A stretch of 64,000 nucleotides of DNA. It comes from Coriobacteriia bacterium (GTDB taxonomy: Bacteria > Actinomycetota > Coriobacteriia > Anaerosomatales > Anaerosomataceae). The DNA is taken from NCBI GenBank assembly GCA_030652115.1, contig JAUSBK010000007.1, positions 186,001-250,000 of the forward strand. Reading direction: 5' to 3'. A program made the position numbers and the translations under genes. A model generated the notes under the pieces. The model did not search any database. It was not told the origin of the DNA and saw only the letters and a program-made list of their open reading frames with translations. Of the stretch, positions 1 to 64,000 are shown piece after piece. Numbering within the stretch: position 1 is the stretch's first letter; the number at the start of each line of letters is the position of its first letter.

Positions 1-1
1 G

Positions 2-97
2 GGCGAGACCGTGAGCGTCGACGTGGTTGAGGTGTCTGAGTGCTTCGGTGAGATCACGGCCCTGGACTATGACGGGCCGTCAGGCGAAGCAGCGTAG
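2..97 (+). CDS. C-terminal end of an unidentified protein, 5' end outside the window
   Basis: Reading from base 2 gives 31 sense codons and a TAG at 95-97. Third positions are mostly G or C and the composition is acidic (GETVSVDVVEVSECFGEITA and onward), which looks like real coding sequence. A strong terminator hairpin follows 20 bases later, fitting the end of a transcription unit. No family can be named from this fragment. It belongs to the integrated element that ends at 6810. Confidence 0.5.
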   Translation, partial: GETVSVDVVEVSECFGEITALDYDGPSGEAA

Positions 98-118
98 CCT
101 CTGCTCAGCAACACTGGA

Positions 119-158
119 GAGGCTCTCCTCACTCGATGAGGGGGGCCTCTTCTCGTCT
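119..158 (+). terminator. Intrinsic terminator after the truncated first gene
   Basis: Bases 119-131 pair with 137-149 over 13 positions (two of them G-U) around the loop CTCGA, followed by a pyrimidine-rich tract at 150-158. Confidence 0.6.
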
Positions 159-468
159 GTGAAGCCAATAGGGTCGCGGAATCCGAGCCAAGTATTGAAA
201 GGGGGTACAGGTAGTTGCTCAGTTGTGTTGGTCGGGATTGGCGCCCGGTACCCGTCAGGTGCTGTTGGTGGAGGGTCTCACACAAGAAAGGTAGGTGTTG
301 CCGCGTTCTGTTGATCCTGCCCGTCCACGAAGGAGGTGATGCTGTCGGAATAGGGTCACTACAGTGCCCCTGAGGGGCCACACAAGGCCGTCTGAGGCCA
401 CGTTCTATCCGTTGCGCCGTCCAAGTGGGCGGTGTTTTGCGTTTCTTGCGCAAGAGAGGAGATCCATC
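159..468 (+). other. Non-coding leader within the element
   Basis: About 310 bases with no convincing gene. A perfect Shine-Dalgarno string, AAGGAGGTGAT, lies at 330-340. It has no start codon at a normal distance; the only ATG (339) overlaps it and opens a four-codon frame. A short hairpin GTGCCCC-TGA-GGGGCCAC spans 364-381. Long antisense frames here have poor composition and were not called. Confidence 0.3.
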
Positions 469-978
469 ATGGTTACTCCGTTCGAGAAGCTGCTCGCCCA
501 TGAGCAGCAGGTCGCACTGGTGAGTGTCTTGGTTGCCCGCATGTCGGAGGCTGGGATCCTGAGCGAGGATGCTGCCGGCATGCAGCCGTCGGAGATTGCA
601 GCGCTCGTCATGGATAGTGCCGCCGCAGAAGGGTCTGGTTCCGACGCCATCCGTAAGGCGCTGGTCTTCAAGGTGGCAGAGATAGTGGAGTCGGTCACCA
701 ACATGGTGAGGGGTGCCGCCGTGAAGTCAGCTCCAGCAGCCAGGAAGGCAGGCAAGGTCACTGCTGATGTCGCAGCAGCTGCAGGTAAGTTCGTCTTTCG
801 GACCACCAGCGAGGCCGTCCGCAGGATGAGTCCTGTCTATGGGCCGCCTTGCCCAAGGTGCAGTGCCCCGACCGTCATCAGGCGGAACAAGAAGACGCAC
901 GTTCCGTTTGCAGCGTGCGACGCCTGGAGGGACACGGGCTGCAACTTCACCGCTGGCGTTACCTTCACCGACGACTAG
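469..978 (+). CDS. Hypothetical protein with C-terminal zinc ribbon
   Basis: The 169-residue product starts at ATG 469, preceded by AGAGGAGATC; an in-frame GTG at 364 lacks a ribosome site. The N-terminal two thirds is alanine-rich and probably helical. The C-terminus holds a Cys pair in CPRC, about 25 further residues, then two more cysteines (ACDAWRDTGCNF). This resembles the topoisomerase-type zinc ribbon that binds single-stranded nucleic acid. I infer a nucleic-acid-binding accessory protein of the element. The exact family is not recognised. Confidence 0.7.
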   Translation: MVTPFEKLLAHEQQVALVSVLVARMSEAGILSEDAAGMQPSEIAALVMDSAAAEGSGSDAIRKALVFKVAEIVESVTNMVRGAAVKSAPAARKAGKVTADVAAAAGKFVFRTTSEAVRRMSPVYGPPCPRCSAPTVIRRNKKTHVPFAACDAWRDTGCNFTAGVTFTDD

Positions 979-1223
979 GGTCCAGTCGTAAGCCGCAACT
1001 CAAGACTTCGTGCGAATGTCTGGCACGGCAGGCAGAACTGGTGTCCGCGCACTCGTCGGATCAAGTCGATCAGTGCGTCGTTGCACGTGGCATCCAAGAC
1101 GAGGATCGCAGGGCATTGGCCGTCCATGGCACGGCATGGGCAGTAGCGTGTTCGAGGAGCGAGGAGGCCACGCAGCCGATCCCAGACTGCGTGGCTTCTG
1201 CTCTTGATGCTACTCAGGTGCAT
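975..1223 (-). CDS. Possible small cysteine-rich protein
   Basis: An 82-codon frame starts at ATG 1223 and overlaps the end of the upstream minus-strand gene (1210-1683) by 14 bases. The product has five cysteines, including CPC and CLPC pairs, that could bind a metal. The upstream ribosome site is weak and its end overlaps the convergent gene at 978 by four bases. It may be a genuine operon member or chance; I recognise no family. Confidence 0.3.
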   Translation of the reverse strand: MHLSSIKSRSHAVWDRLRGLLAPRTRYCPCRAMDGQCPAILVLDATCNDALIDLIRRVRGHQFCLPCQTFARSLELRLTTGP

Positions 1224-1683
1224 TGCCCAGCATCAGCATGTCGATCTGCGACACCGGGTTAACGGCTATGTAGCGCCATGCCACCGCGATTCCAAGAATC
1301 GCGCTCAGGACTTCGACCACCGGCTTGATCTTCCGGTAGCTCATGCCTTCCGAGTGAAGCGTGTCGATGAAGCTGCGGACCGCAGCAGCGTCGAGCTTGG
1401 CGAGTGTGGTTGCCCCCAGATGAAGGCTGATGGTCGACGTGAACGCCCGTCGGTAGGTGGCGACGGTGTCCCGCGTCAGGTTGGGCAGCATGTGGTATTC
1501 CATGCACCGATCGTAGAACGCTGAGAGCGTGATTGACTGCGCGTCTTCCGTCCCGAGCTGCATAGCTGTTCGTGCTTCTTCAGCGGCTACCTGGGTCTTG
1601 TATGTCTTCCAAGTCACCCCATCGTCATCGGTGATCTTGAGGCCGCTGTTCCGGCCTTTGGCCACGAGTTGTACTTCTAGCAT
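1210..1683 (-). CDS. Tyrosine-recombinase N-terminal half (catalytic domain missing)
   Basis: The 157-residue product matches the first half of phage-type integrases. It has a short beta-rich arm-binding stretch (LKITDDDGVTWKTYKTQ), then a SAM-like core-binding domain at about 45-150, ending with the usual AVAWRYIAVNPVSQID linker. It stops there, so the catalytic R, HxxR and Tyr are absent. I chose ATG 1683, with AAAGG seven bases upstream, over GTG 1698. It could be a truncated remnant or a stand-alone DNA-binding protein acting on attachment sites. The complete integrase is at 5527-6579. Confidence 0.65.
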   Translation of the reverse strand: MLEVQLVAKGRNSGLKITDDDGVTWKTYKTQVAAEEARTAMQLGTEDAQSITLSAFYDRCMEYHMLPNLTRDTVATYRRAFTSTISLHLGATTLAKLDAAAVRSFIDTLHSEGMSYRKIKPVVEVLSAILGIAVAWRYIAVNPVSQIDMLMLGNAPE

Positions 1684-1881
1684 CTTGGTACCTTTCACCA
1701 GGGCTTTTCCGACCCTGGCCCTATTGGGTTGCGCCTTGTGCGAACCCTTCTCTCTATAAGTAACGATTGTTCGGAACGATGTTCACTTTTCCGGCGAAGA
1801 ATGTCGGGAAACGACCGAAGGAGAGCCTGGCTCGAAAGAGCTGGGCTTTCGTGTATCCAGGCACCAATTGGAGGTGGCCAC

Positions 1882-2151
1882 ATGTCTGGAGGGAAGCACT
1901 ATCGAAGCGCGACCACGGTGCTCATCGACGGTGACAAGTTGCGTCGGTTCTGCTGGCTCAATCGCACGCCGCTGTCCCACATCGGTCCGATGATCGGAAG
2001 GTGCAGCGGTCTGGCGAGCGTCCTGGCTCGCACGGGTCATATGAGCTACTACACCGCGGACGACATCGCCCGTGAGTTCGGACTGCATGTGGAGGACTTC
2101 ATACGGCAGATCGCAGCGCCGGAGGAGATGGAACGGCTTCAGGTCAGGTAG
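1882..2151 (+). CDS. Small HTH-like DNA-binding protein (putative element regulator)
   Basis: The start is ATG 1882, preceded by GGAGGTGGCCAC, giving 89 residues. From about residue 15 the pattern resembles a Cro/CI (XRE)-type fold: a first helix LRRFCWLNRT, a turn, a helix containing LASVLARTG, and a closing DDIAREFGLHVEDFI. It is divergent from the truncated integrase at 1210-1683, and about 200 bases between them could hold back-to-back promoters. That is the usual place for a phage or ICE repressor. The role is inferred from size and position; the match is not strong enough to name a family. Confidence 0.55.
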   Translation: MSGGKHYRSATTVLIDGDKLRRFCWLNRTPLSHIGPMIGRCSGLASVLARTGHMSYYTADDIAREFGLHVEDFIRQIAAPEEMERLQVR

Positions 2152-2179
2152 GAATCGATGGCATACCCACATGAGAGGG

Positions 2180-2210
2180 GCCCCGGTCGTACATCAGGCC
2201 GGGGCTTCTT
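2180..2210 (+). terminator. Intrinsic terminator
   Basis: GCCCCGG at 2180-2186 pairs with CCGGGGC at 2199-2205 and is followed by TTCTT. It lies between the HTH gene and the radC-like gene. Confidence 0.6.
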
Positions 2211-2231
2211 CCCGTTCTAGAGGAGGGCACC

Positions 2232-2720
2232 ATGCGTAATCCATCACTCCGGGTCTATCGCCCGTTCGTAGACTCGAACGTGCCGCACTATCACGTGGCG
2301 TTGGTCCGAGATGAAAGCACTCCGTATGAGAGCGCAACGATTAACATCAGCGGGCCTGAGGACGTGGCTCATGTGTGCGCGGATCTCAGGGCCGCCGACA
2401 GGGAACGGTTCGAGGTATTGCTTCTCACGACGAAGAACAACCTCATCGCCAGGGTGCTGGTCTCAATCGGGTCGCTCAATGCCTCGATCGTGCACCCGAG
2501 AGAGGTACTGAAGCCTGCGGTCGTAGCTAACGCCGCGAGTATCGTGCTGGTGCACAACCACCCGTCAGGTGACAGCACTCCTTCTGGAGCCGACACTCAG
2601 CTGTGCCGTCGCTTGGTGAAGGCGGCGGATCATGTAGGCATAGAGATTCTGGATTCCGTAGTCATTGGAGGAGGAGACGACGGCAGCGTCTGTTCGATGA
2701 GGGATGTGGGGCTGCTGTAA
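2232..2720 (+). CDS. RadC-like JAB/MPN domain protein
   Basis: The 162-residue product starts at ATG 2232 behind AGGAGGGCACC. It has the RadC (JAMM/MPN+) signature H108-N-H110-P-S-G-D114 with the expected preceding strand SIVLVHNHP, and a C-terminal LDSVVIGG. The N-terminal helix-hairpin-helix part of chromosomal RadC is missing, giving the short form common on plasmids, phages and genomic islands. The JAMM metal residues suggest a zinc metalloprotease-like fold; the biochemical role of RadC is not settled. It stands alone behind a terminator. Confidence 0.85.
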   Translation: MRNPSLRVYRPFVDSNVPHYHVALVRDESTPYESATINISGPEDVAHVCADLRAADRERFEVLLLTTKNNLIARVLVSIGSLNASIVHPREVLKPAVVANAASIVLVHNHPSGDSTPSGADTQLCRRLVKAADHVGIEILDSVVIGGGDDGSVCSMRDVGLL

Positions 2721-2725
2721 CGCGT

Positions 2726-3208
2726 CTACACGCTGTCCCAGTACTCCGCCGTGTCCGAATCCAGCAACCTGTGGACTAACACCGATCTTCTTCTTGCTAA
2801 CGCGGTCGCATATCGGCCGATCGCCAGCCCTATCTCAGGTACCGCGTCACTCGAACCGTCGTCGCCAAACGGCGGCTCAACTGCTATCCGAGTGCTCAGT
2901 CTGGCCATCTGGAGCGACAGTATCCCTAGGTCGTAGATGATCTGGTCGTACTCGTCTTTGGTTAGCCATGACTTCGAATAGGCGTAACGCTCGGTAGCTG
3001 AGGAGATGAACTCACACAAAAGGGTGTGTTCTGCCGGGCACCGACTACCAGCCGCACACTCGTACTGCCTGTAGTACCTAGGGCAGCGGTCCGCATACGC
3101 ACACTGCGACGGGCCTTTCGACGGGAGCACATCCTCGATCATCACCCCATAGCCCAGGGAGCTGTATCTCGATATTCGCCATGTCTTCGGATCGTCACGC
3201 TGTCCCAT
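2726..3208 (-). CDS. Hypothetical cysteine-containing protein
   Basis: I start this at ATG 3208, preceded by GGTGGTAGC, giving 160 residues. A central segment has six cysteines in about 30 residues (CAYADRCPRYY..., CAAGSRCP, LLCEF), suggesting a small metal-binding motif. The C-terminal half is predicted helical. It lies 139 bases downstream of, and in the same direction as, the two-gene unit 3347-5223 and may be co-transcribed. No family recognised; it is an element gene. Confidence 0.55.
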   Translation of the reverse strand: MGQRDDPKTWRISRYSSLGYGVMIEDVLPSKGPSQCAYADRCPRYYRQYECAAGSRCPAEHTLLCEFISSATERYAYSKSWLTKDEYDQIIYDLGILSLQMARLSTRIAVEPPFGDDGSSDAVPEIGLAIGRYATALARRRSVLVHRLLDSDTAEYWDSV

Positions 3209-3346
3209 TGCTACCACCGCTCGGAAATCGAGTGCCTGTGGCCCCCGGTGTACGGGGGAACCACCTCTCATACCTAGAGTAACGGTGGTGGACTGGGTTC
3301 TTGCGCGCCTGGGAGAGACCAATTCTGTATCTACAACCAACAAGCA

Positions 3347-4237
3347 TTACCGCAGGTCAGAGGGCATGTATCGACTGAAATAAGCGTACGCTTCATCGAG
3401 TACTGGCAGAGTCGATAGTGCCAAGACGACGCCTTCGAGTTCTGGCGTGTATACGACATCGAACCCCCCGACCAGCTGGTCTACGGGGGTGTATGTACTA
3501 GGGGGTGAAGTAGAAGGATCCAACAAAAATGGAGGGGTTTGCCGCCGTGCTTCCAGCATGTCGAGCATCCGCAGAGCCACATTGTCTGGGTCGAAACGGC
3601 GTGTTCGCATTCCGCTGTTCTCACCGACCAGCACACGGATCGATTTTGCCTGGAAAGCATCGTCAGAGGTGATGTCAATCGAGTAGCGGACCTTGCCGTC
3701 CGTGTCCAGCTGTTGATAGCGCTCCACGAGAGCTGCTTGGTAGGCCTCATCGAGACCGACCAGTTCGATGGACTCGCTAGTCTGAGAGTAGCTGGCGGGA
3801 ATAGTCCGCGCAGCGGACGGATAAGCGATCGGAAGCGAAGCGTACAGGCCACTACCATCGAGGTCATTCACTTCGATGAAGCTAGCGCCTTCGTACGGTG
3901 AGCTGGCCTTGATTGCACGCAGTACCTCTACTGAGCCTCTGTCGCCTCGGATGATTCTGCCGTAGACGAGAGCGTCCTGGACGTTCTTGGTAGCGTGAGC
4001 GCACCAGACATCCGGCAGTGCCGGCAGGTAGATCGACACCCACACTCTGGTGAGTGGCTCTTCTGGCTTGTCGTTGAAGGCGTTGACGATCGCCCGTCGG
4101 TATTCCATCTGGGCGAAGTCAGGGACTGGTCTATCCGAGAACGACGCTGTCGGACGTGCGCCAACCGAAGGCTCGTAGATGACGAGCGACCAGTCTTTCG
4201 GGTCGTCGAGTGAGTACCGCTCCAGGATGCTGTTCAT
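3347..4237 (-). CDS. Hypothetical protein of the integrated element
   Basis: The 296-residue product starts at ATG 4237, which overlaps the TGA of the upstream gene as ATGA, so the two are translationally coupled. A longer in-frame start at 4300 lies inside the upstream gene and was not used. The protein is acidic, without membrane segments or signal peptide, and mixes strands and helices. A proline/threonine-rich stretch (STSPPSTYTP) lies near the C-terminus. I recognise no domain. Coupling to the winged-helix-like gene suggests they act together. Confidence 0.65.
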   Translation of the reverse strand: MNSILERYSLDDPKDWSLVIYEPSVGARPTASFSDRPVPDFAQMEYRRAIVNAFNDKPEEPLTRVWVSIYLPALPDVWCAHATKNVQDALVYGRIIRGDRGSVEVLRAIKASSPYEGASFIEVNDLDGSGLYASLPIAYPSAARTIPASYSQTSESIELVGLDEAYQAALVERYQQLDTDGKVRYSIDITSDDAFQAKSIRVLVGENSGMRTRRFDPDNVALRMLDMLEARRQTPPFLLDPSTSPPSTYTPVDQLVGGFDVVYTPELEGVVLALSTLPVLDEAYAYFSRYMPSDLR

Positions 4238-5223
4238 CGTAGGGAGTCCAATGCGACAACCCTGTTTTGCCAGGATCGGTACCCTGCAGGTTCCTGCCAT
4301 CGCGGACGCACCACGAGGATGCTGGCTGCGGTATCCCCATCCTCAAGGTAGCTGATCGTGGTCGGACCGCTTGGTGGTCCGTCGCTTCTGGTCCTGACAG
4401 GTATGATGCCCACGAAGCTGAGGTCATGAAGCTCGTGCAACAGGTTGGGCAGGGCGTCACCAGCAGCTGCGCTTGATGCGAACTCCACGCTGGAGACAAG
4501 GCGCATGCTGAAGTCGTCGTCGATCTCGATCCTCAGGTGATTAGGATCAACACCGCCGCGAAGCGGTAGGTCGTTGTAGGCGTAGAGTGCCGTCAGCAAC
4601 CGCCTGACACCGTGGTTACCTAGCTGCTTCCACGGTCCTTCCGTGGCCATCAGTGAGCCAGGCATCCAGAAGTAGGGTCTGTGCTCCGCTTCGAAGTTGT
4701 TCATCGTCCTTGGCAGGCTGCTTCTGCGGTACCCGCCTAGCACTCTCTGCGGTAGTAGCATGACGGTCCATCTTGGGATGCCGTCGTCGCGAGGCTCCGC
4801 CTCCTGCAAGAAGCCCCTCCTGATCATGGGCCTGTGGAGGCACGTCCGACTGCGGTAGTTGGGTGGGATCCCGACTGCTCGTGCTGCCGCATTGGCTCTG
4901 GTCCAGACCCTGCCGTTCGTCGGGTTGGCCCGTGCGTTCATGTAGACGAGGTAGTCCCACTGGTACATGTTGAGCCAGGGGCGGCCGTAGACTCCTGGTC
5001 GGGTGACCTCATGCGCTCCATCGACGATGCCACGCTCGACGTAGAATCCGCCCTTGGGATCGGGGACCGCTCTCCTGCCACCACGGGGATAGGAAGAAGA
5101 GCGTGACCACTCGGCCACCGCTTGTTGGTTGTAGTCGAGTTGGTCGTTACGAAGTACCCGTACGAGATCCCTCATCAGTGCCTGCCTGTCGAAGGCGTCC
5201 TGCGCCAAGACTAGCAGTGGCAC
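4234..5223 (-). CDS. Hypothetical protein with a winged-helix-like segment
   Basis: The 329-residue product starts at GTG 5223, two bases after a GGGGAG site. Residues about 85-145 (WDYLVYMNARANP...GRVWTRANAAARAVGIPPNY...RGFLQEAE) follow the spacing of a winged helix-turn-helix. The C-terminal half is mixed and unfamiliar. As the first substantial gene of a minus-strand unit facing away from the integrase, it could be a replication or regulatory protein of the element. That is only inference from the fold pattern. Confidence 0.6.
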   Translation of the reverse strand: MPLLVLAQDAFDRQALMRDLVRVLRNDQLDYNQQAVAEWSRSSSYPRGGRRAVPDPKGGFYVERGIVDGAHEVTRPGVYGRPWLNMYQWDYLVYMNARANPTNGRVWTRANAAARAVGIPPNYRSRTCLHRPMIRRGFLQEAEPRDDGIPRWTVMLLPQRVLGGYRRSSLPRTMNNFEAEHRPYFWMPGSLMATEGPWKQLGNHGVRRLLTALYAYNDLPLRGGVDPNHLRIEIDDDFSMRLVSSVEFASSAAAGDALPNLLHELHDLSFVGIIPVRTRSDGPPSGPTTISYLEDGDTAASILVVRPRWQEPAGYRSWQNRVVALDSLR

Positions 5224-5453
5224 AACTCCCCGTCCTCAATTCCAGCTGTAGCTGAAGCCCCTTCCGCGACCTTTGCGTAGCCGTTCGCCTGCAGGATGCA
5301 TTCCTGCCTAAACGTTTCGAATGGCGGAGCGAGCGGTTTGGGGCTGAAGCGATCCGACTGATGTACCCCGTCCTGATGCTCCAGCTTTGCTGCCTCGTGT
5401 TCGAGGTCCGAGCGTTGGGACCCATACATCATTAGGCAGCTGGTTTCGTTCAC
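5211..5453 (-). CDS. Possible small protein leading the minus-strand operon
   Basis: An 80-codon frame (GTG 5453; ATG at 5432 also possible) ends 13 bases inside the next gene. Its last codons contain that gene's ribosome site, which fits coupled translation. Neither candidate start has a clear ribosome site of its own, and the sequence matches nothing I know. The call rests on position and overlap. Confidence 0.35.
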   Translation of the reverse strand: MNETSCLMMYGSQRSDLEHEAAKLEHQDGVHQSDRFSPKPLAPPFETFRQECILQANGYAKVAEGASATAGIEDGELCHC

Positions 5454-5483
5454 GTAGCGGCGACACCGCCGCGTCTATTCATT

Positions 5484-5507
5484 GAGGTCCACCTTCGGGT
5501 GGGCCTC
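5484..5507 (+). promoter_or_regulatory. Very stable TTCG-capped hairpin just upstream of the integrase
   Basis: GAGGTCCACC (5484-5493) pairs with GGTGGGCCTC (5498-5507) over ten positions, one of them G-U, around a TTCG tetraloop. It lies 19 bases before the integrase ATG and is followed by TTGTCGTTT. It could be a terminator insulating the integrase from upstream transcription, or an attenuator in its own leader. Confidence 0.55.
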
Positions 5508-5526
5508 TTGTCGTTTGGAGGCAGAA

Positions 5527-6579
5527 ATGGCACTGATCAAGAGAGGCGACAGGTTCCATGCGGTCTTGTACGACGCCAACGGCAAGCAGCGTTGGTTCGC
5601 ACTGGGTACGGATCGACGAGCCGCGAAGCGGCGTCATGACGAGCTGGTGGTCGAACTCAGGAACGGCGAACGCAGTGAGCCGTCCAAGATGACCTTCAAG
5701 GACTACTCGATTCAGTGGCTCCGTGATTACGGGGCGGTCCGTCTCAAGCCCTCCACGTACAGAAGCTACGAGATCTACCTCCGCGTTCACCTGGTTCCGT
5801 TCTTCGGGACCACGAGGCTGAAGGACATCACGCCTCACCAGGTCCAGCGCTACGTGTCGTCCAAGGCTGCGACCACGGCACCCAAGGCGATGCGCAATCA
5901 GATGGTCGTGATGAAGAAGATGATGTCGACAGCTGTGGACTGGCAGCTTCTTCAGCGCAATCCTGCCGCCACGGTCACCCTTCCTCGGGTACCACAACCT
6001 GAGATCGCGTTCCTCACTCCTGCTCAGATGAGGCTGCTGATCGAGGTCACGCCTACCAGCAGGAAGGCGATGATCGCCATGGCTTGTCTTACGGGTATGC
6101 GCAAGGGCGAGATCATGGGTCTGAAGTGGGACTGCGTCGACCTGGAGGAACGGGCAATCACGGTCAAGCGATCTGTCTACGCCTGTGTCGTCCAGGAGCC
6201 GAAATCCAAGCGGTCCATCCGCGTTCTCCCGATGCCCGATGCTCTGTATGAGCTGCTATCAGTAGAAGCGGAGACTGACGGTCCAACCCCGACTCACTTT
6301 GTGTTCAGCGGCACTGAGGATCCGATCGCCAACACGCTACCCAACAAGGTGCTCAATCGTGCGCTCAAGAAGGGGAAGCTCCCGACGGTCACGTTCCACG
6401 GACTGAGACATTCGTTCGTGGCTGCTCACATCGCGGCTGGCACTCCGCTGAAGGCGATTCAGGATATGGCTGGCCACGCATCCATTACGACCACGATGGA
6501 TAGATATGGCCACCTGCTGCCCCAGGCGAAAGCTGAGGCAGCCAAGGCGATACAGGACGCCGTTTTCGGTGACGGATAG
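5527..6579 (+). CDS. int: Site-specific tyrosine integrase
   Basis: The 350-residue product starts at ATG 5527 with TTTGGAGG upstream; an in-frame ATG at 5482 lies before the hairpin and lacks a site. It has an AP2-like arm-binding N-terminus (about 1-50), a SAM-like core-binding domain (about 60-145) and a C-terminal catalytic domain. The active site is complete: R192 in TGMRKGE, H291 and R294 in HGLRH, H317 in AGHAS and the nucleophile Y327 in DRYGH. It lies 177 bases from the tRNA-Leu fragment at 6756-6810, the likely attachment site. It should integrate and, with an excision factor, excise the element. Confidence 0.95.
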   Translation: MALIKRGDRFHAVLYDANGKQRWFALGTDRRAAKRRHDELVVELRNGERSEPSKMTFKDYSIQWLRDYGAVRLKPSTYRSYEIYLRVHLVPFFGTTRLKDITPHQVQRYVSSKAATTAPKAMRNQMVVMKKMMSTAVDWQLLQRNPAATVTLPRVPQPEIAFLTPAQMRLLIEVTPTSRKAMIAMACLTGMRKGEIMGLKWDCVDLEERAITVKRSVYACVVQEPKSKRSIRVLPMPDALYELLSVEAETDGPTPTHFVFSGTEDPIANTLPNKVLNRALKKGKLPTVTFHGLRHSFVAAHIAAGTPLKAIQDMAGHASITTTMDRYGHLLPQAKAEAAKAIQDAVFGDG

Positions 6580-6580
6580 A

Positions 6581-6615
6581 CTGCCGTGGACTCACGGTAG
6601 CTTCAGTCTCGTTTT
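6581..6615 (+). terminator. Terminator after the integrase gene
   Basis: CTGCCGTG (6581-6588) pairs with CACGGTAG (6593-6600) around GACT, one base after the integrase stop. The downstream tract ends in TTTT. Confidence 0.55.
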
Positions 6616-6755
6616 GTATGGAGATCTGCTATCCCAGACATCTAATACAACGTCTAATGTACGGCTGGCAGAACGCGCTTTGAGTCGGACATCCCGAATC
6701 GAATAACCGCAGTTCCGAGGCGACGTCCGACGACTTTGCGAGCCGTTCGCGAGCG

Positions 6756-6810
6756 TTGAGGGCCTAGTGTCCGCAAGGACGTGCGAGTTCAACTCTCGCC
6801 TCGGACACCA
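6756..6810 (+). other. Attachment site: 3' fragment of tRNA-Leu(GAG)
   Basis: These 55 bases read as the 3' part of a class II leucine tRNA. They hold an anticodon loop TTGAGGG (anticodon GAG), the 3' stem strand CCTAG, a long variable arm TCC-GCAA-GGA, a T arm GCGAG-TTCAACT-CTCGC, the acceptor strand CTCGGAC, A73 and an encoded CCA. The bases before 6756 do not form the matching anticodon stem or a D arm, so this is no complete tRNA. Integrases of this kind often use the anticodon loop to the 3' end as core site. The intact, reconstituted tRNA-Leu should lie left of the window at the other end of the element. Confidence 0.75.
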
Positions 6811-6818
6811 GTGACTAG

Positions 6819-6854
6819 CAGGGCTTTCTCCCGAGAGGGAGGAAGCCCTGTTTC
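6819..6854 (+). terminator. Original tRNA-Leu terminator, now beyond the att site
   Basis: CAGGGCTTTCTCCC (6819-6832) pairs with GGGAGGAAGCCCTG (6837-6850) over 14 positions around GAGA, followed by TTTC. It lies eight bases after the tRNA 3' end, so it was probably the tRNA gene's own terminator before integration. Confidence 0.7.
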
Positions 6855-7067
6855 ATTGGCGCGGGCTTCATCGTACGATACCGATGCGAACTCGGTTTGC
6901 GGTGCCGGGCGATCGAATGTGCGTTGATGACCGGCGAGGTTCTGGCTCGCAATGCGGCGAAGCCCCGCGATTCCCGGTCGCTCTGTGTCTCTTGCGCGAT
7001 GCCGAAACATGCAGTCGAGCGTGTCGGGCGAGTCTCATCCACGTGCGATACAGGCGGGTACAACAGC

Positions 7068-8756
7068 ATGAACGTGCTTGGGATCAACTACTTCTACCAC
7101 GACTCTACGGCCTGCCTGGTGATAGACGGGCGCATTGCGGTCGCCATCGAAGAAGAGCGGCTCACCCGCGACAAGCACACGACCAAGTTTCCGCGAAAGG
7201 CGATCGCTCGCTGCCTGTCAGAGGCCGGACTCTCGCCGGCCGACATCGATGCGATCGCCGTCTCGATCAAGCCGTTCAAGGACTGGTCGGCCAAGGTCGC
7301 CTACGGACTCGCTCGTCCGCGCAGCCTGAAGCCCTTCGCGATGAACGAGGTCGCCGGCGGCGGGCTGAAGCAGTACCACCTGCGCAACTGGTATCGCGAG
7401 ACGTGGCCCGAAGGCGGCCCGCAGATCCATTACGTGCCGCATCACACCGCACACGCGGTCGGAACGTTCCTGGTCTCGCCGTACGAGTCCGCCGCCATTC
7501 TCAGTCTCGACGGAGCGGGCGAGTGGGCGACGTCGTTTCTTGGCGAGGGTACGGGGACGAGCGTGACGCGGCTGGCCGAGAGCTTCTTCCCGAACTCGAT
7601 GGGTGTCTTCTACGAGGCGCCGACCGAGTTCTGTGGCTTCAAGGCGAACTATGACGAGGGGAAGACGATGGGGCTTGCCCCGTTCGGCGACCCCGAGGTC
7701 TATCGCGAGGTCGTGGACCGGATGGTCACCGTCCGGTCTGACGGGACCATGCTCCTCGACACGTCCTACTTCGGCTTCCACGGCACCCCCCGGTGCGCGC
7801 CCAAGTTCACGGCCGCGTTCGGCAGCGGCAGGAACGGCGACGGGTTCGAGGCGAACCACCTGAACGTGGCAGCAGCATTCCAGGCGGTGCTCGAAGACAA
7901 GGCGCTGGAGCTGTGCGCGGTCCTGCGCGAGAAGACGCAGAGCCGCAACCTGATCATCGCCGGAGGCGTCGCGCTCAACAGCGTCATGAACGGCCGGATC
8001 GTGCGAGAGGCCGGATTCGACGACATCTACGTCATGCCTGCGGCCGGCGACAACGGGACCGCGATCGGCGCGGCGATGTACGTCTACAACGTTGTCCTCG
8101 GTCAGCCGAGGGTCTCCGTGCACGACGATCCGTACCTGGGCACATCGTATTCGGACGAGTACATCGACGGCGTGATCCGCGCCGCGAAGCTCGTCGCGGA
8201 GCGACACGACGACATCGCGTCGACCGTGGCACGCCTGCTGGCCGATGGCCGGATCGTGGGCTGGTTCCAGGGTCGGATGGAGATCGGTCCGAGGGCGCTC
8301 GGTAATCGGAGCATCCTGGCGAACCCGACGCTCCCCGGCATGAAGGACAAGGTGAATGCGGAGGTCAAGCACCGCGAGGCCTTTCGGCCGTTCGCCCCAT
8401 CCGTGCAGGTCGAGGCCACGGGCACGTACTTCGACGTGATCGGGGAGAGCCCATTCATGCTCAAGGTATGTCCGGTGCGACCCGAGATGTGCGACCGGCT
8501 GCCCGCCATCACGCACGTCGACGGTTCGGCGCGGCTGCACACCGTGAGCCGGGATACGAACCCCCTCTTCTATGACCTCATCGGGAAGTTCGGAGACCTG
8601 ACCGGCACGCCGGTCGTGCTCAACACGAGCTTCAATATCATGGGGGAGCCGATCGTCGAGTCACCCGAACAGGCGATGCGGTGCTTCTTCACAACCGGCA
8701 TCGACGCGCTGGCAATGGGGTCCTACCTGATCACAAAGGACTCCGGCGCTTCGTAG
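7068..8756 (+). CDS. Carbamoyltransferase, NodU/CmcH family
   Basis: The 562-residue product starts at ATG 7068, the first methionine of the conserved N-terminus MNVLGINYFYHDSTACLV. Features of the family are the N-terminal ASKHA-type fold with the HHTAHA motif near residue 125, SLDGAGEWATS, and NYDEGKTMGLAPFGD. A C-terminal YrdC-like part contains GRMEIGPRALGNRSILANP and FRPFAPSV. Known members transfer a carbamoyl group from carbamoyl phosphate to a hydroxyl of a sugar, antibiotic or nodulation factor. The acceptor here cannot be told. It is the first chromosomal gene beyond the att site and appears monocistronic. Confidence 0.9.
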   Translation: MNVLGINYFYHDSTACLVIDGRIAVAIEEERLTRDKHTTKFPRKAIARCLSEAGLSPADIDAIAVSIKPFKDWSAKVAYGLARPRSLKPFAMNEVAGGGLKQYHLRNWYRETWPEGGPQIHYVPHHTAHAVGTFLVSPYESAAILSLDGAGEWATSFLGEGTGTSVTRLAESFFPNSMGVFYEAPTEFCGFKANYDEGKTMGLAPFGDPEVYREVVDRMVTVRSDGTMLLDTSYFGFHGTPRCAPKFTAAFGSGRNGDGFEANHLNVAAAFQAVLEDKALELCAVLREKTQSRNLIIAGGVALNSVMNGRIVREAGFDDIYVMPAAGDNGTAIGAAMYVYNVVLGQPRVSVHDDPYLGTSYSDEYIDGVIRAAKLVAERHDDIASTVARLLADGRIVGWFQGRMEIGPRALGNRSILANPTLPGMKDKVNAEVKHREAFRPFAPSVQVEATGTYFDVIGESPFMLKVCPVRPEMCDRLPAITHVDGSARLHTVSRDTNPLFYDLIGKFGDLTGTPVVLNTSFNIMGEPIVESPEQAMRCFFTTGIDALAMGSYLITKDSGAS

Positions 8757-8887
8757 GGGCGGTTCGCCGCTTGCCCGCGCCGTGTGACCGAATCACCCCG
8801 CGACCTCCCATCGGAATGCGGTCACCCCCTGTCACTCGGCTGCCGATACCACCTGCGTAGGAGTGGAATCCGGACAGGAGATGCTGC

Positions 8888-9811
8888 ATGCGACGAACTA
8901 GCCTGATCTGGGCCCTGCTCACCGTGACGCTACTGATGGTGGCGGTCCCGTCTGCCTCGGCGGTCGCACTTGAGCCGGTCTACCGCTTCTACAACGTCAC
9001 CAACGGGACTCACTTCTTCACATGCTCGGCCGAGGAGCGCGACACGGTCATCGCGCGCTGGCCGAAGGTCTTCAACTACGAGGGCGTCGCCTATGGCGTC
9101 GACCCGGCGAGCGACACGGAGCAGCTCTACCGCTTCTACAACCGTGTGAGCGGAAGCCACTTCTACACGCCGAGCGCCGAAGAAGCCGATATGGTCGTTG
9201 CGACGTGGTCGGATAGGTTCAGCTACGAAGGCCGGGCGTACGGCGTGTCGCCGGCGGCCAGCCCCGACTCCGACCCGGTCTACCGCTTCTACAACCGGCG
9301 TACCGGGAGCCACTTCTACACGGCCTCGCCGGTCGAGCGCGACACGGTTGCTGCGCGCTGGGGGGCTATCTACCAGTACGATGGCGTCGCGTTTTACGTT
9401 GCTGACTCGGGTGCCGCGCCGAACCCCCTCGGCATGGTGTTCCCGGTCCTCGGGCCGAACAACTACACGAGCACGTTCGGCGCGCCGCGTTCGGGCGGCC
9501 GCACACATGAAGGCTGCGACATCATGGCGGCGGCGGGCACTCCGGTGATCGCAACGCTGCCGGGTACCGTGATCGCCCGCGAGAGTACGCTCGGCGGCCT
9601 TACGATCTGGCTTACCTCGGAAAGCGGCTGGAAGTTCTACTACGCCCACCTGAGCGGGTACGCCGTGACCGAAGGGCCGGTCGCTGCCGGGCAGGTGATC
9701 GGGTACGTCGGGAGCACGGGCAACGCGACTACGCCGCACCTGCATTTCGAGATCCATCCTGATGGTGGCGCCGCGGTCGACCCTTACCCGTACCTCATCC
9801 AGATGCAGTAA
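8888..9811 (+). CDS. Secreted M23 (LytM) metallopeptidase with three N-terminal repeats
   Basis: The 307-residue product starts at ATG 8888 (ACAGGAG upstream) and has a cleavable signal peptide (about 1-25, ending SASA). Three repeats of about 45 residues follow, each of the form YRFYN...GSHFYT.S..ERD.V...W...Y.YEGVAYGV (near 31-71, 79-118 and 125-165); these match the DUF5648 style of surface repeat. The C-terminus is an M23 domain with zinc ligands in HEGCD and HLHFE plus YYAH. It probably trims peptidoglycan peptides outside the membrane; the repeats may bind the wall or a glycan. Confidence 0.88.
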
Positions 9812-9908
9812 CGCCCGCCTCATGGCGCGATGTGAAGCCAGGGCGCACGGAGCCTGAGCGTTCCCGTACAATCTCACACTAGGAACCGCGTGAGAGAGGG
9901 GAACGCCC

Positions 9909-10505
9909 GTGGAGCGTCGCAGGATCCTGGCCGCACTCGTCGTCGTGATCGTCGCGATGCTGCTCATGGGGTGCGCGCTCCTTGACGAGTTCGCCAGCGG
10001 TATCGCCAAGGAGGATCCCGAGTCTGCCGAGCCCGAAGCGTCCGCGCCAGCGGCCCCGGGGCAGCAGGGCGAGGATGCCGAGGCTGACATCGCGGGGCGG
10101 TGGGCGGGCTCGCTCACCTTCAGTGACTTCGAGATACTCGTGGGCGACGAGCAGACGGAACTGGCCTTTGCCAATGAGATCGCCGGGACGATGGACAAGC
10201 CCTACTCGATCATCATCGACATGCAGCCAGCGCAGGAAACCGCCACCATCAACTTCGACGGGTCACTCGTCATTCCCGGCGCGATGTCGCGCACCGGCGA
10301 CTCCGTGACGTTCGAGTTCCGTCAGGCCGGGACGGGTTCGCTCGAAGCCGGCGTCGCCACGCTGCCTGTCACATTCACGCTCACCGGGCAGATCGCTGAC
10401 GGCCCTGAGCCGACGATGAGCGGCGACGTCCGCTACGACGTCTCTACGATGGACGGTGCTCCCGGTTGGGTGCAGATGGGCACCTGGAGCCTCGAACGCT
10501 ACTAG
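9909..10505 (+). CDS. Putative lipoprotein
   Basis: The 198-residue product starts at GTG 9909 behind GAGAGGGGAAC. The N-terminus is a lipoprotein signal: basic residues, a hydrophobic stretch and the lipobox LLMGC with Cys near residue 21. An acidic, alanine/proline-rich linker follows. The rest is a beta-rich domain starting AGRWAGSLTF and ending GTWSLERY, a pattern seen in small lipocalin-like or chaperone-type lipoproteins. Function unknown. A possible -10 TACAAT lies about 40 bases upstream. Confidence 0.75.
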   Translation: MERRRILAALVVVIVAMLLMGCALLDEFASGIAKEDPESAEPEASAPAAPGQQGEDAEADIAGRWAGSLTFSDFEILVGDEQTELAFANEIAGTMDKPYSIIIDMQPAQETATINFDGSLVIPGAMSRTGDSVTFEFRQAGTGSLEAGVATLPVTFTLTGQIADGPEPTMSGDVRYDVSTMDGAPGWVQMGTWSLERY

Positions 10506-10578
10506 CGGGCGCCTCACGCGGCGGGCAGCGGCCCGCTCAGCGGTATACTCGTCGGACCGACCAGTCACGGGGGTGTGC

Positions 10579-11286
10579 GTGCTCCAGTTCGCCCACATAG
10601 CGCTCGGCACGGGCGGCGGCCTGACCTGCACCCGCTGCGCACCAACGCCAGACGCAGGGTACCTGCCCGCAGCCGAGGTCATCGCGCGCATCCAGGCGGT
10701 CGCCGACGGCTGGACCGATGGGCCGGGTCCCAACATCGTCCTCGGCGGACCGGAGCCTTTCGCACATCCGGAGCTCCCTGCGCTTGTCGCCGTGTGCGTC
10801 GAGGCCGGGGTCCAGCGAATCATGCTCGAGACCGACGGAGGCGCACTCTCCGTTCCTGCGAACGCCGGAGGCGTGATCCGAGCGGGCGTACGGCACCTGC
10901 GCGTGCGACTGCTCGATGCCGATGAGGTGCGCGGCGATGAGCTGAGCGGGCTTGCCGGCAGGACGCGCGACGCGCTTGCGGGCGTCGACACCTACCGCAC
11001 GGCGGCCGAGGAGGTCGGCGCTCGCGTGCTCGTGACCGCTCTCGTCCCGGTCTGCGAGCACAATCTCGAGTCGCTGCCCGCTACGGTGCTCGCGCTGGCG
11101 TCGCACGGGTTCGACGGACTGCGGCTCGTGCCGGGCGGCGAGCTGCCGGCCTCGGCCATCGCTGTCATCGCTGCGGCATGCGACACCGGCATGGTCAACC
11201 AATTGTGGGTGGAGGCCGACCCTGCGCTCCCGCTCCCGCCGACACACGCGCTCCATGCGGTGGCCGAGGCGGTGCGCCGTGGCTGA
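10579..11286 (+). CDS. Degenerate radical-SAM-like protein, partner of the next gene
   Basis: I start this at GTG 10579 behind GGGGG, giving 235 residues. The N-terminus (LGTGGGLTCTRC) and the later GGPEPFAHPELPALVAVC and DGLRLVPGGELP resemble the barrel of radical-SAM proteins (compare the usual GGEPLL). Only a CxxC remains where CxxxCxxC would bind the 4Fe-4S cluster. It overlaps the next gene, a complete B12-binding radical-SAM protein, by eight bases. I infer a non-catalytic or altered partner subunit; the family assignment is tentative. Confidence 0.55.
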   Translation: MLQFAHIALGTGGGLTCTRCAPTPDAGYLPAAEVIARIQAVADGWTDGPGPNIVLGGPEPFAHPELPALVAVCVEAGVQRIMLETDGGALSVPANAGGVIRAGVRHLRVRLLDADEVRGDELSGLAGRTRDALAGVDTYRTAAEEVGARVLVTALVPVCEHNLESLPATVLALASHGFDGLRLVPGGELPASAIAVIAAACDTGMVNQLWVEADPALPLPPTHALHAVAEAVRRG

Positions 11287-12565
11287 GCCGCTCAAGGTCG
11301 CTCTCCTCGCCATGAACGCACCGGGCTACCAGTCGCTTGCGATCGCGTACCTCCGCGCGTTTGCCGAGGCCGACCCGCGTCTGACTGGGCGCGTCGCGTT
11401 TCAATCGCTCGATCTCTCCTCGGCCGACGATCCATGGTGGGTGGCGTACCGCATCATCGCAATGGAACCCGACGTGCTGGGCGCCTCGGTTCTCTGCTGG
11501 AACGCGCGGGCGGTCTACGACGTGTGTCGCATCGTGCGGGAGGCGCTGCCCGGCATCACGATCGTCCTCGGCGGGCCCGAGGTGGGACCGATCGCAGGCG
11601 ACGTGCTCCGCGAGCACGGGTCCGTGGACGCGGTCGTGCGCGGGGAGGGGGAGGCTGCGTTCGCCGACGTCCTTGACCTCCTGCGGCGCGACAAGCCGCT
11701 CACACGTGCCGACGGCGTCACTGCGCGCGATGGGGCAGGGGAGCCACAGGATGCGCCGGATCGGCCTTTGATCGCGGACCTGGACTCGATCCCCTCGCCA
11801 TACCTGAGCGGCGTGCTGCAGCCGAGGGAGGGCACGGCCTACATCGAGGGCTACCGCGGTTGTCCGCATCGCTGCGGCTACTGTTTCGAGGGCAAGGGTT
11901 ATGGGCGCATACGATCGTTCAGTCAGTCGCGCGTTGAGGCCGAGATCGCGTACCTTGCAAGCGAGCGCGACGTGCCCGCCTTCTCGTTCATCGACCCCGT
12001 CTTCAACCTCACGACCGAGCGCCTTCAGTGGTTGAGCGACGCGCTCGCTCCACACACCGCCCGGGGTCTCATCCTGCATACCGTTGAGGTGGACATCGAG
12101 CGCATCGATGACGCCGGCGCAGCGCTTCTCGCGCGCGCGGGCGTAGTCTCGGTGGAGACCGGCCCGCAGAGCGTCGGCGCAGCAGCCCTTGCCGAGTGCC
12201 ATCGCGGCTTCGACCGCGAGCGCTTCGTCGCGGGCGTGGAGGCGCTCAAGCGTCATGGCATCAGTGTCGAGTGCGACCTGATCGTGGGGCTTCCCGGCGA
12301 CACGGTGGGCGACTTCCTCGAGGGCCTCGCGTTCTGCATCTCGCTCGATCCGGGCAAGGTCCAGACCTCCACGTTGCACGTCTTGCCGGGCACGGACCTC
12401 TATCAGCGTGCCGACGACCTCGGTCTCAGGTTCGATCCGGCCCCGCCGCACGAGATCGTCTCGACCGCCAGCATCGGCTTCACGGACCTCCGTCGCGCCG
12501 AGGCGCGCTCGATCTACCTGACCAGGCAGTACGCAGCACGTCTCGAAGGAGCTTCACGTGTCTGA
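11279..12565 (+). CDS. B12-binding-domain radical SAM protein
   Basis: The 428-residue product starts at GTG 11279 inside the end of the previous gene. Residues about 1-140 form a cobalamin-binding-type Rossmann domain (TIVLGGPEVG, VDAVVRGEGEAAF). The radical-SAM core follows with the cluster motif C-x3-C-x2-C in GCPHRCGYCFEGKG and a later SVETGPQS and DLIVGLPGDT. Such proteins use S-adenosylmethionine and a 4Fe-4S cluster, often for methyl transfer or ring rearrangement. Coupling to a degenerate partner and an aminotransferase suggests a small biosynthetic or modification pathway of unknown product. Confidence 0.85.
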   Translation: MAEPLKVALLAMNAPGYQSLAIAYLRAFAEADPRLTGRVAFQSLDLSSADDPWWVAYRIIAMEPDVLGASVLCWNARAVYDVCRIVREALPGITIVLGGPEVGPIAGDVLREHGSVDAVVRGEGEAAFADVLDLLRRDKPLTRADGVTARDGAGEPQDAPDRPLIADLDSIPSPYLSGVLQPREGTAYIEGYRGCPHRCGYCFEGKGYGRIRSFSQSRVEAEIAYLASERDVPAFSFIDPVFNLTTERLQWLSDALAPHTARGLILHTVEVDIERIDDAGAALLARAGVVSVETGPQSVGAAALAECHRGFDRERFVAGVEALKRHGISVECDLIVGLPGDTVGDFLEGLAFCISLDPGKVQTSTLHVLPGTDLYQRADDLGLRFDPAPPHEIVSTASIGFTDLRRAEARSIYLTRQYAARLEGASRV

Positions 12566-13727
12566 ACCCTCCGAAGTGTCCAGGCGCGCCGGGCTGATCA
12601 GGCCGTTCATCGTCATGGACGTGGTCGCGCGTGCGCAGGAGCTCGAAGCGCAGGGACGCGACATCGTGCACATGGAGATCGGCGACCCCGACTTCCCGAC
12701 GCCGCCGGTGATCGTGCGGGCAGCCGAGGCCGCGATGGACGCGGGAGACACCGGCTACACGCAGTCCCTCGGCCTGCCGGACCTGCGCGAGGCCATCACG
12801 GCGCACATGCAGTCCTCCTATGGCGTCGCGGTGGACGCCGAGGACATCGTGGTCACGCAGGGCACGTCGCCGGCGATGCTGTTGCTGTTCGGCTCCGTGC
12901 TCGACCCGGGTGACGAGGTCGTGCTCGCCGACCCCTGCTATCCCGCCTATCCCAACTACGTCTCGTTCCTCGGCGGCGTTCCGGTGTCCGTGCCCGTACG
13001 GGCCGAGGATGGGTTCCGCTTCCGGATCGACGAGGTCGAGCGGGCGATCACGTCCCGCACGCGCGTGATCATGGTGAACTCGCCGTCGAATCCGACGGGC
13101 GGCGTGCTCGGCCCACAGGACCTCGAGGCACTCGCCACACTCGCCGACAGGCATGGGCTCTGGCTCGCGAGCGATGAGATCTACCACGGCCTGCAATTCG
13201 AGGGGCGTGAACACACCGTTCTCGAGTACACGGACCGTGCGTTTGTGCTGAACGGCTTCTCGAAGGCGTACGCGATGACCGGGTGGCGGCTCGGCTACCT
13301 CATCGCGCCGAAGCAGTTCGTGCGGAGCGCCGAGAAGATCCAGCAGAACTTCTTCCTGTGCGCCAACCACTTCGTGCAGGTTGCGGGCACCGCAGCGCTT
13401 CTGCACGCGCAGGACGACGTTGCGCGCATGCGTGCGGTCTATGACGAGCGGCGCCGCTATCTCGTGCCGGCACTGCGCGAGATCGGCCTCGGGGTAGCCA
13501 CCGAGCCGCTCGGCGCCTTCTACGTGTTCGCCGACGCTCGCGCGTGGGGTGCCGACTCGGTCGCCCTTGCCGGACGCCTCCTCGAGGAAGCCGGCGTGGC
13601 CGTAGCCCCGGGCATCGATTTTGGCCCGGGAGGCGAGGGCTTCTTGCGCATGAGCTATGCTACATCGATCGAGCGTCTCCGAGAGGGTGTCTCGAGACTC
13701 GCCGCTTGGGCCTCATCACGACCGTAG
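12558..13727 (+). CDS. Class I/II pyridoxal-phosphate aminotransferase
   Basis: The 389-residue product starts at GTG 12558, with GAAGGAG upstream, again overlapping the previous stop by eight bases. Fold-type I features are clear: GDPDFPTPP near the start, NSPSNPTGGV, DEIYHGLQF, and the PLP lysine in NGFSKAYAMTGWRLGY. This is the aspartate/aromatic aminotransferase group; the substrate cannot be read from the sequence. It is the third gene of a tightly coupled trio with the two radical-SAM-type genes. Confidence 0.9.
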   Translation: MSEPSEVSRRAGLIRPFIVMDVVARAQELEAQGRDIVHMEIGDPDFPTPPVIVRAAEAAMDAGDTGYTQSLGLPDLREAITAHMQSSYGVAVDAEDIVVTQGTSPAMLLLFGSVLDPGDEVVLADPCYPAYPNYVSFLGGVPVSVPVRAEDGFRFRIDEVERAITSRTRVIMVNSPSNPTGGVLGPQDLEALATLADRHGLWLASDEIYHGLQFEGREHTVLEYTDRAFVLNGFSKAYAMTGWRLGYLIAPKQFVRSAEKIQQNFFLCANHFVQVAGTAALLHAQDDVARMRAVYDERRRYLVPALREIGLGVATEPLGAFYVFADARAWGADSVALAGRLLEEAGVAVAPGIDFGPGGEGFLRMSYATSIERLREGVSRLAAWASSRP

Positions 13728-13857
13728 AGGAAGGATATTCTGCCGCTGGGCGGTCTGCCGCTTGAGCGGGAGAGTGTGCCTGCCGACACATATCAGTAGA
13801 ACCGGTATGCTTATTGCTTGTTTGGCGCGGCATGTCTTCGAATGAGGTGGGGTGCAC

Positions 13858-14580
13858 GTGAGCACAGAGGTCTGGAGCAAAGCCGACCTGCACATCCATT
13901 CCAACCACAGCGACGGAACCGGCAGCATCCCGCAGATCATGGAGTACGTGGCGACCAAGACCGACCTCAAGGTCATCGCCATCACCGATCACAACACCAT
14001 GGAAGGCGCCTTGTTCGCCAAGGCACTCGAGGACGTGTACGGCATCGAGGTCGTCGTCGGCGAAGAGATATCTTCCAGGGAGGGTCACGTTCTTGGCCTG
14101 TTCCTCACCGAGGAGATCGAGCCAGGTCTCTCGGCGCTCGATACCATCGGTCGGATCACCGACCAGGGTGGCGTGGCGGTCATCCCGCATCCCTTCAGCG
14201 CCCAGGGTGTATTCGGTCCCTTTGGCCGCACCGCCTTCGTGCAGACGCTGAGCGATTTGGCCTTCCACGCGCTTGAGGTCTACAACTCCGTGCCGTATCT
14301 CGGCTGGGCGAACCGCGTGGCGGCCAAGATGTTCAGCGGCGGCCAGGGCATCGCCGCCGTGGGCGGGAGCGACGCGCACATGGTGCACAGCGTCGGTCGC
14401 GGTTACACGGTGTTTCGCGGCACGACTGCCGCAGATCTCCGCACGAGCATCGATGAACTCGAGACGCATGCCGAGGCGGACCGCGGCGGTCTTGCGCTCG
14501 CGCTTCGCTACGTGCGTGCAGTCCCGCAGATCAGGCGTCTGCGCGCCGCGAACTGGGAGCGCTGCCGGGTCAGGGCGTGA
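13858..14580 (+). CDS. PHP-domain metal-dependent phosphoesterase
   Basis: The 240-residue product starts at GTG 13858, seven bases after GAGGTGG. It has the PHP metal motifs: DLHIHSNHSDG near the N-terminus, ITDHN, the acid in GEEIS, IPHPF and GSDAH. Family members are phosphoesterases or polymerase-associated hydrolases; this short stand-alone form resembles YciV/TrpH-type enzymes acting on small phosphates. It runs convergently into the next gene with an 11-base overlap of the coding ends. Confidence 0.85.
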   Translation: MSTEVWSKADLHIHSNHSDGTGSIPQIMEYVATKTDLKVIAITDHNTMEGALFAKALEDVYGIEVVVGEEISSREGHVLGLFLTEEIEPGLSALDTIGRITDQGGVAVIPHPFSAQGVFGPFGRTAFVQTLSDLAFHALEVYNSVPYLGWANRVAAKMFSGGQGIAAVGGSDAHMVHSVGRGYTVFRGTTAADLRTSIDELETHAEADRGGLALALRYVRAVPQIRRLRAANWERCRVRA

Positions 14581-15817
14581 CGGGCGCCCCTGGACCGTCT
14601 GATCCGAGTGATTCCTGCACGGTGCGGCAGATCGCGTCCACGAACCCCTTGTCGTCACCCCACGGGGTGACCGTGACCACCTGCACGCCCTGAGGCACCC
14701 GGGCGAGCGTGATGGCATGGCCCAGGTCGAGCGTCGTCTCGAGGGTGGGGAGCGCGATCGTCGACGCAGCCACCACGATCCGCCTGCAGCCGAGTGCGGC
14801 CAGGTGGCGGACCGCTTCGGTGACATCCGGCGTCTGCCACTCAAGCCACGCCACGCGCACGTGTTGGTCCGCTATGCCGGCCTCGCCGAGAAGCATACGT
14901 ACGCGCTGGTCGAAGTAGTTCTCGACGCGCTGCGCCGCCGAGTAGCGATGCTCCCAGACCGGCGGCAGCCCCGAGTCCATCAGGACGACTCCGATGTCCG
15001 AGGGGTCGATGGCCGTTGTGGCGGCGAGGATGCGTTCGGCCAGCCGCTCGGGTAGTCGGCGGTCCTCCCACACGCACGGGGCGAAGGCCACCTCCAGCCC
15101 TTCGTTCTCGCGAAGCGCGCGGTCGAGCACTGCGCACGCTGCATCGAGCGGACCGGATTCGGAAGGGCCGAGGACCACGATCGTCGCGCGGGTCACGCCG
15201 GCTGCCGCGAGCGTGAAGACCGAGGACGTAATCGAGGCCGGGTCGTGACACCAGGCGAGCACGACGTCCGAGACATCCGGCTCGAGGCATTCGGCCACCG
15301 CGACTGCGAGCTGTCGTGCGACCGAGGAGGCGGGCGACCGGCCGCCGACCGCACGGTACCGCGCCTTGTCAGCGAAGAAGACGAAGGGGAGCGCGGTAGA
15401 CGGGACCTCGATCTCGGCGCTCTCGGCGAGCAGGTTCTGCCGCGTCGCCACCGCCCGGGGGCTGTAGCGGTCCGGCTCCGCGCAGCTGACCAGGACGATG
15501 CCATGTCCGTCGGCGCTCGCATGCGGGGCCTGCGGGAGTGACGGTGGTACGGCCGAGCGCGCGAGGTGGGGCAGGGATGTCGCGGCGACAGCGAAGCCCG
15601 CACCGATGCCCGCGAGGAGGACGGCGAGCGCCGAGATGATCGCCTCAGGGCTCGCGTAGCGCTGCGTGATGGTGCCGAACGCCGAAACCGAGGTGACGAG
15701 CGCCGCGAGGGCGCCGAGAATCGCGAGCGGGGCAGCGGCGCGGGGCAGAACCAGGGCCCCGACGAGCAAGGACCCGAAAAGCACACAGCCGGCCAGAAGC
15801 ACGAGCCAGATCGTCAC
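14570..15817 (-). CDS. Membrane-anchored chelatase-like protein
   Basis: The 415-residue product starts at GTG 15817 behind GAGAGGAGC. It opens with three hydrophobic helices (about 3-25, 30-50 and 60-85), then a soluble domain. The C-terminal half is ferrochelatase-like: LMDSGLPPVWEHRYSAAQRVENYF, a strand-turn IVVAASTIALP, and ETTLDLGHAI, which resembles the DHMETLWDLDI of the HemH at 50126 in this window. The usual catalytic TAHS is not obvious; AWCHDP may stand in its place. It could be a membrane-tethered metal chelatase or a metal-binding relative. The assignment is by eye. Confidence 0.5.
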   Translation of the reverse strand: MTIWLVLLAGCVLFGSLLVGALVLPRAAAPLAILGALAALVTSVSAFGTITQRYASPEAIISALAVLLAGIGAGFAVAATSLPHLARSAVPPSLPQAPHASADGHGIVLVSCAEPDRYSPRAVATRQNLLAESAEIEVPSTALPFVFFADKARYRAVGGRSPASSVARQLAVAVAECLEPDVSDVVLAWCHDPASITSSVFTLAAAGVTRATIVVLGPSESGPLDAACAVLDRALRENEGLEVAFAPCVWEDRRLPERLAERILAATTAIDPSDIGVVLMDSGLPPVWEHRYSAAQRVENYFDQRVRMLLGEAGIADQHVRVAWLEWQTPDVTEAVRHLAALGCRRIVVAASTIALPTLETTLDLGHAITLARVPQGVQVVTVTPWGDDKGFVDAICRTVQESLGSDGPGAPVTP

Positions 15818-15880
15818 GTTCGGCGCTCCTCTCGGGCATGACGATAGAGGAACTCGGGCGCGCGTGCCACCGGCGTACAG

Positions 15881-15908
15881 TTGACACTGATACCCCATGG
15901 GGTATACT
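15881..15908 (+). promoter_or_regulatory. Thioredoxin promoter with CsoR/CstR-type operator
   Basis: TTGACA at 15881-15886 and TATACT at 15903-15908 are 16 bases apart. The spacer and part of the -10 are a perfect 16-base palindrome, ATACCCCATGGGGTAT (15890-15905). The same type of site lies at 17241-17257 beside the repressor gene. G/C-tract palindromes flanked by ATA/TAT are the known operator form for the CsoR/CstR family, and this position would block RNA polymerase. Confidence 0.8.
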
Positions 15909-15949
15909 TACACGCATGAGATGTAATCCCCGTCGAGGAGGAGATCCCC

Positions 15950-16270
15950 TTGAGCGACACAGTACGCGAGATAACTGAAGCCCAGTTCCAGATCGAGGTC
16001 CTGGACTCGGCCACCCCGGTCATCGTCGACTTCTGGGCACCGTGGTGCGGCCCATGTCGCATGGTGGGGCCCGAGCTGGAGAAGCTTGCCGGCAAGGTCA
16101 ACGGCGTCTCGTTCGTGAAGGTGAACGTGGACGAGGCACGCGACGTGGCCATGAAGTACGGCATCATGAGCATCCCCACCATCGCCAAGTTCGAAGGTGG
16201 TAATCTGGTTACTCAGGTGGTGGGTGCTCGTGGCGCGGACGCTCTTGGCCGCGAGTTCGGTCTGGTGTGA
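15950..16270 (+). CDS. trxA: Thioredoxin
   Basis: The 106-residue product starts at TTG 15950 behind GAGGAGGAG. It is a classical thioredoxin: VIVDFWAPWCGPCRMVGPELEKLA with redox cysteines C33 and C36, the cis-proline in MSIPTIAKFEGG, and normal length. It reduces protein disulfides in the cytoplasm and, as is known for thioredoxins, persulfides too. Its promoter carries the CsoR/CstR-type palindrome, so it probably responds to the same signal as the efflux gene at 17276. A zinc-ribbon gene follows after nine bases. Confidence 0.93.
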   Translation: MSDTVREITEAQFQIEVLDSATPVIVDFWAPWCGPCRMVGPELEKLAGKVNGVSFVKVNVDEARDVAMKYGIMSIPTIAKFEGGNLVTQVVGARGADALGREFGLV

Positions 16271-16279
16271 TCCAGCGCC

Positions 16280-16474
16280 ATGCCGACCTACGAGCTGCAC
16301 TGCCAGGAGTGTGGACATGAGTTCGACCGCTTCCTGATGCGGCTGCTGCGCGAGGCCGACCGGGTATGTCCCGAGTGTGGGTCCACCAAGGTCGAGACCG
16401 GCGTAGGTGGCGGTTTCATGACACGGCCGATCGGGTCCACATCGTCCTGCGTGCCGAGAGGCGGGTTCGGTTGA
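16280..16474 (+). CDS. FmdB-family zinc-ribbon protein
   Basis: This 64-residue product starts at ATG 16280. It begins MPTYELHCQECGHEFDRF and has a second cysteine pair in CPECGSTKVE, the two-knuckle zinc ribbon of the FmdB family (putative regulators named from the formamidase operon). The C-terminal tail is glycine/serine-rich and probably disordered. It is the second gene of the thioredoxin unit. Its molecular role is not known. Confidence 0.8.
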   Translation: MPTYELHCQECGHEFDRFLMRLLREADRVCPECGSTKVETGVGGGFMTRPIGSTSSCVPRGGFG

Positions 16475-16507
16475 GGGTAGCCTTGCCGCCCGTGAGGTGC
16501 GCCCGAC

Positions 16508-16867
16508 ATGGCGGTGGCGATGGAGTTCACATACCGGCGTGAGGGGCACAGGCCCTTCATCGAGATGCTCGAAGCCGTGGAGCGGATCGTCCGCTCTCAC
16601 GGCTTCGACGTCGTCCGGTGCCACGATCTCCAGGCCACGCTCGCGGCGAAGGGCTTCGAGATCGCGCCGCTTGTGGTGTTCGACGTGGGTTCCGCGATGA
16701 CATCTGCCGACCTGTGCAAGATGCACGTCTACACCGAAGGCGATGTCGTCTGGGTGACCGCCATCCGTCCGGTCGCTTTGTGGCAGGAGACGGGTCCCGG
16801 CTGGGAGGCGACCAACGCGAAGGCTGAGGCGTCGGTCGTTTCGATCGTAGACGCGGTCTGCTCGTAG
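16508..16867 (+). CDS. DUF302-like protein
   Basis: The 119-residue product starts at ATG 16508, or possibly at M5 (16520). The spacing CHDLQATLAAKGFEIAPLVVFDVGSAMTSADLCKM fits the DUF302 domain (Asp-Leu-xx-xLxxKGF-xxxPxxVxxVxxP...A). No signal peptide is seen. DUF302 proteins are often found near sulfur- or metal-stress genes, which fits its place between thioredoxin and the CsoR/CstR regulator. Function unknown. Confidence 0.65.
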   Translation: MAVAMEFTYRREGHRPFIEMLEAVERIVRSHGFDVVRCHDLQATLAAKGFEIAPLVVFDVGSAMTSADLCKMHVYTEGDVVWVTAIRPVALWQETGPGWEATNAKAEASVVSIVDAVCS

Positions 16868-16877
16868 CGCGGGAACG

Positions 16878-17180
16878 CTACTGCACGCAGCTGGAGTACT
16901 TCAGGAAGACCTTGATCGCTTCATCCACGAGCTCGTCGCGATCCGTGATGCTGTCGTCCACGAGACAGGTCTTCATCGAGTGACCGATGATGTGCAGACC
17001 GACCTGGTTGAGGGCTGACTTGGCGGCCATGATCTGCGTGAGCACGGCCTCGCAGTCCTTGCCGCTCTCGACCATCGTCTGGAGGCCGCGGATCTGACCC
17101 TCGAGTCGCCGGAGGCGATTCAGGATGCGGCGTCGCTCCTCGTCGTTGGCGGTGAGCGGTGCGGCGACGGAGTCGTCCAT
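16878..17180 (-). CDS. csoR: CsoR/RcnR-family repressor, probably CstR-like (persulfide-sensing)
   Basis: The 100-residue all-helical product starts at ATG 17180, seven bases after AAGGAG; the in-frame start at 17234 was rejected because it lies beyond that site. It has the DUF156 core RLRRLEGQIRGLQTMVESGKDC. In copper CsoR the ligands are Cys, His 25 residues later and Cys 29 later. Here C43 and C72 keep the 29-residue spacing, but the His position is Ser68, with His67 adjacent. Cys-x-Cys without the His is the pattern of CstR, a persulfide sensor. A copper role is not excluded. Two matching operators lie at 15890 and 17241. Confidence 0.85.
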   Translation of the reverse strand: MDDSVAAPLTANDEERRRILNRLRRLEGQIRGLQTMVESGKDCEAVLTQIMAAKSALNQVGLHIIGHSMKTCLVDDSITDRDELVDEAIKVFLKYSSCVQ

Positions 17181-17240
17181 GGCGGTCTCCTTGCATGGCG
17201 GGTTCGCTGACGTACAATCGAATGGTTTGTGCACGTCAAT

Positions 17241-17257
17241 ATACCCCTCGGGGGTAT
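17241..17257. promoter_or_regulatory. CsoR/CstR-type operator between the repressor and the efflux gene
   Basis: ATACCCC-TCG-GGGGTAT is a perfect 7+7 inverted repeat. It lies 60 bases upstream of the leftward repressor start (17180) and 18 bases before the rightward transporter start (17276). It closely matches the thioredoxin operator at 15890-15905. A TTGACG on the minus strand next to it could be the repressor's -35. Confidence 0.75.
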
Positions 17258-17275
17258 GTGCGGCAAGGGGGCGTC

Positions 17276-18214
17276 ATGGGATACACGGAACCGCGCACTG
17301 GGATGGGCGATCGCTTGCGATCGGTTCGACGCGTCCTGTGGTGGGTCCTGGTCCTGAACATCGGCGTAGCGGGCGCCAAGCTCGGGTACGGGCTGCTGAT
17401 CGATTCGGTCTCAATCACCGCGGACGGCTTCCACTCGATGTTCGACGGTACGTCCAACGTCATCGGACTCATCGGGCTTGGCATGGCGTCACGGCCGGCC
17501 GATCGGGGCCATCCGTACGGGCATGCGAAGTACGAGACGTTCGCCTCGGCGGCGATCGGCGCGCTGCTCCTGTTCGCGGCGTGGCAGGTCGGATCGTCGG
17601 CGATCGCACGGCTGCAATCTCCCGGGCAGGGACCGGCCGTCGACGCGGTGAGCTTCGCGGTCATGCTGATCACCCTGGCGGTGAACATCGTGGTGACCAC
17701 CATGGAGCGGCGTGCGGGCAACCGCCTGGGCAGCGAGATCCTCAAGGCGGACGCGAGCCACACCGGCAGCGATGTGCTGGTGACCCTCGGCGTCATAGCC
17801 GGGCTGGTGGCTGTGCGTCTTGGCTATCCGATCGCCGACCCGATCCTGGGTCTCGTGGTGGCCGGCTTCATCATCGTGACCGGGCTGCGCGTGCTCGCCA
17901 CCGCAGGGTCGTCGCTTGCGGATACCGCTCGCCTCGAACCCGCCCGGGTGAGCGATGTCGTGCTCGGCATCGATGACGTGTTGGGATGCCATGACGTGCG
18001 CACGCGCGGGACCGAAAGCAACGTGTACGTCGACCTGCACATCCAGGTCGACTCCGGGGCGACGGTGGCCGAGGGTCATGCGATCGCTGAACGGGTGGAG
18101 AAGGCGGTGGCCGACGCGTTCGAGGACGTTCGGGACGTCATCGCGCATCTCGAGCCACTCGACACCTACCAGCAGCACAAGACCGAGGAGCAGGAACGGG
18201 ACGGACGGCTCTGA
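17276..18214 (+). CDS. Cation diffusion facilitator (CDF) transporter
   Basis: The 312-residue product starts at ATG 17276 behind AAGGGGG. It has about six membrane helices and the two CDF metal-site motifs, HSMFD in ADGFHSMFDG and HTGSD in DASHTGSD. A C-terminal cytoplasmic domain follows (VLGCHDVRTRGTESNVYVDLHIQVD). CDF pumps export Zn2+, Fe2+ or related divalent ions by proton exchange. The adjacent operator suggests control by the CsoR/CstR-type repressor. The His/Asp pattern HD-HD in both helices is typical of zinc/iron exporters such as FieF. Confidence 0.9.
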   Translation: MGYTEPRTGMGDRLRSVRRVLWWVLVLNIGVAGAKLGYGLLIDSVSITADGFHSMFDGTSNVIGLIGLGMASRPADRGHPYGHAKYETFASAAIGALLLFAAWQVGSSAIARLQSPGQGPAVDAVSFAVMLITLAVNIVVTTMERRAGNRLGSEILKADASHTGSDVLVTLGVIAGLVAVRLGYPIADPILGLVVAGFIIVTGLRVLATAGSSLADTARLEPARVSDVVLGIDDVLGCHDVRTRGTESNVYVDLHIQVDSGATVAEGHAIAERVEKAVADAFEDVRDVIAHLEPLDTYQQHKTEEQERDGRL

Positions 18215-19218
18215 TGGCGCGTCCTGTCACGCTCAGCCGCCGCGCAGAGGGCTATGCCCTCGTCGTGATGGCAGCCACCTGCTGGGCGGGTGGAGGGCTG
18301 ATCGCCAAGTGGCTGTTCACCGCACCGGGAGCCGCGACCATGTCCTGGCCGTTCCCGCCTCTCGGCATCGACGTGGACCCGCTCGTCCTGTCGGCGGCGC
18401 GTGCCGTCGTCTCGACCGTCATCGCCCTGGGCTACCTCATCGTGAGGCGGCGGGACCAGCTCGTGATCCGTGGTCGCGACGTGCCTTTCCTTGCCGTCTT
18501 CGGCGTCTTCGGGTTGGCGCTCGTCCACTTCGCGTACTTCAAGACGATCTCGCTCACCGGGGTCGCCACCGCCATACTGCTCGAGTACCTTGCACCGGTC
18601 GTGGTACTGGTCTTCTCGGTCCTGTTGCTGGGCGAGCGTCTAACATGGGTGCTGCCGTCGGCCGTACTGCTCAGCGTGAGCGGTTGTGCGCTGATGGTCG
18701 GTGTCCTCGGCGGTGAGGGGCTGAACGTCTCGCGCGAGGGCCTCTTCTGGGGGCTTGCCTCGGCGGTGCTCTTCGCCGGGTACTCGCTCATGGGCAGATA
18801 CGCCGCAAGCCGGTTCTCGCCGTGGACGCTGCTCACCTACGGCCTCGCGGCCGCCTCGCTCTTCTGGCTGATCGTCCTGGGAGGTCCGGGTCGCATCGTG
18901 GAACTGCTCTCCGACTGGCGCGCCGTTCTTGCGGTCGTGGTGCTCGCGGTGGTGAGCACGATCGTGCCGTTCGGCGCGTTCCTCAAGGCGCTTCACCTGA
19001 TCGAGGCTACGCAGGCGTCCGTCACGTCCACGATCGAGCCGGTCATTGCCGGAGTCGCTGCCTGGTTCGTCTTCGGGGAGCATCTCGGAGCGCTGCAACT
19101 CCTTGGCGGTGCGCTGGTCATCACTGCGGTCGCGTTGTCGCAGTTCAGGACCCGCGTGCCCGCCGAGATGCCCGTGGTGGCGGAGGAGCCGTTAGGGGAG
19201 TCCCCGCCAGGAGCATAA
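18214..19218 (+). CDS. EamA-family (DMT) transporter
   Basis: The 334-residue product starts at ATG 18214, sharing one base with the previous stop (TGATG). It has ten hydrophobic helices in two EamA repeats; the second ends with EATQASVTSTIEPVIAGVAAWFVFGEHLG, the usual signature. DMT carriers move amino acids, nucleobases or metabolites. The substrate is unknown. It is co-transcribed with the CDF gene by overlap. Confidence 0.87.
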   Translation: MARPVTLSRRAEGYALVVMAATCWAGGGLIAKWLFTAPGAATMSWPFPPLGIDVDPLVLSAARAVVSTVIALGYLIVRRRDQLVIRGRDVPFLAVFGVFGLALVHFAYFKTISLTGVATAILLEYLAPVVVLVFSVLLLGERLTWVLPSAVLLSVSGCALMVGVLGGEGLNVSREGLFWGLASAVLFAGYSLMGRYAASRFSPWTLLTYGLAAASLFWLIVLGGPGRIVELLSDWRAVLAVVVLAVVSTIVPFGAFLKALHLIEATQASVTSTIEPVIAGVAAWFVFGEHLGALQLLGGALVITAVALSQFRTRVPAEMPVVAEEPLGESPPGA

Positions 19219-19224
19219 TCGGTG

Positions 19225-19240
19225 TGGTACGTTGTTTGCT
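19225..19240 (+). promoter_or_regulatory. Probable sigma-54 (-24/-12) promoter of rpoN
   Basis: TGGTAC-GTTGT-TTGCT has the invariant GG (19226-27) and GC (19238-39) exactly ten bases apart and agrees with the consensus TGGCAC-N5-TTGCW except for C to T at one position. The rpoN start codon is 27 bases further on. A sigma-70-like CATAAT at 19214 may also act here. Confidence 0.5.
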
Positions 19241-19266
19241 AAGCGCCCCACCCACTGAGGTGCACC

Positions 19267-20661
19267 ATGGAACTGAGCCAACGCCCCGAACTGCGTCAGA
19301 AGGTGACCCTCTCGCCCCAGGTGTACCAGGGGCTGAGCATCCTTGCCATGCCGGTCGCCGAGTTGCAGACACTCATCGAGACCGAGTTGCTTGAGAACCC
19401 CGTCCTCGAGGTCGAAGAGGACGAGTACGAGCCTGCGGAGCCCGACGATGACCGGGTTGCCGACGCGGAGGACGAGCGCTCGTGGGATGAGTGGCTCGAC
19501 CAGTATGAGGAGCTCGAGCGCATGGACGGCTCGGGCCCGCGCGACCCGAACGTCGAGGAGATCAACTCCGACGAGTTCGTCGGCGGCGTTGTGAGCTTCA
19601 GCGAGTACCTGCTCGAGCAGCTCGCCATGCTCGACATCTCCGATGAGGTCGAACTCGCGGCCAGGGCGATCGTGGGTTCGCTCGACGAGGACGGATTCTT
19701 CGTGAGCAACTGCGCTGAGATCGCGCGTATCACCGGCCTGACCGGTGTCATCGCCGAGAAGGCCCTCACGGTCGTACAGCAGCTCGATCCTCCGGGCGTC
19801 GGCGCCCGGTCCGTCCGGGAAGCGCTGCTGCTCCAAGCCGAGACGATCGGCGTCACCTCGGTCATCCTGACCTCCATCATCGAGGATCACCTCGATGACG
19901 TCGCGGTCAACCACTTCCGGAAGATCGGCCGCAGTCTCGGCGTGAGCGAGGAGCTGGTGCGCAACACGGTCGAGGTTCTGCGGCTGCTCAACCCCCGTCC
20001 GGCCGGGGCCTTCTCCCCGGGGCCCGCGCCGTCGTATGTGGTGCCCGACGTGACGCTGCGCCGGTTCGGTGATGAGTGGCTGGTCATGTCCAACAACGAG
20101 GTCGTGCCCACGCTTCGCGTGAGTCCGCGCTACCGCTCGATGCTCCGGTCGGGTGCGGCCACTGACGACGAGACCCGCCGGTACCTCAAGGACAAGATCC
20201 GCCAGGCCGAGATGTTCATGCGCAACGTGGACCGACGGAAGGACACGGTGAGTCGCATCGCGCAGATCGTTCTCGAGGTCCAGTCGGACTTCTTCGAGGA
20301 CGGGAAGGGCGATCTGCGCCCGCTGCGGCTTGAGGATGTGGCGACCGAGATCGGCGTGCACCTCTCGACCGTAAGCCGGGGTGTCACCGGCAAGTACATG
20401 GCTACGCCGTACGGTCTCTTCGAGTTGAAGCACTTCTTCTCGGGCGGCTACCGCAGCTCAACGGGCATGGACGTGGCCGCCACCACGGTGAAGCAGCGCA
20501 TCCGTGACCTGCTGGCATCCGAGGATGCCGTAAAGCCGCTCTCGGACCAGAAGCTTGCCGATGCGCTGAAGACCGATGGCCTCGATGTGGCGCGCCGCAC
20601 GGTTGCGAAGTACCGGGAGGAACTCGGCATCGAGCCCTCCTGGGCGCGCAAGCGACGATGA
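19267..20661 (+). CDS. rpoN: RNA polymerase sigma-54 factor
   Basis: The 464-residue product starts at ATG 19267 behind GAGGTG. Region I is intact (LRQKVTLSPQVYQGLSILAMPVAELQTLI, then ENPVLEVEED). An acidic linker, the core-binding domain, a central HTH and the C-terminal RpoN box ARRTVAKYRE follow. The protein directs polymerase to -24/-12 promoters and needs an ATP-dependent activator, which is encoded two genes downstream. Sigma-54 is absent from most Actinomycetota, so its presence is informative. It shares four bases (ATGA) with the kinase gene. Confidence 0.96.
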   Translation: MELSQRPELRQKVTLSPQVYQGLSILAMPVAELQTLIETELLENPVLEVEEDEYEPAEPDDDRVADAEDERSWDEWLDQYEELERMDGSGPRDPNVEEINSDEFVGGVVSFSEYLLEQLAMLDISDEVELAARAIVGSLDEDGFFVSNCAEIARITGLTGVIAEKALTVVQQLDPPGVGARSVREALLLQAETIGVTSVILTSIIEDHLDDVAVNHFRKIGRSLGVSEELVRNTVEVLRLLNPRPAGAFSPGPAPSYVVPDVTLRRFGDEWLVMSNNEVVPTLRVSPRYRSMLRSGAATDDETRRYLKDKIRQAEMFMRNVDRRKDTVSRIAQIVLEVQSDFFEDGKGDLRPLRLEDVATEIGVHLSTVSRGVTGKYMATPYGLFELKHFFSGGYRSSTGMDVAATTVKQRIRDLLASEDAVKPLSDQKLADALKTDGLDVARRTVAKYREELGIEPSWARKRR

Positions 20662-22181
20662 GTGAAAACGCGGTAGACGCGGGACGCCGCTCCGGATCCC
20701 GGCGTTTCCCCGGGACGACGCCTCAGCGCGACGTGCTGGTCATCGTGCTGCTGCTGGCTACGGTTGCCGTTCTGCACCTGCTGAGCGACACCGTGCCACA
20801 GGCCGACGCTATGCACCTCTTGTTCCGCAAGCTCTACTACGTCCCCATCATGTACGCGGGCTTCGTCTTCGGCTGGCGCGGAGGGCTTGCGGTAGCGGTC
20901 GCCTCGACGCTGCTGCTGCTCCCGCACGCGCACGCGCTGACCGGCGCGCTCGTCGGCCAGAACACCGACACGCTCTACGAGATCGCCATGTACATCGCGA
21001 TCGGGCTGCTGTTCGGCTGGATGCGCGATCTCGAGGAGCGCAAGACCGCCGACCTCAGGCGGGTCAGCCTGCGGCTCGAGGAGGCGTACCACACACTCGA
21101 AGAGCGCGCGATCCAGCTCGTGAACATCCAGGACTACATGCAGGCGATCCTGCGGTCGATCACCTCGGGCGTCATCACCTTGGGTCCGGATGGCTCGGTC
21201 GCTACCGTGAATGTGGCTGCGGAGCGGATGCTCGGCATGCCCGAGGAGGAGATGGTTCCACGCAGGCTGGGCCGGCTGTTCCGCGATGACGGCGGGCTCG
21301 ATGATAGCCTCATGCGCTTCCTCAACGGGCAGACGCCGAAGATGGTAACGGACGTCGAGGCGGTCACCGTGGACGGCCGCACGCTCCACGCGAAGGTGGC
21401 GATGGCGCGAATGCGGGACGTGGGTGGGCGCGTCTTCGGCGCAGTCGTGACGCTCGAGGACGTCTCAGAGGTCCGGGCGCTGACCGACCAGCTCATCCGG
21501 GCCGACCGGCTGGCCGCTATGGGCGAACTCACAGCTGGCGTTGCGCATGAGGTGCGCAACCCTCTCGGCATCATCAGGGCATCGGTTCAGCTCGTGGAGG
21601 ACTCGCACGGCGATCCGGTGCGGGTACGGGATGCCACGAGGGTCATCAAGCAGGAGATCGACCGGCTGGACAAGGTCATCAAGGCACTCCTCGATTTCGG
21701 ACGTCCGTCCGCCCCGACGCTCAGGATCACGAACGTGGAAGATGTGGTGAGCGACGTAGTGCTGTTCACCCGTCAGTTCGCCGGACAGGCCAAGGTCGAC
21801 ATCGAGACCGAGTTCTCGGCAGCGGACCCGCTCGTGCTCGCCGACGCCGACCAACTGAAGCAGGTGTTCGTGAACCTCGTCTCCAACGCGGTGCAGGCCA
21901 TGGAGGACGTGGGCGGCGCGATCAAGGTCCGGGTCTGGGACGACGATGCGTTCGTCCTCGCCTCGGTGGCGGACACCGGACCCGGCATGGCGCCCGACGT
22001 GCTGGAGAGGGTGTTCGACCCGTTCTATTCGACGCGGAGCGGGGGAACCGGTCTTGGACTGACGATCGTTCACCGCATCATCGATCAGCACGGTGGGCGG
22101 GTGGAGGTTGACAGCGCTCCGGGCCGGGGCACGAGATTCACAGTCGCGCTGCCCGCGCGCACGAGAGGAGAGGGTTCGTGA
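20658..22181 (+). CDS. Sensor histidine kinase (NtrB/AtoS type)
   Basis: The 507-residue product starts at ATG 20658, overlapping rpoN. Residues about 20-115 hold several membrane helices with little periplasmic sequence. A coiled linker, a PAS domain (about 150-265; MQAILRSITSGVITLG), a HisKA domain with the phosphorylated His in GVAHEVRNPLG, and a HATPase domain (NLVSNAVQAMED, DTGPGM, GGTGLGLTIV) follow. It should phosphorylate the activator encoded next. The signal is unknown; the few-loop membrane domain suggests sensing in or near the membrane. Confidence 0.93.
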   Translation: MSENAVDAGRRSGSRRFPGTTPQRDVLVIVLLLATVAVLHLLSDTVPQADAMHLLFRKLYYVPIMYAGFVFGWRGGLAVAVASTLLLLPHAHALTGALVGQNTDTLYEIAMYIAIGLLFGWMRDLEERKTADLRRVSLRLEEAYHTLEERAIQLVNIQDYMQAILRSITSGVITLGPDGSVATVNVAAERMLGMPEEEMVPRRLGRLFRDDGGLDDSLMRFLNGQTPKMVTDVEAVTVDGRTLHAKVAMARMRDVGGRVFGAVVTLEDVSEVRALTDQLIRADRLAAMGELTAGVAHEVRNPLGIIRASVQLVEDSHGDPVRVRDATRVIKQEIDRLDKVIKALLDFGRPSAPTLRITNVEDVVSDVVLFTRQFAGQAKVDIETEFSAADPLVLADADQLKQVFVNLVSNAVQAMEDVGGAIKVRVWDDDAFVLASVADTGPGMAPDVLERVFDPFYSTRSGGTGLGLTIVHRIIDQHGGRVEVDSAPGRGTRFTVALPARTRGEGS

Positions 22182-23530
22182 TGAAGAGCCGGGTGCTGCT
22201 TGCCGACGACGAGAAGAACATGCGGTGGGTGCTGAGCCAGGCGCTGGAAGCCGAAGGCTACGAGGTCGCTGAGGCCGCCGACGGCAAGGAAGCGCTGTCG
22301 TCGATCGCCGATCAGGCGCCCGATCTCCTGATCCTCGACCACAAGATGCCTGCGCCCGATGGGATGGAGGTCCTACGGCGCATCCGCGCGAAGGGGCACC
22401 GGTTCCCCGTCATCATGCTGACCGCTCACGGCAATGTGCAGACCGCGGTAGAAGCGATGAAGGCTGGCGCCAACGAGTACCTCACCAAGCCGTTCGATCT
22501 CGATGAACTCCGCTTGAGCATAGAGAAGGTCCTGCAGATGAGCGCGCTAGCCGCCGAGGTTGACCGACTGCGCGAGGAGCTCGATCGGGACTGGGACGTG
22601 GACGGCATCGTTGCCGCCGACCCCGGGATGCTCGACATGCTGGAGACGGTAAGGAAGGTCGCCGCTTCGGAGGCGACTGTGATGCTCTACGGTGAGTCCG
22701 GGACGGGCAAGGAACTCGTCGCGCGCGCAATCCATCGGCTCTCGTCGCGTGCGGGTAAGCCCTTCATCTCGATCAGCGCGGGCGCGTTGCCGGAGACGCT
22801 GCTCGAGAGCGAGCTGTTCGGCTACGAAAAGGGCGCGTTCACCGGTGCTGTGAACGCCAAGCCCGGCCGTTTCGAGATGGCGAACGGCGGCACGCTCTTC
22901 CTCGACGAGATCGGGGACATATCGCCCGCGGTGCAGGTGAAGCTGCTGCGCGTGCTGCAGGAGCGCACGTTCGAGCGCCTCGGCGGGACCCGAAGCATCG
23001 AAGTCGACGTGAGGGTCATCTCCGCCACGAACCGGGACCTTCAGCAGCTCATCGCGGACGGAACGTTCCGCGAAGACCTGTACTACCGGCTGAACGTCGT
23101 GCCGCTGACAATCCCACCGCTTCGAAAGCGGTCCACCGAAATACCGCTGCTGGTCGCCCACTTCCTCGAGAAGTTCGGCGCAGGAAAGCGCACGATCGCC
23201 TCGGCGGCCATGGAGGCGCTCGTAACGTATCAGTGGCCGGGCAACGTCCGCGAGCTCGAGAACACGATCGAGCGCGTGGTCATCCTCTCGCACGGCGAGA
23301 TCATCGAGGCGGACGATCTGCCGGCCGAGGTGCGCGCCGGCGTCGCAGTGTGCGATGCGGGCTCGCGGTGTTTCGTGCTGCCTGACTCCGGGCTCGACCT
23401 CGAGGAGGTCGAACTGGACCTGGTCAGGCAGGCGCTCGACCGCGCGGGCGGGAGCGTACCGCAGGCGGCGAAGCTGCTCGGCCTGACGACGAAGACGCTC
23501 GAGGCGCGCATGGAGCGATACGGCCTCTAG
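22181..23530 (+). CDS. Sigma-54-dependent response regulator (NtrC family)
   Basis: I start this at ATG 22181 (GTG 22178 also possible), sharing one base with the kinase stop, after AGGAGAGGG. The 449-residue product has a receiver domain with the phospho-acceptor Asp in LLILDHKMP, and an AAA+ domain with Walker A GESGTGKE, the sigma-54-contacting GAFTGA loop and FLDEIGD. A Fis-type HTH ends it (GGSVPQAAKLLGLTTKTLEARM). All features of an active enhancer-binding protein are present. A consensus -24/-12 promoter lies 23 bases beyond its stop, an obvious target. Confidence 0.95.
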   Translation: MKSRVLLADDEKNMRWVLSQALEAEGYEVAEAADGKEALSSIADQAPDLLILDHKMPAPDGMEVLRRIRAKGHRFPVIMLTAHGNVQTAVEAMKAGANEYLTKPFDLDELRLSIEKVLQMSALAAEVDRLREELDRDWDVDGIVAADPGMLDMLETVRKVAASEATVMLYGESGTGKELVARAIHRLSSRAGKPFISISAGALPETLLESELFGYEKGAFTGAVNAKPGRFEMANGGTLFLDEIGDISPAVQVKLLRVLQERTFERLGGTRSIEVDVRVISATNRDLQQLIADGTFREDLYYRLNVVPLTIPPLRKRSTEIPLLVAHFLEKFGAGKRTIASAAMEALVTYQWPGNVRELENTIERVVILSHGEIIEADDLPAEVRAGVAVCDAGSRCFVLPDSGLDLEEVELDLVRQALDRAGGSVPQAAKLLGLTTKTLEARMERYGL

Positions 23531-23552
23531 GCGCACGCGCCGGGCGAATGGT

Positions 23553-23568
23553 TGGCACATGGCTTGCA
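23553..23568 (+). promoter_or_regulatory. Consensus sigma-54 promoter
   Basis: TGGCAC-ATGGC-TTGCA matches the -24/-12 consensus TGGCAC-N5-TTGCW at every defined position, with GG (23554-55) and GC (23566-67) ten bases apart. Transcription should begin near 23578, about 30 bases before the ATG of the next gene. It directly follows the rpoN-kinase-activator genes. Confidence 0.85.
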
Positions 23569-23610
23569 ATCTTCCGACCAGCACCAGCCATCACCTATGG
23601 AGACCGCCGA

Positions 23611-23967
23611 ATGAGCAGACCGGGCAGATTGATCGCAAGCGTGGTGGGCGTGATCGCCCTCACCGCCGGCATCATCGGTGTTGGGTTCATTCTTCACGCG
23701 GACTCCCATGTGGCGGGGTCGGTCATCGCCCGCCCGCTCGACTGGATGCCTCCCCTCGTAACGGTTCTCGTAGTCGCCGGTGTCGGCTGGATCCTGGTGG
23801 CTCAGCGCCGTCCCGACGACGACCAGAGTGGGGCAAGCGTCAGCACCCGTTGTCCCGCATGTGAGCGTGAAGTGCTCGGCAAGTGGCGCATGTGCCCCTA
23901 CTGCGGTGCGATGCTTGAGCGGACCGCACCGGGAGTTGCAGCAGGCGCCGGTCAGTCCGACCGGTAG
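23611..23967 (+). CDS. Small membrane protein with C-terminal zinc ribbon
   Basis: I start this at ATG 23611 with GGAG upstream, because an in-frame ATG at 23548 lies before the sigma-54 promoter. The 118-residue product has two membrane helices (about 8-30 and 42-62). A cytoplasmic zinc ribbon with two cysteine pairs, CPACE and CPYCG, about 17 residues apart, follows. It is the first gene behind the -24/-12 promoter and heads a unit with a CopZ-like protein and CcdA. Function unknown. Confidence 0.75.
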   Translation: MSRPGRLIASVVGVIALTAGIIGVGFILHADSHVAGSVIARPLDWMPPLVTVLVVAGVGWILVAQRRPDDDQSGASVSTRCPACEREVLGKWRMCPYCGAMLERTAPGVAAGAGQSDR

Positions 23968-23992
23968 GCGTGGCTCGGCGAAAGGGCATCCC

Positions 23993-24217
23993 ATGGCAGT
24001 CGTCACCAGGCAGTTCATCACGACGGGTATGCACTGCCCGTCATGCTCGATGCTCATCCAGATGGACCTCTCGGATCTCGACGGCGTGCAAACCGTCACC
24101 GTCGATCATCGGAGCGCGCTGTCCGAGGTGACGTTCGACGACACCATCGTCGGCCCTGAGGAGATCGTGGCAGCCATCGTCCGCGCGGGTTACGGGGCGG
24201 AGCTGCTCGAGGCGTAG
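23993..24217 (+). CDS. Heavy-metal-associated (CopZ-like) protein
   Basis: This 74-residue product starts at ATG 23993. It is a single HMA domain with the metal motif GMHCPSCSM (C-x2-C) and the ferredoxin-like beta-alpha-beta spacing (VDHRSALSEVTFDDTIVGPEEIVAAIVRAGYGAELL). Such proteins bind Cu(I) or other soft metals and pass them to transporters or enzymes. It lies between the membrane zinc-ribbon gene and ccdA, consistent with metal or thiol handling at the membrane. Confidence 0.85.
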   Translation: MAVVTRQFITTGMHCPSCSMLIQMDLSDLDGVQTVTVDHRSALSEVTFDDTIVGPEEIVAAIVRAGYGAELLEA

Positions 24218-24307
24218 CATCTCGGTCGGCCGAGTCTGCACGCATTCGGCGCGGGGTACAAGGTAGCTGACCGCACTGCGCTCCGATGTCTCCCCGGGAG
24301 GTCATAC

Positions 24308-25033
24308 GTGCAGGACGCCATACCGCTGCTGACCGCGTTCGGGGCCGGACTGCTCACCTTCCTGTCACCGTGCGTGCTGCCGCTGATTCCCGGGTACGTC
24401 GCGTTCATGACCGGGATGACCTCGAGCGAGCTGGCCGCCGAAGACCGCAAGCTCTCGGCCACCCTTGTTCCGGCGCTCCTGTTCGTCGCGGGTTTCTCCA
24501 TCGTGTTTGTGGCACTGGGTGCCTCGGCTTCTGCCCTGGGATCGTTTCTCGCGCAGTACCAGAGCACTCTCGAGAAAGTCGCCGGCGCGCTCATCATGTT
24601 GCTCGGCTTCTTCATGCTCGGGATCGTGAAGATCCCGTGGCTCTACGGTGAAGCGCGGTTCGAAATGCAGAAGGCGCGGCGCTTCGGTGGCCTCGCCGCC
24701 CTCGTGATGGGCATGGCCTTCGCCTTCGGCTGGTCGCCGTGCGTCGGGCCGATCCTCGGCTCGATCCTGATGATGGCCGCCAACGAAGCCGAGGTCGGCC
24801 GCGGCGCGCTCATGCTCGCCGTCTACTCCCTCGGTTTGGGAATCCCGTTCGTGCTGGTCGCGGTGATGCTCGGCCGCATCAAGCCCCTGCTGAACTGGTT
24901 GAACCGCCACACGCTGGTCATCAACCGGGTTGCAGGCGTCGTCCTGATGGTGCTCGGTCTGCTCATCCTCACAGGCTGGATCGGCCCCGTGGTCGGCTTC
25001 CTGTCGGCCTTCATCCCGAAGATCGGCGGCTAG
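24308..25033 (+). CDS. ccdA: CcdA-type thiol-disulfide transporter
   Basis: The 241-residue product starts at GTG 24308 behind GGGAGG. It has six membrane helices and the two conserved proline-cysteine motifs FLSPCVLPLIPGY and GWSPCVGPILGSIL, whose cysteines carry electrons from cytoplasmic thioredoxin to the outside. CcdA serves cytochrome c maturation and other extracytoplasmic reductions. It is probably the last gene of the sigma-54-dependent unit; the upstream gap of 90 bases shows no other clear promoter. Confidence 0.92.
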   Translation: MQDAIPLLTAFGAGLLTFLSPCVLPLIPGYVAFMTGMTSSELAAEDRKLSATLVPALLFVAGFSIVFVALGASASALGSFLAQYQSTLEKVAGALIMLLGFFMLGIVKIPWLYGEARFEMQKARRFGGLAALVMGMAFAFGWSPCVGPILGSILMMAANEAEVGRGALMLAVYSLGLGIPFVLVAVMLGRIKPLLNWLNRHTLVINRVAGVVLMVLGLLILTGWIGPVVGFLSAFIPKIGG

Positions 25034-25115
25034 AGCGGACTATGCCGCCTTGGGGCTCCTGCTCTACGATGTCGGGCGAGAGCACGTAGGACACGTTCCC
25101 GGAGACAGGTGCCGC

Positions 25116-28100
25116 ATGCGGCGACGCTGGCCCGTACGGATGACACTCACCAACAGGCTCCTGCTTCTGGCTGCCGTCATCGTGGTTGCCACGACAGTGC
25201 TGTTGCTCGTGACCTCTGCCGCCGGTGTGTACGACATGGCCGTGCGTCAGCAGTCTGCCCGGCAGTCGGCGTACTGCGAGATCCTGGTGGCCGATATCGG
25301 CGGGCGTCTCGGCACCGTGCAGGGGATGGTTGCGGCCACCGCCGGAGAGCCGCCGCTTGCCGCAGATGATCCGGCCGAGTTCCGCCGCGTGCTCTCGAGC
25401 TACACGCTGAGTTCGGCGCAGCATCTTGAGGGCATGGTACTCATCGATGCGGACGGGACGGTTCTCCAGGCATGGCCGGACGACGTCCTTGGCGGGCGCT
25501 CGCTCGCCGAACTCGGCGCCGACGAGGCTTCTGCGACCGTAACGCCGTTCCTGTGGGTGGAGCCGTCCGAGGGGCAGGAGGGCGGGGCTCTCTGGGCGCT
25601 CGTGGAGGTGGAGCGTGGGGCCGAGGAGTCGCGGCTGCTGATGGGCCGGATCCGGACTGACTTCGTCGGCGTGGCGCTCACGGAGATATCCGAGCTTGAG
25701 GGCGCTCCGGCTGCGCTCGTCCTGGATGCCGAGAATCGTGTGCTCTATCAGGGCGAGGGCACCCCCGATCTCCGGAGCATCCCGCTCGAGTCCTCCAGTG
25801 ATGCGGATCGGCCCGGGACGGGGGAGCTGCGGGTCGAGGGCCAGACCCCGCTCGTCGGGCCGTACGTCGGGACCTCGGTGCCGGAGGGCCTCGACTGGAA
25901 GATCGCGGTCATCGGCTCGCCGCGGGTCGCCTGGCAGGCGACGTGGGCAGCGCTGATGCCAGGTGTCCTCGGTTGGGTGGCTGCACTGGCGATCGCCCTG
26001 ATCGCGGCGCTCGTGGTGGTGAGCCGTATGACACAGCCGCTCAAGGAACTTGAGAAGCGGGCGAAGGACCTTGCCTCGGGCGTCGCCGTCGAGACGGAGA
26101 CGGTTGTCGAGCACGACGAGGTGGGCCGGCTGATCGAGGCGTTCAACTCGGTCGTACGACGGTTGAACCGGACGAACGAGATCGCCGAGTTGCTGGCGCG
26201 CGCCTCGGACCGCTCTCTCGTGCTCGCAGGAGTGACGTCGGCGATCGCACACATGCTCGGAGCGGTCGACGCCGAGGTACTGCTCATCGGAGACGGTGAC
26301 CGCCTTGAGCTCGTGGCGGCGGAGGGAGTCCTCGACGGACGCAGCGGCATTGCGGTGCGTCTGGCCGAGGTCCCCTGGATCCAGTCCGCAATCGCGAGCG
26401 GTCAGCCGGTCGAGGCGTCTCGCGATGAAGGCGATCCTTATCTGGGTCTTCATGGCCCCTCGGCCACTGCGGCGCTCGCCGCCCCGCTACGGGCGGGGTC
26501 GGACATCATCGGTGTGGCGGTGGTGGTGCGTCATGGGAGCATGCGGTTCACAGAGTCTGAGACCGAGACGGTGCGTACGTTCGCGGCCCAGGCTTCGGTC
26601 GCGCTGCAGAACTCGCGACTGTTCGAGGACGAACGTCGCTCGCGACGTGAGGCCGAGGTGCTGAGGGCGATCGCCGAGCGGATAGCATCCCCGGGTGATG
26701 TGGAGCAGGTGCTCGACGACGTAGCGCGGATGCAGGCCGGGTTGATCGGCCTGACCGGTCGTCATGTGCTGCTGACCGATCCTTCGCTCTACGGCATCCC
26801 GGAGTCGGAGCAGCCGACGACGGATCGCGAATGGCTCTCGGTGTGGTCCGTCGTTACCGCCGAGGATGAACCGCCTGCCGCGCCGGTGTGCGTGGACGTC
26901 ATCTCGGCGAACCCCGACGTGCTCAAGGTGATGAGACACCAGAACGTCGCCATGGCCCTGCTCACGCCGCTCTACCGGGGTACCGAGTTGGCCGGGCTGA
27001 TCGTACTCACGTCGAAGGCGACGATCCAGACTCTCTCGGATCAACGCATGGCGCTTGCAGGGACGGTCGGCAAGCAGGCGTCACTGGCGCTTGAGAATGC
27101 GTACCTGTTCCAGCAGGCGAAGAGCCGCGCCGACAATCTCGAGACGATCTTCCGCATCAGCCATGCGGTGGGCTCGTCACTGCAGAGCCGGATCGTGCTG
27201 AACCGGGTGCTCGACGTGGTGCAGAAGATCCTGTCGGCGGACGCGGTCATGCTGATGACCTATGACGCGCAGCGCAAACACATCACCGTCCCGATGGCGC
27301 GGGGCATCCTGCATCGAGACATGCTCGAAGCGACGTTCCGGCCCGGCGAGGACGTCCCCGGGCGTGTGTTCGAGACTCGCGAGCCGGAGCGGTACGACCG
27401 CATCTCGACGTCCGACACGCGCTTGCTGAACGCCGCCGCAGAGCAGGGGCTTGAGTCGCTGCTCGCCGTGCCGCTCCTCGCGCGCGGCCGAAGTATCGGT
27501 GTGCTGGTGGTCTTCGCGCGAGAACCGGCTGCGTTCACGACCGATGAGCTCGATCTCCTCCGCACGTTCGGCTCGCAGGCCGCGCTCGCCATCGACACGG
27601 CGGACATGTTCAGCCGGGAGCACAACGTGGCGACCGTCCTGCAGGAGAGCATCCTGCCCACGCGACTCCCGCATATACCCGGCATCGAAGCCAGTAGCGT
27701 CTACCTGCCAGCCGGCACGGACGCCGACATCGGCGGTGACTACTACGACCTGTTCACTGCGCCGGACGGACGGGTCGTCGTGTCCATCGGCGATGTGTGC
27801 GGCAAGGGCGTGGCAGCCGCCACCAAGACGTCCATGATCCGCTACGCGCTGCGGGGCATGGTGGTCGCAGGGCTGGAGCCTGCCCGGGTGCTATCCGAAC
27901 TCAATGCGATGCTGCTCGAGGCGGGTGATGCTACGAGCATCGTGACGCTGTGGCTCGGCTACATCGACACCTCGGCAGGGACGCTCCTGTACGCCGATGG
28001 AGGGCATCCTCCGGGGCTGTTGCTGCAGCCGTCGGACGCGCGTATCGAGCGGCTCGCCACCACAGGGGCACTCCTCGGCGCAGTGTCCGGCATCCATTGG

Positions 28101-28361
28101 ACGCAGAAGACGGTTGCGCTCGATGCAGGTGCGACGCTGCTGCTCTATACCGACGGTGTGACCGAGGCCCGCAGCGGCGGGCGGTTCTTCGGCGAGGGCC
28201 GCGTCCGGCGCGCGTTGCGCGCCGGCGGCAGGCCCGCGAGTGTGGCGCAACGGCTGCTGGGGCAGGTGCAGCGCTTCTCGGCCGGTGAGCTTAGGGACGA
28301 TGCCGCGATCCTTGCTGTGGCGTACGCGCCGGGAGGCGACGACGACGATGTTTCGTCCTGA
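25116..28361 (+). CDS. Multi-domain membrane sensor with SpoIIE/PP2C phosphatase
   Basis: The 1081-residue product starts at ATG 25116 (25140 also possible). It has a membrane helix near 15-35, an extracytoplasmic sensor of about 250 residues, a second helix near 285-310 and a HAMP segment (TQPLKELEKRAKDLASG). Three GAF-like domains occupy about 370-820. The C-terminal SpoIIE phosphatase has its metal acids in DADIGGDYYD and GDVCGKG. RsbU-type phosphatases dephosphorylate STAS anti-anti-sigma proteins, and the next gene encodes one. It should switch a sigma or output pathway in response to external and internal signals. Confidence 0.88.
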   Translation: MRRRWPVRMTLTNRLLLLAAVIVVATTVLLLVTSAAGVYDMAVRQQSARQSAYCEILVADIGGRLGTVQGMVAATAGEPPLAADDPAEFRRVLSSYTLSSAQHLEGMVLIDADGTVLQAWPDDVLGGRSLAELGADEASATVTPFLWVEPSEGQEGGALWALVEVERGAEESRLLMGRIRTDFVGVALTEISELEGAPAALVLDAENRVLYQGEGTPDLRSIPLESSSDADRPGTGELRVEGQTPLVGPYVGTSVPEGLDWKIAVIGSPRVAWQATWAALMPGVLGWVAALAIALIAALVVVSRMTQPLKELEKRAKDLASGVAVETETVVEHDEVGRLIEAFNSVVRRLNRTNEIAELLARASDRSLVLAGVTSAIAHMLGAVDAEVLLIGDGDRLELVAAEGVLDGRSGIAVRLAEVPWIQSAIASGQPVEASRDEGDPYLGLHGPSATAALAAPLRAGSDIIGVAVVVRHGSMRFTESETETVRTFAAQASVALQNSRLFEDERRSRREAEVLRAIAERIASPGDVEQVLDDVARMQAGLIGLTGRHVLLTDPSLYGIPESEQPTTDREWLSVWSVVTAEDEPPAAPVCVDVISANPDVLKVMRHQNVAMALLTPLYRGTELAGLIVLTSKATIQTLSDQRMALAGTVGKQASLALENAYLFQQAKSRADNLETIFRISHAVGSSLQSRIVLNRVLDVVQKILSADAVMLMTYDAQRKHITVPMARGILHRDMLEATFRPGEDVPGRVFETREPERYDRISTSDTRLLNAAAEQGLESLLAVPLLARGRSIGVLVVFAREPAAFTTDELDLLRTFGSQAALAIDTADMFSREHNVATVLQESILPTRLPHIPGIEASSVYLPAGTDADIGGDYYDLFTAPDGRVVVSIGDVCGKGVAAATKTSMIRYALRGMVVAGLEPARVLSELNAMLLEAGDATSIVTLWLGYIDTSAGTLLYADGGHPPGLLLQPSDARIERLATTGALLGAVSGIHWTQKTVALDAGATLLLYTDGVTEARSGGRFFGEGRVRRALRAGGRPASVAQRLLGQVQRFSAGELRDDAAILAVAYAPGGDDDDVSS

Positions 28362-28416
28362 CGCCGCGGTGGAAAGTGAACGGGATGGTAGCGTTCTTGT
28401 CCCGCGGAGGAGCCCA

Positions 28417-29205
28417 ATGAAGGTGATCACCGAGCCTGAGAGCGATGCTCGCGTATGCGTGATCAGGGTGCTCGGCGACATCGACGCAGCCACCGCTCCC
28501 GAACTCGAGTCCGAGTTGGAGTCGGCCGTACACCGCGGCTGCTTGAACCTGGTTATCGATCTCGCCAAGGTCACGTATGCGGACAGCTCTGCGCTGAGCC
28601 TGATCGTGCTCATGAACCGCGTGCTGGAGCCGAAAGGCGGCCGGTTGGTGCTGGCCGGAGCCTCGCGCAACGTGAGCCGCATCCTCGAGCTCTCGGGACT
28701 CGTGGGAGCGGCACCGACGGTCTCGACCGCCATCGACGCTGACGACGCGCTCGCGGGTCTCATGCTCGCCGAACCTGCCGAGGCTCCGCTGTGGGTGCGG
28801 TCCATCGAGCTACCCGCCCGTTCGTCGTCGCTCGCGCTCATGCGGTCCGAGGTGTGCGAGATACTCGCGCCTCTTGATATCCCGGAAGCCGGTCGTTTCG
28901 ATATCCGGGTCGCCGTTGGCGAGGCGCTCTCGAATGCGATACGGCACGGATCGCCGCGAGGAGAAAACGACACCGTCGGCATCACGGTGACCGTGTACTC
29001 GGACCGCGTGGTCCTGACCGTGCTCGACCGCGGCGAAGGCTTCGACGGACAGGCCAACGCAGATGGCGATCCGTATGCGTCGTCCGGGCGAGGCGTGATG
29101 TTCATGCAGGCTCTAATGGATCATGTGACGTTCGAGCGGCTGCCTGCCGGGGGGACGGCAGTCACCCTGGTGAAGCACCTCGGAGCGGGGACTCGCGGCA
29201 GATAG
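28417..29205 (+). CDS. STAS anti-anti-sigma domain fused to an RsbW-like kinase domain
   Basis: The 262-residue product starts at ATG 28417 behind CGGAGGAG. Residues 1-110 form a STAS domain with the phosphorylatable serine region YADSSALSLIVLMN. Residues about 130-255 form a HATPase of the RsbW/SpoIIAB type (VAVGEALSNAIRHGSP, LDRGEGFDG, GRGVMFMQALMDHV). Antagonist and kinase are normally separate proteins; here both are in one chain. With the phosphatase upstream this completes a partner-switching module. The sigma factor or other target is not in the window. Confidence 0.88.
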   Translation: MKVITEPESDARVCVIRVLGDIDAATAPELESELESAVHRGCLNLVIDLAKVTYADSSALSLIVLMNRVLEPKGGRLVLAGASRNVSRILELSGLVGAAPTVSTAIDADDALAGLMLAEPAEAPLWVRSIELPARSSSLALMRSEVCEILAPLDIPEAGRFDIRVAVGEALSNAIRHGSPRGENDTVGITVTVYSDRVVLTVLDRGEGFDGQANADGDPYASSGRGVMFMQALMDHVTFERLPAGGTAVTLVKHLGAGTRGR

Positions 29206-29240
29206 CGCCCTCCCGGGGGTGATTACTCCACCGGGGAGCG

Positions 29241-29260
29241 GTATCCTACTAGAGGGATAC
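29241..29260. promoter_or_regulatory. Inverted repeat upstream of the nitroreductase gene
   Basis: GTATCC and GGATAC are separated by eight bases, 20 bases before the ATG at 29280, and overlap a possible -10 TATCCT. It may be an operator; no family is assigned. Confidence 0.4.
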
Positions 29261-29279
29261 GTCCGAGGGAAGGTTCGTC

Positions 29280-29846
29280 ATGGAGCTGAAGGACGCCATT
29301 CGTAACCGCCGTTCCATCCGCGTGTTCGACGGCAAACCCGTGGACCGCGCGATCATCGATCGTCTCATCGACGCGGCCACCTATGCGCCATCTCGCTTCA
29401 ACGTCCAGCCGTGGCAGTTCCACGTCGCACTGGGCGATGCGCGGACGCGCGTGGCAGAGGTAATGGCACTGACCACCGCCTATCTCGATGAGTACATCGA
29501 CGTGCTCGGCCCCGACGGCCTTGAGCACGCTGCTCGTTTCTATGCCGATCTCGGCGGCGCACCAGTCATCATCGGTATCTCGGCCAAACACGTTGAGGAC
29601 CCCACCGACTGGCTCGACGACACCATCGCCGTCGGCGCGGCACTGCAGAACTTCCTCCTGACGGTCGTGGACGAGGGACTTTCGGCGTGCAGCCTGACTG
29701 CCCCCGTCTGGATCCGCGACAAGCTGCTCGAGGTCTTCGAGATCGCCGAGGGCTGGGACATCATGGCGCTCATCGTGCTGGGCTACGCGGACGAGACGCC
29801 CTGGGAGAAGAGCCGGCACACGGACGTCGCCACCTATCTGAAGTGA
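29280..29846 (+). CDS. Nitroreductase-family flavoprotein
   Basis: The 188-residue product starts at ATG 29280 with GAGGGAAGG upstream. It has the typical N-terminus AIRNRRSIRVFDGKPVDRAIIDRLIDAATYAPSRFNVQPWQF, whose arginines contact FMN phosphate, and the later VGAALQNFLLTVVDEGLSACSL and VLGYADETPW. These FMN enzymes reduce nitroaromatics, quinones or flavins with NAD(P)H; the physiological substrate is unknown. It shares four bases (GTGA) with the next gene. Confidence 0.9.
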   Translation: MELKDAIRNRRSIRVFDGKPVDRAIIDRLIDAATYAPSRFNVQPWQFHVALGDARTRVAEVMALTTAYLDEYIDVLGPDGLEHAARFYADLGGAPVIIGISAKHVEDPTDWLDDTIAVGAALQNFLLTVVDEGLSACSLTAPVWIRDKLLEVFEIAEGWDIMALIVLGYADETPWEKSRHTDVATYLK

Positions 29847-30550
29847 CGGACGCTCCACTTCGCGCGGTCTTCTTCGATGTCGGCAACACGCTGCTTTACG
29901 CTGAACCGAGCGTCTCCGAGGTGTGTCGCCAGGTGCTCGCCGAGGCGGGCCACGTGCGGGACCTCCACGTCATCGATGCGTACATGCCGCTCGTGGACGC
30001 GTACTACGAGGAGCGCTACGAGGAGGACGACGCGTTCTGGACGGACGAGGAGCGCACCTCATCGGTGTGGGTGGGCATGTACTCGCTCCTGTGCCGGGAG
30101 CTTGGGATCGAAGCCGAGGCAGTCGACATCGCCCGACGCGTCTATGACGAGTTCGGGCGGGCCGATCGTTGGGCGCCGTACGCCGACGTCCGGCCCGCGT
30201 TCGAGCGCCTCAAGTCACGGGGACTCGCCTTGGGCATCATCTCCAATTGGGACTCGCGGCTCGTGGGTCTGCTCACGGGTCTCGGCTTTGGTGACGTCTT
30301 AGACGACATCGTGTCCTCAGCCGACGTGGGTCTTCACAAGCCTGACCCGCGGATCTTCGAACTGGCATGCAGCCGGCTTGGCGTGTCTCCGCACGAAGCG
30401 GCGCACATCGGGGACCATCACTATGCCGATGTGCTCGGTGCCTCGTCAGTCGGTATGCGGGCGCTTCTGATCGATCGTCATGGCGCGGCTGATTCCGACT
30501 TCTCGCCGGTCCACACGCTGGAGGACATCGAGACTGCGCTCGGCATCTAG
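29843..30550 (+). CDS. HAD-superfamily hydrolase
   Basis: The 235-residue product starts at GTG 29843, overlapping the nitroreductase stop. HAD motifs are clear: the nucleophile in AVFFDVGNTLLY, the motif II serine in GIISNWDSR, the lysine in GLHKPDP and the acids in HIGDHHYADVLGA. A helical cap lies between motifs I and II. It resembles phosphoglycolate-phosphatase-like or haloacid-dehalogenase-like enzymes. The substrate is unknown. Confidence 0.87.
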   Translation: MTDAPLRAVFFDVGNTLLYAEPSVSEVCRQVLAEAGHVRDLHVIDAYMPLVDAYYEERYEEDDAFWTDEERTSSVWVGMYSLLCRELGIEAEAVDIARRVYDEFGRADRWAPYADVRPAFERLKSRGLALGIISNWDSRLVGLLTGLGFGDVLDDIVSSADVGLHKPDPRIFELACSRLGVSPHEAAHIGDHHYADVLGASSVGMRALLIDRHGAADSDFSPVHTLEDIETALGI

Positions 30551-30635
30551 GCGGCGAGCAGCGTCGTGGAGGTGCGGTATCATCAGTGCGTCGGGGCGGT
30601 CGGCCCGCCGGCAGGGCGTTGGAGGGAGGGTGCGT

Positions 30636-31229
30636 GTGAGGCGATACGTCGTGATCGTGACCGGCGCATCCGGCTCCGCCTATGGTCTGCGTCTTGTCGA
30701 GCAGTTGCTCGAGATCGGCGAGGTCACACTCATCTTCACCAAGCGGGGCGCGGACATGACCGCCTACGAGCTCGGTCTCGTGGTGCCCTCCGAGGGGGCG
30801 CGGGAAACGGTTCTGCGCTATCTGGAACTGCCACGCGACCTGCCGCTCCGTGTCGTACCGGATGACGACTTGTTCGATGCGGTGTCTTCCGGCTCGAGCG
30901 GCTTCGAGGCAGTGGTCGTGGCGCCTGCGTCGATGGGCTTTGTGGGCTCGATTTCGGCCGGGCTTGCGTCGTGCCTGGGCGAGCGCGCCGCCGAAGTGGC
31001 GCTCAAGGAACGGCGTCCTTTGGTCATCGTGCCGAGGGAGACGCCGCTCAGCCTCATCCATCTCCGCAATCTGACTGCGCTTGCCGAGGCCGGTGCGGCC
31101 ATCGTTCCGGCGATGCCGGCGTTCTACCAGCGGCCCGGGACAGTCGATGACATGGTCAACTATGTGGTGGGCAAGGTGCTCGACGTACTGGACATCGAAC
31201 ACGAGTTGTTCACGAGGTGGCGATCATGA
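30636..31229 (+). CDS. ubiX: Flavin prenyltransferase
   Basis: The 197-residue product starts at GTG 30636, seven bases after GGAGGGAGG. The UbiX signatures are present: VTGASGSAYGLRLVEQLL, VVAPASMGFVGSISAGLA, and RPLVIVPRETPLSLIHLRNL. UbiX adds dimethylallyl to FMN to make the prenylated flavin used by UbiD-type decarboxylases; no ubiD lies in the window. It overlaps the next gene by ATGA. Confidence 0.93.
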   Translation: MRRYVVIVTGASGSAYGLRLVEQLLEIGEVTLIFTKRGADMTAYELGLVVPSEGARETVLRYLELPRDLPLRVVPDDDLFDAVSSGSSGFEAVVVAPASMGFVGSISAGLASCLGERAAEVALKERRPLVIVPRETPLSLIHLRNLTALAEAGAAIVPAMPAFYQRPGTVDDMVNYVVGKVLDVLDIEHELFTRWRS

Positions 31230-31714
31230 CCCAGACCCGGAAGCAGCCAGGCAGCCTCGCGCGACGGGTGCCGGCCTACTCGAGATTCATCGTAGCCATC
31301 CCCGTGCTCGGTCTGTTCGCCGGTGCCCTCACGCTGACCGTCATGGCGGGCGTACAGACTGCGGTCACCATCGGCCATGTGGTGGCCGGAGAGCTTGCGA
31401 AAGCGGAGGCGGTCCTCGAGTTCATCGAGCTTGCCGATGCCTTCCTGCTCGCGACGGTGCTGTATATCATGGCGCTCGGTCTGTACGAGCTGTTCATCGA
31501 TGACAACATTCCGCTGCCGGCGTGGCTCGAGATCCACTCGCTCGATGACTTGAAGAAGAAGCTCGTGGGTGTGGTGGCGGTCGTGCTGGCGGTCACGTTC
31601 CTGGGGTCGGTGATCAAGGGACTCGATCCGCAGTCCTTGATGTACGAGGGAGTAGGCATTGGAGCCGTGGTGGCAGCGATGGGGTACTTCCTCAAAGGAG
31701 ATGGTCACGCCTGA
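31226..31714 (+). CDS. YqhA/UPF0114-family membrane protein
   Basis: The 162-residue product starts at ATG 31226, overlapping the ubiX stop, with CGAGGTGG upstream. It has four membrane helices (about 20-45, 65-90, 110-130 and 138-155) and the family segments SRFIVAIPVLGLFAG, ELADAFLLATVLYIMALGLYELFID and WLEIHSLDDLKKKLVGVV. Family function is unknown. Confidence 0.83.
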   Translation: MTQTRKQPGSLARRVPAYSRFIVAIPVLGLFAGALTLTVMAGVQTAVTIGHVVAGELAKAEAVLEFIELADAFLLATVLYIMALGLYELFIDDNIPLPAWLEIHSLDDLKKKLVGVVAVVLAVTFLGSVIKGLDPQSLMYEGVGIGAVVAAMGYFLKGDGHA

Positions 31715-31832
31715 ACCTCGAGCCGGACTTGACGGTTATGGTCTCGGGGGAGCACAATCCGCAATGACGGGTCATTCCAATCGCAGCACCAGTCGTAGCA
31801 GTAGTCGCAGCCGTCACAGAAGGAGCCGCACC

Positions 31833-31985
31833 ATGACCGTCTCCGAAGCGCGTAAGCGCTATCCGCTCGTGCCCCGCGAGATCCTCAAGTGGGCGATCGA
31901 GAACATCTCGGATCCCAAGGACCTGGAGCGCGGGCTGTTCCGCCTGGACCAGGCGAAGCGCATTCAGCTCAAGTACGGCGTCTAG
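31833..31985 (+). CDS. Small conserved-looking protein of 50 residues
   Basis: This short gene starts at ATG 31833 behind AAGGAG. The product, beginning MTVSEARKRYPLVPREILKW and ending RIQLKYGV, is basic, helical and without membrane segment; the pattern of a small regulatory or DNA-binding protein is possible but unproven. Codon use fits the host. The 90 bases before it contain a CAG/TAG-rich repeat-like tract (31778-31815). I recognise no family. Confidence 0.6.
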   Translation: MTVSEARKRYPLVPREILKWAIENISDPKDLERGLFRLDQAKRIQLKYGV

Positions 31986-32024
31986 GACGCGGGGCTACGA
32001 GCAGCAGTCTGTGTCGCGCTGCGG

Positions 32025-33581
32025 TTAGAGGGCAGCGAGCGCGACGAACGCCAGCGCCAGCAGCACGAAGATCGTGCTGGCGGTCATCCACGCGACGAGT
32101 CGTCCCTCGATGTTGATGGGCGCGATCCCGACACGAGGTCGCGGAGTCCTTTCGGGCTCCGTCCCGGATCGCGTGCCGCGCGAGGCCGCATCGAAGGTCC
32201 TGATCCTCTCCGCTACGGCCACCAGCACGTCACCGGGCACGAGTGTGCCGCCGAGTCTGCCCGCGAAGGCGGGAGCCAGGCTCAGCGCGCCCCAACCCGC
32301 CAAGGCCACGAGCGTCGGCCACGTCGCGGTCCACAGGGCGTCTGGCGCGAGCGCGGCCTCGAGCGCATGCCGGTTCCACTCGGCGGGCCACGCCCAGACG
32401 GCTGCCAGGGTGGCTCCGAGTACGAGACCCCAAAGTGCTGCCGGGTACCGCTTCGGCGAGGCATCTTCCGAGGAGTCGGCGCGCACGAGCGCGAAGAAGC
32501 GCAGCATGAGCGCCGCGGTACCGATGGCGGTCAGCGGAAGCAGCGCGTAGACCGCGTCAGGCACGGGGCCGTGAAGTGCGTGGATGGCATCTTTGAGGGC
32601 GAACTTGGCGACGAAACCGCTCGTGAACGGCGCCCCGACCAGGGCGAGTGCCGGTAGCGCTAGTGCCCACAGTGACAGCGTCCGCGCGCGCCCCTTCGTG
32701 CGCGGGATCACATCGGCGCCCAACACAAGCGCGCTCTTCGCCAGGCCATGATGGAGTGCGAAGGCGACGATGGCGCCGTGGGCGAGTGCGGTCACACCAG
32801 CATCACCGAGGCTCACGCCGCCAGCGATGAGTATGAGACCCAGCTGGCTCGCACTGGAATAACCCAGGACGGCGCGGGGTGTGGAGGTGAGCACGCCCAG
32901 CACGGCGGCCCCGAGGGCGGTGATCAGTCCGAGGAGCATCACGGTCGAGACCCATTCGGCACCCACCGCGCCCGCCGGCAGGAGCCTGACCATCGCGAGC
33001 GCTCCCACCTTTGCCGACGCACCCGCGAGCGCGGAGGCCGCGCCGGCGGGTGTGTACGTGTAGCTCAGCGGCAGGACCCCCGAAAAGGGGAGGGTCCCGA
33101 TCTTGAGCGAGATCGAGCCCAGCAGCAGGGCCACGATCACTACGGCATGCGGCGACGCGGTCACACCTGTTCGCATCTCGGCGAGGATGAGCGAGCCGCT
33201 GCCGGTGGCCATAAGGATGAGTGCGGCGAGCAGGAGTGCCTCGCCGATCGCCGTCAGCGTGAGATAGACGGCTCCCGCCCGGCGCGACTTGGCCGAGCGA
33301 TCGTGGGTGATGAGTCCCCACGCGGGCAGCGCCATGAGCGCGAAACACAGGTAGAACGAGATCGCGTCTGAGGCCATCGCCACGCCGATGCCGCCCACGG
33401 CTGAGGGCACGTAATACGCGAAGAGTCGGCCTCGCTCGGACGCCGGGGTCGTGGTCCAGGCGTACGCGCCCGAGACCAGCCACAAGAAGGCGAAGAGCGC
33501 GAGGAACGGCACCGCAGTGTCATCGATCGTGAATCGTAGCGCGCTCGCGCCGGCCGGGATGAGGCTGCCTATGGTGTCCAC
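32025..33581 (-). CDS. Mrp/NuoL-M-N-type antiporter subunit (third copy in operon)
   Basis: The 518-residue product starts at GTG 33581, overlapping the upstream stop by 13 bases. About 13 membrane helices carry the proton-antiporter signature: LLGSISLKIGTLPFSGVLPLSYTYTPAGAASALAGASAKVGALAMV with its lysines, and ALHHGLAKSALVLGADVI. The C-terminus has an extra cytoplasmic stretch and a final helix. Homologous subunits move protons or Na+ in complex I and Mrp. It is the last gene of the antiporter operon. Confidence 0.82.
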   Translation of the reverse strand: MDTIGSLIPAGASALRFTIDDTAVPFLALFAFLWLVSGAYAWTTTPASERGRLFAYYVPSAVGGIGVAMASDAISFYLCFALMALPAWGLITHDRSAKSRRAGAVYLTLTAIGEALLLAALILMATGSGSLILAEMRTGVTASPHAVVIVALLLGSISLKIGTLPFSGVLPLSYTYTPAGAASALAGASAKVGALAMVRLLPAGAVGAEWVSTVMLLGLITALGAAVLGVLTSTPRAVLGYSSASQLGLILIAGGVSLGDAGVTALAHGAIVAFALHHGLAKSALVLGADVIPRTKGRARTLSLWALALPALALVGAPFTSGFVAKFALKDAIHALHGPVPDAVYALLPLTAIGTAALMLRFFALVRADSSEDASPKRYPAALWGLVLGATLAAVWAWPAEWNRHALEAALAPDALWTATWPTLVALAGWGALSLAPAFAGRLGGTLVPGDVLVAVAERIRTFDAASRGTRSGTEPERTPRPRVGIAPINIEGRLVAWMTASTIFVLLALAFVALAAL

Positions 33582-35038
33582 CCCCCGAACGACGGGGCGA
33601 TGGCGGTGATCGCCCAGTGGGTCGGAGAGCCCGGGAGGCCCGCGGTCACGCCGAGGACGACGGTCAGCACCGCGACCGTGATGATCGGCCAGAGCATGCG
33701 CGGGTCGCTCTCGGCACCGTCGGCAGGGGCGTGACCACCGGGTCGTAGCGCCGAGGTGAGCACGGGAACCATGTAGCCGATGGCGAGAGCGCCGCTCGTG
33801 ACGTAGACGAGCAGCGCCCAGACCGATCCATCCTCGGCGGCGCCGAGCCCCAGGAGCCACTTGCTCGCGAATCCCGCGAGCGGCGGGACGCCTGCGAGCG
33901 CGAACGCCGCGATAGCGAACGAGACCATCGTGATCGGCATGCGGCGCGCCACGCCGGGCATCTGGCTCACCTTCTTGACGTGAAGGGTCTCGTACACGCT
34001 GCCGGCGGTGAAGAACATCGTGATCTTCATGACCGCATGGTGCGCGAGGTGTGCGAGCGCGCCGGCGGCGGCGAGCGGAGAGCACAGCGCGGTGCCGAGT
34101 GTGATGTACGAAAGCTGCGCGATGGTGGAGTACGCCAGTCGCCGCTTGAGATCATCCTGGCGCAGCGCGATGACCGATGCGATCAGTATCGTGGCTGCCG
34201 CGAGTGCCGCAAGCGGTGCGGCGACGCCGAGCGAGGTGGCAAGCTCGGGACCGTAGAGTTCGTTCACCAGCCGGATGATGCCGAACACGCCGGCCTTCAC
34301 CACGGCGACAGCGTGCAGGAGCGAGCTTACGGGCGCGGGTGCCACCATGGCACCGGGGAGCCAACCGTGAAGCGGCATCAGCGCCGCCTTCACGCCGAAG
34401 CCCGCGACCATGAGGGCGAAGATGGCTCGAAGCTCGTTGGTGTGTCCCGATACCGCGCTGAGCGCGCCGCCGGGGGTGAACGGAGTGGGACCGGCGATCG
34501 ACGCGAGCCACGCGACGCCGAGGAGCAGCGCTGCGCCGCCGCCGAGCGCGTAGAAGAGGTACTTCCGGCCGGCCGCGAGGGCTTCGGGCGTGCCGTTGTG
34601 GACGACGAGCGGGTAGGTCGTTAGCGAGAGCACCTCGTAGAAGATGAAGAGGGTCAAGGGGTCCTCGGCAAGGGCGACGCCATTGGCCGCGGCGATGCAC
34701 CAGGCAAAGAACCCGAAGAATCGGGCGCGGTCGCGGGCGTGGTCCATGTAGCCGATCGCATACACCAGCGTCACGCCCCACAGTACGGTCGCCACGGCTG
34801 AGAACAGCAGACCCAGCAAGTCGGCGCTCACCCCGAGCGTGAGGCCGGGGAGCATCGGGATCCTGGAGGTGAAGATATCGCCTGCGTACGCGGAGTACAC
34901 GAGGGAGATGACGACAGCCGACGAGCCGACCGCACCAACCAGGTTCACGGCGTTGCGGGCGCGTCCACGCGTCTCCCCGAGCACGAAGGTGGCGAGGCCG
35001 ACGAGTGCCGGGATGGCTATCGGGATCCATGCGATCAC
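33569..35038 (-). CDS. MrpD/NuoN-type antiporter subunit (second copy)
   Basis: The 489-residue product starts at GTG 35038, overlapping the mrpD stop as GTGA. It has about 14 helices. Key residues include the helix-5 acid in TLFIFYEVLSLTTYPLVVH, the lysine in VAGFGVKAALMPLHGWLPGAMVAPAPVSSLLHAVAVVKAGVFGI, and HLAHHAVMKITMFFTAGSV. The pattern is closest to MrpD/MbhH-type subunits. With its neighbours it forms the ion-translocating core. Confidence 0.85.
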   Translation of the reverse strand: MIAWIPIAIPALVGLATFVLGETRGRARNAVNLVGAVGSSAVVISLVYSAYAGDIFTSRIPMLPGLTLGVSADLLGLLFSAVATVLWGVTLVYAIGYMDHARDRARFFGFFAWCIAAANGVALAEDPLTLFIFYEVLSLTTYPLVVHNGTPEALAAGRKYLFYALGGGAALLLGVAWLASIAGPTPFTPGGALSAVSGHTNELRAIFALMVAGFGVKAALMPLHGWLPGAMVAPAPVSSLLHAVAVVKAGVFGIIRLVNELYGPELATSLGVAAPLAALAAATILIASVIALRQDDLKRRLAYSTIAQLSYITLGTALCSPLAAAGALAHLAHHAVMKITMFFTAGSVYETLHVKKVSQMPGVARRMPITMVSFAIAAFALAGVPPLAGFASKWLLGLGAAEDGSVWALLVYVTSGALAIGYMVPVLTSALRPGGHAPADGAESDPRMLWPIITVAVLTVVLGVTAGLPGSPTHWAITAIAPSFGGWTP

Positions 35039-36516
35039 GGGGTCACCCCCGCCGCGATGAGGATGGTACTGGCAGCGGCAAGCTCGGTGATGAGCGGGAT
35101 GGCGGCCACGAGAACGACCGCCGCGGTGGTCAGCAGCAGCGGCACCCACTCGGTCTGCACAACGCCTCTGGACGCCTTGAGTGCGGCGTCACTCTCGGCG
35201 AGCAGCACTGCCAGCAATCGGAACATGTACGCCGCGGCGAGCAGGCCGCCGGTCACGAGCACGAGCGCCCACCACCACGCACCTGCGCTGAGCGCCGAGG
35301 AGACCAGCAGCCACTTGGCGCCGAAGCCGCCGCTCGGCGGGAGGCCCATCATGGTGACGCCGGCGAGTGCGATCGTGAACGTGAGCAAAGGTGCCGAACG
35401 GGCTGCACCACGCATGGCGTCGATCCGGTCGTGTCCGAAGCGTGACATCAGGCTGCCGGCTGCGAGGAAGAGACCCGCTTTGGCCAGTCCGTGTGACACG
35501 GCGTGCACGAGTACGCCCGTGACGGCGAGCGCGAACGCGTCGGCGCCGAGGCGCGCGAGTGGGAAGACCAAGAACAGGTAGCCGATCTGCGCCACGGTGG
35601 AGTAGGCGACGAGTTGTTTGATGCGAGTCTGGAGCAGCGCTTGCACCGAGCCCCATACGATGGCCGTCGCGCCGAGGACGCCGAGCACCACGTCGGCCCC
35701 CGTGAGATAGCCTGCGGGCATCACGTAGAGCATCAGGCGCAAGATCACGAAGTACGAGCCCTTGACCACAAGTGAAGAGAGGGCTGCGCTCACGGGGGAA
35801 GGAGCAGAGCCGTGCGCGGCAGGTAGCCAGAAGTGTGCGGGCACCAGCGCGGTCTTGAGTACGAGTGCGGCGACCATGAGTGCAAGCCCGGTGGCCGCCG
35901 TGACATCGGGTGTGAGTTTGTCAGCGAGTATCGCCATGTCGAGCTGCCCGGTGGACGAATACAGCAGCGCCACACCGAGCAGGTAGGTCATCGCACCGAG
36001 CATGCTCGCGTACAGGTAACGCGCTCCGGCGCGGAGCGCCTCGGCAGTGCCGCCGACGGTCACGAGTGCCACCGCGGAGATACCCACCAGCTCGAGGCAG
36101 ACGTACACGTTGAACACGTCCCCGGTAAGGAACAGCGCGTTGAGCGACGTCCACATGAACAGCCACAAGGTCCAGAACAGGCCGTGACCATGGGCCGTCT
36201 CATCATCGGTGCGGAAGTATGCTGTCGCGTACAGCGTGACGCCCAGACCGACGGTGGCCGCGAGCAGGATGAACAACGTCGAAGCGCCGTCGGCCACCAG
36301 GTCGATACCCACCGGTGCGGTCCAGCCGCCCACGGCGTAACGGAACGGGCCGACGGTCAGCACGCGTGAGGTCAGTGCGATCGCGAGCGCCATGATGGCC
36401 ACGCCGGTGGCCAGGGCCACGTGTGGAGCCCTTCTGTGTCCTGCGACGAAGGAGAGCGCAGCGCCTGCGAGCGGCACAACCACCAGGAGCGCGGGGAGGT
36501 GGTCGAGGAGTGTCAT
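35035..36516 (-). CDS. mrpD: Mrp antiporter subunit D
   Basis: The 493-residue product starts at ATG 36516, overlapping mrpC by four bases. It is MrpD/NuoN-like: DVFNVYVCLELVGISAVALV with the conserved Glu in helix 5, VLKTALVPAHFWLPAAHGSAPSPVSAALSSLVVKGSYFV with the Lys residues, and HAVSHGLAKAGLFLAAG. Mrp complexes exchange Na+ (or other monovalent cations) for protons. Here three such large subunits occur in a row. Confidence 0.88.
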   Translation of the reverse strand: MTLLDHLPALLVVVPLAGAALSFVAGHRRAPHVALATGVAIMALAIALTSRVLTVGPFRYAVGGWTAPVGIDLVADGASTLFILLAATVGLGVTLYATAYFRTDDETAHGHGLFWTLWLFMWTSLNALFLTGDVFNVYVCLELVGISAVALVTVGGTAEALRAGARYLYASMLGAMTYLLGVALLYSSTGQLDMAILADKLTPDVTAATGLALMVAALVLKTALVPAHFWLPAAHGSAPSPVSAALSSLVVKGSYFVILRLMLYVMPAGYLTGADVVLGVLGATAIVWGSVQALLQTRIKQLVAYSTVAQIGYLFLVFPLARLGADAFALAVTGVLVHAVSHGLAKAGLFLAAGSLMSRFGHDRIDAMRGAARSAPLLTFTIALAGVTMMGLPPSGGFGAKWLLVSSALSAGAWWWALVLVTGGLLAAAYMFRLLAVLLAESDAALKASRGVVQTEWVPLLLTTAAVVLVAAIPLITELAAASTILIAAGVTP

Positions 36517-36830
36517 CGGCCCTCACCGCCGGATGGCTCATCGTCGAGGTTGGTGAGGCCTGTAGCGGTGTAGTAGCGCTTGGCGATTGCCAGGCCGAGC
36601 GCGGTCAGCGCCACGGTCACCACGATGCCGGTCAACACCATCGCCTGCGGTACCGGGTCAGGGCCGCCCTCGGCACGGTTCCCGAGGCCGATCAGGAGCA
36701 GGAAGACGCCGCTGCCCATGAAGTTCGCCGAGATCACCTTGTGGATGAGGTGGCGTCGTGCGAGCAGGCCGTACGTACCAAGGGCGTAGAGCAGAGCCCC
36801 GCCTGCCACGTAGACGAGATAGTTGCTCAC
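36513..36830 (-). CDS. mrpC: Mrp antiporter subunit C (NuoK-like)
   Basis: The 105-residue product starts at GTG 36830, overlapping mrpB by four bases. It has three helices and the NuoK/MrpC signature HLIHKVISANFMGSGVFLLLIGL, then DPVPQAMVLTGIVVTVALTALGLAIAKRYY. It forms part of the proton path. Confidence 0.88.
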   Translation of the reverse strand: MSNYLVYVAGGALLYALGTYGLLARRHLIHKVISANFMGSGVFLLLIGLGNRAEGGPDPVPQAMVLTGIVVTVALTALGLAIAKRYYTATGLTNLDDEPSGGEGR

Positions 36831-37519
36831 CGGCGCTCACCGCTCTCGGCCGAGGACGCCGACGCGAGGAAGAGGCTCGCCAGGCTCGCGCCGATGGAGA
36901 GCGTCAAGAGCACCTCGATGAGCAGGATCAGGCCCTTGCGGCTCTCGGCGGGGTACTGCAGCAGCGTGCCGCCTACCGTCAGGGGATACAGCGCCACGGC
37001 GATGAAGACGAGCAGGCCGATGGCGAGCACCCAGCGCACCATGCGCTGACCCGCCCATGCCGGGCGGGCGTAGCCGGAGAGCAGAAGCAGGATCCCGGCA
37101 GCTCCGAGGACGGCTCCACCCTGGAAGGCGCCGCCGGGCCCGGAGGAACCGATCCACACCAGGTGTCCGGCGACCAGCAGCATCAGAGGCGCGAGGGCTC
37201 GCGAGAGTGCACCGAGGACCGGACCCGCTCTCCCGGCGAGTCGGCGAGAGAGGGCCGCCGGATCCTCCCGGAGGGACAGCACAGCGACGGTGGCGAGCAT
37301 CAGGACCGCGATCTCGAGGAGTGTGTCGTAGCCGCGGAAGTCGAGCAGTACGGCCGTGACGACGTTGGTGATGCCGCTCGCCTTCGCGCCGGTGCGCATC
37401 GCCTCGGCCAAGCCGTCTCCGTCTGCGGGCAGCGCGAGCACCGCGCGGCCGATCACACCGAGCATGAGAATGCTGGCGAGCAGCGGAGCGATCGGAGTGT
37501 GCCTGCGGCGGTCAGTCAT
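36827..37519 (-). CDS. mrpB: Mrp antiporter subunit B
   Basis: I start this at ATG 37519, overlapping the upstream gene by eight bases, giving 230 residues. The first part (TNVVTAVLLDFRGYDTLLEIAVL) matches the segment that ends MrpA or forms MbhE. The rest is the MnhB domain with LMLLVAGHLVWIGSSGPGGAFQGGAVLGAAG. The protein is thus an MbhE-MnhB combination, as in Mbh/Mbx-type operons where MrpA is split. Confidence 0.85.
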   Translation of the reverse strand: MTDRRRHTPIAPLLASILMLGVIGRAVLALPADGDGLAEAMRTGAKASGITNVVTAVLLDFRGYDTLLEIAVLMLATVAVLSLREDPAALSRRLAGRAGPVLGALSRALAPLMLLVAGHLVWIGSSGPGGAFQGGAVLGAAGILLLLSGYARPAWAGQRMVRWVLAIGLLVFIAVALYPLTVGGTLLQYPAESRKGLILLIEVLLTLSIGASLASLFLASASSAESGERR

Positions 37520-37796
37520 CGGCGTTCTCCATGGGTCCGGATTCCGCCGGATACGGCGTGTCCCGCTTGCGGAGGTGGCCGACGGCATCGAGCATGAGTG
37601 CACCGGTGACCCCTGCGCCAATGGCTGCCTCGGCCAGCGCCACGTCGGGTGAGCCGAGGCGGATCCAGGCGATCGCCATGAACAGGCCGAAGACGATGAA
37701 CATGACGACCGACTTGAAGAGCCTGTTCTCGTTGAGCGAGCCCACCGCAATCCAGATGAGCATACCGACGAGCAGTATGTCGAAGACGGCCATCAT
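37512..37796 (-). CDS. MbhD-like antiporter subunit (DUF4040)
   Basis: The 94-residue product starts at ATG 37796 overlapping mrpG by ATGA. Three helices with the DUF4040 pattern SVVMFIVFGLFMAIAWIRLGSPDVALAEAAIGAGVTGAL match the C-terminal part of MrpA, here as a separate polypeptide (MbhD in archaeal hydrogenases). It helps complete the missing MrpA. Confidence 0.85.
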   Translation of the reverse strand: MMAVFDILLVGMLIWIAVGSLNENRLFKSVVMFIVFGLFMAIAWIRLGSPDVALAEAAIGAGVTGALMLDAVGHLRKRDTPYPAESGPMENADD

Positions 37797-38110
37797 CGGC
37801 TCTCACCGGTCCATGGCTCGATGCCGCTGTTGCGTGCCGAGTTGGCCACCAGGTAGCAGGCGGTGGCGCCGGCAACGATCACCACGATCCAGATGAGCAG
37901 GAGCTTGAGTGCCACGATCAGCGAGCCGGACTGCAGAGCGAGGCCGGCCGAGGCGAGTCCGAGCCCCAGGTTGTCGGCCTTGGTCAGCGCATGCAGCCGC
38001 GTGTAGACGTCGGGGAAGCGCACCAGGCCGACCGAGCCGGCGAGGAAGAAGAAGCCACTCGCGGCGAACAGCACATATGATGCGCCGTCTATGACCGACT
38101 GCCATGTCAT
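37793..38110 (-). CDS. mrpG: Mrp antiporter subunit G
   Basis: The 105-residue product starts at ATG 38110 inside the mrpF stop. It shows the MnhG signature SGFFFLAGSVGLVRFPDVYTRLHALTKADNLGLGLASAGLAL followed by a third helix. An upstream in-frame start at 38380 lies within mrpF and was rejected. Small membrane subunit of the Mrp complex. Confidence 0.88.
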   Translation of the reverse strand: MTWQSVIDGASYVLFAASGFFFLAGSVGLVRFPDVYTRLHALTKADNLGLGLASAGLALQSGSLIVALKLLLIWIVVIVAGATACYLVANSARNSGIEPWTGESR

Positions 38111-38373
38111 CAGTCGTCCGCTCCCCACGCCCGCTTGACGAAGGCAACGGCAGTGAGTGCGCCGAGGAGCGCGAAGGTAAGCGCCATGTCGCGCAGGCCA
38201 CCGAGATCGGTCAGTTCGGACAGCACGAGGGTGAGTGCCACGCCGGACGTACCGAACAGCATCGCCGAGAGCATGCGGTCGGTGCCGGTCGGGCCGCGCT
38301 CGATCCGGTAGATGCCGAGTGCGACGCTGATCAAGATGGTGATGGCGAGGGCCTGGAGCGCGAGCGTCATCAC
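38110..38373 (-). CDS. mrpF: Mrp antiporter subunit F
   Basis: The 87-residue product starts at ATG 38373, overlapping mrpE by ATGA. Three helices contain the MnhF pattern YRIERGPTGTDRMLSAMLFGTSGVALTLVLSE. The conserved Asp of TGTDR lies where other MrpF proteins have a functionally needed acid. Confidence 0.88.
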   Translation of the reverse strand: MMTLALQALAITILISVALGIYRIERGPTGTDRMLSAMLFGTSGVALTLVLSELTDLGGLRDMALTFALLGALTAVAFVKRAWGADD

Positions 38374-38900
38374 GCATCACCCTTTGTCAGTGGCGGGAGG
38401 TCCGATCCGAACAGGTCGGCGACCCGGCACTCCACTTCGGCGAGCTCCTGTACTACCGGTCGAGAACAGTCGAGCACATGCACTTCGAGTGTATCGTCGT
38501 CCAGGCGGGAGCTCAGCGTCCCGGGAAGCATGCTGATGGTGTTGGCGAGGAAGACCCGTGGCCACGTGCCCGTGATGCGGAGCGGGTAGCGGATGATCGC
38601 GGGATCGAGCGGCATGGAGGGGCGCAAGGCGCGCATCGACACGTCGATCCCACCCAGCGCGGACTGGAGCGCGAAGAACCTCACGAAACGCAGCGCACCG
38701 CTGGGACGTATGGGTGTCAGCGAGTCGGGGGAGAGGGTGAGTGAGAGTGCCGAGCCCGCCAGAACGATAGGGATGCCGACCGCGAGCGCGTGCGGGTCCG
38801 CCTCGGTGATGACCACCCACACGAGCGCGAGCAGGGCCGTCCGACTCGCCGTGCGGCGAAGGCGTCGGGGCACTGATGGGGGTGTGGTGCTTCCGGGCAC
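38370..38900 (-). CDS. mrpE: Mrp antiporter subunit E
   Basis: The 176-residue product starts at GTG 38900 with AGGAGACAC upstream and is the first gene of the operon. Two N-terminal helices and a C-terminal soluble part match MnhE: ITGTWPRVFLANTISMLPGTLSSRLDDDTLEVHVLD. The nine genes E-F-G-MbhD-B-C-D-D-D all overlap, so they form one transcript. The promoter should lie between 38900 and the tRNA-Cys terminator. Confidence 0.87.
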   Translation of the reverse strand: MPGSTTPPSVPRRLRRTASRTALLALVWVVITEADPHALAVGIPIVLAGSALSLTLSPDSLTPIRPSGALRFVRFFALQSALGGIDVSMRALRPSMPLDPAIIRYPLRITGTWPRVFLANTISMLPGTLSSRLDDDTLEVHVLDCSRPVVQELAEVECRVADLFGSDLPPLTKGDA

Positions 38901-38983
38901 GTGTCTCCTGCCAGTAGGCCTCGGCGCGAGATCAGCGTTGTCGATACCGTGTTCGCTGACCGGGTGCCGCCCTGGTCTGACCG

Positions 38984-39015
38984 ACGGACCCGCCCGAGTT
39001 CTCGGACGGGTCCGT
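38984..39015 (-). terminator. Terminator of the tRNA-Gly/tRNA-Cys unit
   Basis: ACGGACCCG (38984-38992) pairs with CGGGTCCGT (39007-39015) and an inner CCGAG/CTCGG extends the stem. It lies ten bases beyond the tRNA-Cys 3' end on the minus strand. Confidence 0.6.
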
Positions 39016-39024
39016 TATGTGTCC

Positions 39025-39098
39025 TGGAGGCGACGCCCGGATTCGAACCGGGGATAAAGGCTTTGCAGGCCTCTGCCTTGCCACTTGGCTACGTCGCC
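39025..39098 (-). tRNA. tRNA-Cys (GCA)
   Basis: All arms fold on the minus strand. The acceptor GGCGACG pairs with CGTCGCC, and the anticodon loop CTGCAAA gives anticodon GCA. The T arm is CCCGG-TTCGAAT-CCGGG, with discriminator T and an encoded CCA; 74 bases in all. Confidence 0.96.
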
Positions 39099-39191
39099 GG
39101 TTGGGGGGACCGATGCCAAGTCCCGCTATCAAAGAAGGTCGGCCGATCGGGCCGTCGTACGCGCCCTTCGGGCCGACCTCCGAAGTGGTGA

Positions 39192-39267
39192 TGGAGCGGA
39201 CGACCGGATTCGAACCGGCGACCCCAACCTTGGCAAGGTTGTGCTCTACCAACTGAGCCACGTCCGC
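39192..39267 (-). tRNA. tRNA-Gly (GCC)
   Basis: The minus strand folds with acceptor GCGGACG/CGTCCGC, anticodon loop TTGCCAA (anticodon GCC), T arm GCCGG-TTCGAAT-CCGGT and an encoded CCA; 76 bases. It lies 93 bases upstream of tRNA-Cys and is probably co-transcribed with it. Confidence 0.96.
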
Positions 39268-39419
39268 GCGCAAGGGGTAGACTACCACGGGCTCTCGAAG
39301 GGGTGCAACCGCGAGTTCGTGCTCAGAATGCGGGTGTCGCGGGCCACGTGCCCGGCCAAGTTGGGTCTAGCGGTTCGGTGCTGGACTGCTACAATAGTCG
39401 TCGCTGCTCAGGCAGCCAT

Positions 39420-39494
39420 GGGCGCTTAGCTCAGGGGGAGAGCACTTCCTTGACGCGGAAGGGGTCAGAGGTTCAAATCCTCTAGCGCCCACCA
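39420..39494 (+). tRNA. tRNA-Val (GAC)
   Basis: The plus strand folds with acceptor GGGCGCT/AGCGCCC, anticodon loop TTGACGC (anticodon GAC), T arm AGAGG-TTCAAAT-CCTCT and an encoded CCA; 75 bases. A -10-like TACAAT lies at 39390. Its last 13 bases and the next base recur at 41414-41427. Confidence 0.96.
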
Positions 39495-39495
39495 T
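39482..39495 (+). repeat. 14-bp direct repeat, copy 1 (end of tRNA-Val)
   Basis: CTAGCGCCCACCAT is the 3' end of tRNA-Val plus one base. An identical copy lies at 41414-41427, 1.93 kb downstream. The two copies bound a segment holding one large and one tiny zinc-ribbon gene. Confidence 0.7.
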
Positions 39496-39510
39496 AGAAA
39501 CTGCAGTGAG

Positions 39511-39560
39511 GGGCCGTGTTTCGGGAAACCGAGGACGGCCCTTCGCCCCGCTACGGGGCG
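39511..39560 (+). terminator. Hairpins after tRNA-Val
   Basis: GGGCCGT (39511-39517) pairs with ACGGCCC (39535-39541), and a second hairpin CGCCCCG-CTA-CGGGGCG spans 39544-39560. Neither has a good T tract. Nothing else is seen in the next 250 bases except a TTGACT at 39743 that could be a -35. Confidence 0.4.
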
Positions 39561-39817
39561 TCGGGGATCTCTCGCATGTCGCTGTTCCATGTGGTCGGTT
39601 TGCGAACCCATTTCCCAGGGTAGGACATGTAGTTGGGGGTGTGGGAATCAAGGGGCGGCGTCCGCCACACTACTCACACCGAGAGCGACAGTGAGGCAGA
39701 ACGTCTGTCGTCGACTCTCAGCGCGGGTGTCCGTGCCGTGCGGTTGACTTGTGACCTGCTGACGCGCGCGGCTTCGTGTCGGCACCCGGTAACGACTGCC
39801 GAGGGGGGTGGCTCACG

Positions 39818-41086
39818 ATGGCCATGGCGGGGTTCTGCAGCGCGTGCGGCGAGAACGTGTGGCTCACGGAGTCGGGTGGCTGCACACGAGGCCACTCACC
39901 CGATCAGATCATCAACGCGTACGAGGCTGACGTAGCGCCTCCAGTGACCGAGCCTGAGCTGGCTGCCGCCGCTGTCCCCGAGGCCGCCGCAGTGCCGTCC
40001 TCCGGGCCGATGATGCCCGCGGAACTCGGCGCGCGCAAGCGGTTCCTGACCTCACCCATCGTGATCATCGGCGGGGTTGCCGCGCTCCTCCTAGTCGTGG
40101 TGCTTGCGGTCGTCTTCTTCCCGAGGCCGAAGATCGCCGTCACCGGTTTCACGGTGCCGGAATCAGTCTTGAGCGGCGAGGATATCGTGGCCACGGTCGA
40201 GATCGCGAACACGGGTTGGGCCAAGGGCGACTATCCGCTGACGATCCTCATGGATGGAGCTACCGTCAACGGGCAGTCAGTCAGCGTGGCCGCGAGGTCG
40301 CAGAAGCGCGTCGAAGTCACCATACCCGCAGGCGGGATTTCCGGCTCGTACGACATCTCGGTCGCCGGATGGGACGGGCCGGGGGACACCGTGTGGGTCA
40401 TGGCGCCTGCGGAGTTTGTCGTGGATTGGCTGGAGGTCACGCCGGATCCGCTGGACGTCAACACGAGTAGCCAGGCGACGGCAGAGGTCAGCGTTTCGAA
40501 CATCGGCGACGTCGAGGGCGACTACGTCATCAGCCTCACCGTGGACGGAGCGGTGGTCGAGGAGCGCACGATTCACCTCGAGGCTGAGTCGACCGCAGAG
40601 GAGTTGTTCACATTCGCGGTGAGCGGTCCGGGCTCGCACGAGGTCGCGGCGGCCGACCAGGTCGCAACGCTCGACGCACATCAGATCCTGCGTCCCGACA
40701 ATGGAACGGTTCTCATCAATCAGCTAAGCGGAGGGTCGAACGTCTTCACGGTTGTCAACAACAGCGAAGACGACGTGTTCGTAGTGATCTCGCAGCCGGG
40801 GGAGGCGCAGCCGGCGCTCCTTGCGGTGTATGTGACCGCTCAAAACGCCACCTCGGTCCGCGGAGTACGGGACACGACGTACGTCTGCTACTACATGGAA
40901 GGAGCCGGCTGGTGCGGGCACTGCCAGAGGTTCACGGAGGCGTTTGACTACGGTCGTTTCGATGCCACCGGCGAGCTCAAGAGTGGCGGCGGGATGTACA
41001 CGGAGTCGGTCGTGACGTTCGGCATCAAGGAAGGCGACGGGACGCCGACCGAGAGCGTCGGCGAGGAGGACTTCCCGACGATGTAA
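39818..41086 (+). CDS. Membrane protein: N-terminal zinc ribbon and CARDB-type domains
   Basis: I start this at ATG 39818 behind GAGGGGGG, giving 422 residues. The N-terminus is a compact zinc-binding motif (FCSACGENVWLTESGGCTRGH: C-x2-C...C-x3-H). A proline/alanine linker, one membrane helix (about 90-115) and two beta-sandwich repeats of CARDB type (ATVEIANTGWAKGDYPLTI... and AEVSVSNIGDVEGDYVISL...) follow. A C-terminal domain with a CGHC motif (AGWCGHCQRF) ends it. The soluble part should be outside the cell. CARDB domains often mediate adhesion. It sits between the two 14-bp repeats. Confidence 0.7.
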   Translation: MAMAGFCSACGENVWLTESGGCTRGHSPDQIINAYEADVAPPVTEPELAAAAVPEAAAVPSSGPMMPAELGARKRFLTSPIVIIGGVAALLLVVVLAVVFFPRPKIAVTGFTVPESVLSGEDIVATVEIANTGWAKGDYPLTILMDGATVNGQSVSVAARSQKRVEVTIPAGGISGSYDISVAGWDGPGDTVWVMAPAEFVVDWLEVTPDPLDVNTSSQATAEVSVSNIGDVEGDYVISLTVDGAVVEERTIHLEAESTAEELFTFAVSGPGSHEVAAADQVATLDAHQILRPDNGTVLINQLSGGSNVFTVVNNSEDDVFVVISQPGEAQPALLAVYVTAQNATSVRGVRDTTYVCYYMEGAGWCGHCQRFTEAFDYGRFDATGELKSGGGMYTESVVTFGIKEGDGTPTESVGEEDFPTM

Positions 41087-41167
41087 GGATGCCAGTTCGG
41101 TTCGCCACCGACTCCTCGAACGGTTGACCGGGCCCGACGGAATCGGGCAGACCGCAGGAGGCGCACG

Positions 41168-41284
41168 ATGGCCAAAGTCGTGTACTGCTCTGAGTGGCAG
41201 GGGCAGGTCTTCGTCATGCCCGACGGCACCTGCTCCAACGGACACGGCGCTCAATACCTTTCCGCATTCGGCGACGTAGGGTGA
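41168..41284 (+). CDS. 38-residue zinc-ribbon-like protein
   Basis: ATG 41168 follows CAGGAGGCGC with ideal spacing and runs 38 codons to TGA. The product (beginning MAKVVYCSEWQGQVF, then GTCSNGHG) aligns with the N-terminal zinc ribbon of the preceding 422-residue protein (FCSACGENVW...GGCTRGH). It keeps the first Cys, the later Cys and the His, but has a single residue pattern CSEW where CSAC would be. It may be a free-standing paralogue of that ribbon or the left-over start of a second copy. Confidence 0.55.
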   Translation: MAKVVYCSEWQGQVFVMPDGTCSNGHGAQYLSAFGDVG

Positions 41285-41413
41285 CTATCGCCCGCTCAAG
41301 GCGTCTGGCGGCAACACACGTGCTACCAGTGGACGGATTGAGTGTCGGAGCAGGGACTGCAGTGGGGCCGACAATCCCTGCGTCATGGCATCGGTGAGGT
41401 CACAAATGCATCC

Positions 41414-41427
41414 ACTAGCGCCCACCA
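41414..41427 (+). repeat. 14-bp direct repeat, copy 2 (tRNA-Val 3' end remnant)
   Basis: CTAGCGCCCACCAT is identical to 39482-39495. The preceding bases (GAGGTCACAAATGCATCCA) look like a decayed T arm of tRNA-Val (GAGGTTCAAATCCT). A strong terminator follows ten bases later, as expected behind an original tRNA gene. Confidence 0.65.
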
Positions 41428-41437
41428 TGATGAAGCC

Positions 41438-41466
41438 AGGGCCCCGGATCCGTCCGGGGCCCTTTC
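41438..41466. terminator. Bidirectional terminator
   Basis: AGGGCCCCGGA (41438-41448) pairs with TCCGGGGCCCT (41453-41463) around TCCG, followed by TTCG. It separates the plus-strand segment from the convergent lipid-kinase gene and may be the original tRNA-Val terminator. Confidence 0.7.
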
Positions 41467-41470
41467 GCAT

Positions 41471-42430
41471 TCAGGAGCTGGCCTCGGAGTCGAGGACAGG
41501 CTCGCCGAAGTCGTCGCGCGGTAGCGGCGCTTCCTCGGACACGATCAGAGTCGCGGCACGTGGAATCACTCGCGCCGAGAAGGGCGTCGTCCCTTCGAGC
41601 ACCTCGCCGTCGTACTCGAGTGGCAGTCGCGGCGTTGCGGTCACCTCGACGGACGAGGCGGTGTGGACTTCGAGCCCGGGACGTTCCGGATGTGCACTGA
41701 GCCGATCGAGCAGGGCGGCCCAGACGGCCGGGAGCAGGCCTGCCGCGGACATCGGTTTGACGACCACGACCTCGAAGAGGCCGTCCTGGGCATCCGCACC
41801 GTGGGTCACCGCGAGGTCGAACTGGATGCGCGCGAGGTTCATGAGCAGTACCGCGATGCCCTCGGTTTCGACGGTCCGGCCGTCGAGCGTCAACGTGAAC
41901 GCCGAGGAAGTGGGGTTGAGGTTCTGGATCGCACCGATGATGTACGCGCCCTCGCCGAGCGTTGCCTTGAGGGGGTGCGCAGCCTCCATGATCCGGGCGT
42001 CGAACCCGGCGCCGGCAGCGATGGAGAAGCCGTACTTGCGGGCGATATGGCCGCCGGAGGGGGGAATCGTCAGCTCGCCCAGATCGATCGTCACGGTTCG
42101 CCCGGCGATGGTCGCCAGCGCGAGCTCGACGGGGTCGATCGGGATGCGCAGGTTCCGGGCGATCAGGTTGGCGGTCCCTGCGGGGTACGGGAGCACGGGG
42201 ATGCCGGTGTCGCGCAGCGCGTAGGCGACGGCCGAGACCGTCCCGTCGCCGCCCGCCGCGACGATGCGCGCGTAGTCGCGGGCATCGCGAAGCAGGTGCT
42301 CCACGTCGGCATCCTCGCTGAGGAAGCGCATGGTGACCTCGACGCGGTGAGCGCCGAGTTCGCGAACGTACTCGGTAAGCCCCGAGTCACCGAACCCCGA
42401 TCGGAGGTTGGTGACGATGAGGATGTTCAT
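41471..42430 (-). CDS. Diacylglycerol/lipid kinase family protein
   Basis: The 319-residue product starts at ATG 42430 behind GAGGAGG. It has the DAGK catalytic motif AAGGDGTVSAVAYAL, the PAGTANLIARNLRIP segment and a C-terminal beta domain (LPLEYDGEVLEGTTPF). Such enzymes use ATP to phosphorylate diacylglycerol or related lipids for phospholipid recycling. It is divergent from the RNase D gene with an 83-base gap that should hold both promoters. Confidence 0.9.
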   Translation of the reverse strand: MNILIVTNLRSGFGDSGLTEYVRELGAHRVEVTMRFLSEDADVEHLLRDARDYARIVAAGGDGTVSAVAYALRDTGIPVLPYPAGTANLIARNLRIPIDPVELALATIAGRTVTIDLGELTIPPSGGHIARKYGFSIAAGAGFDARIMEAAHPLKATLGEGAYIIGAIQNLNPTSSAFTLTLDGRTVETEGIAVLLMNLARIQFDLAVTHGADAQDGLFEVVVVKPMSAAGLLPAVWAALLDRLSAHPERPGLEVHTASSVEVTATPRLPLEYDGEVLEGTTPFSARVIPRAATLIVSEEAPLPRDDFGEPVLDSEASS

Positions 42431-42513
42431 CCAGCCTCCTCGTGCGGTCGCAGCCGTTCGGCTACACTCAAACGGCACCCCGCGCGACCCCGACACGTCA
42501 TTCCGGAGGTCCA

Positions 42514-43683
42514 TTGTACATCTGTGACACGCAGGCTCTGGATGCTGTGCTTCCCGCGCTGGAAGCCGCAGACGTCCTCGCCATCGACACCGAGTTCATG
42601 CGCGAGCGCACCTACTACGCGCGCCTGTGCCTGCTGCAGATCGCGACCGCCGAGGACGTGTTCCTGATCGACACGATCGCCCTGGAGGGCGAGTTGGGCC
42701 GTCTCGCGAAGGTGCTCGCCGCCCCCGGTACCGTCAAGGTCTTTCACGCGGGGTCGCAGGACATCGAGGTCCTCTACCGGGCGACCGGGGTCACCCCGGG
42801 TCCCGTATTCGACACGCAGGTCGCCGCCACGCTCGCCGGCTTTCCCACGCAGGTAGGCTACGCGCAACTCGCGAAGGACCTCGTGGACGTGACGATCGAC
42901 AAGGCCGACACGTTCACCGACTGGTCGGTGCGGCCGCTGTCCGATACGCAGCTAACGTACGCCGCCGAGGACGTGCGCCATCTGATCCGCATCTACGCGC
43001 TGTTGCGCGAGCGTCTCGAGCGTGAGGGCCGCCTCGGCTGGCTCGCCGAGGACTTCGATCGTCTTGCCGATCCGGCCACCTACGAGGTGGATCCCCACCT
43101 GCAGTACCTGAGGGTGAAGCGCGCCTCCACGCTCGACCGGCGGAGCCTCGGCGTCCTGCGCGAGGCCGCCGCGTGGCGCGAAACTGAGGCGCAGCGCCGT
43201 GATCTGCCCAAGCGCTGGCTCGTTTCGGACGAGAGCCTGGTTGAGATCGCACGTCGTCGGCCGAAGTCGATCGAGCAGCTGTCGGCTATCCGCGGTGTGA
43301 ACGAGCGGGTCGCTTCGCGGCAAGGTGTGGGGCTTATCGAGGCGATCCGACGGGGCGAGCAGATTCCCGAAGCGGAGCTGCCGCGGATCCCCAAGCGTTC
43401 CCGGATGCCGCGTGATGCGCAGCCGCTCGCGGACCTTCTGTCTGCGGTCGTGCGCGTTCGGGCAGCCGAGCACGGTGTCGCCACCACACTCCTCGCGTCG
43501 CGCGCCGAGCTCGAGCGTTTCGCCGCCGGTGAGCGCGAGGGGCATCCGCTCTCCGAGGGCTGGCGACACACGCTCGTCGGCGCCGAGCTCGAAGCCATCC
43601 TCGCCGGCGCGGTGGACCTGCGCATAGTCGGCGGGCACATCGTCGTCGTGCCCGTGGAGTCGGTCGGCCATGGCGAGCGCTGA
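42514..43683 (+). CDS. rnd: Ribonuclease D
   Basis: I start this at TTG 42514, six bases after CGGAGG, because the protein then begins at the conserved strand YICDTQALDAV. The 389-residue product has the DEDD exonuclease motifs DTEF, FHAGSQDIEVL and the final YAAEDVRHL with its Tyr-x3-Asp, and a HRDC domain at about 205-285. RNase D trims tRNA and other stable RNA 3' ends. It overlaps xseA by 14 bases. Confidence 0.92.
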   Translation: MYICDTQALDAVLPALEAADVLAIDTEFMRERTYYARLCLLQIATAEDVFLIDTIALEGELGRLAKVLAAPGTVKVFHAGSQDIEVLYRATGVTPGPVFDTQVAATLAGFPTQVGYAQLAKDLVDVTIDKADTFTDWSVRPLSDTQLTYAAEDVRHLIRIYALLRERLEREGRLGWLAEDFDRLADPATYEVDPHLQYLRVKRASTLDRRSLGVLREAAAWRETEAQRRDLPKRWLVSDESLVEIARRRPKSIEQLSAIRGVNERVASRQGVGLIEAIRRGEQIPEAELPRIPKRSRMPRDAQPLADLLSAVVRVRAAEHGVATTLLASRAELERFAAGEREGHPLSEGWRHTLVGAELEAILAGAVDLRIVGGHIVVVPVESVGHGER

Positions 43684-45007
43684 GCGGGCCCTCAGCGTCT
43701 CTGACGCGATGGCGCTCGCCAAGGGAGCGCTCGAGGGTGTGCGCGTCCGCGTGGTGGGCGAGGTGAGCGAGCTCACCGACAAGCCGGGCTACAAGGCCGT
43801 CTACTTCTCGCTCAAGGACGGCGGCGCGGTGATGCCGTGCCTCATGTGGCGGGACGCGTACGCTGCCGCCGGAGTGACCATCGCCGACGGCGGGCTCATC
43901 GAGATCGCGGGATTCTTCACCGCCTACCCGGCCAAGGGTCGACTCCAGTTCCAGGTGCGCCGGCTCGTGCTTGCCGGTGAGGGCGTGCTGCGCCTACAGG
44001 TGGCAGACCTCGCCCGTAGGCTGGAGGCCGAGGGGCTGATGCGCGACGAGCGCAAACGGCCGCTGCCGGCGTTCCCCGCGCGGATCGGCGTGGTCACCTC
44101 ACCGCGCGGCAAGGCGGTGCACGACATCCTGCGAACGCTCGAACGTCGGTATCCCGCTGCCGAGGTGGTGATCGCAGGCGTGCAGGTGGAGGGCGAGGGC
44201 GCGGTCGCCGAGATCGTTCGCGGCATCGAGGCGGTCTCGAACGCTCCAGGCGTGGATGTGCTCATCCTCGGCCGGGGCGGCGGGAGCTACGAGGACCTGA
44301 TGCCCTTCAACAGCGAGGCGGTCGCCCGTGCCGTCGTGGCAAGCCCCGTGCCTGTGGTGACCGGCATCGGTCACGAACCGGACACGTCGATCGCCGACAT
44401 GGTCGCGGATCTGCGTGCATCCACGCCGACGGCCGCAGCCGAGGCCGTGGCACCTGAAGCGGCCGACATGCGCCGCCGGCTCCACTCCCAGCAGCGGCTG
44501 CTCGGCCGCGCGCTGACGCACCTTGTGAGCGCCGAGTCGCACCGCCTGAGGCTGATCGAGCAGCGGCCGGTGTTTCGCGATCCGATGACGTTCCTTGCCG
44601 GGAGGATGCAGGCGCTCGACTCTCTGGCGGATGCGCTCGGGCGTGCGCTCCCGGCCTCGCTCGCCCGGCAGACGGAAGCGGTGGAGCACGTCCGCCGCGC
44701 ACTCGGCCGACTCGGCGTGCAACTGCTCGGGTCGCATGAGGCGCGCCTCGGACGGTTCACGGAGCGCTCTGTGGCGGCCGGCCGGCAGCTGGTCTTGTCG
44801 GCCGAACGGGACGCGGCGATGGCGGCAGCGCGCCTGGATGACTTGTCTCCGCTCGCGATACTCGGACGTGGCTACGCGGTATGTTACGGAGCAGAGGGCG
44901 CGATCGTCCGGTCCTCGGCCCAGGTTTCCCCCGGAGAACGCGTCCGGGTCCGTCTCGGTCAGGGGCGTCTCGGCTGCATCGTCGAGACCACGGAAACGGA
45001 GGAGTAG
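43670..45007 (+). CDS. xseA: Exonuclease VII large subunit
   Basis: The 445-residue product starts at ATG 43670. It has the N-terminal OB fold (VRVRVVGEVSEL...GYKAVYFSLKDGGAVMPCLMW), the catalytic region IGVVTSPRGKAVHDILRTLERRYP and DVLILGRGGGSYEDLMPFN...VTGIGHEPDTSIADMVADLRASTPTAAAE, and a long C-terminal coiled coil. With XseB it degrades single-stranded DNA. xseB starts immediately after the stop. Confidence 0.97.
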   Translation: MASAERALSVSDAMALAKGALEGVRVRVVGEVSELTDKPGYKAVYFSLKDGGAVMPCLMWRDAYAAAGVTIADGGLIEIAGFFTAYPAKGRLQFQVRRLVLAGEGVLRLQVADLARRLEAEGLMRDERKRPLPAFPARIGVVTSPRGKAVHDILRTLERRYPAAEVVIAGVQVEGEGAVAEIVRGIEAVSNAPGVDVLILGRGGGSYEDLMPFNSEAVARAVVASPVPVVTGIGHEPDTSIADMVADLRASTPTAAAEAVAPEAADMRRRLHSQQRLLGRALTHLVSAESHRLRLIEQRPVFRDPMTFLAGRMQALDSLADALGRALPASLARQTEAVEHVRRALGRLGVQLLGSHEARLGRFTERSVAAGRQLVLSAERDAAMAAARLDDLSPLAILGRGYAVCYGAEGAIVRSSAQVSPGERVRVRLGQGRLGCIVETTETEE

Positions 45008-45268
45008 ATGGCAGAAGAGGTCACCCTGCCCGAGGAGCTCGCGTTCGGTGAGGCACTCGCCGAGCTCGAGCAGATCGTGGGCGCGCTCGAGAGCGGTCAG
45101 CTCGAGCTTGAGGACGGGCTGGCACGCTATGAGCGCGGCGTCACGCTGTTGCGCGCGTGCCAGGAGAAGCTTGCGGCGGCCAAGCAGCGCGTCACGATGC
45201 TCATCGGCGAGCTTGAGTGCGGCGACGCCCCATCGGGCGAGCCTTCAGCCGAGGAGGCGTCGCTTTGA
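45008..45268 (+). CDS. xseB: Exonuclease VII small subunit
   Basis: The 86-residue product starts at ATG 45008, directly after the xseA TAG. It has the helical hairpin of the family: FGEALAELEQIVGALESGQLELEDGLARYERGVTLLRACQEKL. It overlaps the next start by four bases. Confidence 0.96.
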   Translation: MAEEVTLPEELAFGEALAELEQIVGALESGQLELEDGLARYERGVTLLRACQEKLAAAKQRVTMLIGELECGDAPSGEPSAEEASL

Positions 45269-45603
45269 GTGACTGCATCTTCTGCATGATCGGTCGCGGT
45301 GAGATCCCCGCGGCTATCGTCTACGAGGATGAGCATGTGGTGGCGTTCGACGACGTCGCACCGCAGGCTCCCGTGCACACGCTGATCATCCCGCGCGCGC
45401 ACTACGCGAGCATCGCCGACGGCGTATCGCCCGAGGTCATCTGGAGCGTGATGGCTGCGGTGCCGCGCGTCGCCGAGATCAAGGGCGTGGCGGAGTCGGG
45501 CTACCGGGTCATCATCAACACCGGCCCCGACGCGGCGCAGAGCGTGCATCACTTCCACGTACACGTCCTCGGCGGGCGGGCGATGGCCGAGGGTATGGTC
45601 TGA
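45265..45603 (+). CDS. HIT-family nucleotide hydrolase
   Basis: I start this at TTG 45265, about seven bases after GAGGAGG in the end of xseB, giving 112 residues. It begins SDCIFCMIGRGEIPA (a zinc-type CxxC) and carries the histidine triad HFHVHVLGG preceded by INTGPDAAQSVHH. HIT proteins of this group hydrolyse purine nucleoside phosphoramidates or dinucleotides. Typical length. Confidence 0.93.
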   Translation: MSDCIFCMIGRGEIPAAIVYEDEHVVAFDDVAPQAPVHTLIIPRAHYASIADGVSPEVIWSVMAAVPRVAEIKGVAESGYRVIINTGPDAAQSVHHFHVHVLGGRAMAEGMV

Positions 45604-45627
45604 CAACAGAGCGAGGGGAGGGGAAGC

Positions 45628-46479
45628 ATGGCATCCGGTGAAGGAATCTGCGTTGTGACCGACTCGACCGCCGACATCCCGAAGGAACTCGTGGAGGAGC
45701 TCGGCATCACCGTCGTCCCGCTGAGCTTGACCATCGCGGGCGAGACCTTCGTCGATGGCAGCATCAGCATGGCGGAGTTCTTCCGGCGCATGAATGCGGC
45801 GCCCGCGCTGCCGACCACGTCGCAACCATCGGTGGGCGCATTCGTCGAGGCGTTCGAGGAGGGTCTGTCGCGCTGCAAGGAGGTCGTGTGCATCACGATC
45901 TCGAACCGGCTATCGGGAACGATCGAGTCAGCGACCGAGGCGGCCCGCACGGTCGGGGAGCGGGTGCACATCCTCGACAGCCTGAACCTCTCGTGGGGCG
46001 AGGGCTTTCAGGTCGTGGCGGCGGCGAAGGCAGTAAGGGCCGGCGAATCGCTCGCCGAGGTGAAGCGTGCGTTCGAAGAGACACGAGGCCGAATGCACAT
46101 GCTGGTGGGTCTCGACAGCCTCGACAACCTCGCGAAAGGCGGCCGCATCGGCCGCGTCTCGGCGTTCCTGGGCGGGATGCTCAACCTGAAAGTCATGCTG
46201 ACCGTAGGCGACGACGGCGCGTTCGTGCCGGTCGCCCGGGCGCGCGGGGCGAAGGCGGCGTTGCAGGCGAGCGTCGACTGGCTCGGCGAGCACGTGGACG
46301 CGACGAAGCGGGCGGCTTTCGGCGTCTTGCATGCTGAGTCGCCCGACAAGGCGGCGTGGCTCGAAGAGGCGATCCGTGCGCGGTTCAACGTCGTAGAACT
46401 CGCGGTGATCGAGACGGGTCCGGTGATCGCCTCGCACACGGGTACGGGTTGGGGCGTCACAGTCGTGGAGCTCGACTAG
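45628..46479 (+). CDS. DegV-family fatty-acid-binding protein
   Basis: The 283-residue product starts at ATG 45628 behind GGGGAGGGG. It has the DegV start VVTDSTADIPKELVEELGITVVPL, the PTTSQPSVGAF loop that holds the fatty-acid carboxylate, and the C-terminal IETGPVIASHTGTGWGV. FakB-type members present fatty acids to the FakA kinase in Gram-positive bacteria; fakA is not in the window. Confidence 0.92.
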   Translation: MASGEGICVVTDSTADIPKELVEELGITVVPLSLTIAGETFVDGSISMAEFFRRMNAAPALPTTSQPSVGAFVEAFEEGLSRCKEVVCITISNRLSGTIESATEAARTVGERVHILDSLNLSWGEGFQVVAAAKAVRAGESLAEVKRAFEETRGRMHMLVGLDSLDNLAKGGRIGRVSAFLGGMLNLKVMLTVGDDGAFVPVARARGAKAALQASVDWLGEHVDATKRAAFGVLHAESPDKAAWLEEAIRARFNVVELAVIETGPVIASHTGTGWGVTVVELD

Positions 46480-46495
46480 GGGTCTACTCACACGG

Positions 46496-46525
46496 AACGG
46501 CTCCGACCTTCGAGTCGGAGCCGTT
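46496..46525 (+). terminator. Terminator after the degV gene
   Basis: AACGGCTCCGAC (46496-46507) pairs perfectly with GTCGGAGCCGTT (46514-46525) around CTTCGA, followed by CAAATCC. Confidence 0.75.
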
Positions 46526-46932
46526 CAAATCCTTCCCTGATACCCCTGAGTCCTCAGGCGGCATATCCCAGCAGTTCGCTGGTCATCGGGATGCCGGTCG
46601 CCGATGGAGCCGCAACCGCGGTGGGGCGGATTCCCCGCGACACCGCATGTTAGGGAAGGGAAACCTGTCGACGTGACAAAGCTACCCTCTGGAGCTGAGG
46701 ATTGCAACAGTTGTTACGTGTCGCCGGTCCGCGGTGGGGGGCAGGACACCGGGGAACGTGCGCCGCGCGCCGTCCACCGACCCACAAGCGCCGTTTGTCC
46801 GGTCGCACGGGTCACAACGGCACCGGCGACCGATACCATGGGCCAATGCGTCATATGTATCGCGCATGCATAGCATGCCCCGCCGGTAGAAGTGCCGGCG
46901 GCAGGGATTAGCACCTTCGGAGGAGAGGGGAT
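46526..46932 (+). other. Long structured leader upstream of acs
   Basis: About 400 bases without a gene. Nested inverted repeats include GGCA-TA-TCCC...GGGATGCC (near 46560-46595), GCGGTG...CACCGC (near 46618-46646) and CCGCCGG-N8-CCGGCGG just before the acs ribosome site. An AACA-GT-TGTT repeat lies near 46706 and GCATGC-ATA-GCATGC near 46863. I compared it by eye with cobalamin, c-di-AMP, c-di-GMP, TPP, FMN and fluoride riboswitch cores and found no match. It may hold promoters and regulatory sites for acs. Confidence 0.35.
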
Positions 46933-48930
46933 GTGCCGATGACCGAGTCAAACGCCATCGAGTCTTTGTCCCAGGAGTATCGGGTTGTTCAGCCGCCCGC
47001 CTGGGTGACCGACAAAGCGCACCTGCAGACGATGGAAGAGTACGACGAACTCTACCAGCGCTCGGTGGACGACCCGGAGGGCTTCTGGGCCGACATGGCT
47101 GAGGAGATGCTCCACTGGAACACGAAGTGGGACAAGGTTCTTGAGTACGACTTCGACAAGCCCTTCGTGAAGTGGTTCCAGGGCGGCACGCTCAACGTCA
47201 CGTACAACTGTGTGGACCGCCATCTGCAGGGCTGGCGCCGCAACAAGGCGGCCATCATCTGGGAGTCCGACGAGGGCCGCACGAAGATGTACACGTATCA
47301 GGCCCTCTACTACAAAGTGTGCAAGCTCGCGAACGTTCTCAAGAAGCGTGGCATCAGGAAGGGCGATCGCGTCGCGCTCTACCTGCCGATGATCCCCGAG
47401 CTTGCGGTCGCAATGCTCGCATGCGCGCGCATCGGAGCCATCCACTCGGTCATTTTCGCCGGCTTCAGCTCGATGGCTCTGCGCGATCGTATCCAGGACT
47501 CCGGCTGCAAGATGCTGATCACCGCAGACGAAGGCATCCGTGGCGGACGCGTGGTCCCGCTCAAGGCCGAGGCTGACGCAGCGTTGCTCGAGTGCCCCTC
47601 GATCGAGTCGGTCATCGTGGTCTCGCGTGCGCGTACACGTGTCGACATGGAGCCGGGCCGCGACTACTGGTACCACGAGGAGGTCCGCGCCGACGACATC
47701 AGCCAGCACTGCGATGTCGAGTGGATGGACGCGGAGGACCCGCTCTTCATCCTCTACACGTCGGGTTCGACCGGCAAGCCGAAGGGCGTGCTGCACACCA
47801 CCGGCGGCTATCTGCTCTTCGCGGCTACCACGTTCCGCTATGTCTTCGACTACCACGACGAAGACGTGTTCTGGTGCACGGCCGACATCGGTTGGGTCAC
47901 GGGCCACAGCTACATCGTCTACGGTCCGCTCGCAGTCGGCGCCACCACCCTCATGTTCGAGGGCGTGCCGACGTACCCGGACGCCGGGCGCTTCTGGGAG
48001 ATCATCGAGAAGCACGGGGTGAACCAGTTCTACACGGCCCCCACCGCGATTCGCGCGCTCATGAAGTCCGGTGAGGAGTGGCCCGCCAAGCACGACCTGT
48101 CCACGCTTCGTGTCCTCGGCACCGTGGGCGAGCCGATCAACCCCGAGGCGTGGATGTGGTACTACAAGAACATCGGCCGGGACAACTGCCCGATCGTGGA
48201 CACGTACAGGCAGACGGAGACCGGCGGACACATCATCACCAACTTCCCGGGCATCACGCCGATGAAGCCGGGTTCGGCGACGAAGCCGTTCTTTGGCATC
48301 GAGCCGGAGGTCGTGAACGAAGACGGCTCCGAGACCCCGCTCGGCAGCGGCGGGCGTCTGTGCATCACCAAGCCGTGGCCGGGAATGATGCGCGGCACCT
48401 GGGGCGACCCGGAGAACGAGCTCATGAAGACCGTCTACTTCACCGCTTTCCCCGGTAAGTACTTCACCGGCGACGGCGCGCGCAAAGACGAGGACGGCTA
48501 CTACTGGCTGCTCGGCCGCGTGGACGACGTCATCAACGTCTCCGGCCACCGCATGGGCACCGCCGAGATCGAGAGTGCGCTCGTGAGCCACACGCTGGTG
48601 GCCGAAGCCGCGGTCGTCGGCTTCCCGCACGACATCAAGGGCGAGGGCATCTACGCGTACGTGATCCTCAAGACCGGGGTCGACGTGCCCCAGGGCATCG
48701 AGAAGATCCTACGCGGCCACGTGCGTGAGGAGATCGGGCCGATCGCGAGCCCGGACTTCATTCACATCGTGCCGGAGCTGCCGAAGACCCGGTCGGGCAA
48801 GATCATGCGCCGCATCCTGCGCAAGATCGCCGGCGGGGACCGCAATATCGAGGCGTTCGGCGATATTTCCACGCTGGCGGATCCGTCCATCGTGCAGACG
48901 ATCATCGACACGGCGCCTCAGGTGGGCTGA
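46933..48930 (+). CDS. acs: Acetyl-CoA synthetase
   Basis: The 665-residue product starts at GTG 46933, about eight bases after GGAGGAG (ATG 46939 is possible). It has the adenylate-forming motifs [58 protein letters not shown]. The acetylation-sensitive lysine lies in [17 protein letters not shown]. It converts acetate, CoA and ATP to acetyl-CoA. Length and motifs are complete. It stands alone, with terminators on both sides. Confidence 0.97.
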
Positions 48931-48947
48931 CAGAGAACTCGCATCAC

Positions 48948-48980
48948 AACGGGCCCCGCACACGCAGTGCGGGGCCCGTT
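48948..48980 (+). terminator. Terminator after acs
   Basis: AACGGGCCCCGCA (48948-48960) pairs perfectly with TGCGGGGCCCGTT (48968-48980) over 13 bases. Confidence 0.8.
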
Positions 48981-49046
48981 CGCGTTCGGGGAATGGTAGT
49001 ATGCACTTCGACTCCTCGACCGCCCCCGAACGAAGGACTTTCGACC

Positions 49047-50117
49047 ATGGCGTACAACGATCTGTTCCTGCGCGCCGCGCGCAGAGAGGTGACCGAGAGC
49101 ACCCCCGTTTGGATGATGCGCCAGGCAGGCCGCTACATGCCCGAGTATCGCGAGATCCGCGCGAAGCACGGCTTCCTCGAGATGTGCCGCACGCCCGAGC
49201 TCGCGGTCGAGGTGACGATGCAGCCGGTCGACCTGGTCGGCGTCGATGCGGCGATCTTGTTCAGCGACATTCTCGTGGTCTTTCCCGGCATGGGGCTGGA
49301 CCTGGAGTTCGCCAAGGGCGAGGGTCCGGTCATCCACAACCCCGTGCGCACGGTGGACGACATCCGTAAGCTTCGCATCTCCGACCCGCTGGCCGACACC
49401 GGCTACGTGATTGAGACGATTGGCATCCTCCGCAAGGAGCTTGAGAACAAGGTGCCGCTCATCGGCTTCGGCGGGGCGCCCTTCACGCTTGCGAGCTACA
49501 TGATCGAAGGCCACGGCACGCGCGATTACGAGTACACCAAGGCGCTCATGTGGAGCGAGCCGGCTGCCTGGGACGAGCTGATGACCAAGATCAGCGACAC
49601 CGTCATCGCGTACCTCTCGGCGCAGATCGACGCTGGCGCGCAGGTAATCCAGGTCTTCGACAGCTGGGTCGGGTACGTGGCGCCCCGCGACTACGAGCGC
49701 TCCGTGCTGCCGTACACCAAGCGCGTGATCGATGCGCTCACCGAGCACGGCAAGAAAGTCGTGCCCGAGGGAGTGCCGATCATCCACTTCCCGAACGGCG
49801 CCACCTCGATGCTCGATCTCGCGCAGCTCGCGGGCGGCGACGTGTTGGGTGTGGACTGGCGCCTGGACATGAAGCACGTCGTCGAGCAGGTGGACGAGCG
49901 TTTCGCGATCCAGGGCAATATCGACCCGGTGGCGCTCTTCGCGCCCGACGACGAGCTTGAGCGCATGATTATCGAGATCCTCGAGGCGGTGGGTACGCGG
50001 CCGGGCCACATCTTCAATCTCGGCCACGGCATCCACAAGACAAGCGATCCGCAGAAGGCGCGCACGATGATCAGGCTCGTGCATGAGCACTCGGCGCGCA
50101 TCCGCGGTGGGAAGTAG
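49047..50117 (+). CDS. hemE: Uroporphyrinogen decarboxylase
   Basis: The 356-residue product starts at ATG 49047 behind GAAGGAC. It has the signature WMMRQAGRYMPEYREIR, the catalytic Asp in ILFSDILVVF, GFGGAPFTLASYMIEG, and HIFNLGHGIHKTSDP. It decarboxylates uroporphyrinogen III to coproporphyrinogen III. It is the first gene of a plus-strand haem cluster with hemH and two oxidase genes. Confidence 0.97.
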   Translation: MAYNDLFLRAARREVTESTPVWMMRQAGRYMPEYREIRAKHGFLEMCRTPELAVEVTMQPVDLVGVDAAILFSDILVVFPGMGLDLEFAKGEGPVIHNPVRTVDDIRKLRISDPLADTGYVIETIGILRKELENKVPLIGFGGAPFTLASYMIEGHGTRDYEYTKALMWSEPAAWDELMTKISDTVIAYLSAQIDAGAQVIQVFDSWVGYVAPRDYERSVLPYTKRVIDALTEHGKKVVPEGVPIIHFPNGATSMLDLAQLAGGDVLGVDWRLDMKHVVEQVDERFAIQGNIDPVALFAPDDELERMIIEILEAVGTRPGHIFNLGHGIHKTSDPQKARTMIRLVHEHSARIRGGK

Positions 50118-50125
50118 GCGCGGGC

Positions 50126-51100
50126 GTGGCGGGTCGCGTAGGAGTACTGCTGACGGCGTTCGGCGGCCCGGACTCGCTCGAGTCGGTCGGGCCGTTCATG
50201 GCGCGGTTCATGGGGCGTGAGCCTGCGCCCGCCGTTGTTGCTGCGGCGCAGGAGAAGTACCGCGCGATCGGCGGCCCCTCGCCGTTGCCAGCGACCGCCG
50301 CAGCTATCGCCGCATCGCTTGAACACCATCTTCGGTCGGCCGGACACGATGCGGTCGTGAGGGCCGGCATGCGCTACTGGGATCCCTCGATCGCCTCATC
50401 GCTCGAGGAGCTTCGTGCAGAGGGCGCAGGCCGCATCGTGATGGTGTCGCTGTCGGCGTTCGAGTCGCAGGTCACGTGTGAGGCGTACCGCACCGAGGCG
50501 CACGGCGCCGCCTGCGATCTCAAGCTCGCCGATCTGTGCGAGGCGCCGTCACTGTCCCGGGCGCCGCAGTACCGCGACTTCTTTGGACATGCGTGCGCGC
50601 ATGCGCTCGATGCGATCGTGGCCGAGCGTGCGCTTGTGGTGATGACCGCTCATAGCCTTCCGGAGTCCGATCTCGTTGAGGATGACCCGTATCCGGGCGG
50701 ACTGCGCGAGGTGGCCGACGCGGTGGCGGCGATCGCCGGACTCGCGGAGGGCGCCGAGTTTGCCGGAGACGAGCGGTTGCCCGGCGTCTCGTCGTTCGGT
50801 TCGCTCGCTGCGCCCGTGCCCTGGCTCCTTGCGTACCAGTCCCGGGGTGTCCGCCCGGGGACGTGGCTCGGACCCGATCTCGTGCGGGTCATGGAGGTCG
50901 CCGCGGAGGTCGGCTACGATGGCGTGGTCGTCGTGCCGATCGGCTTTGCGATCGATCACATGGAGACGCTCTGGGATCTCGACATCGACGCGGCGGGACG
51001 GGCATCGGACCTCGGCTTGAGTTTCGTGCGCACGGCCGTGCCGAACGACGACGACAGCTTCGTGGAAGCCCTCGTCGGGGTGGTCGAGCCACTGCTGTAG
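50126..51100 (+). CDS. hemH: Ferrochelatase (coproporphyrin type)
   Basis: The 324-residue product starts at GTG 50126, eight bases after hemE. It begins VGVLLTAFGGPDSLESVGPFM and has the catalytic His in VVMTAHSLPES, the AYQSRG segment and IGFAIDHMETLWDLDIDA. In actinobacteria this enzyme normally inserts iron into coproporphyrin III (CpfC). The neighbouring HemG-type oxidases fit that route; the HemQ-type final enzyme is not in the window. Confidence 0.94.
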   Translation: MAGRVGVLLTAFGGPDSLESVGPFMARFMGREPAPAVVAAAQEKYRAIGGPSPLPATAAAIAASLEHHLRSAGHDAVVRAGMRYWDPSIASSLEELRAEGAGRIVMVSLSAFESQVTCEAYRTEAHGAACDLKLADLCEAPSLSRAPQYRDFFGHACAHALDAIVAERALVVMTAHSLPESDLVEDDPYPGGLREVADAVAAIAGLAEGAEFAGDERLPGVSSFGSLAAPVPWLLAYQSRGVRPGTWLGPDLVRVMEVAAEVGYDGVVVVPIGFAIDHMETLWDLDIDAAGRASDLGLSFVRTAVPNDDDSFVEALVGVVEPLL

Positions 51101-51166
51101 TTGACGCACGACGCACGACCGATTGCGGCGGCCGGCACCGCTCGCTCGCGAACAAGGAGCGGTAGC

Positions 51167-52672
51167 ATGCGCATCATCATCATCGGAGGCGGCATCGCCG
51201 GACTCGGCGCAGCCTACAAGGTCAGACGCGCCGCAGATGCCGGGCACGATGTCACCTTCACGCTCGTGGAGCGAGACGACCGCCTCGGCGGGAAGATCTG
51301 GACGGACATCGCCGAGGACTCTGACGGCGGTCGTTACATCGCCGATGGCGGTAGCGACTCCTTCCTCACCGACAAGACCGCAGTCCACCGCGTGGCGCGT
51401 CTCCTCGGCATCTTCGAACGCGAGTGCGGCACGCTCGACGAGACCAAGAAGACGTTCATCGTGAAGAAGGGGCGTCTCGTGGAGATGCCCGACGGCATGA
51501 TGATGTTCGCGCCCACCAAGCTGCTTCCGCTTGCCACCTCGAAGCTCTACTCGTGGCCGGCGAAGCTCCGCATGGCGCTCGACGTGGTGATCCCGCGCAA
51601 GGTGCGCTGGGCCGAAGGTGAGACCGCGCAGCTGCACGACGAGACGCTCGAGAGTCTCGTGGTACGCCGGCTCGGCCGGGAAGCGCTCGACCGCCTCGCC
51701 GAGCCGCTCGCGGCGGGCGTGAACGGCGACGTGGCCTCCGAGATGTCGGTGGCCGCGCGCTACCCGATGCTGCTCGACATGGAGCAGAAGCACGGCTCGC
51801 TGGTACGTGGCTTCCTCGCCCAGCGCAAGCGAGTCGAGGAGATGCGCAAGAAGCATCCGCCAAAGCCGGGCGCCAAGCGCCGCACGATGTTCTCGTCGTT
51901 CGACGAGGGTCTGCAGGTCGTGTGCGACGCGATGGCGGACGCCGCAGGGCGCGAGCACATCCGCACGGGCGTGGCGGCGACCGCGATCGCGCGAGAGGAC
52001 GACGGCTGGCGCGTGACGCTTTCGACCGGCGATTCGCTTGTGGGCGACGCGGTCGTGGTGGCGAGCGAGGTGTGGGCGGCGGCCGAACTCGTGGCACCGG
52101 TGGAGCCGGCGCTCGGGGAGCTGCTGGAGACGATCCCGTGCTCGTCGTGCGCCACCGCGCTCCTCGCGTTCGATGCGGCCGACTATCCCCATGACACGCG
52201 CTGGCACGGTATCCTCACGCCCGCCGTGGAGCATCGCCCGATGACCGGCGTTTCGCTCATGAGCTCGAAGTGGCCGGACCGCGCGCCCGGGGGCCGGATC
52301 CTCATCCGGGGCTTCCTCGGCGGACCCCGCGATGCCGGGGTGCTGAACGCTTCGAACGACGAGCTGCTCGAACTCGCACGCACGCAGCTGGTGGAGCTCA
52401 TCGGCATCCGTGCGGACGCGAAGCCGCGCTACGCGAAGCTCTTCCGTTGGGAGAAGGGGATGCCGCAGTACACGCTCGGGCATCTCGACCGCGTGGACGA
52501 GATCGAGCGCGTCGAGGCGACCGTCCCCGGGCTTGCGCTTGCAGGCAACGCGTACCGCGGCGTGGGTGTCCCGAATGCGCTCGAAAGTGGCGAGCGGGCC
52601 GTGAGCAAGGTGCTCGGCGACGCCGGCATCGAGCTCGCCGAGGACGCGGTGGAGGAGAAGCGGGTCTACTAG
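51167..52672 (+). CDS. hemG: Protoporphyrinogen/coproporphyrinogen oxidase, HemY type (copy 1)
   Basis: The 501-residue product starts at ATG 51167 behind AAGGAGCGG. It has the FAD dinucleotide motif IIIIGGGIAGLGAAYKVRRAA, VERDDRLGGKIWT, the central FAPTKLLPLATSKLYSWPAK, and the C-terminal FAD segment LALAGNAYRGVGVPNALESGE. It should oxidise coproporphyrinogen or protoporphyrinogen with oxygen or another acceptor. A second, strongly similar gene follows at once. Confidence 0.9.
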   Translation: MRIIIIGGGIAGLGAAYKVRRAADAGHDVTFTLVERDDRLGGKIWTDIAEDSDGGRYIADGGSDSFLTDKTAVHRVARLLGIFERECGTLDETKKTFIVKKGRLVEMPDGMMMFAPTKLLPLATSKLYSWPAKLRMALDVVIPRKVRWAEGETAQLHDETLESLVVRRLGREALDRLAEPLAAGVNGDVASEMSVAARYPMLLDMEQKHGSLVRGFLAQRKRVEEMRKKHPPKPGAKRRTMFSSFDEGLQVVCDAMADAAGREHIRTGVAATAIAREDDGWRVTLSTGDSLVGDAVVVASEVWAAAELVAPVEPALGELLETIPCSSCATALLAFDAADYPHDTRWHGILTPAVEHRPMTGVSLMSSKWPDRAPGGRILIRGFLGGPRDAGVLNASNDELLELARTQLVELIGIRADAKPRYAKLFRWEKGMPQYTLGHLDRVDEIERVEATVPGLALAGNAYRGVGVPNALESGERAVSKVLGDAGIELAEDAVEEKRVY

Positions 52673-52719
52673 TGACAGAAGAGCGGCCGCGTGCGGCCGA
52701 TAGACGGAAGGGTGCGCGT

Positions 52720-54228
52720 GTGAAGAAGGTCATCATCATCGGCGGCGGTGCGGCGGGTCTCGGCGCGGCGTACAAGGTGCGCCGGGCGGCAGGAGCCGGG
52801 CACGACGTGGACTGCGTGCTTGTGGAGAAAGACGACCGCCTCGGCGGCAAGCTCGCCACCGACATCGTGACCGATCCCGAAGGCGGCGAGTACGTCATCG
52901 ACGGCGGCAGTGACGCGTTCGTGTCGGGCAAGCCGGCGATCGGCCGCATCGCGCGCATGCTCGGCATCGATGAGGCCATGGTTCCCGCTCGCGAGGAGAA
53001 CAAGAAGACGCTCATCGTGAAGGGCAAGCGCCTGATCGAGATGCCGGACGGCATCATGATGTTCGCACCCACCAAGCTCGTCCCGCTCGCTACCACCCCG
53101 CTCTACTCGTGGCCCGCGAAGTTCCGGATGGCGCTCGATTGGTTCTTGCCGCGGAAGGTGCGCTGGGCCGAAGGTGAGACCGCGCAGGACCACGACGAAA
53201 CGCTCGAGAGCTTCGTGGTGCGACGGATGGGCCGCGAGTCGCTCGACCGTCTCGCCGAGCCGCTCGTGGGTGGCGTTCACGCTTCGGACCCCAAGGAGAT
53301 GTCGCTTGCGGCGACTTTCCCGAACTTCCTCGAGATGGAGCAGCAGTTCGGCTCGCTCATCCGCGGTTTTCTCGCGGAGCGCAAGAAGCGCGAGGAGATG
53401 CGCACAAAGTACCCGCCCAAGCCGGGCGCCAAGCCCTGGGCGTTCTTCAACACCTTCTATAGGGGCATGCAGCAGCTCACCGACGGCATGGCCGACGCGG
53501 TAGGCCGCGAGCGAATCCGCACCGGCGCAGAGGTCGAGGCGATCGAGCGCGGGGCGTACGGCTGGCGCGTGACGCTCAAGGGTGGTGAGGTCCTCGGTGG
53601 CGACGCGGTCATCGTCGCCACCGAGGCATGGGCGGCGACGCGGCTCATGCGCGACGTGGACGAAGAGATCGCGGACCTGCTGGCGTCGATCCCGTGCTCG
53701 TCTTCGGCCACGGTGCCGATGGCCTTCCGTGCCGAGGACTGCCCCTTCGACACCAAGTGGTTCGGCATCCTGTCGCCGCTCGTGGAGCATCGGCCGCTGC
53801 TTGCGGTCACGCTCTCGTCCTCGAAGTGGCCCGATCGGGCGCCGGAGAATCGCGTGCTGTTGCGCGGCTTCGTCGGCGGGCCGGCCAACCAGCACCTGCT
53901 CGAGGCGACCGATGAAGCGCTCATCGAGACGATCCGGGCCGAGCTCGTCGACCTCCTCGGCATGAAGCCGGACACGCAGCCCGTATACGCCAGCGTCTAT
54001 CGGTGGGTGGGCGGCATGCCGCAGTACACGCTCGGTCACCTGGACCGTGTGGACGAGATCGAACGCAGGACGCGCGCGATCGCCGGAATCGATCTAGCTG
54101 GCGGCGCGTTCCGTGGGGTGGGCATCCCCAACTGCATCGAGAGCGGGGAACGTGCGGTCACGAAAGTACTCGCCGACCTCGGCATCACCTACGACGAGGA
54201 CACCGCACCGTCTGCGCGCACGCACTAG
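52720..54228 (+). CDS. hemG: Protoporphyrinogen/coproporphyrinogen oxidase, HemY type (copy 2)
   Basis: The 502-residue product starts at GTG 52720 behind CGGAAGGG, 47 bases after copy 1. The two proteins align over their full length without large gaps (for example IIIGGGAAGLGAAYKVRRAAGAGHDV, KVRWAEGETAQDHDETLES, QYTLGHLDRVDEIERR). It is a tandem duplication that has since diverged. Differences such as FNTFYRGMQQLTDG against FSSFDEGLQVVCDA lie in the substrate-domain region, so the copies may differ in substrate or electron acceptor. Confidence 0.88.
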   Translation: MKKVIIIGGGAAGLGAAYKVRRAAGAGHDVDCVLVEKDDRLGGKLATDIVTDPEGGEYVIDGGSDAFVSGKPAIGRIARMLGIDEAMVPAREENKKTLIVKGKRLIEMPDGIMMFAPTKLVPLATTPLYSWPAKFRMALDWFLPRKVRWAEGETAQDHDETLESFVVRRMGRESLDRLAEPLVGGVHASDPKEMSLAATFPNFLEMEQQFGSLIRGFLAERKKREEMRTKYPPKPGAKPWAFFNTFYRGMQQLTDGMADAVGRERIRTGAEVEAIERGAYGWRVTLKGGEVLGGDAVIVATEAWAATRLMRDVDEEIADLLASIPCSSSATVPMAFRAEDCPFDTKWFGILSPLVEHRPLLAVTLSSSKWPDRAPENRVLLRGFVGGPANQHLLEATDEALIETIRAELVDLLGMKPDTQPVYASVYRWVGGMPQYTLGHLDRVDEIERRTRAIAGIDLAGGAFRGVGIPNCIESGERAVTKVLADLGITYDEDTAPSARTH

Positions 54229-55034
54229 CGCCTGTCGGCTTTGCGGATCGCCTCAAGCAGCACCGCGTGAAGCGCCAGGTTCGCGGCGACGATGTCGCGT
54301 GTGGCGACCGTCCAGGGGTTCCCGGCGAAGTCGGTGATGAGTCCGCCCGACTCCTCGACGATCAGCGCGCCGGCTGCCATGTCCCAGGGCTGAAGCGCGG
54401 TTTCCCAGAAGCCGTCCACGCGCCCGGCGGCCACGCTGCACAGATCCACCGCTGCGGAACCATCGCGCCGCACGTCGTGCGCGGGTCGCACCAACGCTTC
54501 GAGCAAGCGCAGCTGGCGGGTGAACGGCTCGCCGCGGTCGTACGGGAAGCCGGTACACAGGAGCGCGCGGTCGAGCGTGGGGGAACCTGCGCACGTGAGG
54601 CGCGCTCCGTCCAGCGTCGCGCCCTCGCCGGCGGCCGCCGAGAACATCTCGTTGGCGGGCACGTTGTAGACGGCGGCGGCCACGGGCCGACCCTGCCGCA
54701 GGCAGGCGACACTCACAGACCAGCAGGGGTAGGAGTGCACGAACGAGGTGGTACCATCAAGTGGGTCGATCACCCACACCTCGTCGTCACCGAGCGTTCC
54801 GGGTGTGACGCCCGCGAGTTCGTAGACCTCCGGCTCCTCGATCACGAACCGAGCCTCCGGCAGGGCTTGTGCGATCGTCGAAACGACCGCGACACCGGCG
54901 GCGATGTCGGCCGCGCTCACCATGTCGGCGGTCCCGCTCTTCGTGCGCAGTCCGGTGATGCGGCCGGCGTGCTGTCGTAGGGCATCGCCGCCTGCGTGGG
55001 CAGCTGCCTCGGCGGTCTGTCGCAGGTCGGTCAC
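54225..55034 (-). CDS. Inositol monophosphatase family protein
   Basis: The 269-residue product starts at GTG 55034 behind GAGGAGC. Metal motifs are present: EE at 66-67, D90-P-L-D93-G-T-T, and WDMAAGALIVEESGG. This family removes phosphate from inositol phosphate, histidinol phosphate or PAP; the substrate cannot be chosen. Its end overlaps the convergent oxidase gene by four bases and its start is divergent from transketolase. Confidence 0.9.
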   Translation of the reverse strand: MTDLRQTAEAAAHAGGDALRQHAGRITGLRTKSGTADMVSAADIAAGVAVVSTIAQALPEARFVIEEPEVYELAGVTPGTLGDDEVWVIDPLDGTTSFVHSYPCWSVSVACLRQGRPVAAAVYNVPANEMFSAAAGEGATLDGARLTCAGSPTLDRALLCTGFPYDRGEPFTRQLRLLEALVRPAHDVRRDGSAAVDLCSVAAGRVDGFWETALQPWDMAAGALIVEESGGLITDFAGNPWTVATRDIVAANLALHAVLLEAIRKADRR

Positions 55035-55124
55035 GGATATGCTCCTCGGATTGCGGGGACGGGTATCTTTCAGTGTAATGGTTCGGACGCATCGGGTGTC
55101 ACGCCCGGCGCAGGAGGAGGAACG

Positions 55125-57038
55125 ATGCTGGAGCGAGGGTTCGAGGTGCCGGTTCTGGACGACGAGAGCGCGCAGGAGCTCGAGGTCCGCGCCCGTGACC
55201 TTCGGGGCGCAATCCTCACGATGACCACGCTCGCAGCGTCAGGTCACCCGGGCGGCTCGATGTCCTCGCTCGAGATGTACCTCGTGCTCTGGCACTTTGC
55301 GAAGGTGGACCCGCTCCGCCCGCGTGTTGAGGACCGCGACCGCATCGTGGTGAGCCACGGGCACACCTCACCTGGCGTGTACTGCGCGCTCGCCGATGCC
55401 GGCTTCTTCCGGCTCGACGACGCTGTCGCCCACTTCCGACAGGCGGGGAGCGTCTTCGAGGGTCACGTCGAGCGCTCGGTCCCGGGCGTCGAATGGGGTA
55501 CCGGCAACCTCGGGCAGGGCCTCTCGGCGGGGGTCGGCTTTGCGCTTGCGTCCCGGCTCACGGGCCGCGGATCCCGGACCTTCGTGGCCATGAGCGATGG
55601 CGAGCAGCACAAAGGCCAGGTCGCCGAGGCGCGCAGACTCGCCGTCAAGGAGAAGCTCGCCGACCTCACCGTGCTGGTCGACTTCAACGGCATCCAGATC
55701 TCGGGCCATACCGCCGACGTGATGCCGGTAGATGTAGCCACCGGCTTCGCTGCCGATGGCTGGGGAGTGATCGAGGTCGACGGCCACGACGTCCGGGCGC
55801 TCTACGCCGCCGTGGCTCAGGCCGTGGCGGACACCTCACGACCCGTCGCCGTGATCGCGCGTACGGTCATCGGCAAGGGCGTTTCGTTCATGGAGGGTCG
55901 GGCCGAGTTTCACGGCCGGGGGCTCACACCGGAGGAGTACGAACGCGCGATGGCCGAGTTGGGCTGCGAGCCCACGCTCGACGCCGCACGCGAACGGCGG
56001 GGGGGCGTCACGCTCACGCCGGCGCTCCACCGCGCCCCGCGCCCGTGGGCGTACGACCCGGGTACGCCGCGCACGTATACGCGCGAGAAGCACGCCGACA
56101 ACCGCTCGGCATGGGGCACTGCGCTCGCCGACATCGCCGAGGCGAATCCCGGCGTGCCGATGGCGGTGCTCGATTGCGATCTTGCCGTGTCGGTGAAGAC
56201 CGACGGGTTCGCACGCGTGCGTCCCGACGGCTTCATCCAGTGCGGCGTCGGCGAGCATAACGCCGCCACCACCGCAGGCGCGCTCTCTGTCTCCGGAGTG
56301 CTCACGTTCTTCTCCGGTTTCGGCGTCTTCGGCATCGATGAGGTGTACAACCAGCAGCGTCTGAACGACATCAACGAGACCCAGATCAAGCTCGCGGTCA
56401 CCCACTGCGGCCTGGACGTGGGGGAGGACGGCAAGACGCACCAGTGCCTCGACTACGTGGGCGCGTTCCGGAACATGTTCGGCTGGAAGGTGATCGTGCC
56501 GGCCGATCCGAACCAGACCGATCGTGCCGTGCGCGAGATTCCGGTGACGACGGGATGCGTCGCGATCGCGATGGGGCGCTCGAAGCTGCCGGTGATCCTC
56601 GGCCTGGACGGAGAGCCGCTCTTCGGTGGCGACTACAAGTTCGAATACGGCCGCGCCACCTGGGCGCGCGAGGGAGCGGACGGCGTCATCATGACGATGG
56701 GCACGGTCGCGGGGGCAGCCGTCGAGGCCTCAGACCTCGGTGCCGAGCACGGGCTCTCGCTCGGCGTATGCATCGTGTCGTCGCCGCTTCAACTCGACGA
56801 TGAGGCGATGGCGCGCGTCGCCGACGCGCCGTGGGTGCTCGTTGCCGAGGACCACGGTTCGCGGACGGGGCTTGGGGCCTCTGTCGCCGAGTGGGTCGCC
56901 GAGCGCGGCATCGGCGTGCGGGTCGTGGCGCACGGCGTGACCGGCTACCAGAGCTCGGGCGCCTCAAGCGACCTGTTGGCCCGTGCAGGGCTCGACGCCC
57001 AGGGCATCATCGGCAAGGTGCGGGAGCTGCTCGGCTGA
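55125..57038 (+). CDS. tkt: Transketolase
   Basis: The 637-residue product starts at ATG 55125 behind AGGAGGAGG; the longer frame from 54996 lies over the divergent gene and was rejected. It has SGHPGGSMSSLEMYLVLWHF, the thiamine-diphosphate motif GDGE in variant form (MSDGEQHKGQ...VDFNGIQISG), the pyrimidine-binding region around QCGVGEHNAATTAGALSVSG, and a C-terminal domain. It moves two-carbon units in the pentose phosphate pathway. Lone gene. Confidence 0.92.
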   Translation: MLERGFEVPVLDDESAQELEVRARDLRGAILTMTTLAASGHPGGSMSSLEMYLVLWHFAKVDPLRPRVEDRDRIVVSHGHTSPGVYCALADAGFFRLDDAVAHFRQAGSVFEGHVERSVPGVEWGTGNLGQGLSAGVGFALASRLTGRGSRTFVAMSDGEQHKGQVAEARRLAVKEKLADLTVLVDFNGIQISGHTADVMPVDVATGFAADGWGVIEVDGHDVRALYAAVAQAVADTSRPVAVIARTVIGKGVSFMEGRAEFHGRGLTPEEYERAMAELGCEPTLDAARERRGGVTLTPALHRAPRPWAYDPGTPRTYTREKHADNRSAWGTALADIAEANPGVPMAVLDCDLAVSVKTDGFARVRPDGFIQCGVGEHNAATTAGALSVSGVLTFFSGFGVFGIDEVYNQQRLNDINETQIKLAVTHCGLDVGEDGKTHQCLDYVGAFRNMFGWKVIVPADPNQTDRAVREIPVTTGCVAIAMGRSKLPVILGLDGEPLFGGDYKFEYGRATWAREGADGVIMTMGTVAGAAVEASDLGAEHGLSLGVCIVSSPLQLDDEAMARVADAPWVLVAEDHGSRTGLGASVAEWVAERGIGVRVVAHGVTGYQSSGASSDLLARAGLDAQGIIGKVRELLG

Positions 57039-57065
57039 CGCATGCGCCGGCTCGACCGCAAGCGG

Positions 57066-57644
57066 CTACTCGTCGCGTTCGGCCTGCCTGCGCGCCACAT
57101 CGGCCTTCGCCTCGGCCACCGCAGCCTGCAGTTCCGTGTCGCCCTCGGCAAGCGGCTCGGCGATGACGCCGCGCTCCTCGAGCACGTAGAGGACGGCTGC
57201 GATGGCACGCGGGACGGCCGCCTCGACCGGCTCCGTCAGCCCGATCGTGATCTCGGCGGGGCTCATATTCTCGACCTGGACGCCGATGCAGTCGGCATCG
57301 GGCATGATGCCGATCAGTCTCGCCGCGCTGAGAACGTCGACGAAGCGCACATCGTGGAGCGAGTGGAGCACCTGGTTAGGCGCGAAGTCCTCGGGCGGGA
57401 CGCGCACCACCGTGCCCGCGGGGTGACCGGTGCCGTTGACCGCATCAGCCACGAGCAGGAACTCCACGCCGCGGAAGAGGTGCATCATACCGAGCCCCAT
57501 CGTGCCGGCGTCCATCACGCGCACGTCGTCGGGGAACCGGTAGTTGGCCTCGAGGTCGGTGGCGATGCGGTTGCCGATGCCTTCGTCCAGCATGAGGATG
57601 TTGCCGATTCCCAGCACGAGCACGCGTGGGTTCTCATCGAGCAC
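57066..57644 (-). CDS. hyaD: Hydrogenase maturation endopeptidase
   Basis: The 192-residue product starts at GTG 57644 with AAAGGTG upstream. It shows the HyaD/HybD pattern VLVLGIGNILMLDEGIGNRIATDLE with the nickel-contacting Asp, MDAGTMGLGMMHLFRGVEFLLVADAV, and the His region HSLHDVRFVDVL. This protease removes the C-terminal peptide of the large hydrogenase subunit after nickel insertion. It is the fourth gene of the operon, separated from hyaC by a strong hairpin. The family normally checks the nickel site, so here it would act on a selenocysteine-containing motif. Confidence 0.93.
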   Translation of the reverse strand: MLDENPRVLVLGIGNILMLDEGIGNRIATDLEANYRFPDDVRVMDAGTMGLGMMHLFRGVEFLLVADAVNGTGHPAGTVVRVPPEDFAPNQVLHSLHDVRFVDVLSAARLIGIMPDADCIGVQVENMSPAEITIGLTEPVEAAVPRAIAAVLYVLEERGVIAEPLAEGDTELQAAVAEAKADVARRQAERDE

Positions 57645-57675
57645 GATGGCACCTTTCTCGGGTTCATGAAGAACA

Positions 57676-57706
57676 CGGGCCCCGGAGCGTGTGGCTCCGG
57701 GGCCCG
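57676..57706 (-). terminator. Strong hairpin between hyaC and hyaD
   Basis: CGGGCCCCGGAGC (57676-57688) pairs perfectly with GCTCCGGGGCCCG (57694-57706) around GTGTG. On the minus strand it is followed by TGTTCTTC. It could end most hyaABC transcripts and lower hyaD expression, or protect the 3' end of hyaABC mRNA. Confidence 0.65.
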
Positions 57707-57750
57707 GTCTGCTCTCGCGTGACAGTATGACCGTCACGCGGGCGTGGAGA

Positions 57751-58383
57751 CTAGTGGTCGGTCTCCTTCCAAGCAAAGATGATCTTGCTTGGTCCGAAGT
57801 TGTAGATGTTTGCCAGGTAGGCGTGGATCATCGTGAACACGATGAACACCCACATCATGAAGTAGTGGATGATCCGCATGTTCATCGGGCCACCGACCAT
57901 GGCGGTCCCGCCGGAGAAGAAGCCCCAGTCCGCAGTGGGACCGTAGAGGGCAAAGCCGGTGTAGGCCATGAAGTAGGTGAGCGGGATGGTCGCCAGGTAC
58001 GCGATCTTCTGGAGCGATCCGTACTTGGCCGAGATGACGCCTTCCTTGCGGAAGAACAGGTAGTACTTCACCGTCTCGAAGAGCTGGTGCTTGTTCTTCT
58101 CCTGCGGCAGCCAGTTCTTGATGTCCGTGTCCACCTCACGCGAGCCAAGATCCACAGCGGTCTTCACGAAGAAGGCGGCGATGATCCGGAACGTGAGGTT
58201 GATGATGATCACGAACATCGCAGCGATGTGCATGCCGCGTGCGACGCCCATGAACCCGTCGAAGAACGGGTAGTGGATGTAGAAACCGCTGAAGGCGAGC
58301 ATGATCATGCAGATCAGATTAATCCAGTGCGTGATCACGAACACCAGCGGATGGGCCTCGCGATAGTGTGCATGCGAGGACAA
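57751..58383 (-). CDS. hyaC: Hydrogenase cytochrome b subunit
   Basis: The 210-residue product starts at TTG 58383, directly after the real hyaB stop (TAG 58386-58384), with GGGGGTGATG upstream. It has four membrane helices and haem-ligand histidines (VFVITHWINLICM, ARGMHIAAMFV, MRIIHYFMMWV, TMIHAYLANIYNF), typical of Ni/Fe-hydrogenase b-type cytochromes. It anchors the outward-facing hydrogenase and passes H2 electrons into the quinone pool. Confidence 0.92.
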   Translation of the reverse strand: MSSHAHYREAHPLVFVITHWINLICMIMLAFSGFYIHYPFFDGFMGVARGMHIAAMFVIIINLTFRIIAAFFVKTAVDLGSREVDTDIKNWLPQEKNKHQLFETVKYYLFFRKEGVISAKYGSLQKIAYLATIPLTYFMAYTGFALYGPTADWGFFSGGTAMVGGPMNMRIIHYFMMWVFIVFTMIHAYLANIYNFGPSKIIFAWKETDH

Positions 58384-60048
58384 CTACATCACCCCCATGG
58401 GGGACGACATGACGGTGACTTCCTTGCCGGTTGACGGTTCAAACACGTGAACCGCACACCCGATTCAAGGATCGAAGCTGTGGGCGATACGCAGCAGCTC
58501 GAGCGGCTTCTCCGCGTCCTCGACGGGGGTGCCGACAAGCGCCTCCTCCATCGGGCCGCGAACGCCGTTGTCGTCGCGAGGCGCGATGTCCCACGTGGTG
58601 GGGGCGACGATCTGATAGTGATCGATCTTGCCGCCATCGAGGCCGATCCAGTGCGCGACTGAGCCGCGAGGAGCTTCCCACGCGCCCACGCCGGCGCCTG
58701 TGTCCTTCTCGGCGGCCTTCCAGTACTGAACGTCGCCGCCCTTGAGGGCCTCGATGAGTTCGCTGACGAACACGAGCGACAAATCGGCAACATACGCGGC
58801 CTCGAGGTTACGGGCGGCCACGCGGCCGAGCAGCGACACGAGGATCTCCGGCTTGCCGCCGACACCCAGCGCCTCAAGGGTCGAGTCGATGAGCTTCGCA
58901 GGTGTGCGGACATCCGCACCGCCGGCGATGTCGGCGCCGCCCTTCTCAGCGAGGTACGCCACGACCATGCGGGCGAGTGGCCCGGACTCGGTCGAGAGGT
59001 CCTTGCAGCGTACGGCCTTGCCGTAGGAGTACTTGTCGTCGATGTTGTACTCGGTGAACTTGACCTTGGTCTCGCCTTCCTTCGGGTTGAGCCCCGTCGG
59101 CGAGTCGTACCAGGAGTGGTTCGTGTACTCGGTGACGTCGTCCGGGGAGACACCCTCCGGCTTGAGGCCCTGAGACATGCCCCGGGGAAGGTAGCGATTC
59201 TCGGGAACGAGATCGCTCTTCTCGAAGACGCCCCAGCTCAGGAAGTTGCCGGTGCCGCCGCCGTAGGTCGCCGCATCCAGGATGAACGGAGCGATCGCCA
59301 GGGTGTCGGGGATGAGCGCCGTGTCGATGAAGTCCTTCACGCGCACAAGGCGGAACAGGATGTCGTCGAGCTTGTCGACGGTCGGTACGAATGCGGTGCC
59401 GCCGGGGACGGACGTCATCGGGTGCGAGAACTTGCCCGCGATGACGGCGACGACCTCGTTGGCCACGGCCTGCATCTCAAGCGCCTCAAGATAGTGGCAG
59501 GTCGCTATGAGGTCGAGCTCCGGCGGAAGCGCGTAGCCGGGGTGGTCCCAGTAGTGACCCGAGAGGATCGACAGCTGGCCGTTCTCCGCAAACGCGGTGA
59601 GCCGCTTGGCAACGGCGCCGTAATCGGAAGGCTTGGTGCCTGCCGCCTGTGCCAGAGCGTACGTGTCCGCGATGTCGGCCTTGAGGGCGTTGATCGGGCT
59701 CACGTAGTCGAGCGCTGCAAGGTTGTAGAACCACAGGATGTGGCTGTGCAGATACTGCGCGCACTCGAGGATGTTGCGGACGAGGCGGGCGCCCTCGGGA
59801 ATCTTGATGCCGAGAGCGGCTTCAGTGGCCTGCGAGGACGCGTGGCTGTGAGAGATCGGGCAGACGCCGCAGATGCGCTGGGAGACGTAGAACGCGTCTT
59901 CCGGGGCACGGCCGAGCAGGACCGTCTCCATGCCGCGGTACAGCGTACCGGAAACCCATGCGTCCTTGACTACCCCGCCGCTGACCTCACACTCGACGCG
60001 CATGTGACCCTCGATACGGGTGACCGGGTCGATGACGATGTTCGCCAC
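58384..60048 (-). CDS. hyaB: [NiFeSe] hydrogenase large subunit with selenocysteine at TGA 58467-58465
   Basis: The start is GTG 60048, sharing one base with the hyaA stop. The N-terminal nickel motif is R58-x-C60-G-x-C63. A conventional frame ends after 527 residues in HSFDP, before the essential C-terminal motif. Reading the TGA through gives D526-P527-U528-I-G-C531-A-V-H534, that is DPCxxCxxH with Sec for the first Cys, then a 20-residue tail to a TAG that abuts hyaC. Total length 554. HyaD would cut after H534. A SECIS-like hairpin lies at 58454-58435. Sec at this site is known from [NiFeSe] hydrogenases, which are more oxygen-tolerant. A nonsense mutation is the alternative but would not keep the motif. 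Confidence 0.9.
58435..58454 (-). promoter_or_regulatory. SECIS-like hairpin downstream of the hyaB UGA
   Basis: On the minus strand CGGTTCA and TGAACCG form a seven-base-pair stem with loop CGTGTT. Ten bases separate the UGA from the stem, and the apical loop begins 17 bases after it, with G as its second base. This matches the known bacterial SECIS geometry (loop 16-37 bases from the UGA, G among the first two loop bases). The hairpin lies in the coding sequence of the extension. Confidence 0.75.
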
Positions 60049-61262
60049 TACTTATCGCCTCCCTTCTTTGCTCCGTGCTTGCGGTCGTACGCCGTCGTCT
60101 CCTCCATAGGAGGACCATCGCCGACGCGGCCGGCGGCCTTCATGCCGAGGCCGTGCGCGACGAGGGCGGCTGCGGCGACGCCACCGACCACAGCAGCGAT
60201 GCTGCCAGGCTGGGCGCTACCGATGCTGCCGAACTGCATGCTGGAGAGGCGCTTGAAGAACGGGGCGTTGTTATCCACCCAGTTCAGGCCACCACAGCCG
60301 ATGCACGGGGCACCGGAGTGGACGCACCAGCTGACCGAGCGGTTCCAGCGGGTGACCGGGCACTGTGTGTAGGTCTGCGGACCCTTGCAGCCGACCTTGT
60401 ACAGGCAGTAGCCCATGGCCTCTTCTTCGGTGCCGAACTCGGAGACGAACTCGCCATTCTCGAAGTGGCCACGACGCGGGCAGTTGTCGTGGATCGTGGA
60501 TTCGACAACGTACTCGGGATAGTTGAGCGTGACCTTGGCGTCGTAGACGCCGTCCGTGTAGGACTTGGTCAGCAGAGCGGTCTTCTCAAGGAACAGCGCC
60601 GGATCGTCATCGGCCACGAGCAGCCACTGGACGACCATGGCGACGACCCACTCGGGGTTCATCGGGCAGCAGGGGATGTTCACGACAGGGGTCGCGATCT
60701 TCTCCTTGTCGAGGAACGCCTGAACGCCGACGGCGCCTGCGGGGTTCGGGTAGGCTGCAACCCAGCCACCGTCGACCGCGCATGCGCCGACCGAGATGAC
60801 CGCCTGCGCCGCAGCTGCGGCCTCGGCGAGGATCTCGGTGCCCTTGTGGCCGTTGACGAGGAGGGTGTTGCCGTCCTCACCGGTCATGACGGAGCCTTCG
60901 TAGATCAGCAGGAAGTTGCCATCTGCGATCGTGTCTTCGATGTTCTTCTCGGCCTGCTCGCCAGCGGCGGCCATGATCGTCTCGAAGTAGTTGAGTGAGA
61001 GCAGTTCGAGGACGATCGTGGCGACGTCGGGAGAGTCCACCTGAGCCATCGACTCAGTACAACCGGTGCACGAACCGCCGTTCAGCCAGAGTGCGGGCTT
61101 CAGTGCGGAGCCCTTCTCCAGCGCGGCGGCGATCTGCGGAGCAGCAGCCTCTGACAGCCCCAGCGTCGCAGCAACGTAGCTGCAGTACTTGAGGAAGTCA
61201 CGACGGCTTACGCCGCGGACCGCAAGCAGATCGTAGAACGCACCGTGCGCCTCTTGCGCCAT
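60048..61262 (-). CDS. hyaA: [NiFe]-type hydrogenase small subunit
   Basis: I start this at ATG 61262, eight bases after AAGGAGG; GTG 61271 lies too close. The 404-residue product has a twin-arginine signal (S19-R-R-D-F-L-K), so the folded heterodimer is exported. The proximal cluster begins C65-T-G-C68, and further cluster ligands are seen in SVGACAVDGG, IPCCPMNPEW, HDNCPRRGHFE, GYCLYKVGCKGP and PCIGCGGLNW. A C-terminal membrane helix (about 355-375) anchors it. With HyaB and HyaC it forms a membrane-bound H2-uptake enzyme. Confidence 0.95.
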   Translation of the reverse strand: MAQEAHGAFYDLLAVRGVSRRDFLKYCSYVAATLGLSEAAAPQIAAALEKGSALKPALWLNGGSCTGCTESMAQVDSPDVATIVLELLSLNYFETIMAAAGEQAEKNIEDTIADGNFLLIYEGSVMTGEDGNTLLVNGHKGTEILAEAAAAAQAVISVGACAVDGGWVAAYPNPAGAVGVQAFLDKEKIATPVVNIPCCPMNPEWVVAMVVQWLLVADDDPALFLEKTALLTKSYTDGVYDAKVTLNYPEYVVESTIHDNCPRRGHFENGEFVSEFGTEEEAMGYCLYKVGCKGPQTYTQCPVTRWNRSVSWCVHSGAPCIGCGGLNWVDNNAPFFKRLSSMQFGSIGSAQPGSIAAVVGGVAAAALVAHGLGMKAAGRVGDGPPMEETTAYDRKHGAKKGGDK

Positions 61263-61849
61263 GCCATACACCTCCTTGGTGTTGGAACGAAGCCTGCCTT
61301 GGCAGGCGAAACCTCTAGTCCGGGCGGGAAGCCCGGCGTGCGCTTCTCCCTCCTCCTTCCGTCATCTGCGCACAGGAAGACGAAGCCCAGAAACGCGCTC
61401 CGAGTCTCGACGGCGACCGTCGAGCCGGGGACGCGAGGCTTTCACGATAGGAGGCGCGGGAGCGACCGAAGCGGGGTCGCGGACCGGCGTGGGGCAGACC
61501 TGCCCCGTGCGGGCATCAAGGAGCGCTGGACGCGCTCGCCGGGGTGATCGGTAGGGAGAGATGGTGATGGAGCACGGGCGCATCGAAGCGCTCGCGGGAT
61601 GTACGCTGAGCACGCTCGCCGTGCACTGCGTTAGGCGGTGCCGAGCTGCTGGCCATCGTCCCCTCTGATGCATCACTAACCCTCCGGATAGCATATCGGA
61701 AGTACTGGGGTGCGTCCACGAGTCTACCCTGCAGAATCCAGGAGAAGTGATGCGCGTCACAAGGGCGTGACGGATGTGCAGGAATCGGGGCCGTCGCGCA
61801 TAATCTTACAGTCAGGAGCATGTACGCCGAGCACGGGAGCGCCTGATCC
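61263..61849. other. Intergenic region between hyaA and the DUF2249 gene
   Basis: Nearly 590 bases hold divergent promoters. Read toward hyaA it has two hairpins close to the gene (CCGGGC/GCCCGG near 61322-61337 and GCCTGCC/GGCAGGC near 61296-61311), a hairpin TCGACGG-CGA-CCGTCGA near 61415 and GGGGCAG/TGCCCC near 61492-61507. A palindrome TGATGCATCA lies at 61666-61675 and a Crp-type site at 61747-61760. A 132-codon minus-strand frame inside (61362-61760) was rejected as chance. Confidence 0.4.
61747..61760. promoter_or_regulatory. Candidate Crp/Fnr-family binding site
   Basis: GTGA-TGCGCG-TCAC, flanked by A and A, is a perfect inverted repeat of the form GTGA-N6-TCAC that Crp-type regulators bind. 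A Crp/Fnr gene lies 1.2 kb downstream (62926). The site could serve the hydrogenase operon or the DUF2249 gene. Confidence 0.45.
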
Positions 61850-62110
61850 ATGGCACAGGCCGCCAACGGAATGGTGATCGACATCCGGGGTGTCACTCCG
61901 GCCATGCGCCGACCGCTGGTCTTCGCCGTCGTGGATCGGATGATCGACATCGACTGCCACGACAGCATTGTGGTCATCTGCGACCACGATCCGTCCGGTC
62001 TCGGCTATCAGCTGGACCTTCGCCGCGAGTCTCGCGGGATGTTCGAGTTCGACTGCGACCAGCGCCTCGATGGCGCGTGGGTCGCCCTCATCCGCAGGCG
62101 GATCGCTTAG
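61850..62110 (+). CDS. DUF2249-domain protein
   Basis: The 86-residue product starts at ATG 61850. It has the DUF2249 layout: MVIDIRGVTPAMRRPLVFAVVDRM, then VVICDHDPSGLGYQLDLRRESRGMFEFD. The conserved DHDP motif is intact. These small proteins are often linked to nitrogen-oxide or anaerobic respiration and Crp/Fnr regulators; their activity is unknown. Its end overlaps the convergent HAD gene by four bases. Confidence 0.82.
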   Translation: MAQAANGMVIDIRGVTPAMRRPLVFAVVDRMIDIDCHDSIVVICDHDPSGLGYQLDLRRESRGMFEFDCDQRLDGAWVALIRRRIA

Positions 62111-62799
62111 ACGATGCGCGGCAGCAGGTCCGCGAGCTCGTCGAGGTCACCGCGGATGTCGGCTGCGGCAAGCGGGTCAGCTCCCACGTAGAAGGTCCGC
62201 ATCCCCACATCCGCGGCCGGCAGGTCGAGCGTCTTGTCGTCGCCCACCATCATGCACTCGGAGGTCGGCACGCCGAGCAGTCCGGCCGTCTGGCGGTAGT
62301 AGTCCGCGTGCGGCTTGCAGGCGCACATCTCCTCGTATGTCGTGATCGCTCCGAATTCGAGGTCGTCGAGGCCCGCCCATGCGAGGCGGTGCCGCACAGC
62401 TTCGCGCGGGAAGATCGGGTTCGTGGCGATTGCGACGCGCAACCCGAGTTCGAGCGCGGTCGTCACGGCGCGCCTGGCTCCTTTGGCCGGCCCCGAGGTG
62501 CCGGCGAGCGTTGGGAAGACATCGCGGTAGAAGCGCTCGTAGACGTGCCAGTGCTCGTTGAGGTCCACGCCGGTCTGGTCGAGCAGCGATTCGTAGAAGA
62601 CGTCACGGTTCACGCGGCCGGGGTGGGGCTCCATCATCTGGCCGACCGCGTGGTGAAGGCTCGCCATGAACTCCCCGGCCGGCTGGCCGAAGGCAAGCGG
62701 CGCTGACGCTTCGTCGAGTGCGGCAAAGTAGCGCTTGAGGAACCCGCCGAGGTCGAGGTCGAGCAGAGTCCCGTCCAAGTCGAAGAGGATTGCGCGCAC
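62107..62799 (-). CDS. HAD-superfamily hydrolase
   Basis: I start this at GTG 62799, where the protein begins VRAILFDLDGTLLDLDLGGFLKRYF; the frame upstream to 63414 overlaps the Crp gene and was rejected. The 230-residue product has motif I DLDGT, motif II in VAIATNPIF, the lysine in CACKPHADYY and motif III in MMVGDDKTLDLPAA. The ribosome site is weak. It is a phosphatase of unknown substrate, distinct from the HAD gene at 29843. Confidence 0.87.
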   Translation of the reverse strand: MRAILFDLDGTLLDLDLGGFLKRYFAALDEASAPLAFGQPAGEFMASLHHAVGQMMEPHPGRVNRDVFYESLLDQTGVDLNEHWHVYERFYRDVFPTLAGTSGPAKGARRAVTTALELGLRVAIATNPIFPREAVRHRLAWAGLDDLEFGAITTYEEMCACKPHADYYRQTAGLLGVPTSECMMVGDDKTLDLPAADVGMRTFYVGADPLAAADIRGDLDELADLLPRIV

Positions 62800-62925
62800 G
62801 TGTGACCGTTTCTGTCGGAGCAGTGACGCGGGGAATGATAGCACGGCACATCTCATGCGCCCGAGGTGCGGCGCCGACATGGACTGTCGCCATCCATCAT
62901 GTTTCACTGTAGGAGTCCTTGAACC

Positions 62926-63642
62926 GTGCCGATGAGTGGGAACATGGGAACGACAGCCGCCAGAGAACTGATCATCGCGCATCTTCGCAGAGACCCGGTC
63001 TTCTCCGATCTGGAGGACCAGGACCTGGATGCGCTTGTCGGCGTCATGGGTCATCGTGAGTACCCGAAGGGCGCTTTCATCATCACCAAGAACGATAAGA
63101 GCACGACCATGTATCTGCTGCTCTCCGGTCGCGTGAAGGTCTCCATCGCGTCTCCGGAGGGCAAGGAGCTCGCGTTGAGCTACCTCGATGCCCCGTCGTA
63201 CTTCGGCGAGATGGGTGCGGTCGATGCCTCGCCGCGCACTGCCGATGTCATCGCGACCACAGACGTCGAAGTCCTGAGCATCGAGGCCAAAGACCTGGCC
63301 TACGTGTTCCGTATTCGCCCCGAACTTGCGATCGCGCTCGTCAGCACGCTGTCTCGCCGGCTGGGCGAGTTGATCGTCCGGCTTGAGGGGATGGCGTTCC
63401 ACGATGCGACGCACCGCGTGATGCGCGTCTTGCTGAACGTGGCCACCGCCTCATACGAGTCGCGCGGCGTCCCTGTGATCGAGGGCCTCACGCACTACGA
63501 GATCGCCACGCTCGCGGGCACCTCGCGTGAGACCGCGAGTCGCGTCATCTCGAACCTCCAGCGCGATGGCGTGGTGGCGACCAAGGGCAGGAAGATCGTC
63601 ATCGACCTGTTCGCTCTCCGCGACCTGGTGGAGCAGGACTAG
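62926..63642 (+). CDS. Crp/Fnr-family transcriptional regulator
   Basis: The start is GTG 62926 (ATG 62932 and 62944 are alternatives) after TAGGAG. The product of up to 238 residues has a cyclic-nucleotide-type sensor domain (YPKGAFIITKNDKSTTMYLLLSGRVKVSI, SYFGEMGAVDASPRTADVIA), a dimer helix and a C-terminal winged HTH (THYEIATLAGTSRETASRVISNLQRDGVV). No N-terminal cysteines for an Fe-S cluster are present, so it is not an Fnr-type oxygen sensor; the effector is unknown. The palindrome at 61747 is a candidate site. Confidence 0.9.
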   Translation: MPMSGNMGTTAARELIIAHLRRDPVFSDLEDQDLDALVGVMGHREYPKGAFIITKNDKSTTMYLLLSGRVKVSIASPEGKELALSYLDAPSYFGEMGAVDASPRTADVIATTDVEVLSIEAKDLAYVFRIRPELAIALVSTLSRRLGELIVRLEGMAFHDATHRVMRVLLNVATASYESRGVPVIEGLTHYEIATLAGTSRETASRVISNLQRDGVVATKGRKIVIDLFALRDLVEQD

Positions 63643-63729
63643 CCATCAGGCACCTCTTGCAGGGCTGAACCGCCGCGCGGCGCGCGGGGTATGAACCTTC
63701 TCGTGACGTCCCTACGACGAGGAGGACCC

Positions 63730-63957
63730 ATGAGGGAGTTCACGCTCGAGGATCTCAAGCAGTACAACGGTCGCGATGGCAATCCGGCGTACGTAGCGTA
63801 CGAAGGCAACGTCTACGACGTGTCCGATAGCGCGATGTGGGACGACGGTGACCACATGGGCTCGCACGAAGCGGGCGCAGACCTCACCGCCGCGCACGAC
63901 GATGCACCGCACGACGTGCACATCGTCGACTTCCCGCAGGTGGGCACGCTCGTTTAG
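63730..63957 (+). CDS. Cytochrome-b5-like haem-binding protein
   Basis: I start this at ATG 63730 with GAGGAGGACC upstream; the longer frame at 63691 includes that site. The 75-residue product has the short bacterial b5-like pattern: FTLEDLKQYNGRDGNPAYVAYEGNVYDVSDSAMWDDGDHMGSHEAGADLTAAHDDAPH. Histidines in DHMGSH and in AHDDAPHD may bind haem. These proteins are annotated as predicted haem/steroid-binding; an electron-transfer role fits the neighbouring haem and hydrogenase genes but is not shown. Confidence 0.82.
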   Translation: MREFTLEDLKQYNGRDGNPAYVAYEGNVYDVSDSAMWDDGDHMGSHEAGADLTAAHDDAPHDVHIVDFPQVGTLV

Positions 63958-64000
63958 ACGCGCTCGAGCAACGCGACCGTTTCCAGGTGGTACGTCTGGG
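63954..64000 (-). CDS. C-terminal end of a 23S rRNA (uracil-5-)-methyltransferase (TrmA/RlmD family)
   Basis: The minus strand at the right edge reads QTYHLETVALLERV then TAA (63956-63954). The sequence QTxHxETVxLLER is the conserved C-terminus of TrmA/RlmD/RumA enzymes that methylate uracil in rRNA or tRNA. Only 14 codons lie in the window, so the paralogue cannot be fixed. The end overlaps the b5-like gene by four bases. Confidence 0.75.
   Translation of the reverse strand, partial: QTYHLETVALLERV

Follow-up and report, generated by a model that had tools for sequence, protein, structure and literature searches.

A recombinase-less segment at a tRNA-Val gene of a Coriobacteriia bacterium and its possible composite origin

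The segment behind tRNA-Val and its genes

The window, i.e., the whole stretch of 64,000 nucleotides that was analyzed (G000:C7:186001-250000), is part of a genome of 2.38 Mb in 14 contigs. It contains a tRNA-Val(GAC) gene, the 3' end of which, CTAGCGCCCACCAT, occurs a second time downstream (Table 1). The initial annotation had described this 14-bp repeat and its recurrence after 1.93 kb, and this was confirmed: both copies are exact, and the two matches compare with a mean of 0.00 in 100 dinucleotide shuffles. When extended, the repeat comprises 19 nt with one mismatch (39477-39495 and 41410-41428). The insert has a length of 1933 bp and corresponds to positions 39496-41428 or to a circular permutation thereof; its GC content, 0.63-0.67 in windows of 500 bases, is slightly under that of the flanks. 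A strong terminator had been noted after the right copy, and a hairpin of -29 kcal/mol (z -4.5) indeed follows this copy directly and represents the native tRNA-Val terminator in relatives. A second hairpin (-39.9 kcal/mol, z -4.9), which was absent from the initial annotation, lies directly 3' of the left copy. A simple terminator scan had no match for either hairpin.

Table 1. Features of the segment and its immediate surroundings (positions in the window)
Feature	Position	Strand	Basis
tRNA-Val (GAC), insertion site, 3' end left intact by the insert	39420..39494	+	ARAGORN, Rfam
Left copy of the 14-bp repeat (19 nt, 1 mismatch, from 39477)	39482..39495	+	
Left end of the insert: GAAACTGCAGTGAGGGGCC hairpin tail, without arm repeats behind it	39496..39560	+	homology to G012 left end and G035 tail; fold
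ORF A, 422 aa, cargo	39818..41086	+	
ORF B, 38 aa, probably a truncated gene	41168..41284	+	likeness to the first 35 residues of ORF A; 32-nt DNA repeat
Block before the right copy, GAGGTCACAAATGCATC, probable large-serine-recombinase half-site (consensus GTTCGAAGYGCNTC)	41396..41412	+	
Right copy of the repeat, displaced tRNA 3' end	41415..41428	+	
Native tRNA-Val terminator, directly behind tRNA-Val in relatives	41429..41475	+	flank comparison, fold
Native neighbor gene, used to locate empty sites	41471..42436	-	match in 60 of 61 genomes

Two zinc-ribbon genes had been assigned to the segment, of which one stood as a full gene. This is ORF A, the sole intact gene, which combines a zinc-ribbon-like start with one transmembrane helix and two CARDB (Ig-like) domains (PF07705, 7.6e-8), while its C-terminal part had no match. 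It is a surface protein and the cargo of the island. The structure model is mediocre (mean pLDDT 67.8), and its fold matches are presumably generic proteins with beta-sandwich parts. Full-length relatives are found in four of 296 genomes of the class, the own genome included; the carriers among the relatives are metagenome-assembled genomes labeled Actinobacteria, Coriobacteriia or Slackia, and in the other three no tRNA gene lies within the 12-18 kb that were fetched. The start module by itself is common: 35 of 61 genomes had some match to ORF A, most of them to this module only. Several other assignments were rejected: ORF A had no match in 50,697 phage records, none in viral contigs and none to the defense genes of PADLOC, and the matches in four plasmid records were partial and covered only the CARDB or C-terminal parts.

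The second assigned gene, ORF B, did not hold up as a full gene. Its 38 codons resemble the start of ORF A (11 of 35 residues identical, E 0.002), and C-S-E-W stands at the place of the zinc-ribbon CxxC. A 32-nt DNA repeat accords with this likeness, and ORF B is probably a truncated gene, a zinc-ribbon-like stub. Neither ORF is a transfer gene. As annotated before, the segment has no recombinase; tblastn with eight tyrosine and three serine recombinases had no match in it, and neither a recombinase gene nor a C-terminal stub was found by tblastn behind tRNA-Val in the segment.

Occupied and empty sites in relatives

The tRNA scan covered the 30 loci that were returned for the neighbor gene, which we take to be diacylglycerol-kinase-like, out of the 60 genomes with a match. 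An empty site, consisting of tRNA-Val(GAC), the terminator and the neighbor gene, was found in three of the four relatives of the same genus (G001, G002 and G003) and in two further genomes of the family (G010 and G019), and thus the arrangement of the window is not common to all relatives. In the fourth genome of the genus (G004) the tRNA and the neighbor gene are on different contigs, a genome of the order (G030) has a stretch of 0.5 kb between them, and other relatives have further genes at this place, one of which is presumably cell-wall-binding/YkuD-like. When the tRNA was joined to the right flank of the window, the comparison with G001 gave 138 identities, 10 mismatches and 7 gap positions.

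In addition, the 70 nt behind each copy of the repeat were compared with the sequence behind tRNA-Val(GAC) in 27 relatives. The left tail matched G012 (score 63) and G035 (score 48), each with 0 of 500 shuffles as good; no other of the 27 reached this value, and the next best was G023 with 3 of 500. The right flank matched G013, G003, G026, G016 and G001, all with 0 of 500 shuffles. Because the left tail is like the tails of elements and the right flank is like native flanks, the insert supplied a new tail and displaced the native terminator by 1.9 kb. By these comparisons the right flank is native, and the left flank arrived with the insert. The site-specific insertion at tRNA-Val that had been proposed is borne out by the empty sites, and the sequence comparisons identify the segment as such an insertion, placed between the tRNA 3' end and the native terminator and duplicating the tRNA end.

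The two ends of the segment

The left tail is 87% identical over 47 nt to the left end of a tyrosine-integrase element at tRNA-Val of G012, and the window thus has, directly behind the tRNA, the conserved left tail of the family to which this element and those of G020 and G049 belong. A search with the tail gave matches in eight of 69 genomes, and in six of the seven other than the own genome the match lies directly behind a tRNA. The G012 element has a length of 8.1 kb and is closed by a displaced tRNA half of 46-50 bp; its 382-aa tyrosine integrase gene adjoins the tRNA, and it also encodes an AAA_25 protein and a tape-measure protein. The element at tRNA-Val of G020 measures 6.4 kb and has an integrase that is 59% identical to that of G012, and G049 has an 8.5-kb element at tRNA-Val(CAC), in which the integrase reads in two pieces and which also encodes an AlpA-like HTH protein, a primase/helicase-like ATPase, a head protease, a major head protein and a tape-measure protein. 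These tRNA-integrated elements of 6-9 kb with tyrosine integrase, AlpA-like HTH protein and primase/helicase-like ATPase are likely a family of phage satellites in Coriobacteriia; no conjugation genes were noticed in the related elements seen. An integrase with 49% identity is found at tRNA-Pro of G028. Integrases of the G012 family are present, at E<=1e-60, in eight of 69 genomes of the order, and at this threshold there is none in the genome of the window.

Paired arm repeats of 9-12 bp are located behind the left tails in G012, G020, G028, G035, G049 and G050; none were found at either end of the window segment, nor in G006 and G021. Long displaced tRNA copies are present in G012, G020 and G049; in the window a displaced tRNA half of about 46 bp is absent from the right end, which has the 19 nt with one mismatch instead. 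The motif ACTGCAGTG at 39500 and 41356 was rejected as an arm site, as it occurs no more often than by chance (16 of 100 shuffles). The locus of G006 (L121, 430-6030) has, behind tRNA-Val(GAC), a type IIG restriction enzyme-methyltransferase and the candidate defense gene PDC-S11, and no recombinase and no second tRNA end were found there.

Tails of this kind were also sought across the class. With the pattern CCACCA-N0-4-AAACNGCAGGT, which joins a tRNA end to the tail, 65 places were found in 58 of 396 genomes, compared with three for a reversed control. Thirty of the 65 loci were examined, and a tyrosine integrase lies within 1.5 kb on that side in two of them. Several integrase-less loci keep perfect arm repeats of 10-12 bp, for example at tRNA-Val of G191, where the gene just behind is presumably rpsT, and such integrase-less tails with arm repeats are fossil left ends. 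The argument from a GCAGGT tail to a tyrosine integrase is weakened by the occurrence of the pattern throughout the class also at tRNAs without a nearby integrase. As some of these tails also lack arm repeats, a part of them may be native terminators.

Fifteen of 396 genomes of the class have a second type of tail (AACGCCCCTTTGGGGTCTCT...), with 18 occurrences altogether. In 17 of these the tail stands behind a tRNA gene or a tRNA-like 3' end, mostly tRNA-Val and also tRNA-Ala. In G002, G010 and G060 a large serine recombinase of 477-480 aa lies behind this tail, with its end reading toward the tRNA; the G002 protein has the domains PF00239, PF07508 and PF13408. At most of the other places tblastn revealed only a C-terminal recombinase stub of 18-76 residues, and at the place in G067 no stub match was found. 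Displaced tRNA ends that are preceded by GTTCGAAGYGCNTC form the right ends of this serine type. A tRNA tail with 52 identical nt is shared by G024 and G049, two genomes of different families, and consists of the 3' end of a large serine recombinase gene and a terminator.

Nine serine-type units, that of the window included, are delimited on both sides; they were collected by means of search patterns and should not be read as an unbiased sample, and their lengths were taken from coordinates. Three units have a full recombinase (G002, about 4.8 kb; the first unit of G010, 3.7 kb; G060, 6.3 kb), four have a stub (G014, 1.85 kb; G032, 1.37 kb; G044, 3.3 kb; the second unit of G010, 1.28 kb), and two have neither (that of the window, 1.93 kb; G040, 1.24 kb). 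A full recombinase is thus missing in six of the nine, and recombinase-less units of similar size that are bounded by displaced tRNA 3' ends do exist in relatives. The G014 ORF is 48% identical to the G002 recombinase over 105 aa (tblastn), and its assignment as a recombinase end had no support from Pfam, PDB, PHROGs or NCBIfam. G056 has a serine-type right end without a paired tRNA. Outside the window, at G000:C7:176040-176200 (right end C7:176167), the own genome has a second displaced tRNA-Val-like 3' end, with no tRNA within 1.5 kb. Directly upstream of it are a hairpin that terminates in GTTAGGC, presumably attC-like, and two ORFs, of which the first is presumably DUF262-like.

The block before the right copy had initially been interpreted as a decayed T arm. 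A recombinase half-site fits better, though weakly (p about 0.001-0.002), and the block is likely the half-site of a large serine recombinase, as suggested by its ungapped alignment to serine-type right ends, not to the tRNA. Matrices trained on other serine-type right ends were scored over the 127,966 positions of the window. With eight other right ends as training set, 221 positions score as high as GAGGTCACAAATGCATC, and 125 positions do so if the training set is restricted to the four loci in which a recombinase lies in or behind the unit. A matrix from ten loci gave 12 positions, but the search pattern that led to two of these loci derived in part from the window; this figure is therefore not independent, and 221 and 125 are the fair ones. 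In leave-one-out scoring the units with a full recombinase reached at least 12.9, and the window, with 4.8-9.7 depending on the training set, was below all of them. The sequence of tRNA-Val itself at the place of the half-site scores -11 to -13. When gaps were allowed, the alignment of the block to the tRNA half or T arm was equaled by 197 of 19,907 random placements (p about 0.01). The 14-bp cores at both ends are identical, the match of the right half-site is modest, and arms of the tyrosine type are missing.

Origin of the segment and relation to known systems

The two ends are like the ends of two different types of elements, and therefore an accretion of two elements followed by a deletion is the preferred reading. 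The segment would be a composite, recombinase-less island at tRNA-Val, in which the middle with both recombinases was deleted; we assign a probability of about 0.5 to this reading. A large-serine-recombinase element would have inserted first, through the T arm, and left the right copy and the half-site beside the native terminator. The same tRNA would next have taken up a satellite-like tyrosine-integrase element, the source of the present tail, ahead of the first one. Finally, a deletion would have run from immediately after this tail into the second element; both recombinase genes would have been lost with it, as would the arm repeats and the internal att sites, and ORF A would have been retained. 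This sequence of events, each step of which we infer for the window itself, accounts best for the combination of mixed ends, absent recombinases and arms, and a truncated ORF B. Single steps have counterparts in relatives: in G049 a displaced 3' end closes a tyrosine-type element, and a serine-type tail with the stub of a recombinase comes after it; G010 has a GCAGGT tail behind a serine-type right end; and the four stub units have lost the recombinase and kept their ends. An undeleted tandem at this tRNA-Val site was not found in the relatives, and the segment has no direct trace of a deletion junction.

It is less probable, and we regard it as unlikely, that the segment is the remnant of a single tyrosine-integrase satellite, in which an internal deletion, reaching in from the cargo, removed the displaced 46-bp tRNA half except for its last 19 bp. 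The left tail and the gapped, T-arm-like alignment fit such a remnant, and integrase-less left-end remnants are frequent (e.g., G021, G191, G241, G367). The likeness to the serine type would then have arisen by chance, and against this stands the ungapped alignment of the block to serine-type right ends, not to the tRNA.

A movement of the segment in trans was also considered. The initial annotation had suggested mobilization by a tRNA-targeting integrase, and this found no support: the genome has no second copy of the segment, it has no tyrosine integrase of the cognate family at E<=1e-60, and arm repeats are missing at both ends. The genome has seven PF00589 stretches in six ORFs. They were rejected as integrases acting in trans, being 25-31% identical to the G012 integrase and none of them close; one lies beside tRNA-Pro, two between tRNA-Asn and tRNA-Met, and none beside tRNA-Val. 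The window itself has a phage-type tyrosine integrase gene at 5482-6579, and no att-like flanking repeat of it was recognizable in 30 kb.

Alternatively, the segment could be a non-autonomous mini-element with both att sites that a co-resident element moves in trans with its large serine recombinase, an option to which we give a low probability. The window has both the tRNA side and the right half-site, the six units without a full recombinase have lengths of 1.2-3.3 kb, and the junction in G010, a serine-type right end plus a GCAGGT tail, is of the kind that a circle of the segment would form. However, the right half-site is weak, no serine recombinase was found in the 136 kb examined of this genome, no second copy exists in it, and the family of ORF A, present in four of the 296 class genomes, is elsewhere not near tRNA genes. 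Speculatively, the segment might belong to a group of recombinase-less mini-islands of 1.2-3.3 kb with few cargo genes, which would move between tRNA-Val, tRNA-Ala and similar genes of Coriobacteriia via the large serine recombinases of full-size islands and could adopt the tRNA tail of an unrelated tyrosine-integrase satellite; they would be a site-specific counterpart of MITEs. That no insertion took place, and that the arrangement is ancestral and was lost in the relatives, is highly improbable, as nothing but the single occurrence of the segment favors it, and the empty sites in three genomes of the genus and two other genera of the family, the element-type tail at the left only and the native terminator at the right only speak against it.

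The tRNA genes of this order are landing sites common to two unrelated recombinase families, and many units at these genes have lost the recombinase but retain both ends and the cargo. Should these units still be capable of movement in trans, a large part of the annotated core sequence beside tRNA genes is mobile; if they are not, the tRNA tails are fossils that record past insertions. A report of these Coriobacteriia elements was not found among the listed titles and abstracts of the open literature.

Among the known satellite families are the capsid-forming phage satellites (cfPICI; PMC11389934). The tyrosine-type element of G049 resembles them, as read from its genes, in having an integrase, an AlpA-like HTH protein, a primase/helicase-like ATPase, a head protease, a major head protein and a tape-measure protein at a tRNA, whereas the window segment keeps only the left tail of such an element. 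The nearest known kinds are CIMEs and the ssrA islands of Dehalococcoides. CIMEs (cis-mobilizable elements) have lost the integration and transfer genes, have kept attL and attR, and arise in tandems (PMC5704250). Integration and transfer genes are likewise absent from the window segment, as judged by tblastn and ORF content; in contrast, CIMEs are relics of ICEs or IMEs, the sources of the window segment look like phage satellites and serine-recombinase islands, and its att sites are putative. The Dehalococcoides islands are small and inserted at the 3' end of an RNA gene, with a 20-bp displaced repeat that is preceded by a conserved motif not alignable with the RNA gene; they form tandem arrays, the serine recombinase DsiB inserts them at the T loop, and an integration module is given for 16 of 31 islands (PMC3146451). 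The right ends described here agree with their motif, TTCAGRSMGMRKCCA, in 9 of 15 positions for the window and in up to 13 of 15 for the others; the value for the window is not significant, as 4.6% of positions do as well. The Dehalococcoides islands target ssrA and the window unit targets tRNA-Val; in further contrast to these islands, the window unit lacks a recombinase and has the left tail of a tyrosine-integrase element.
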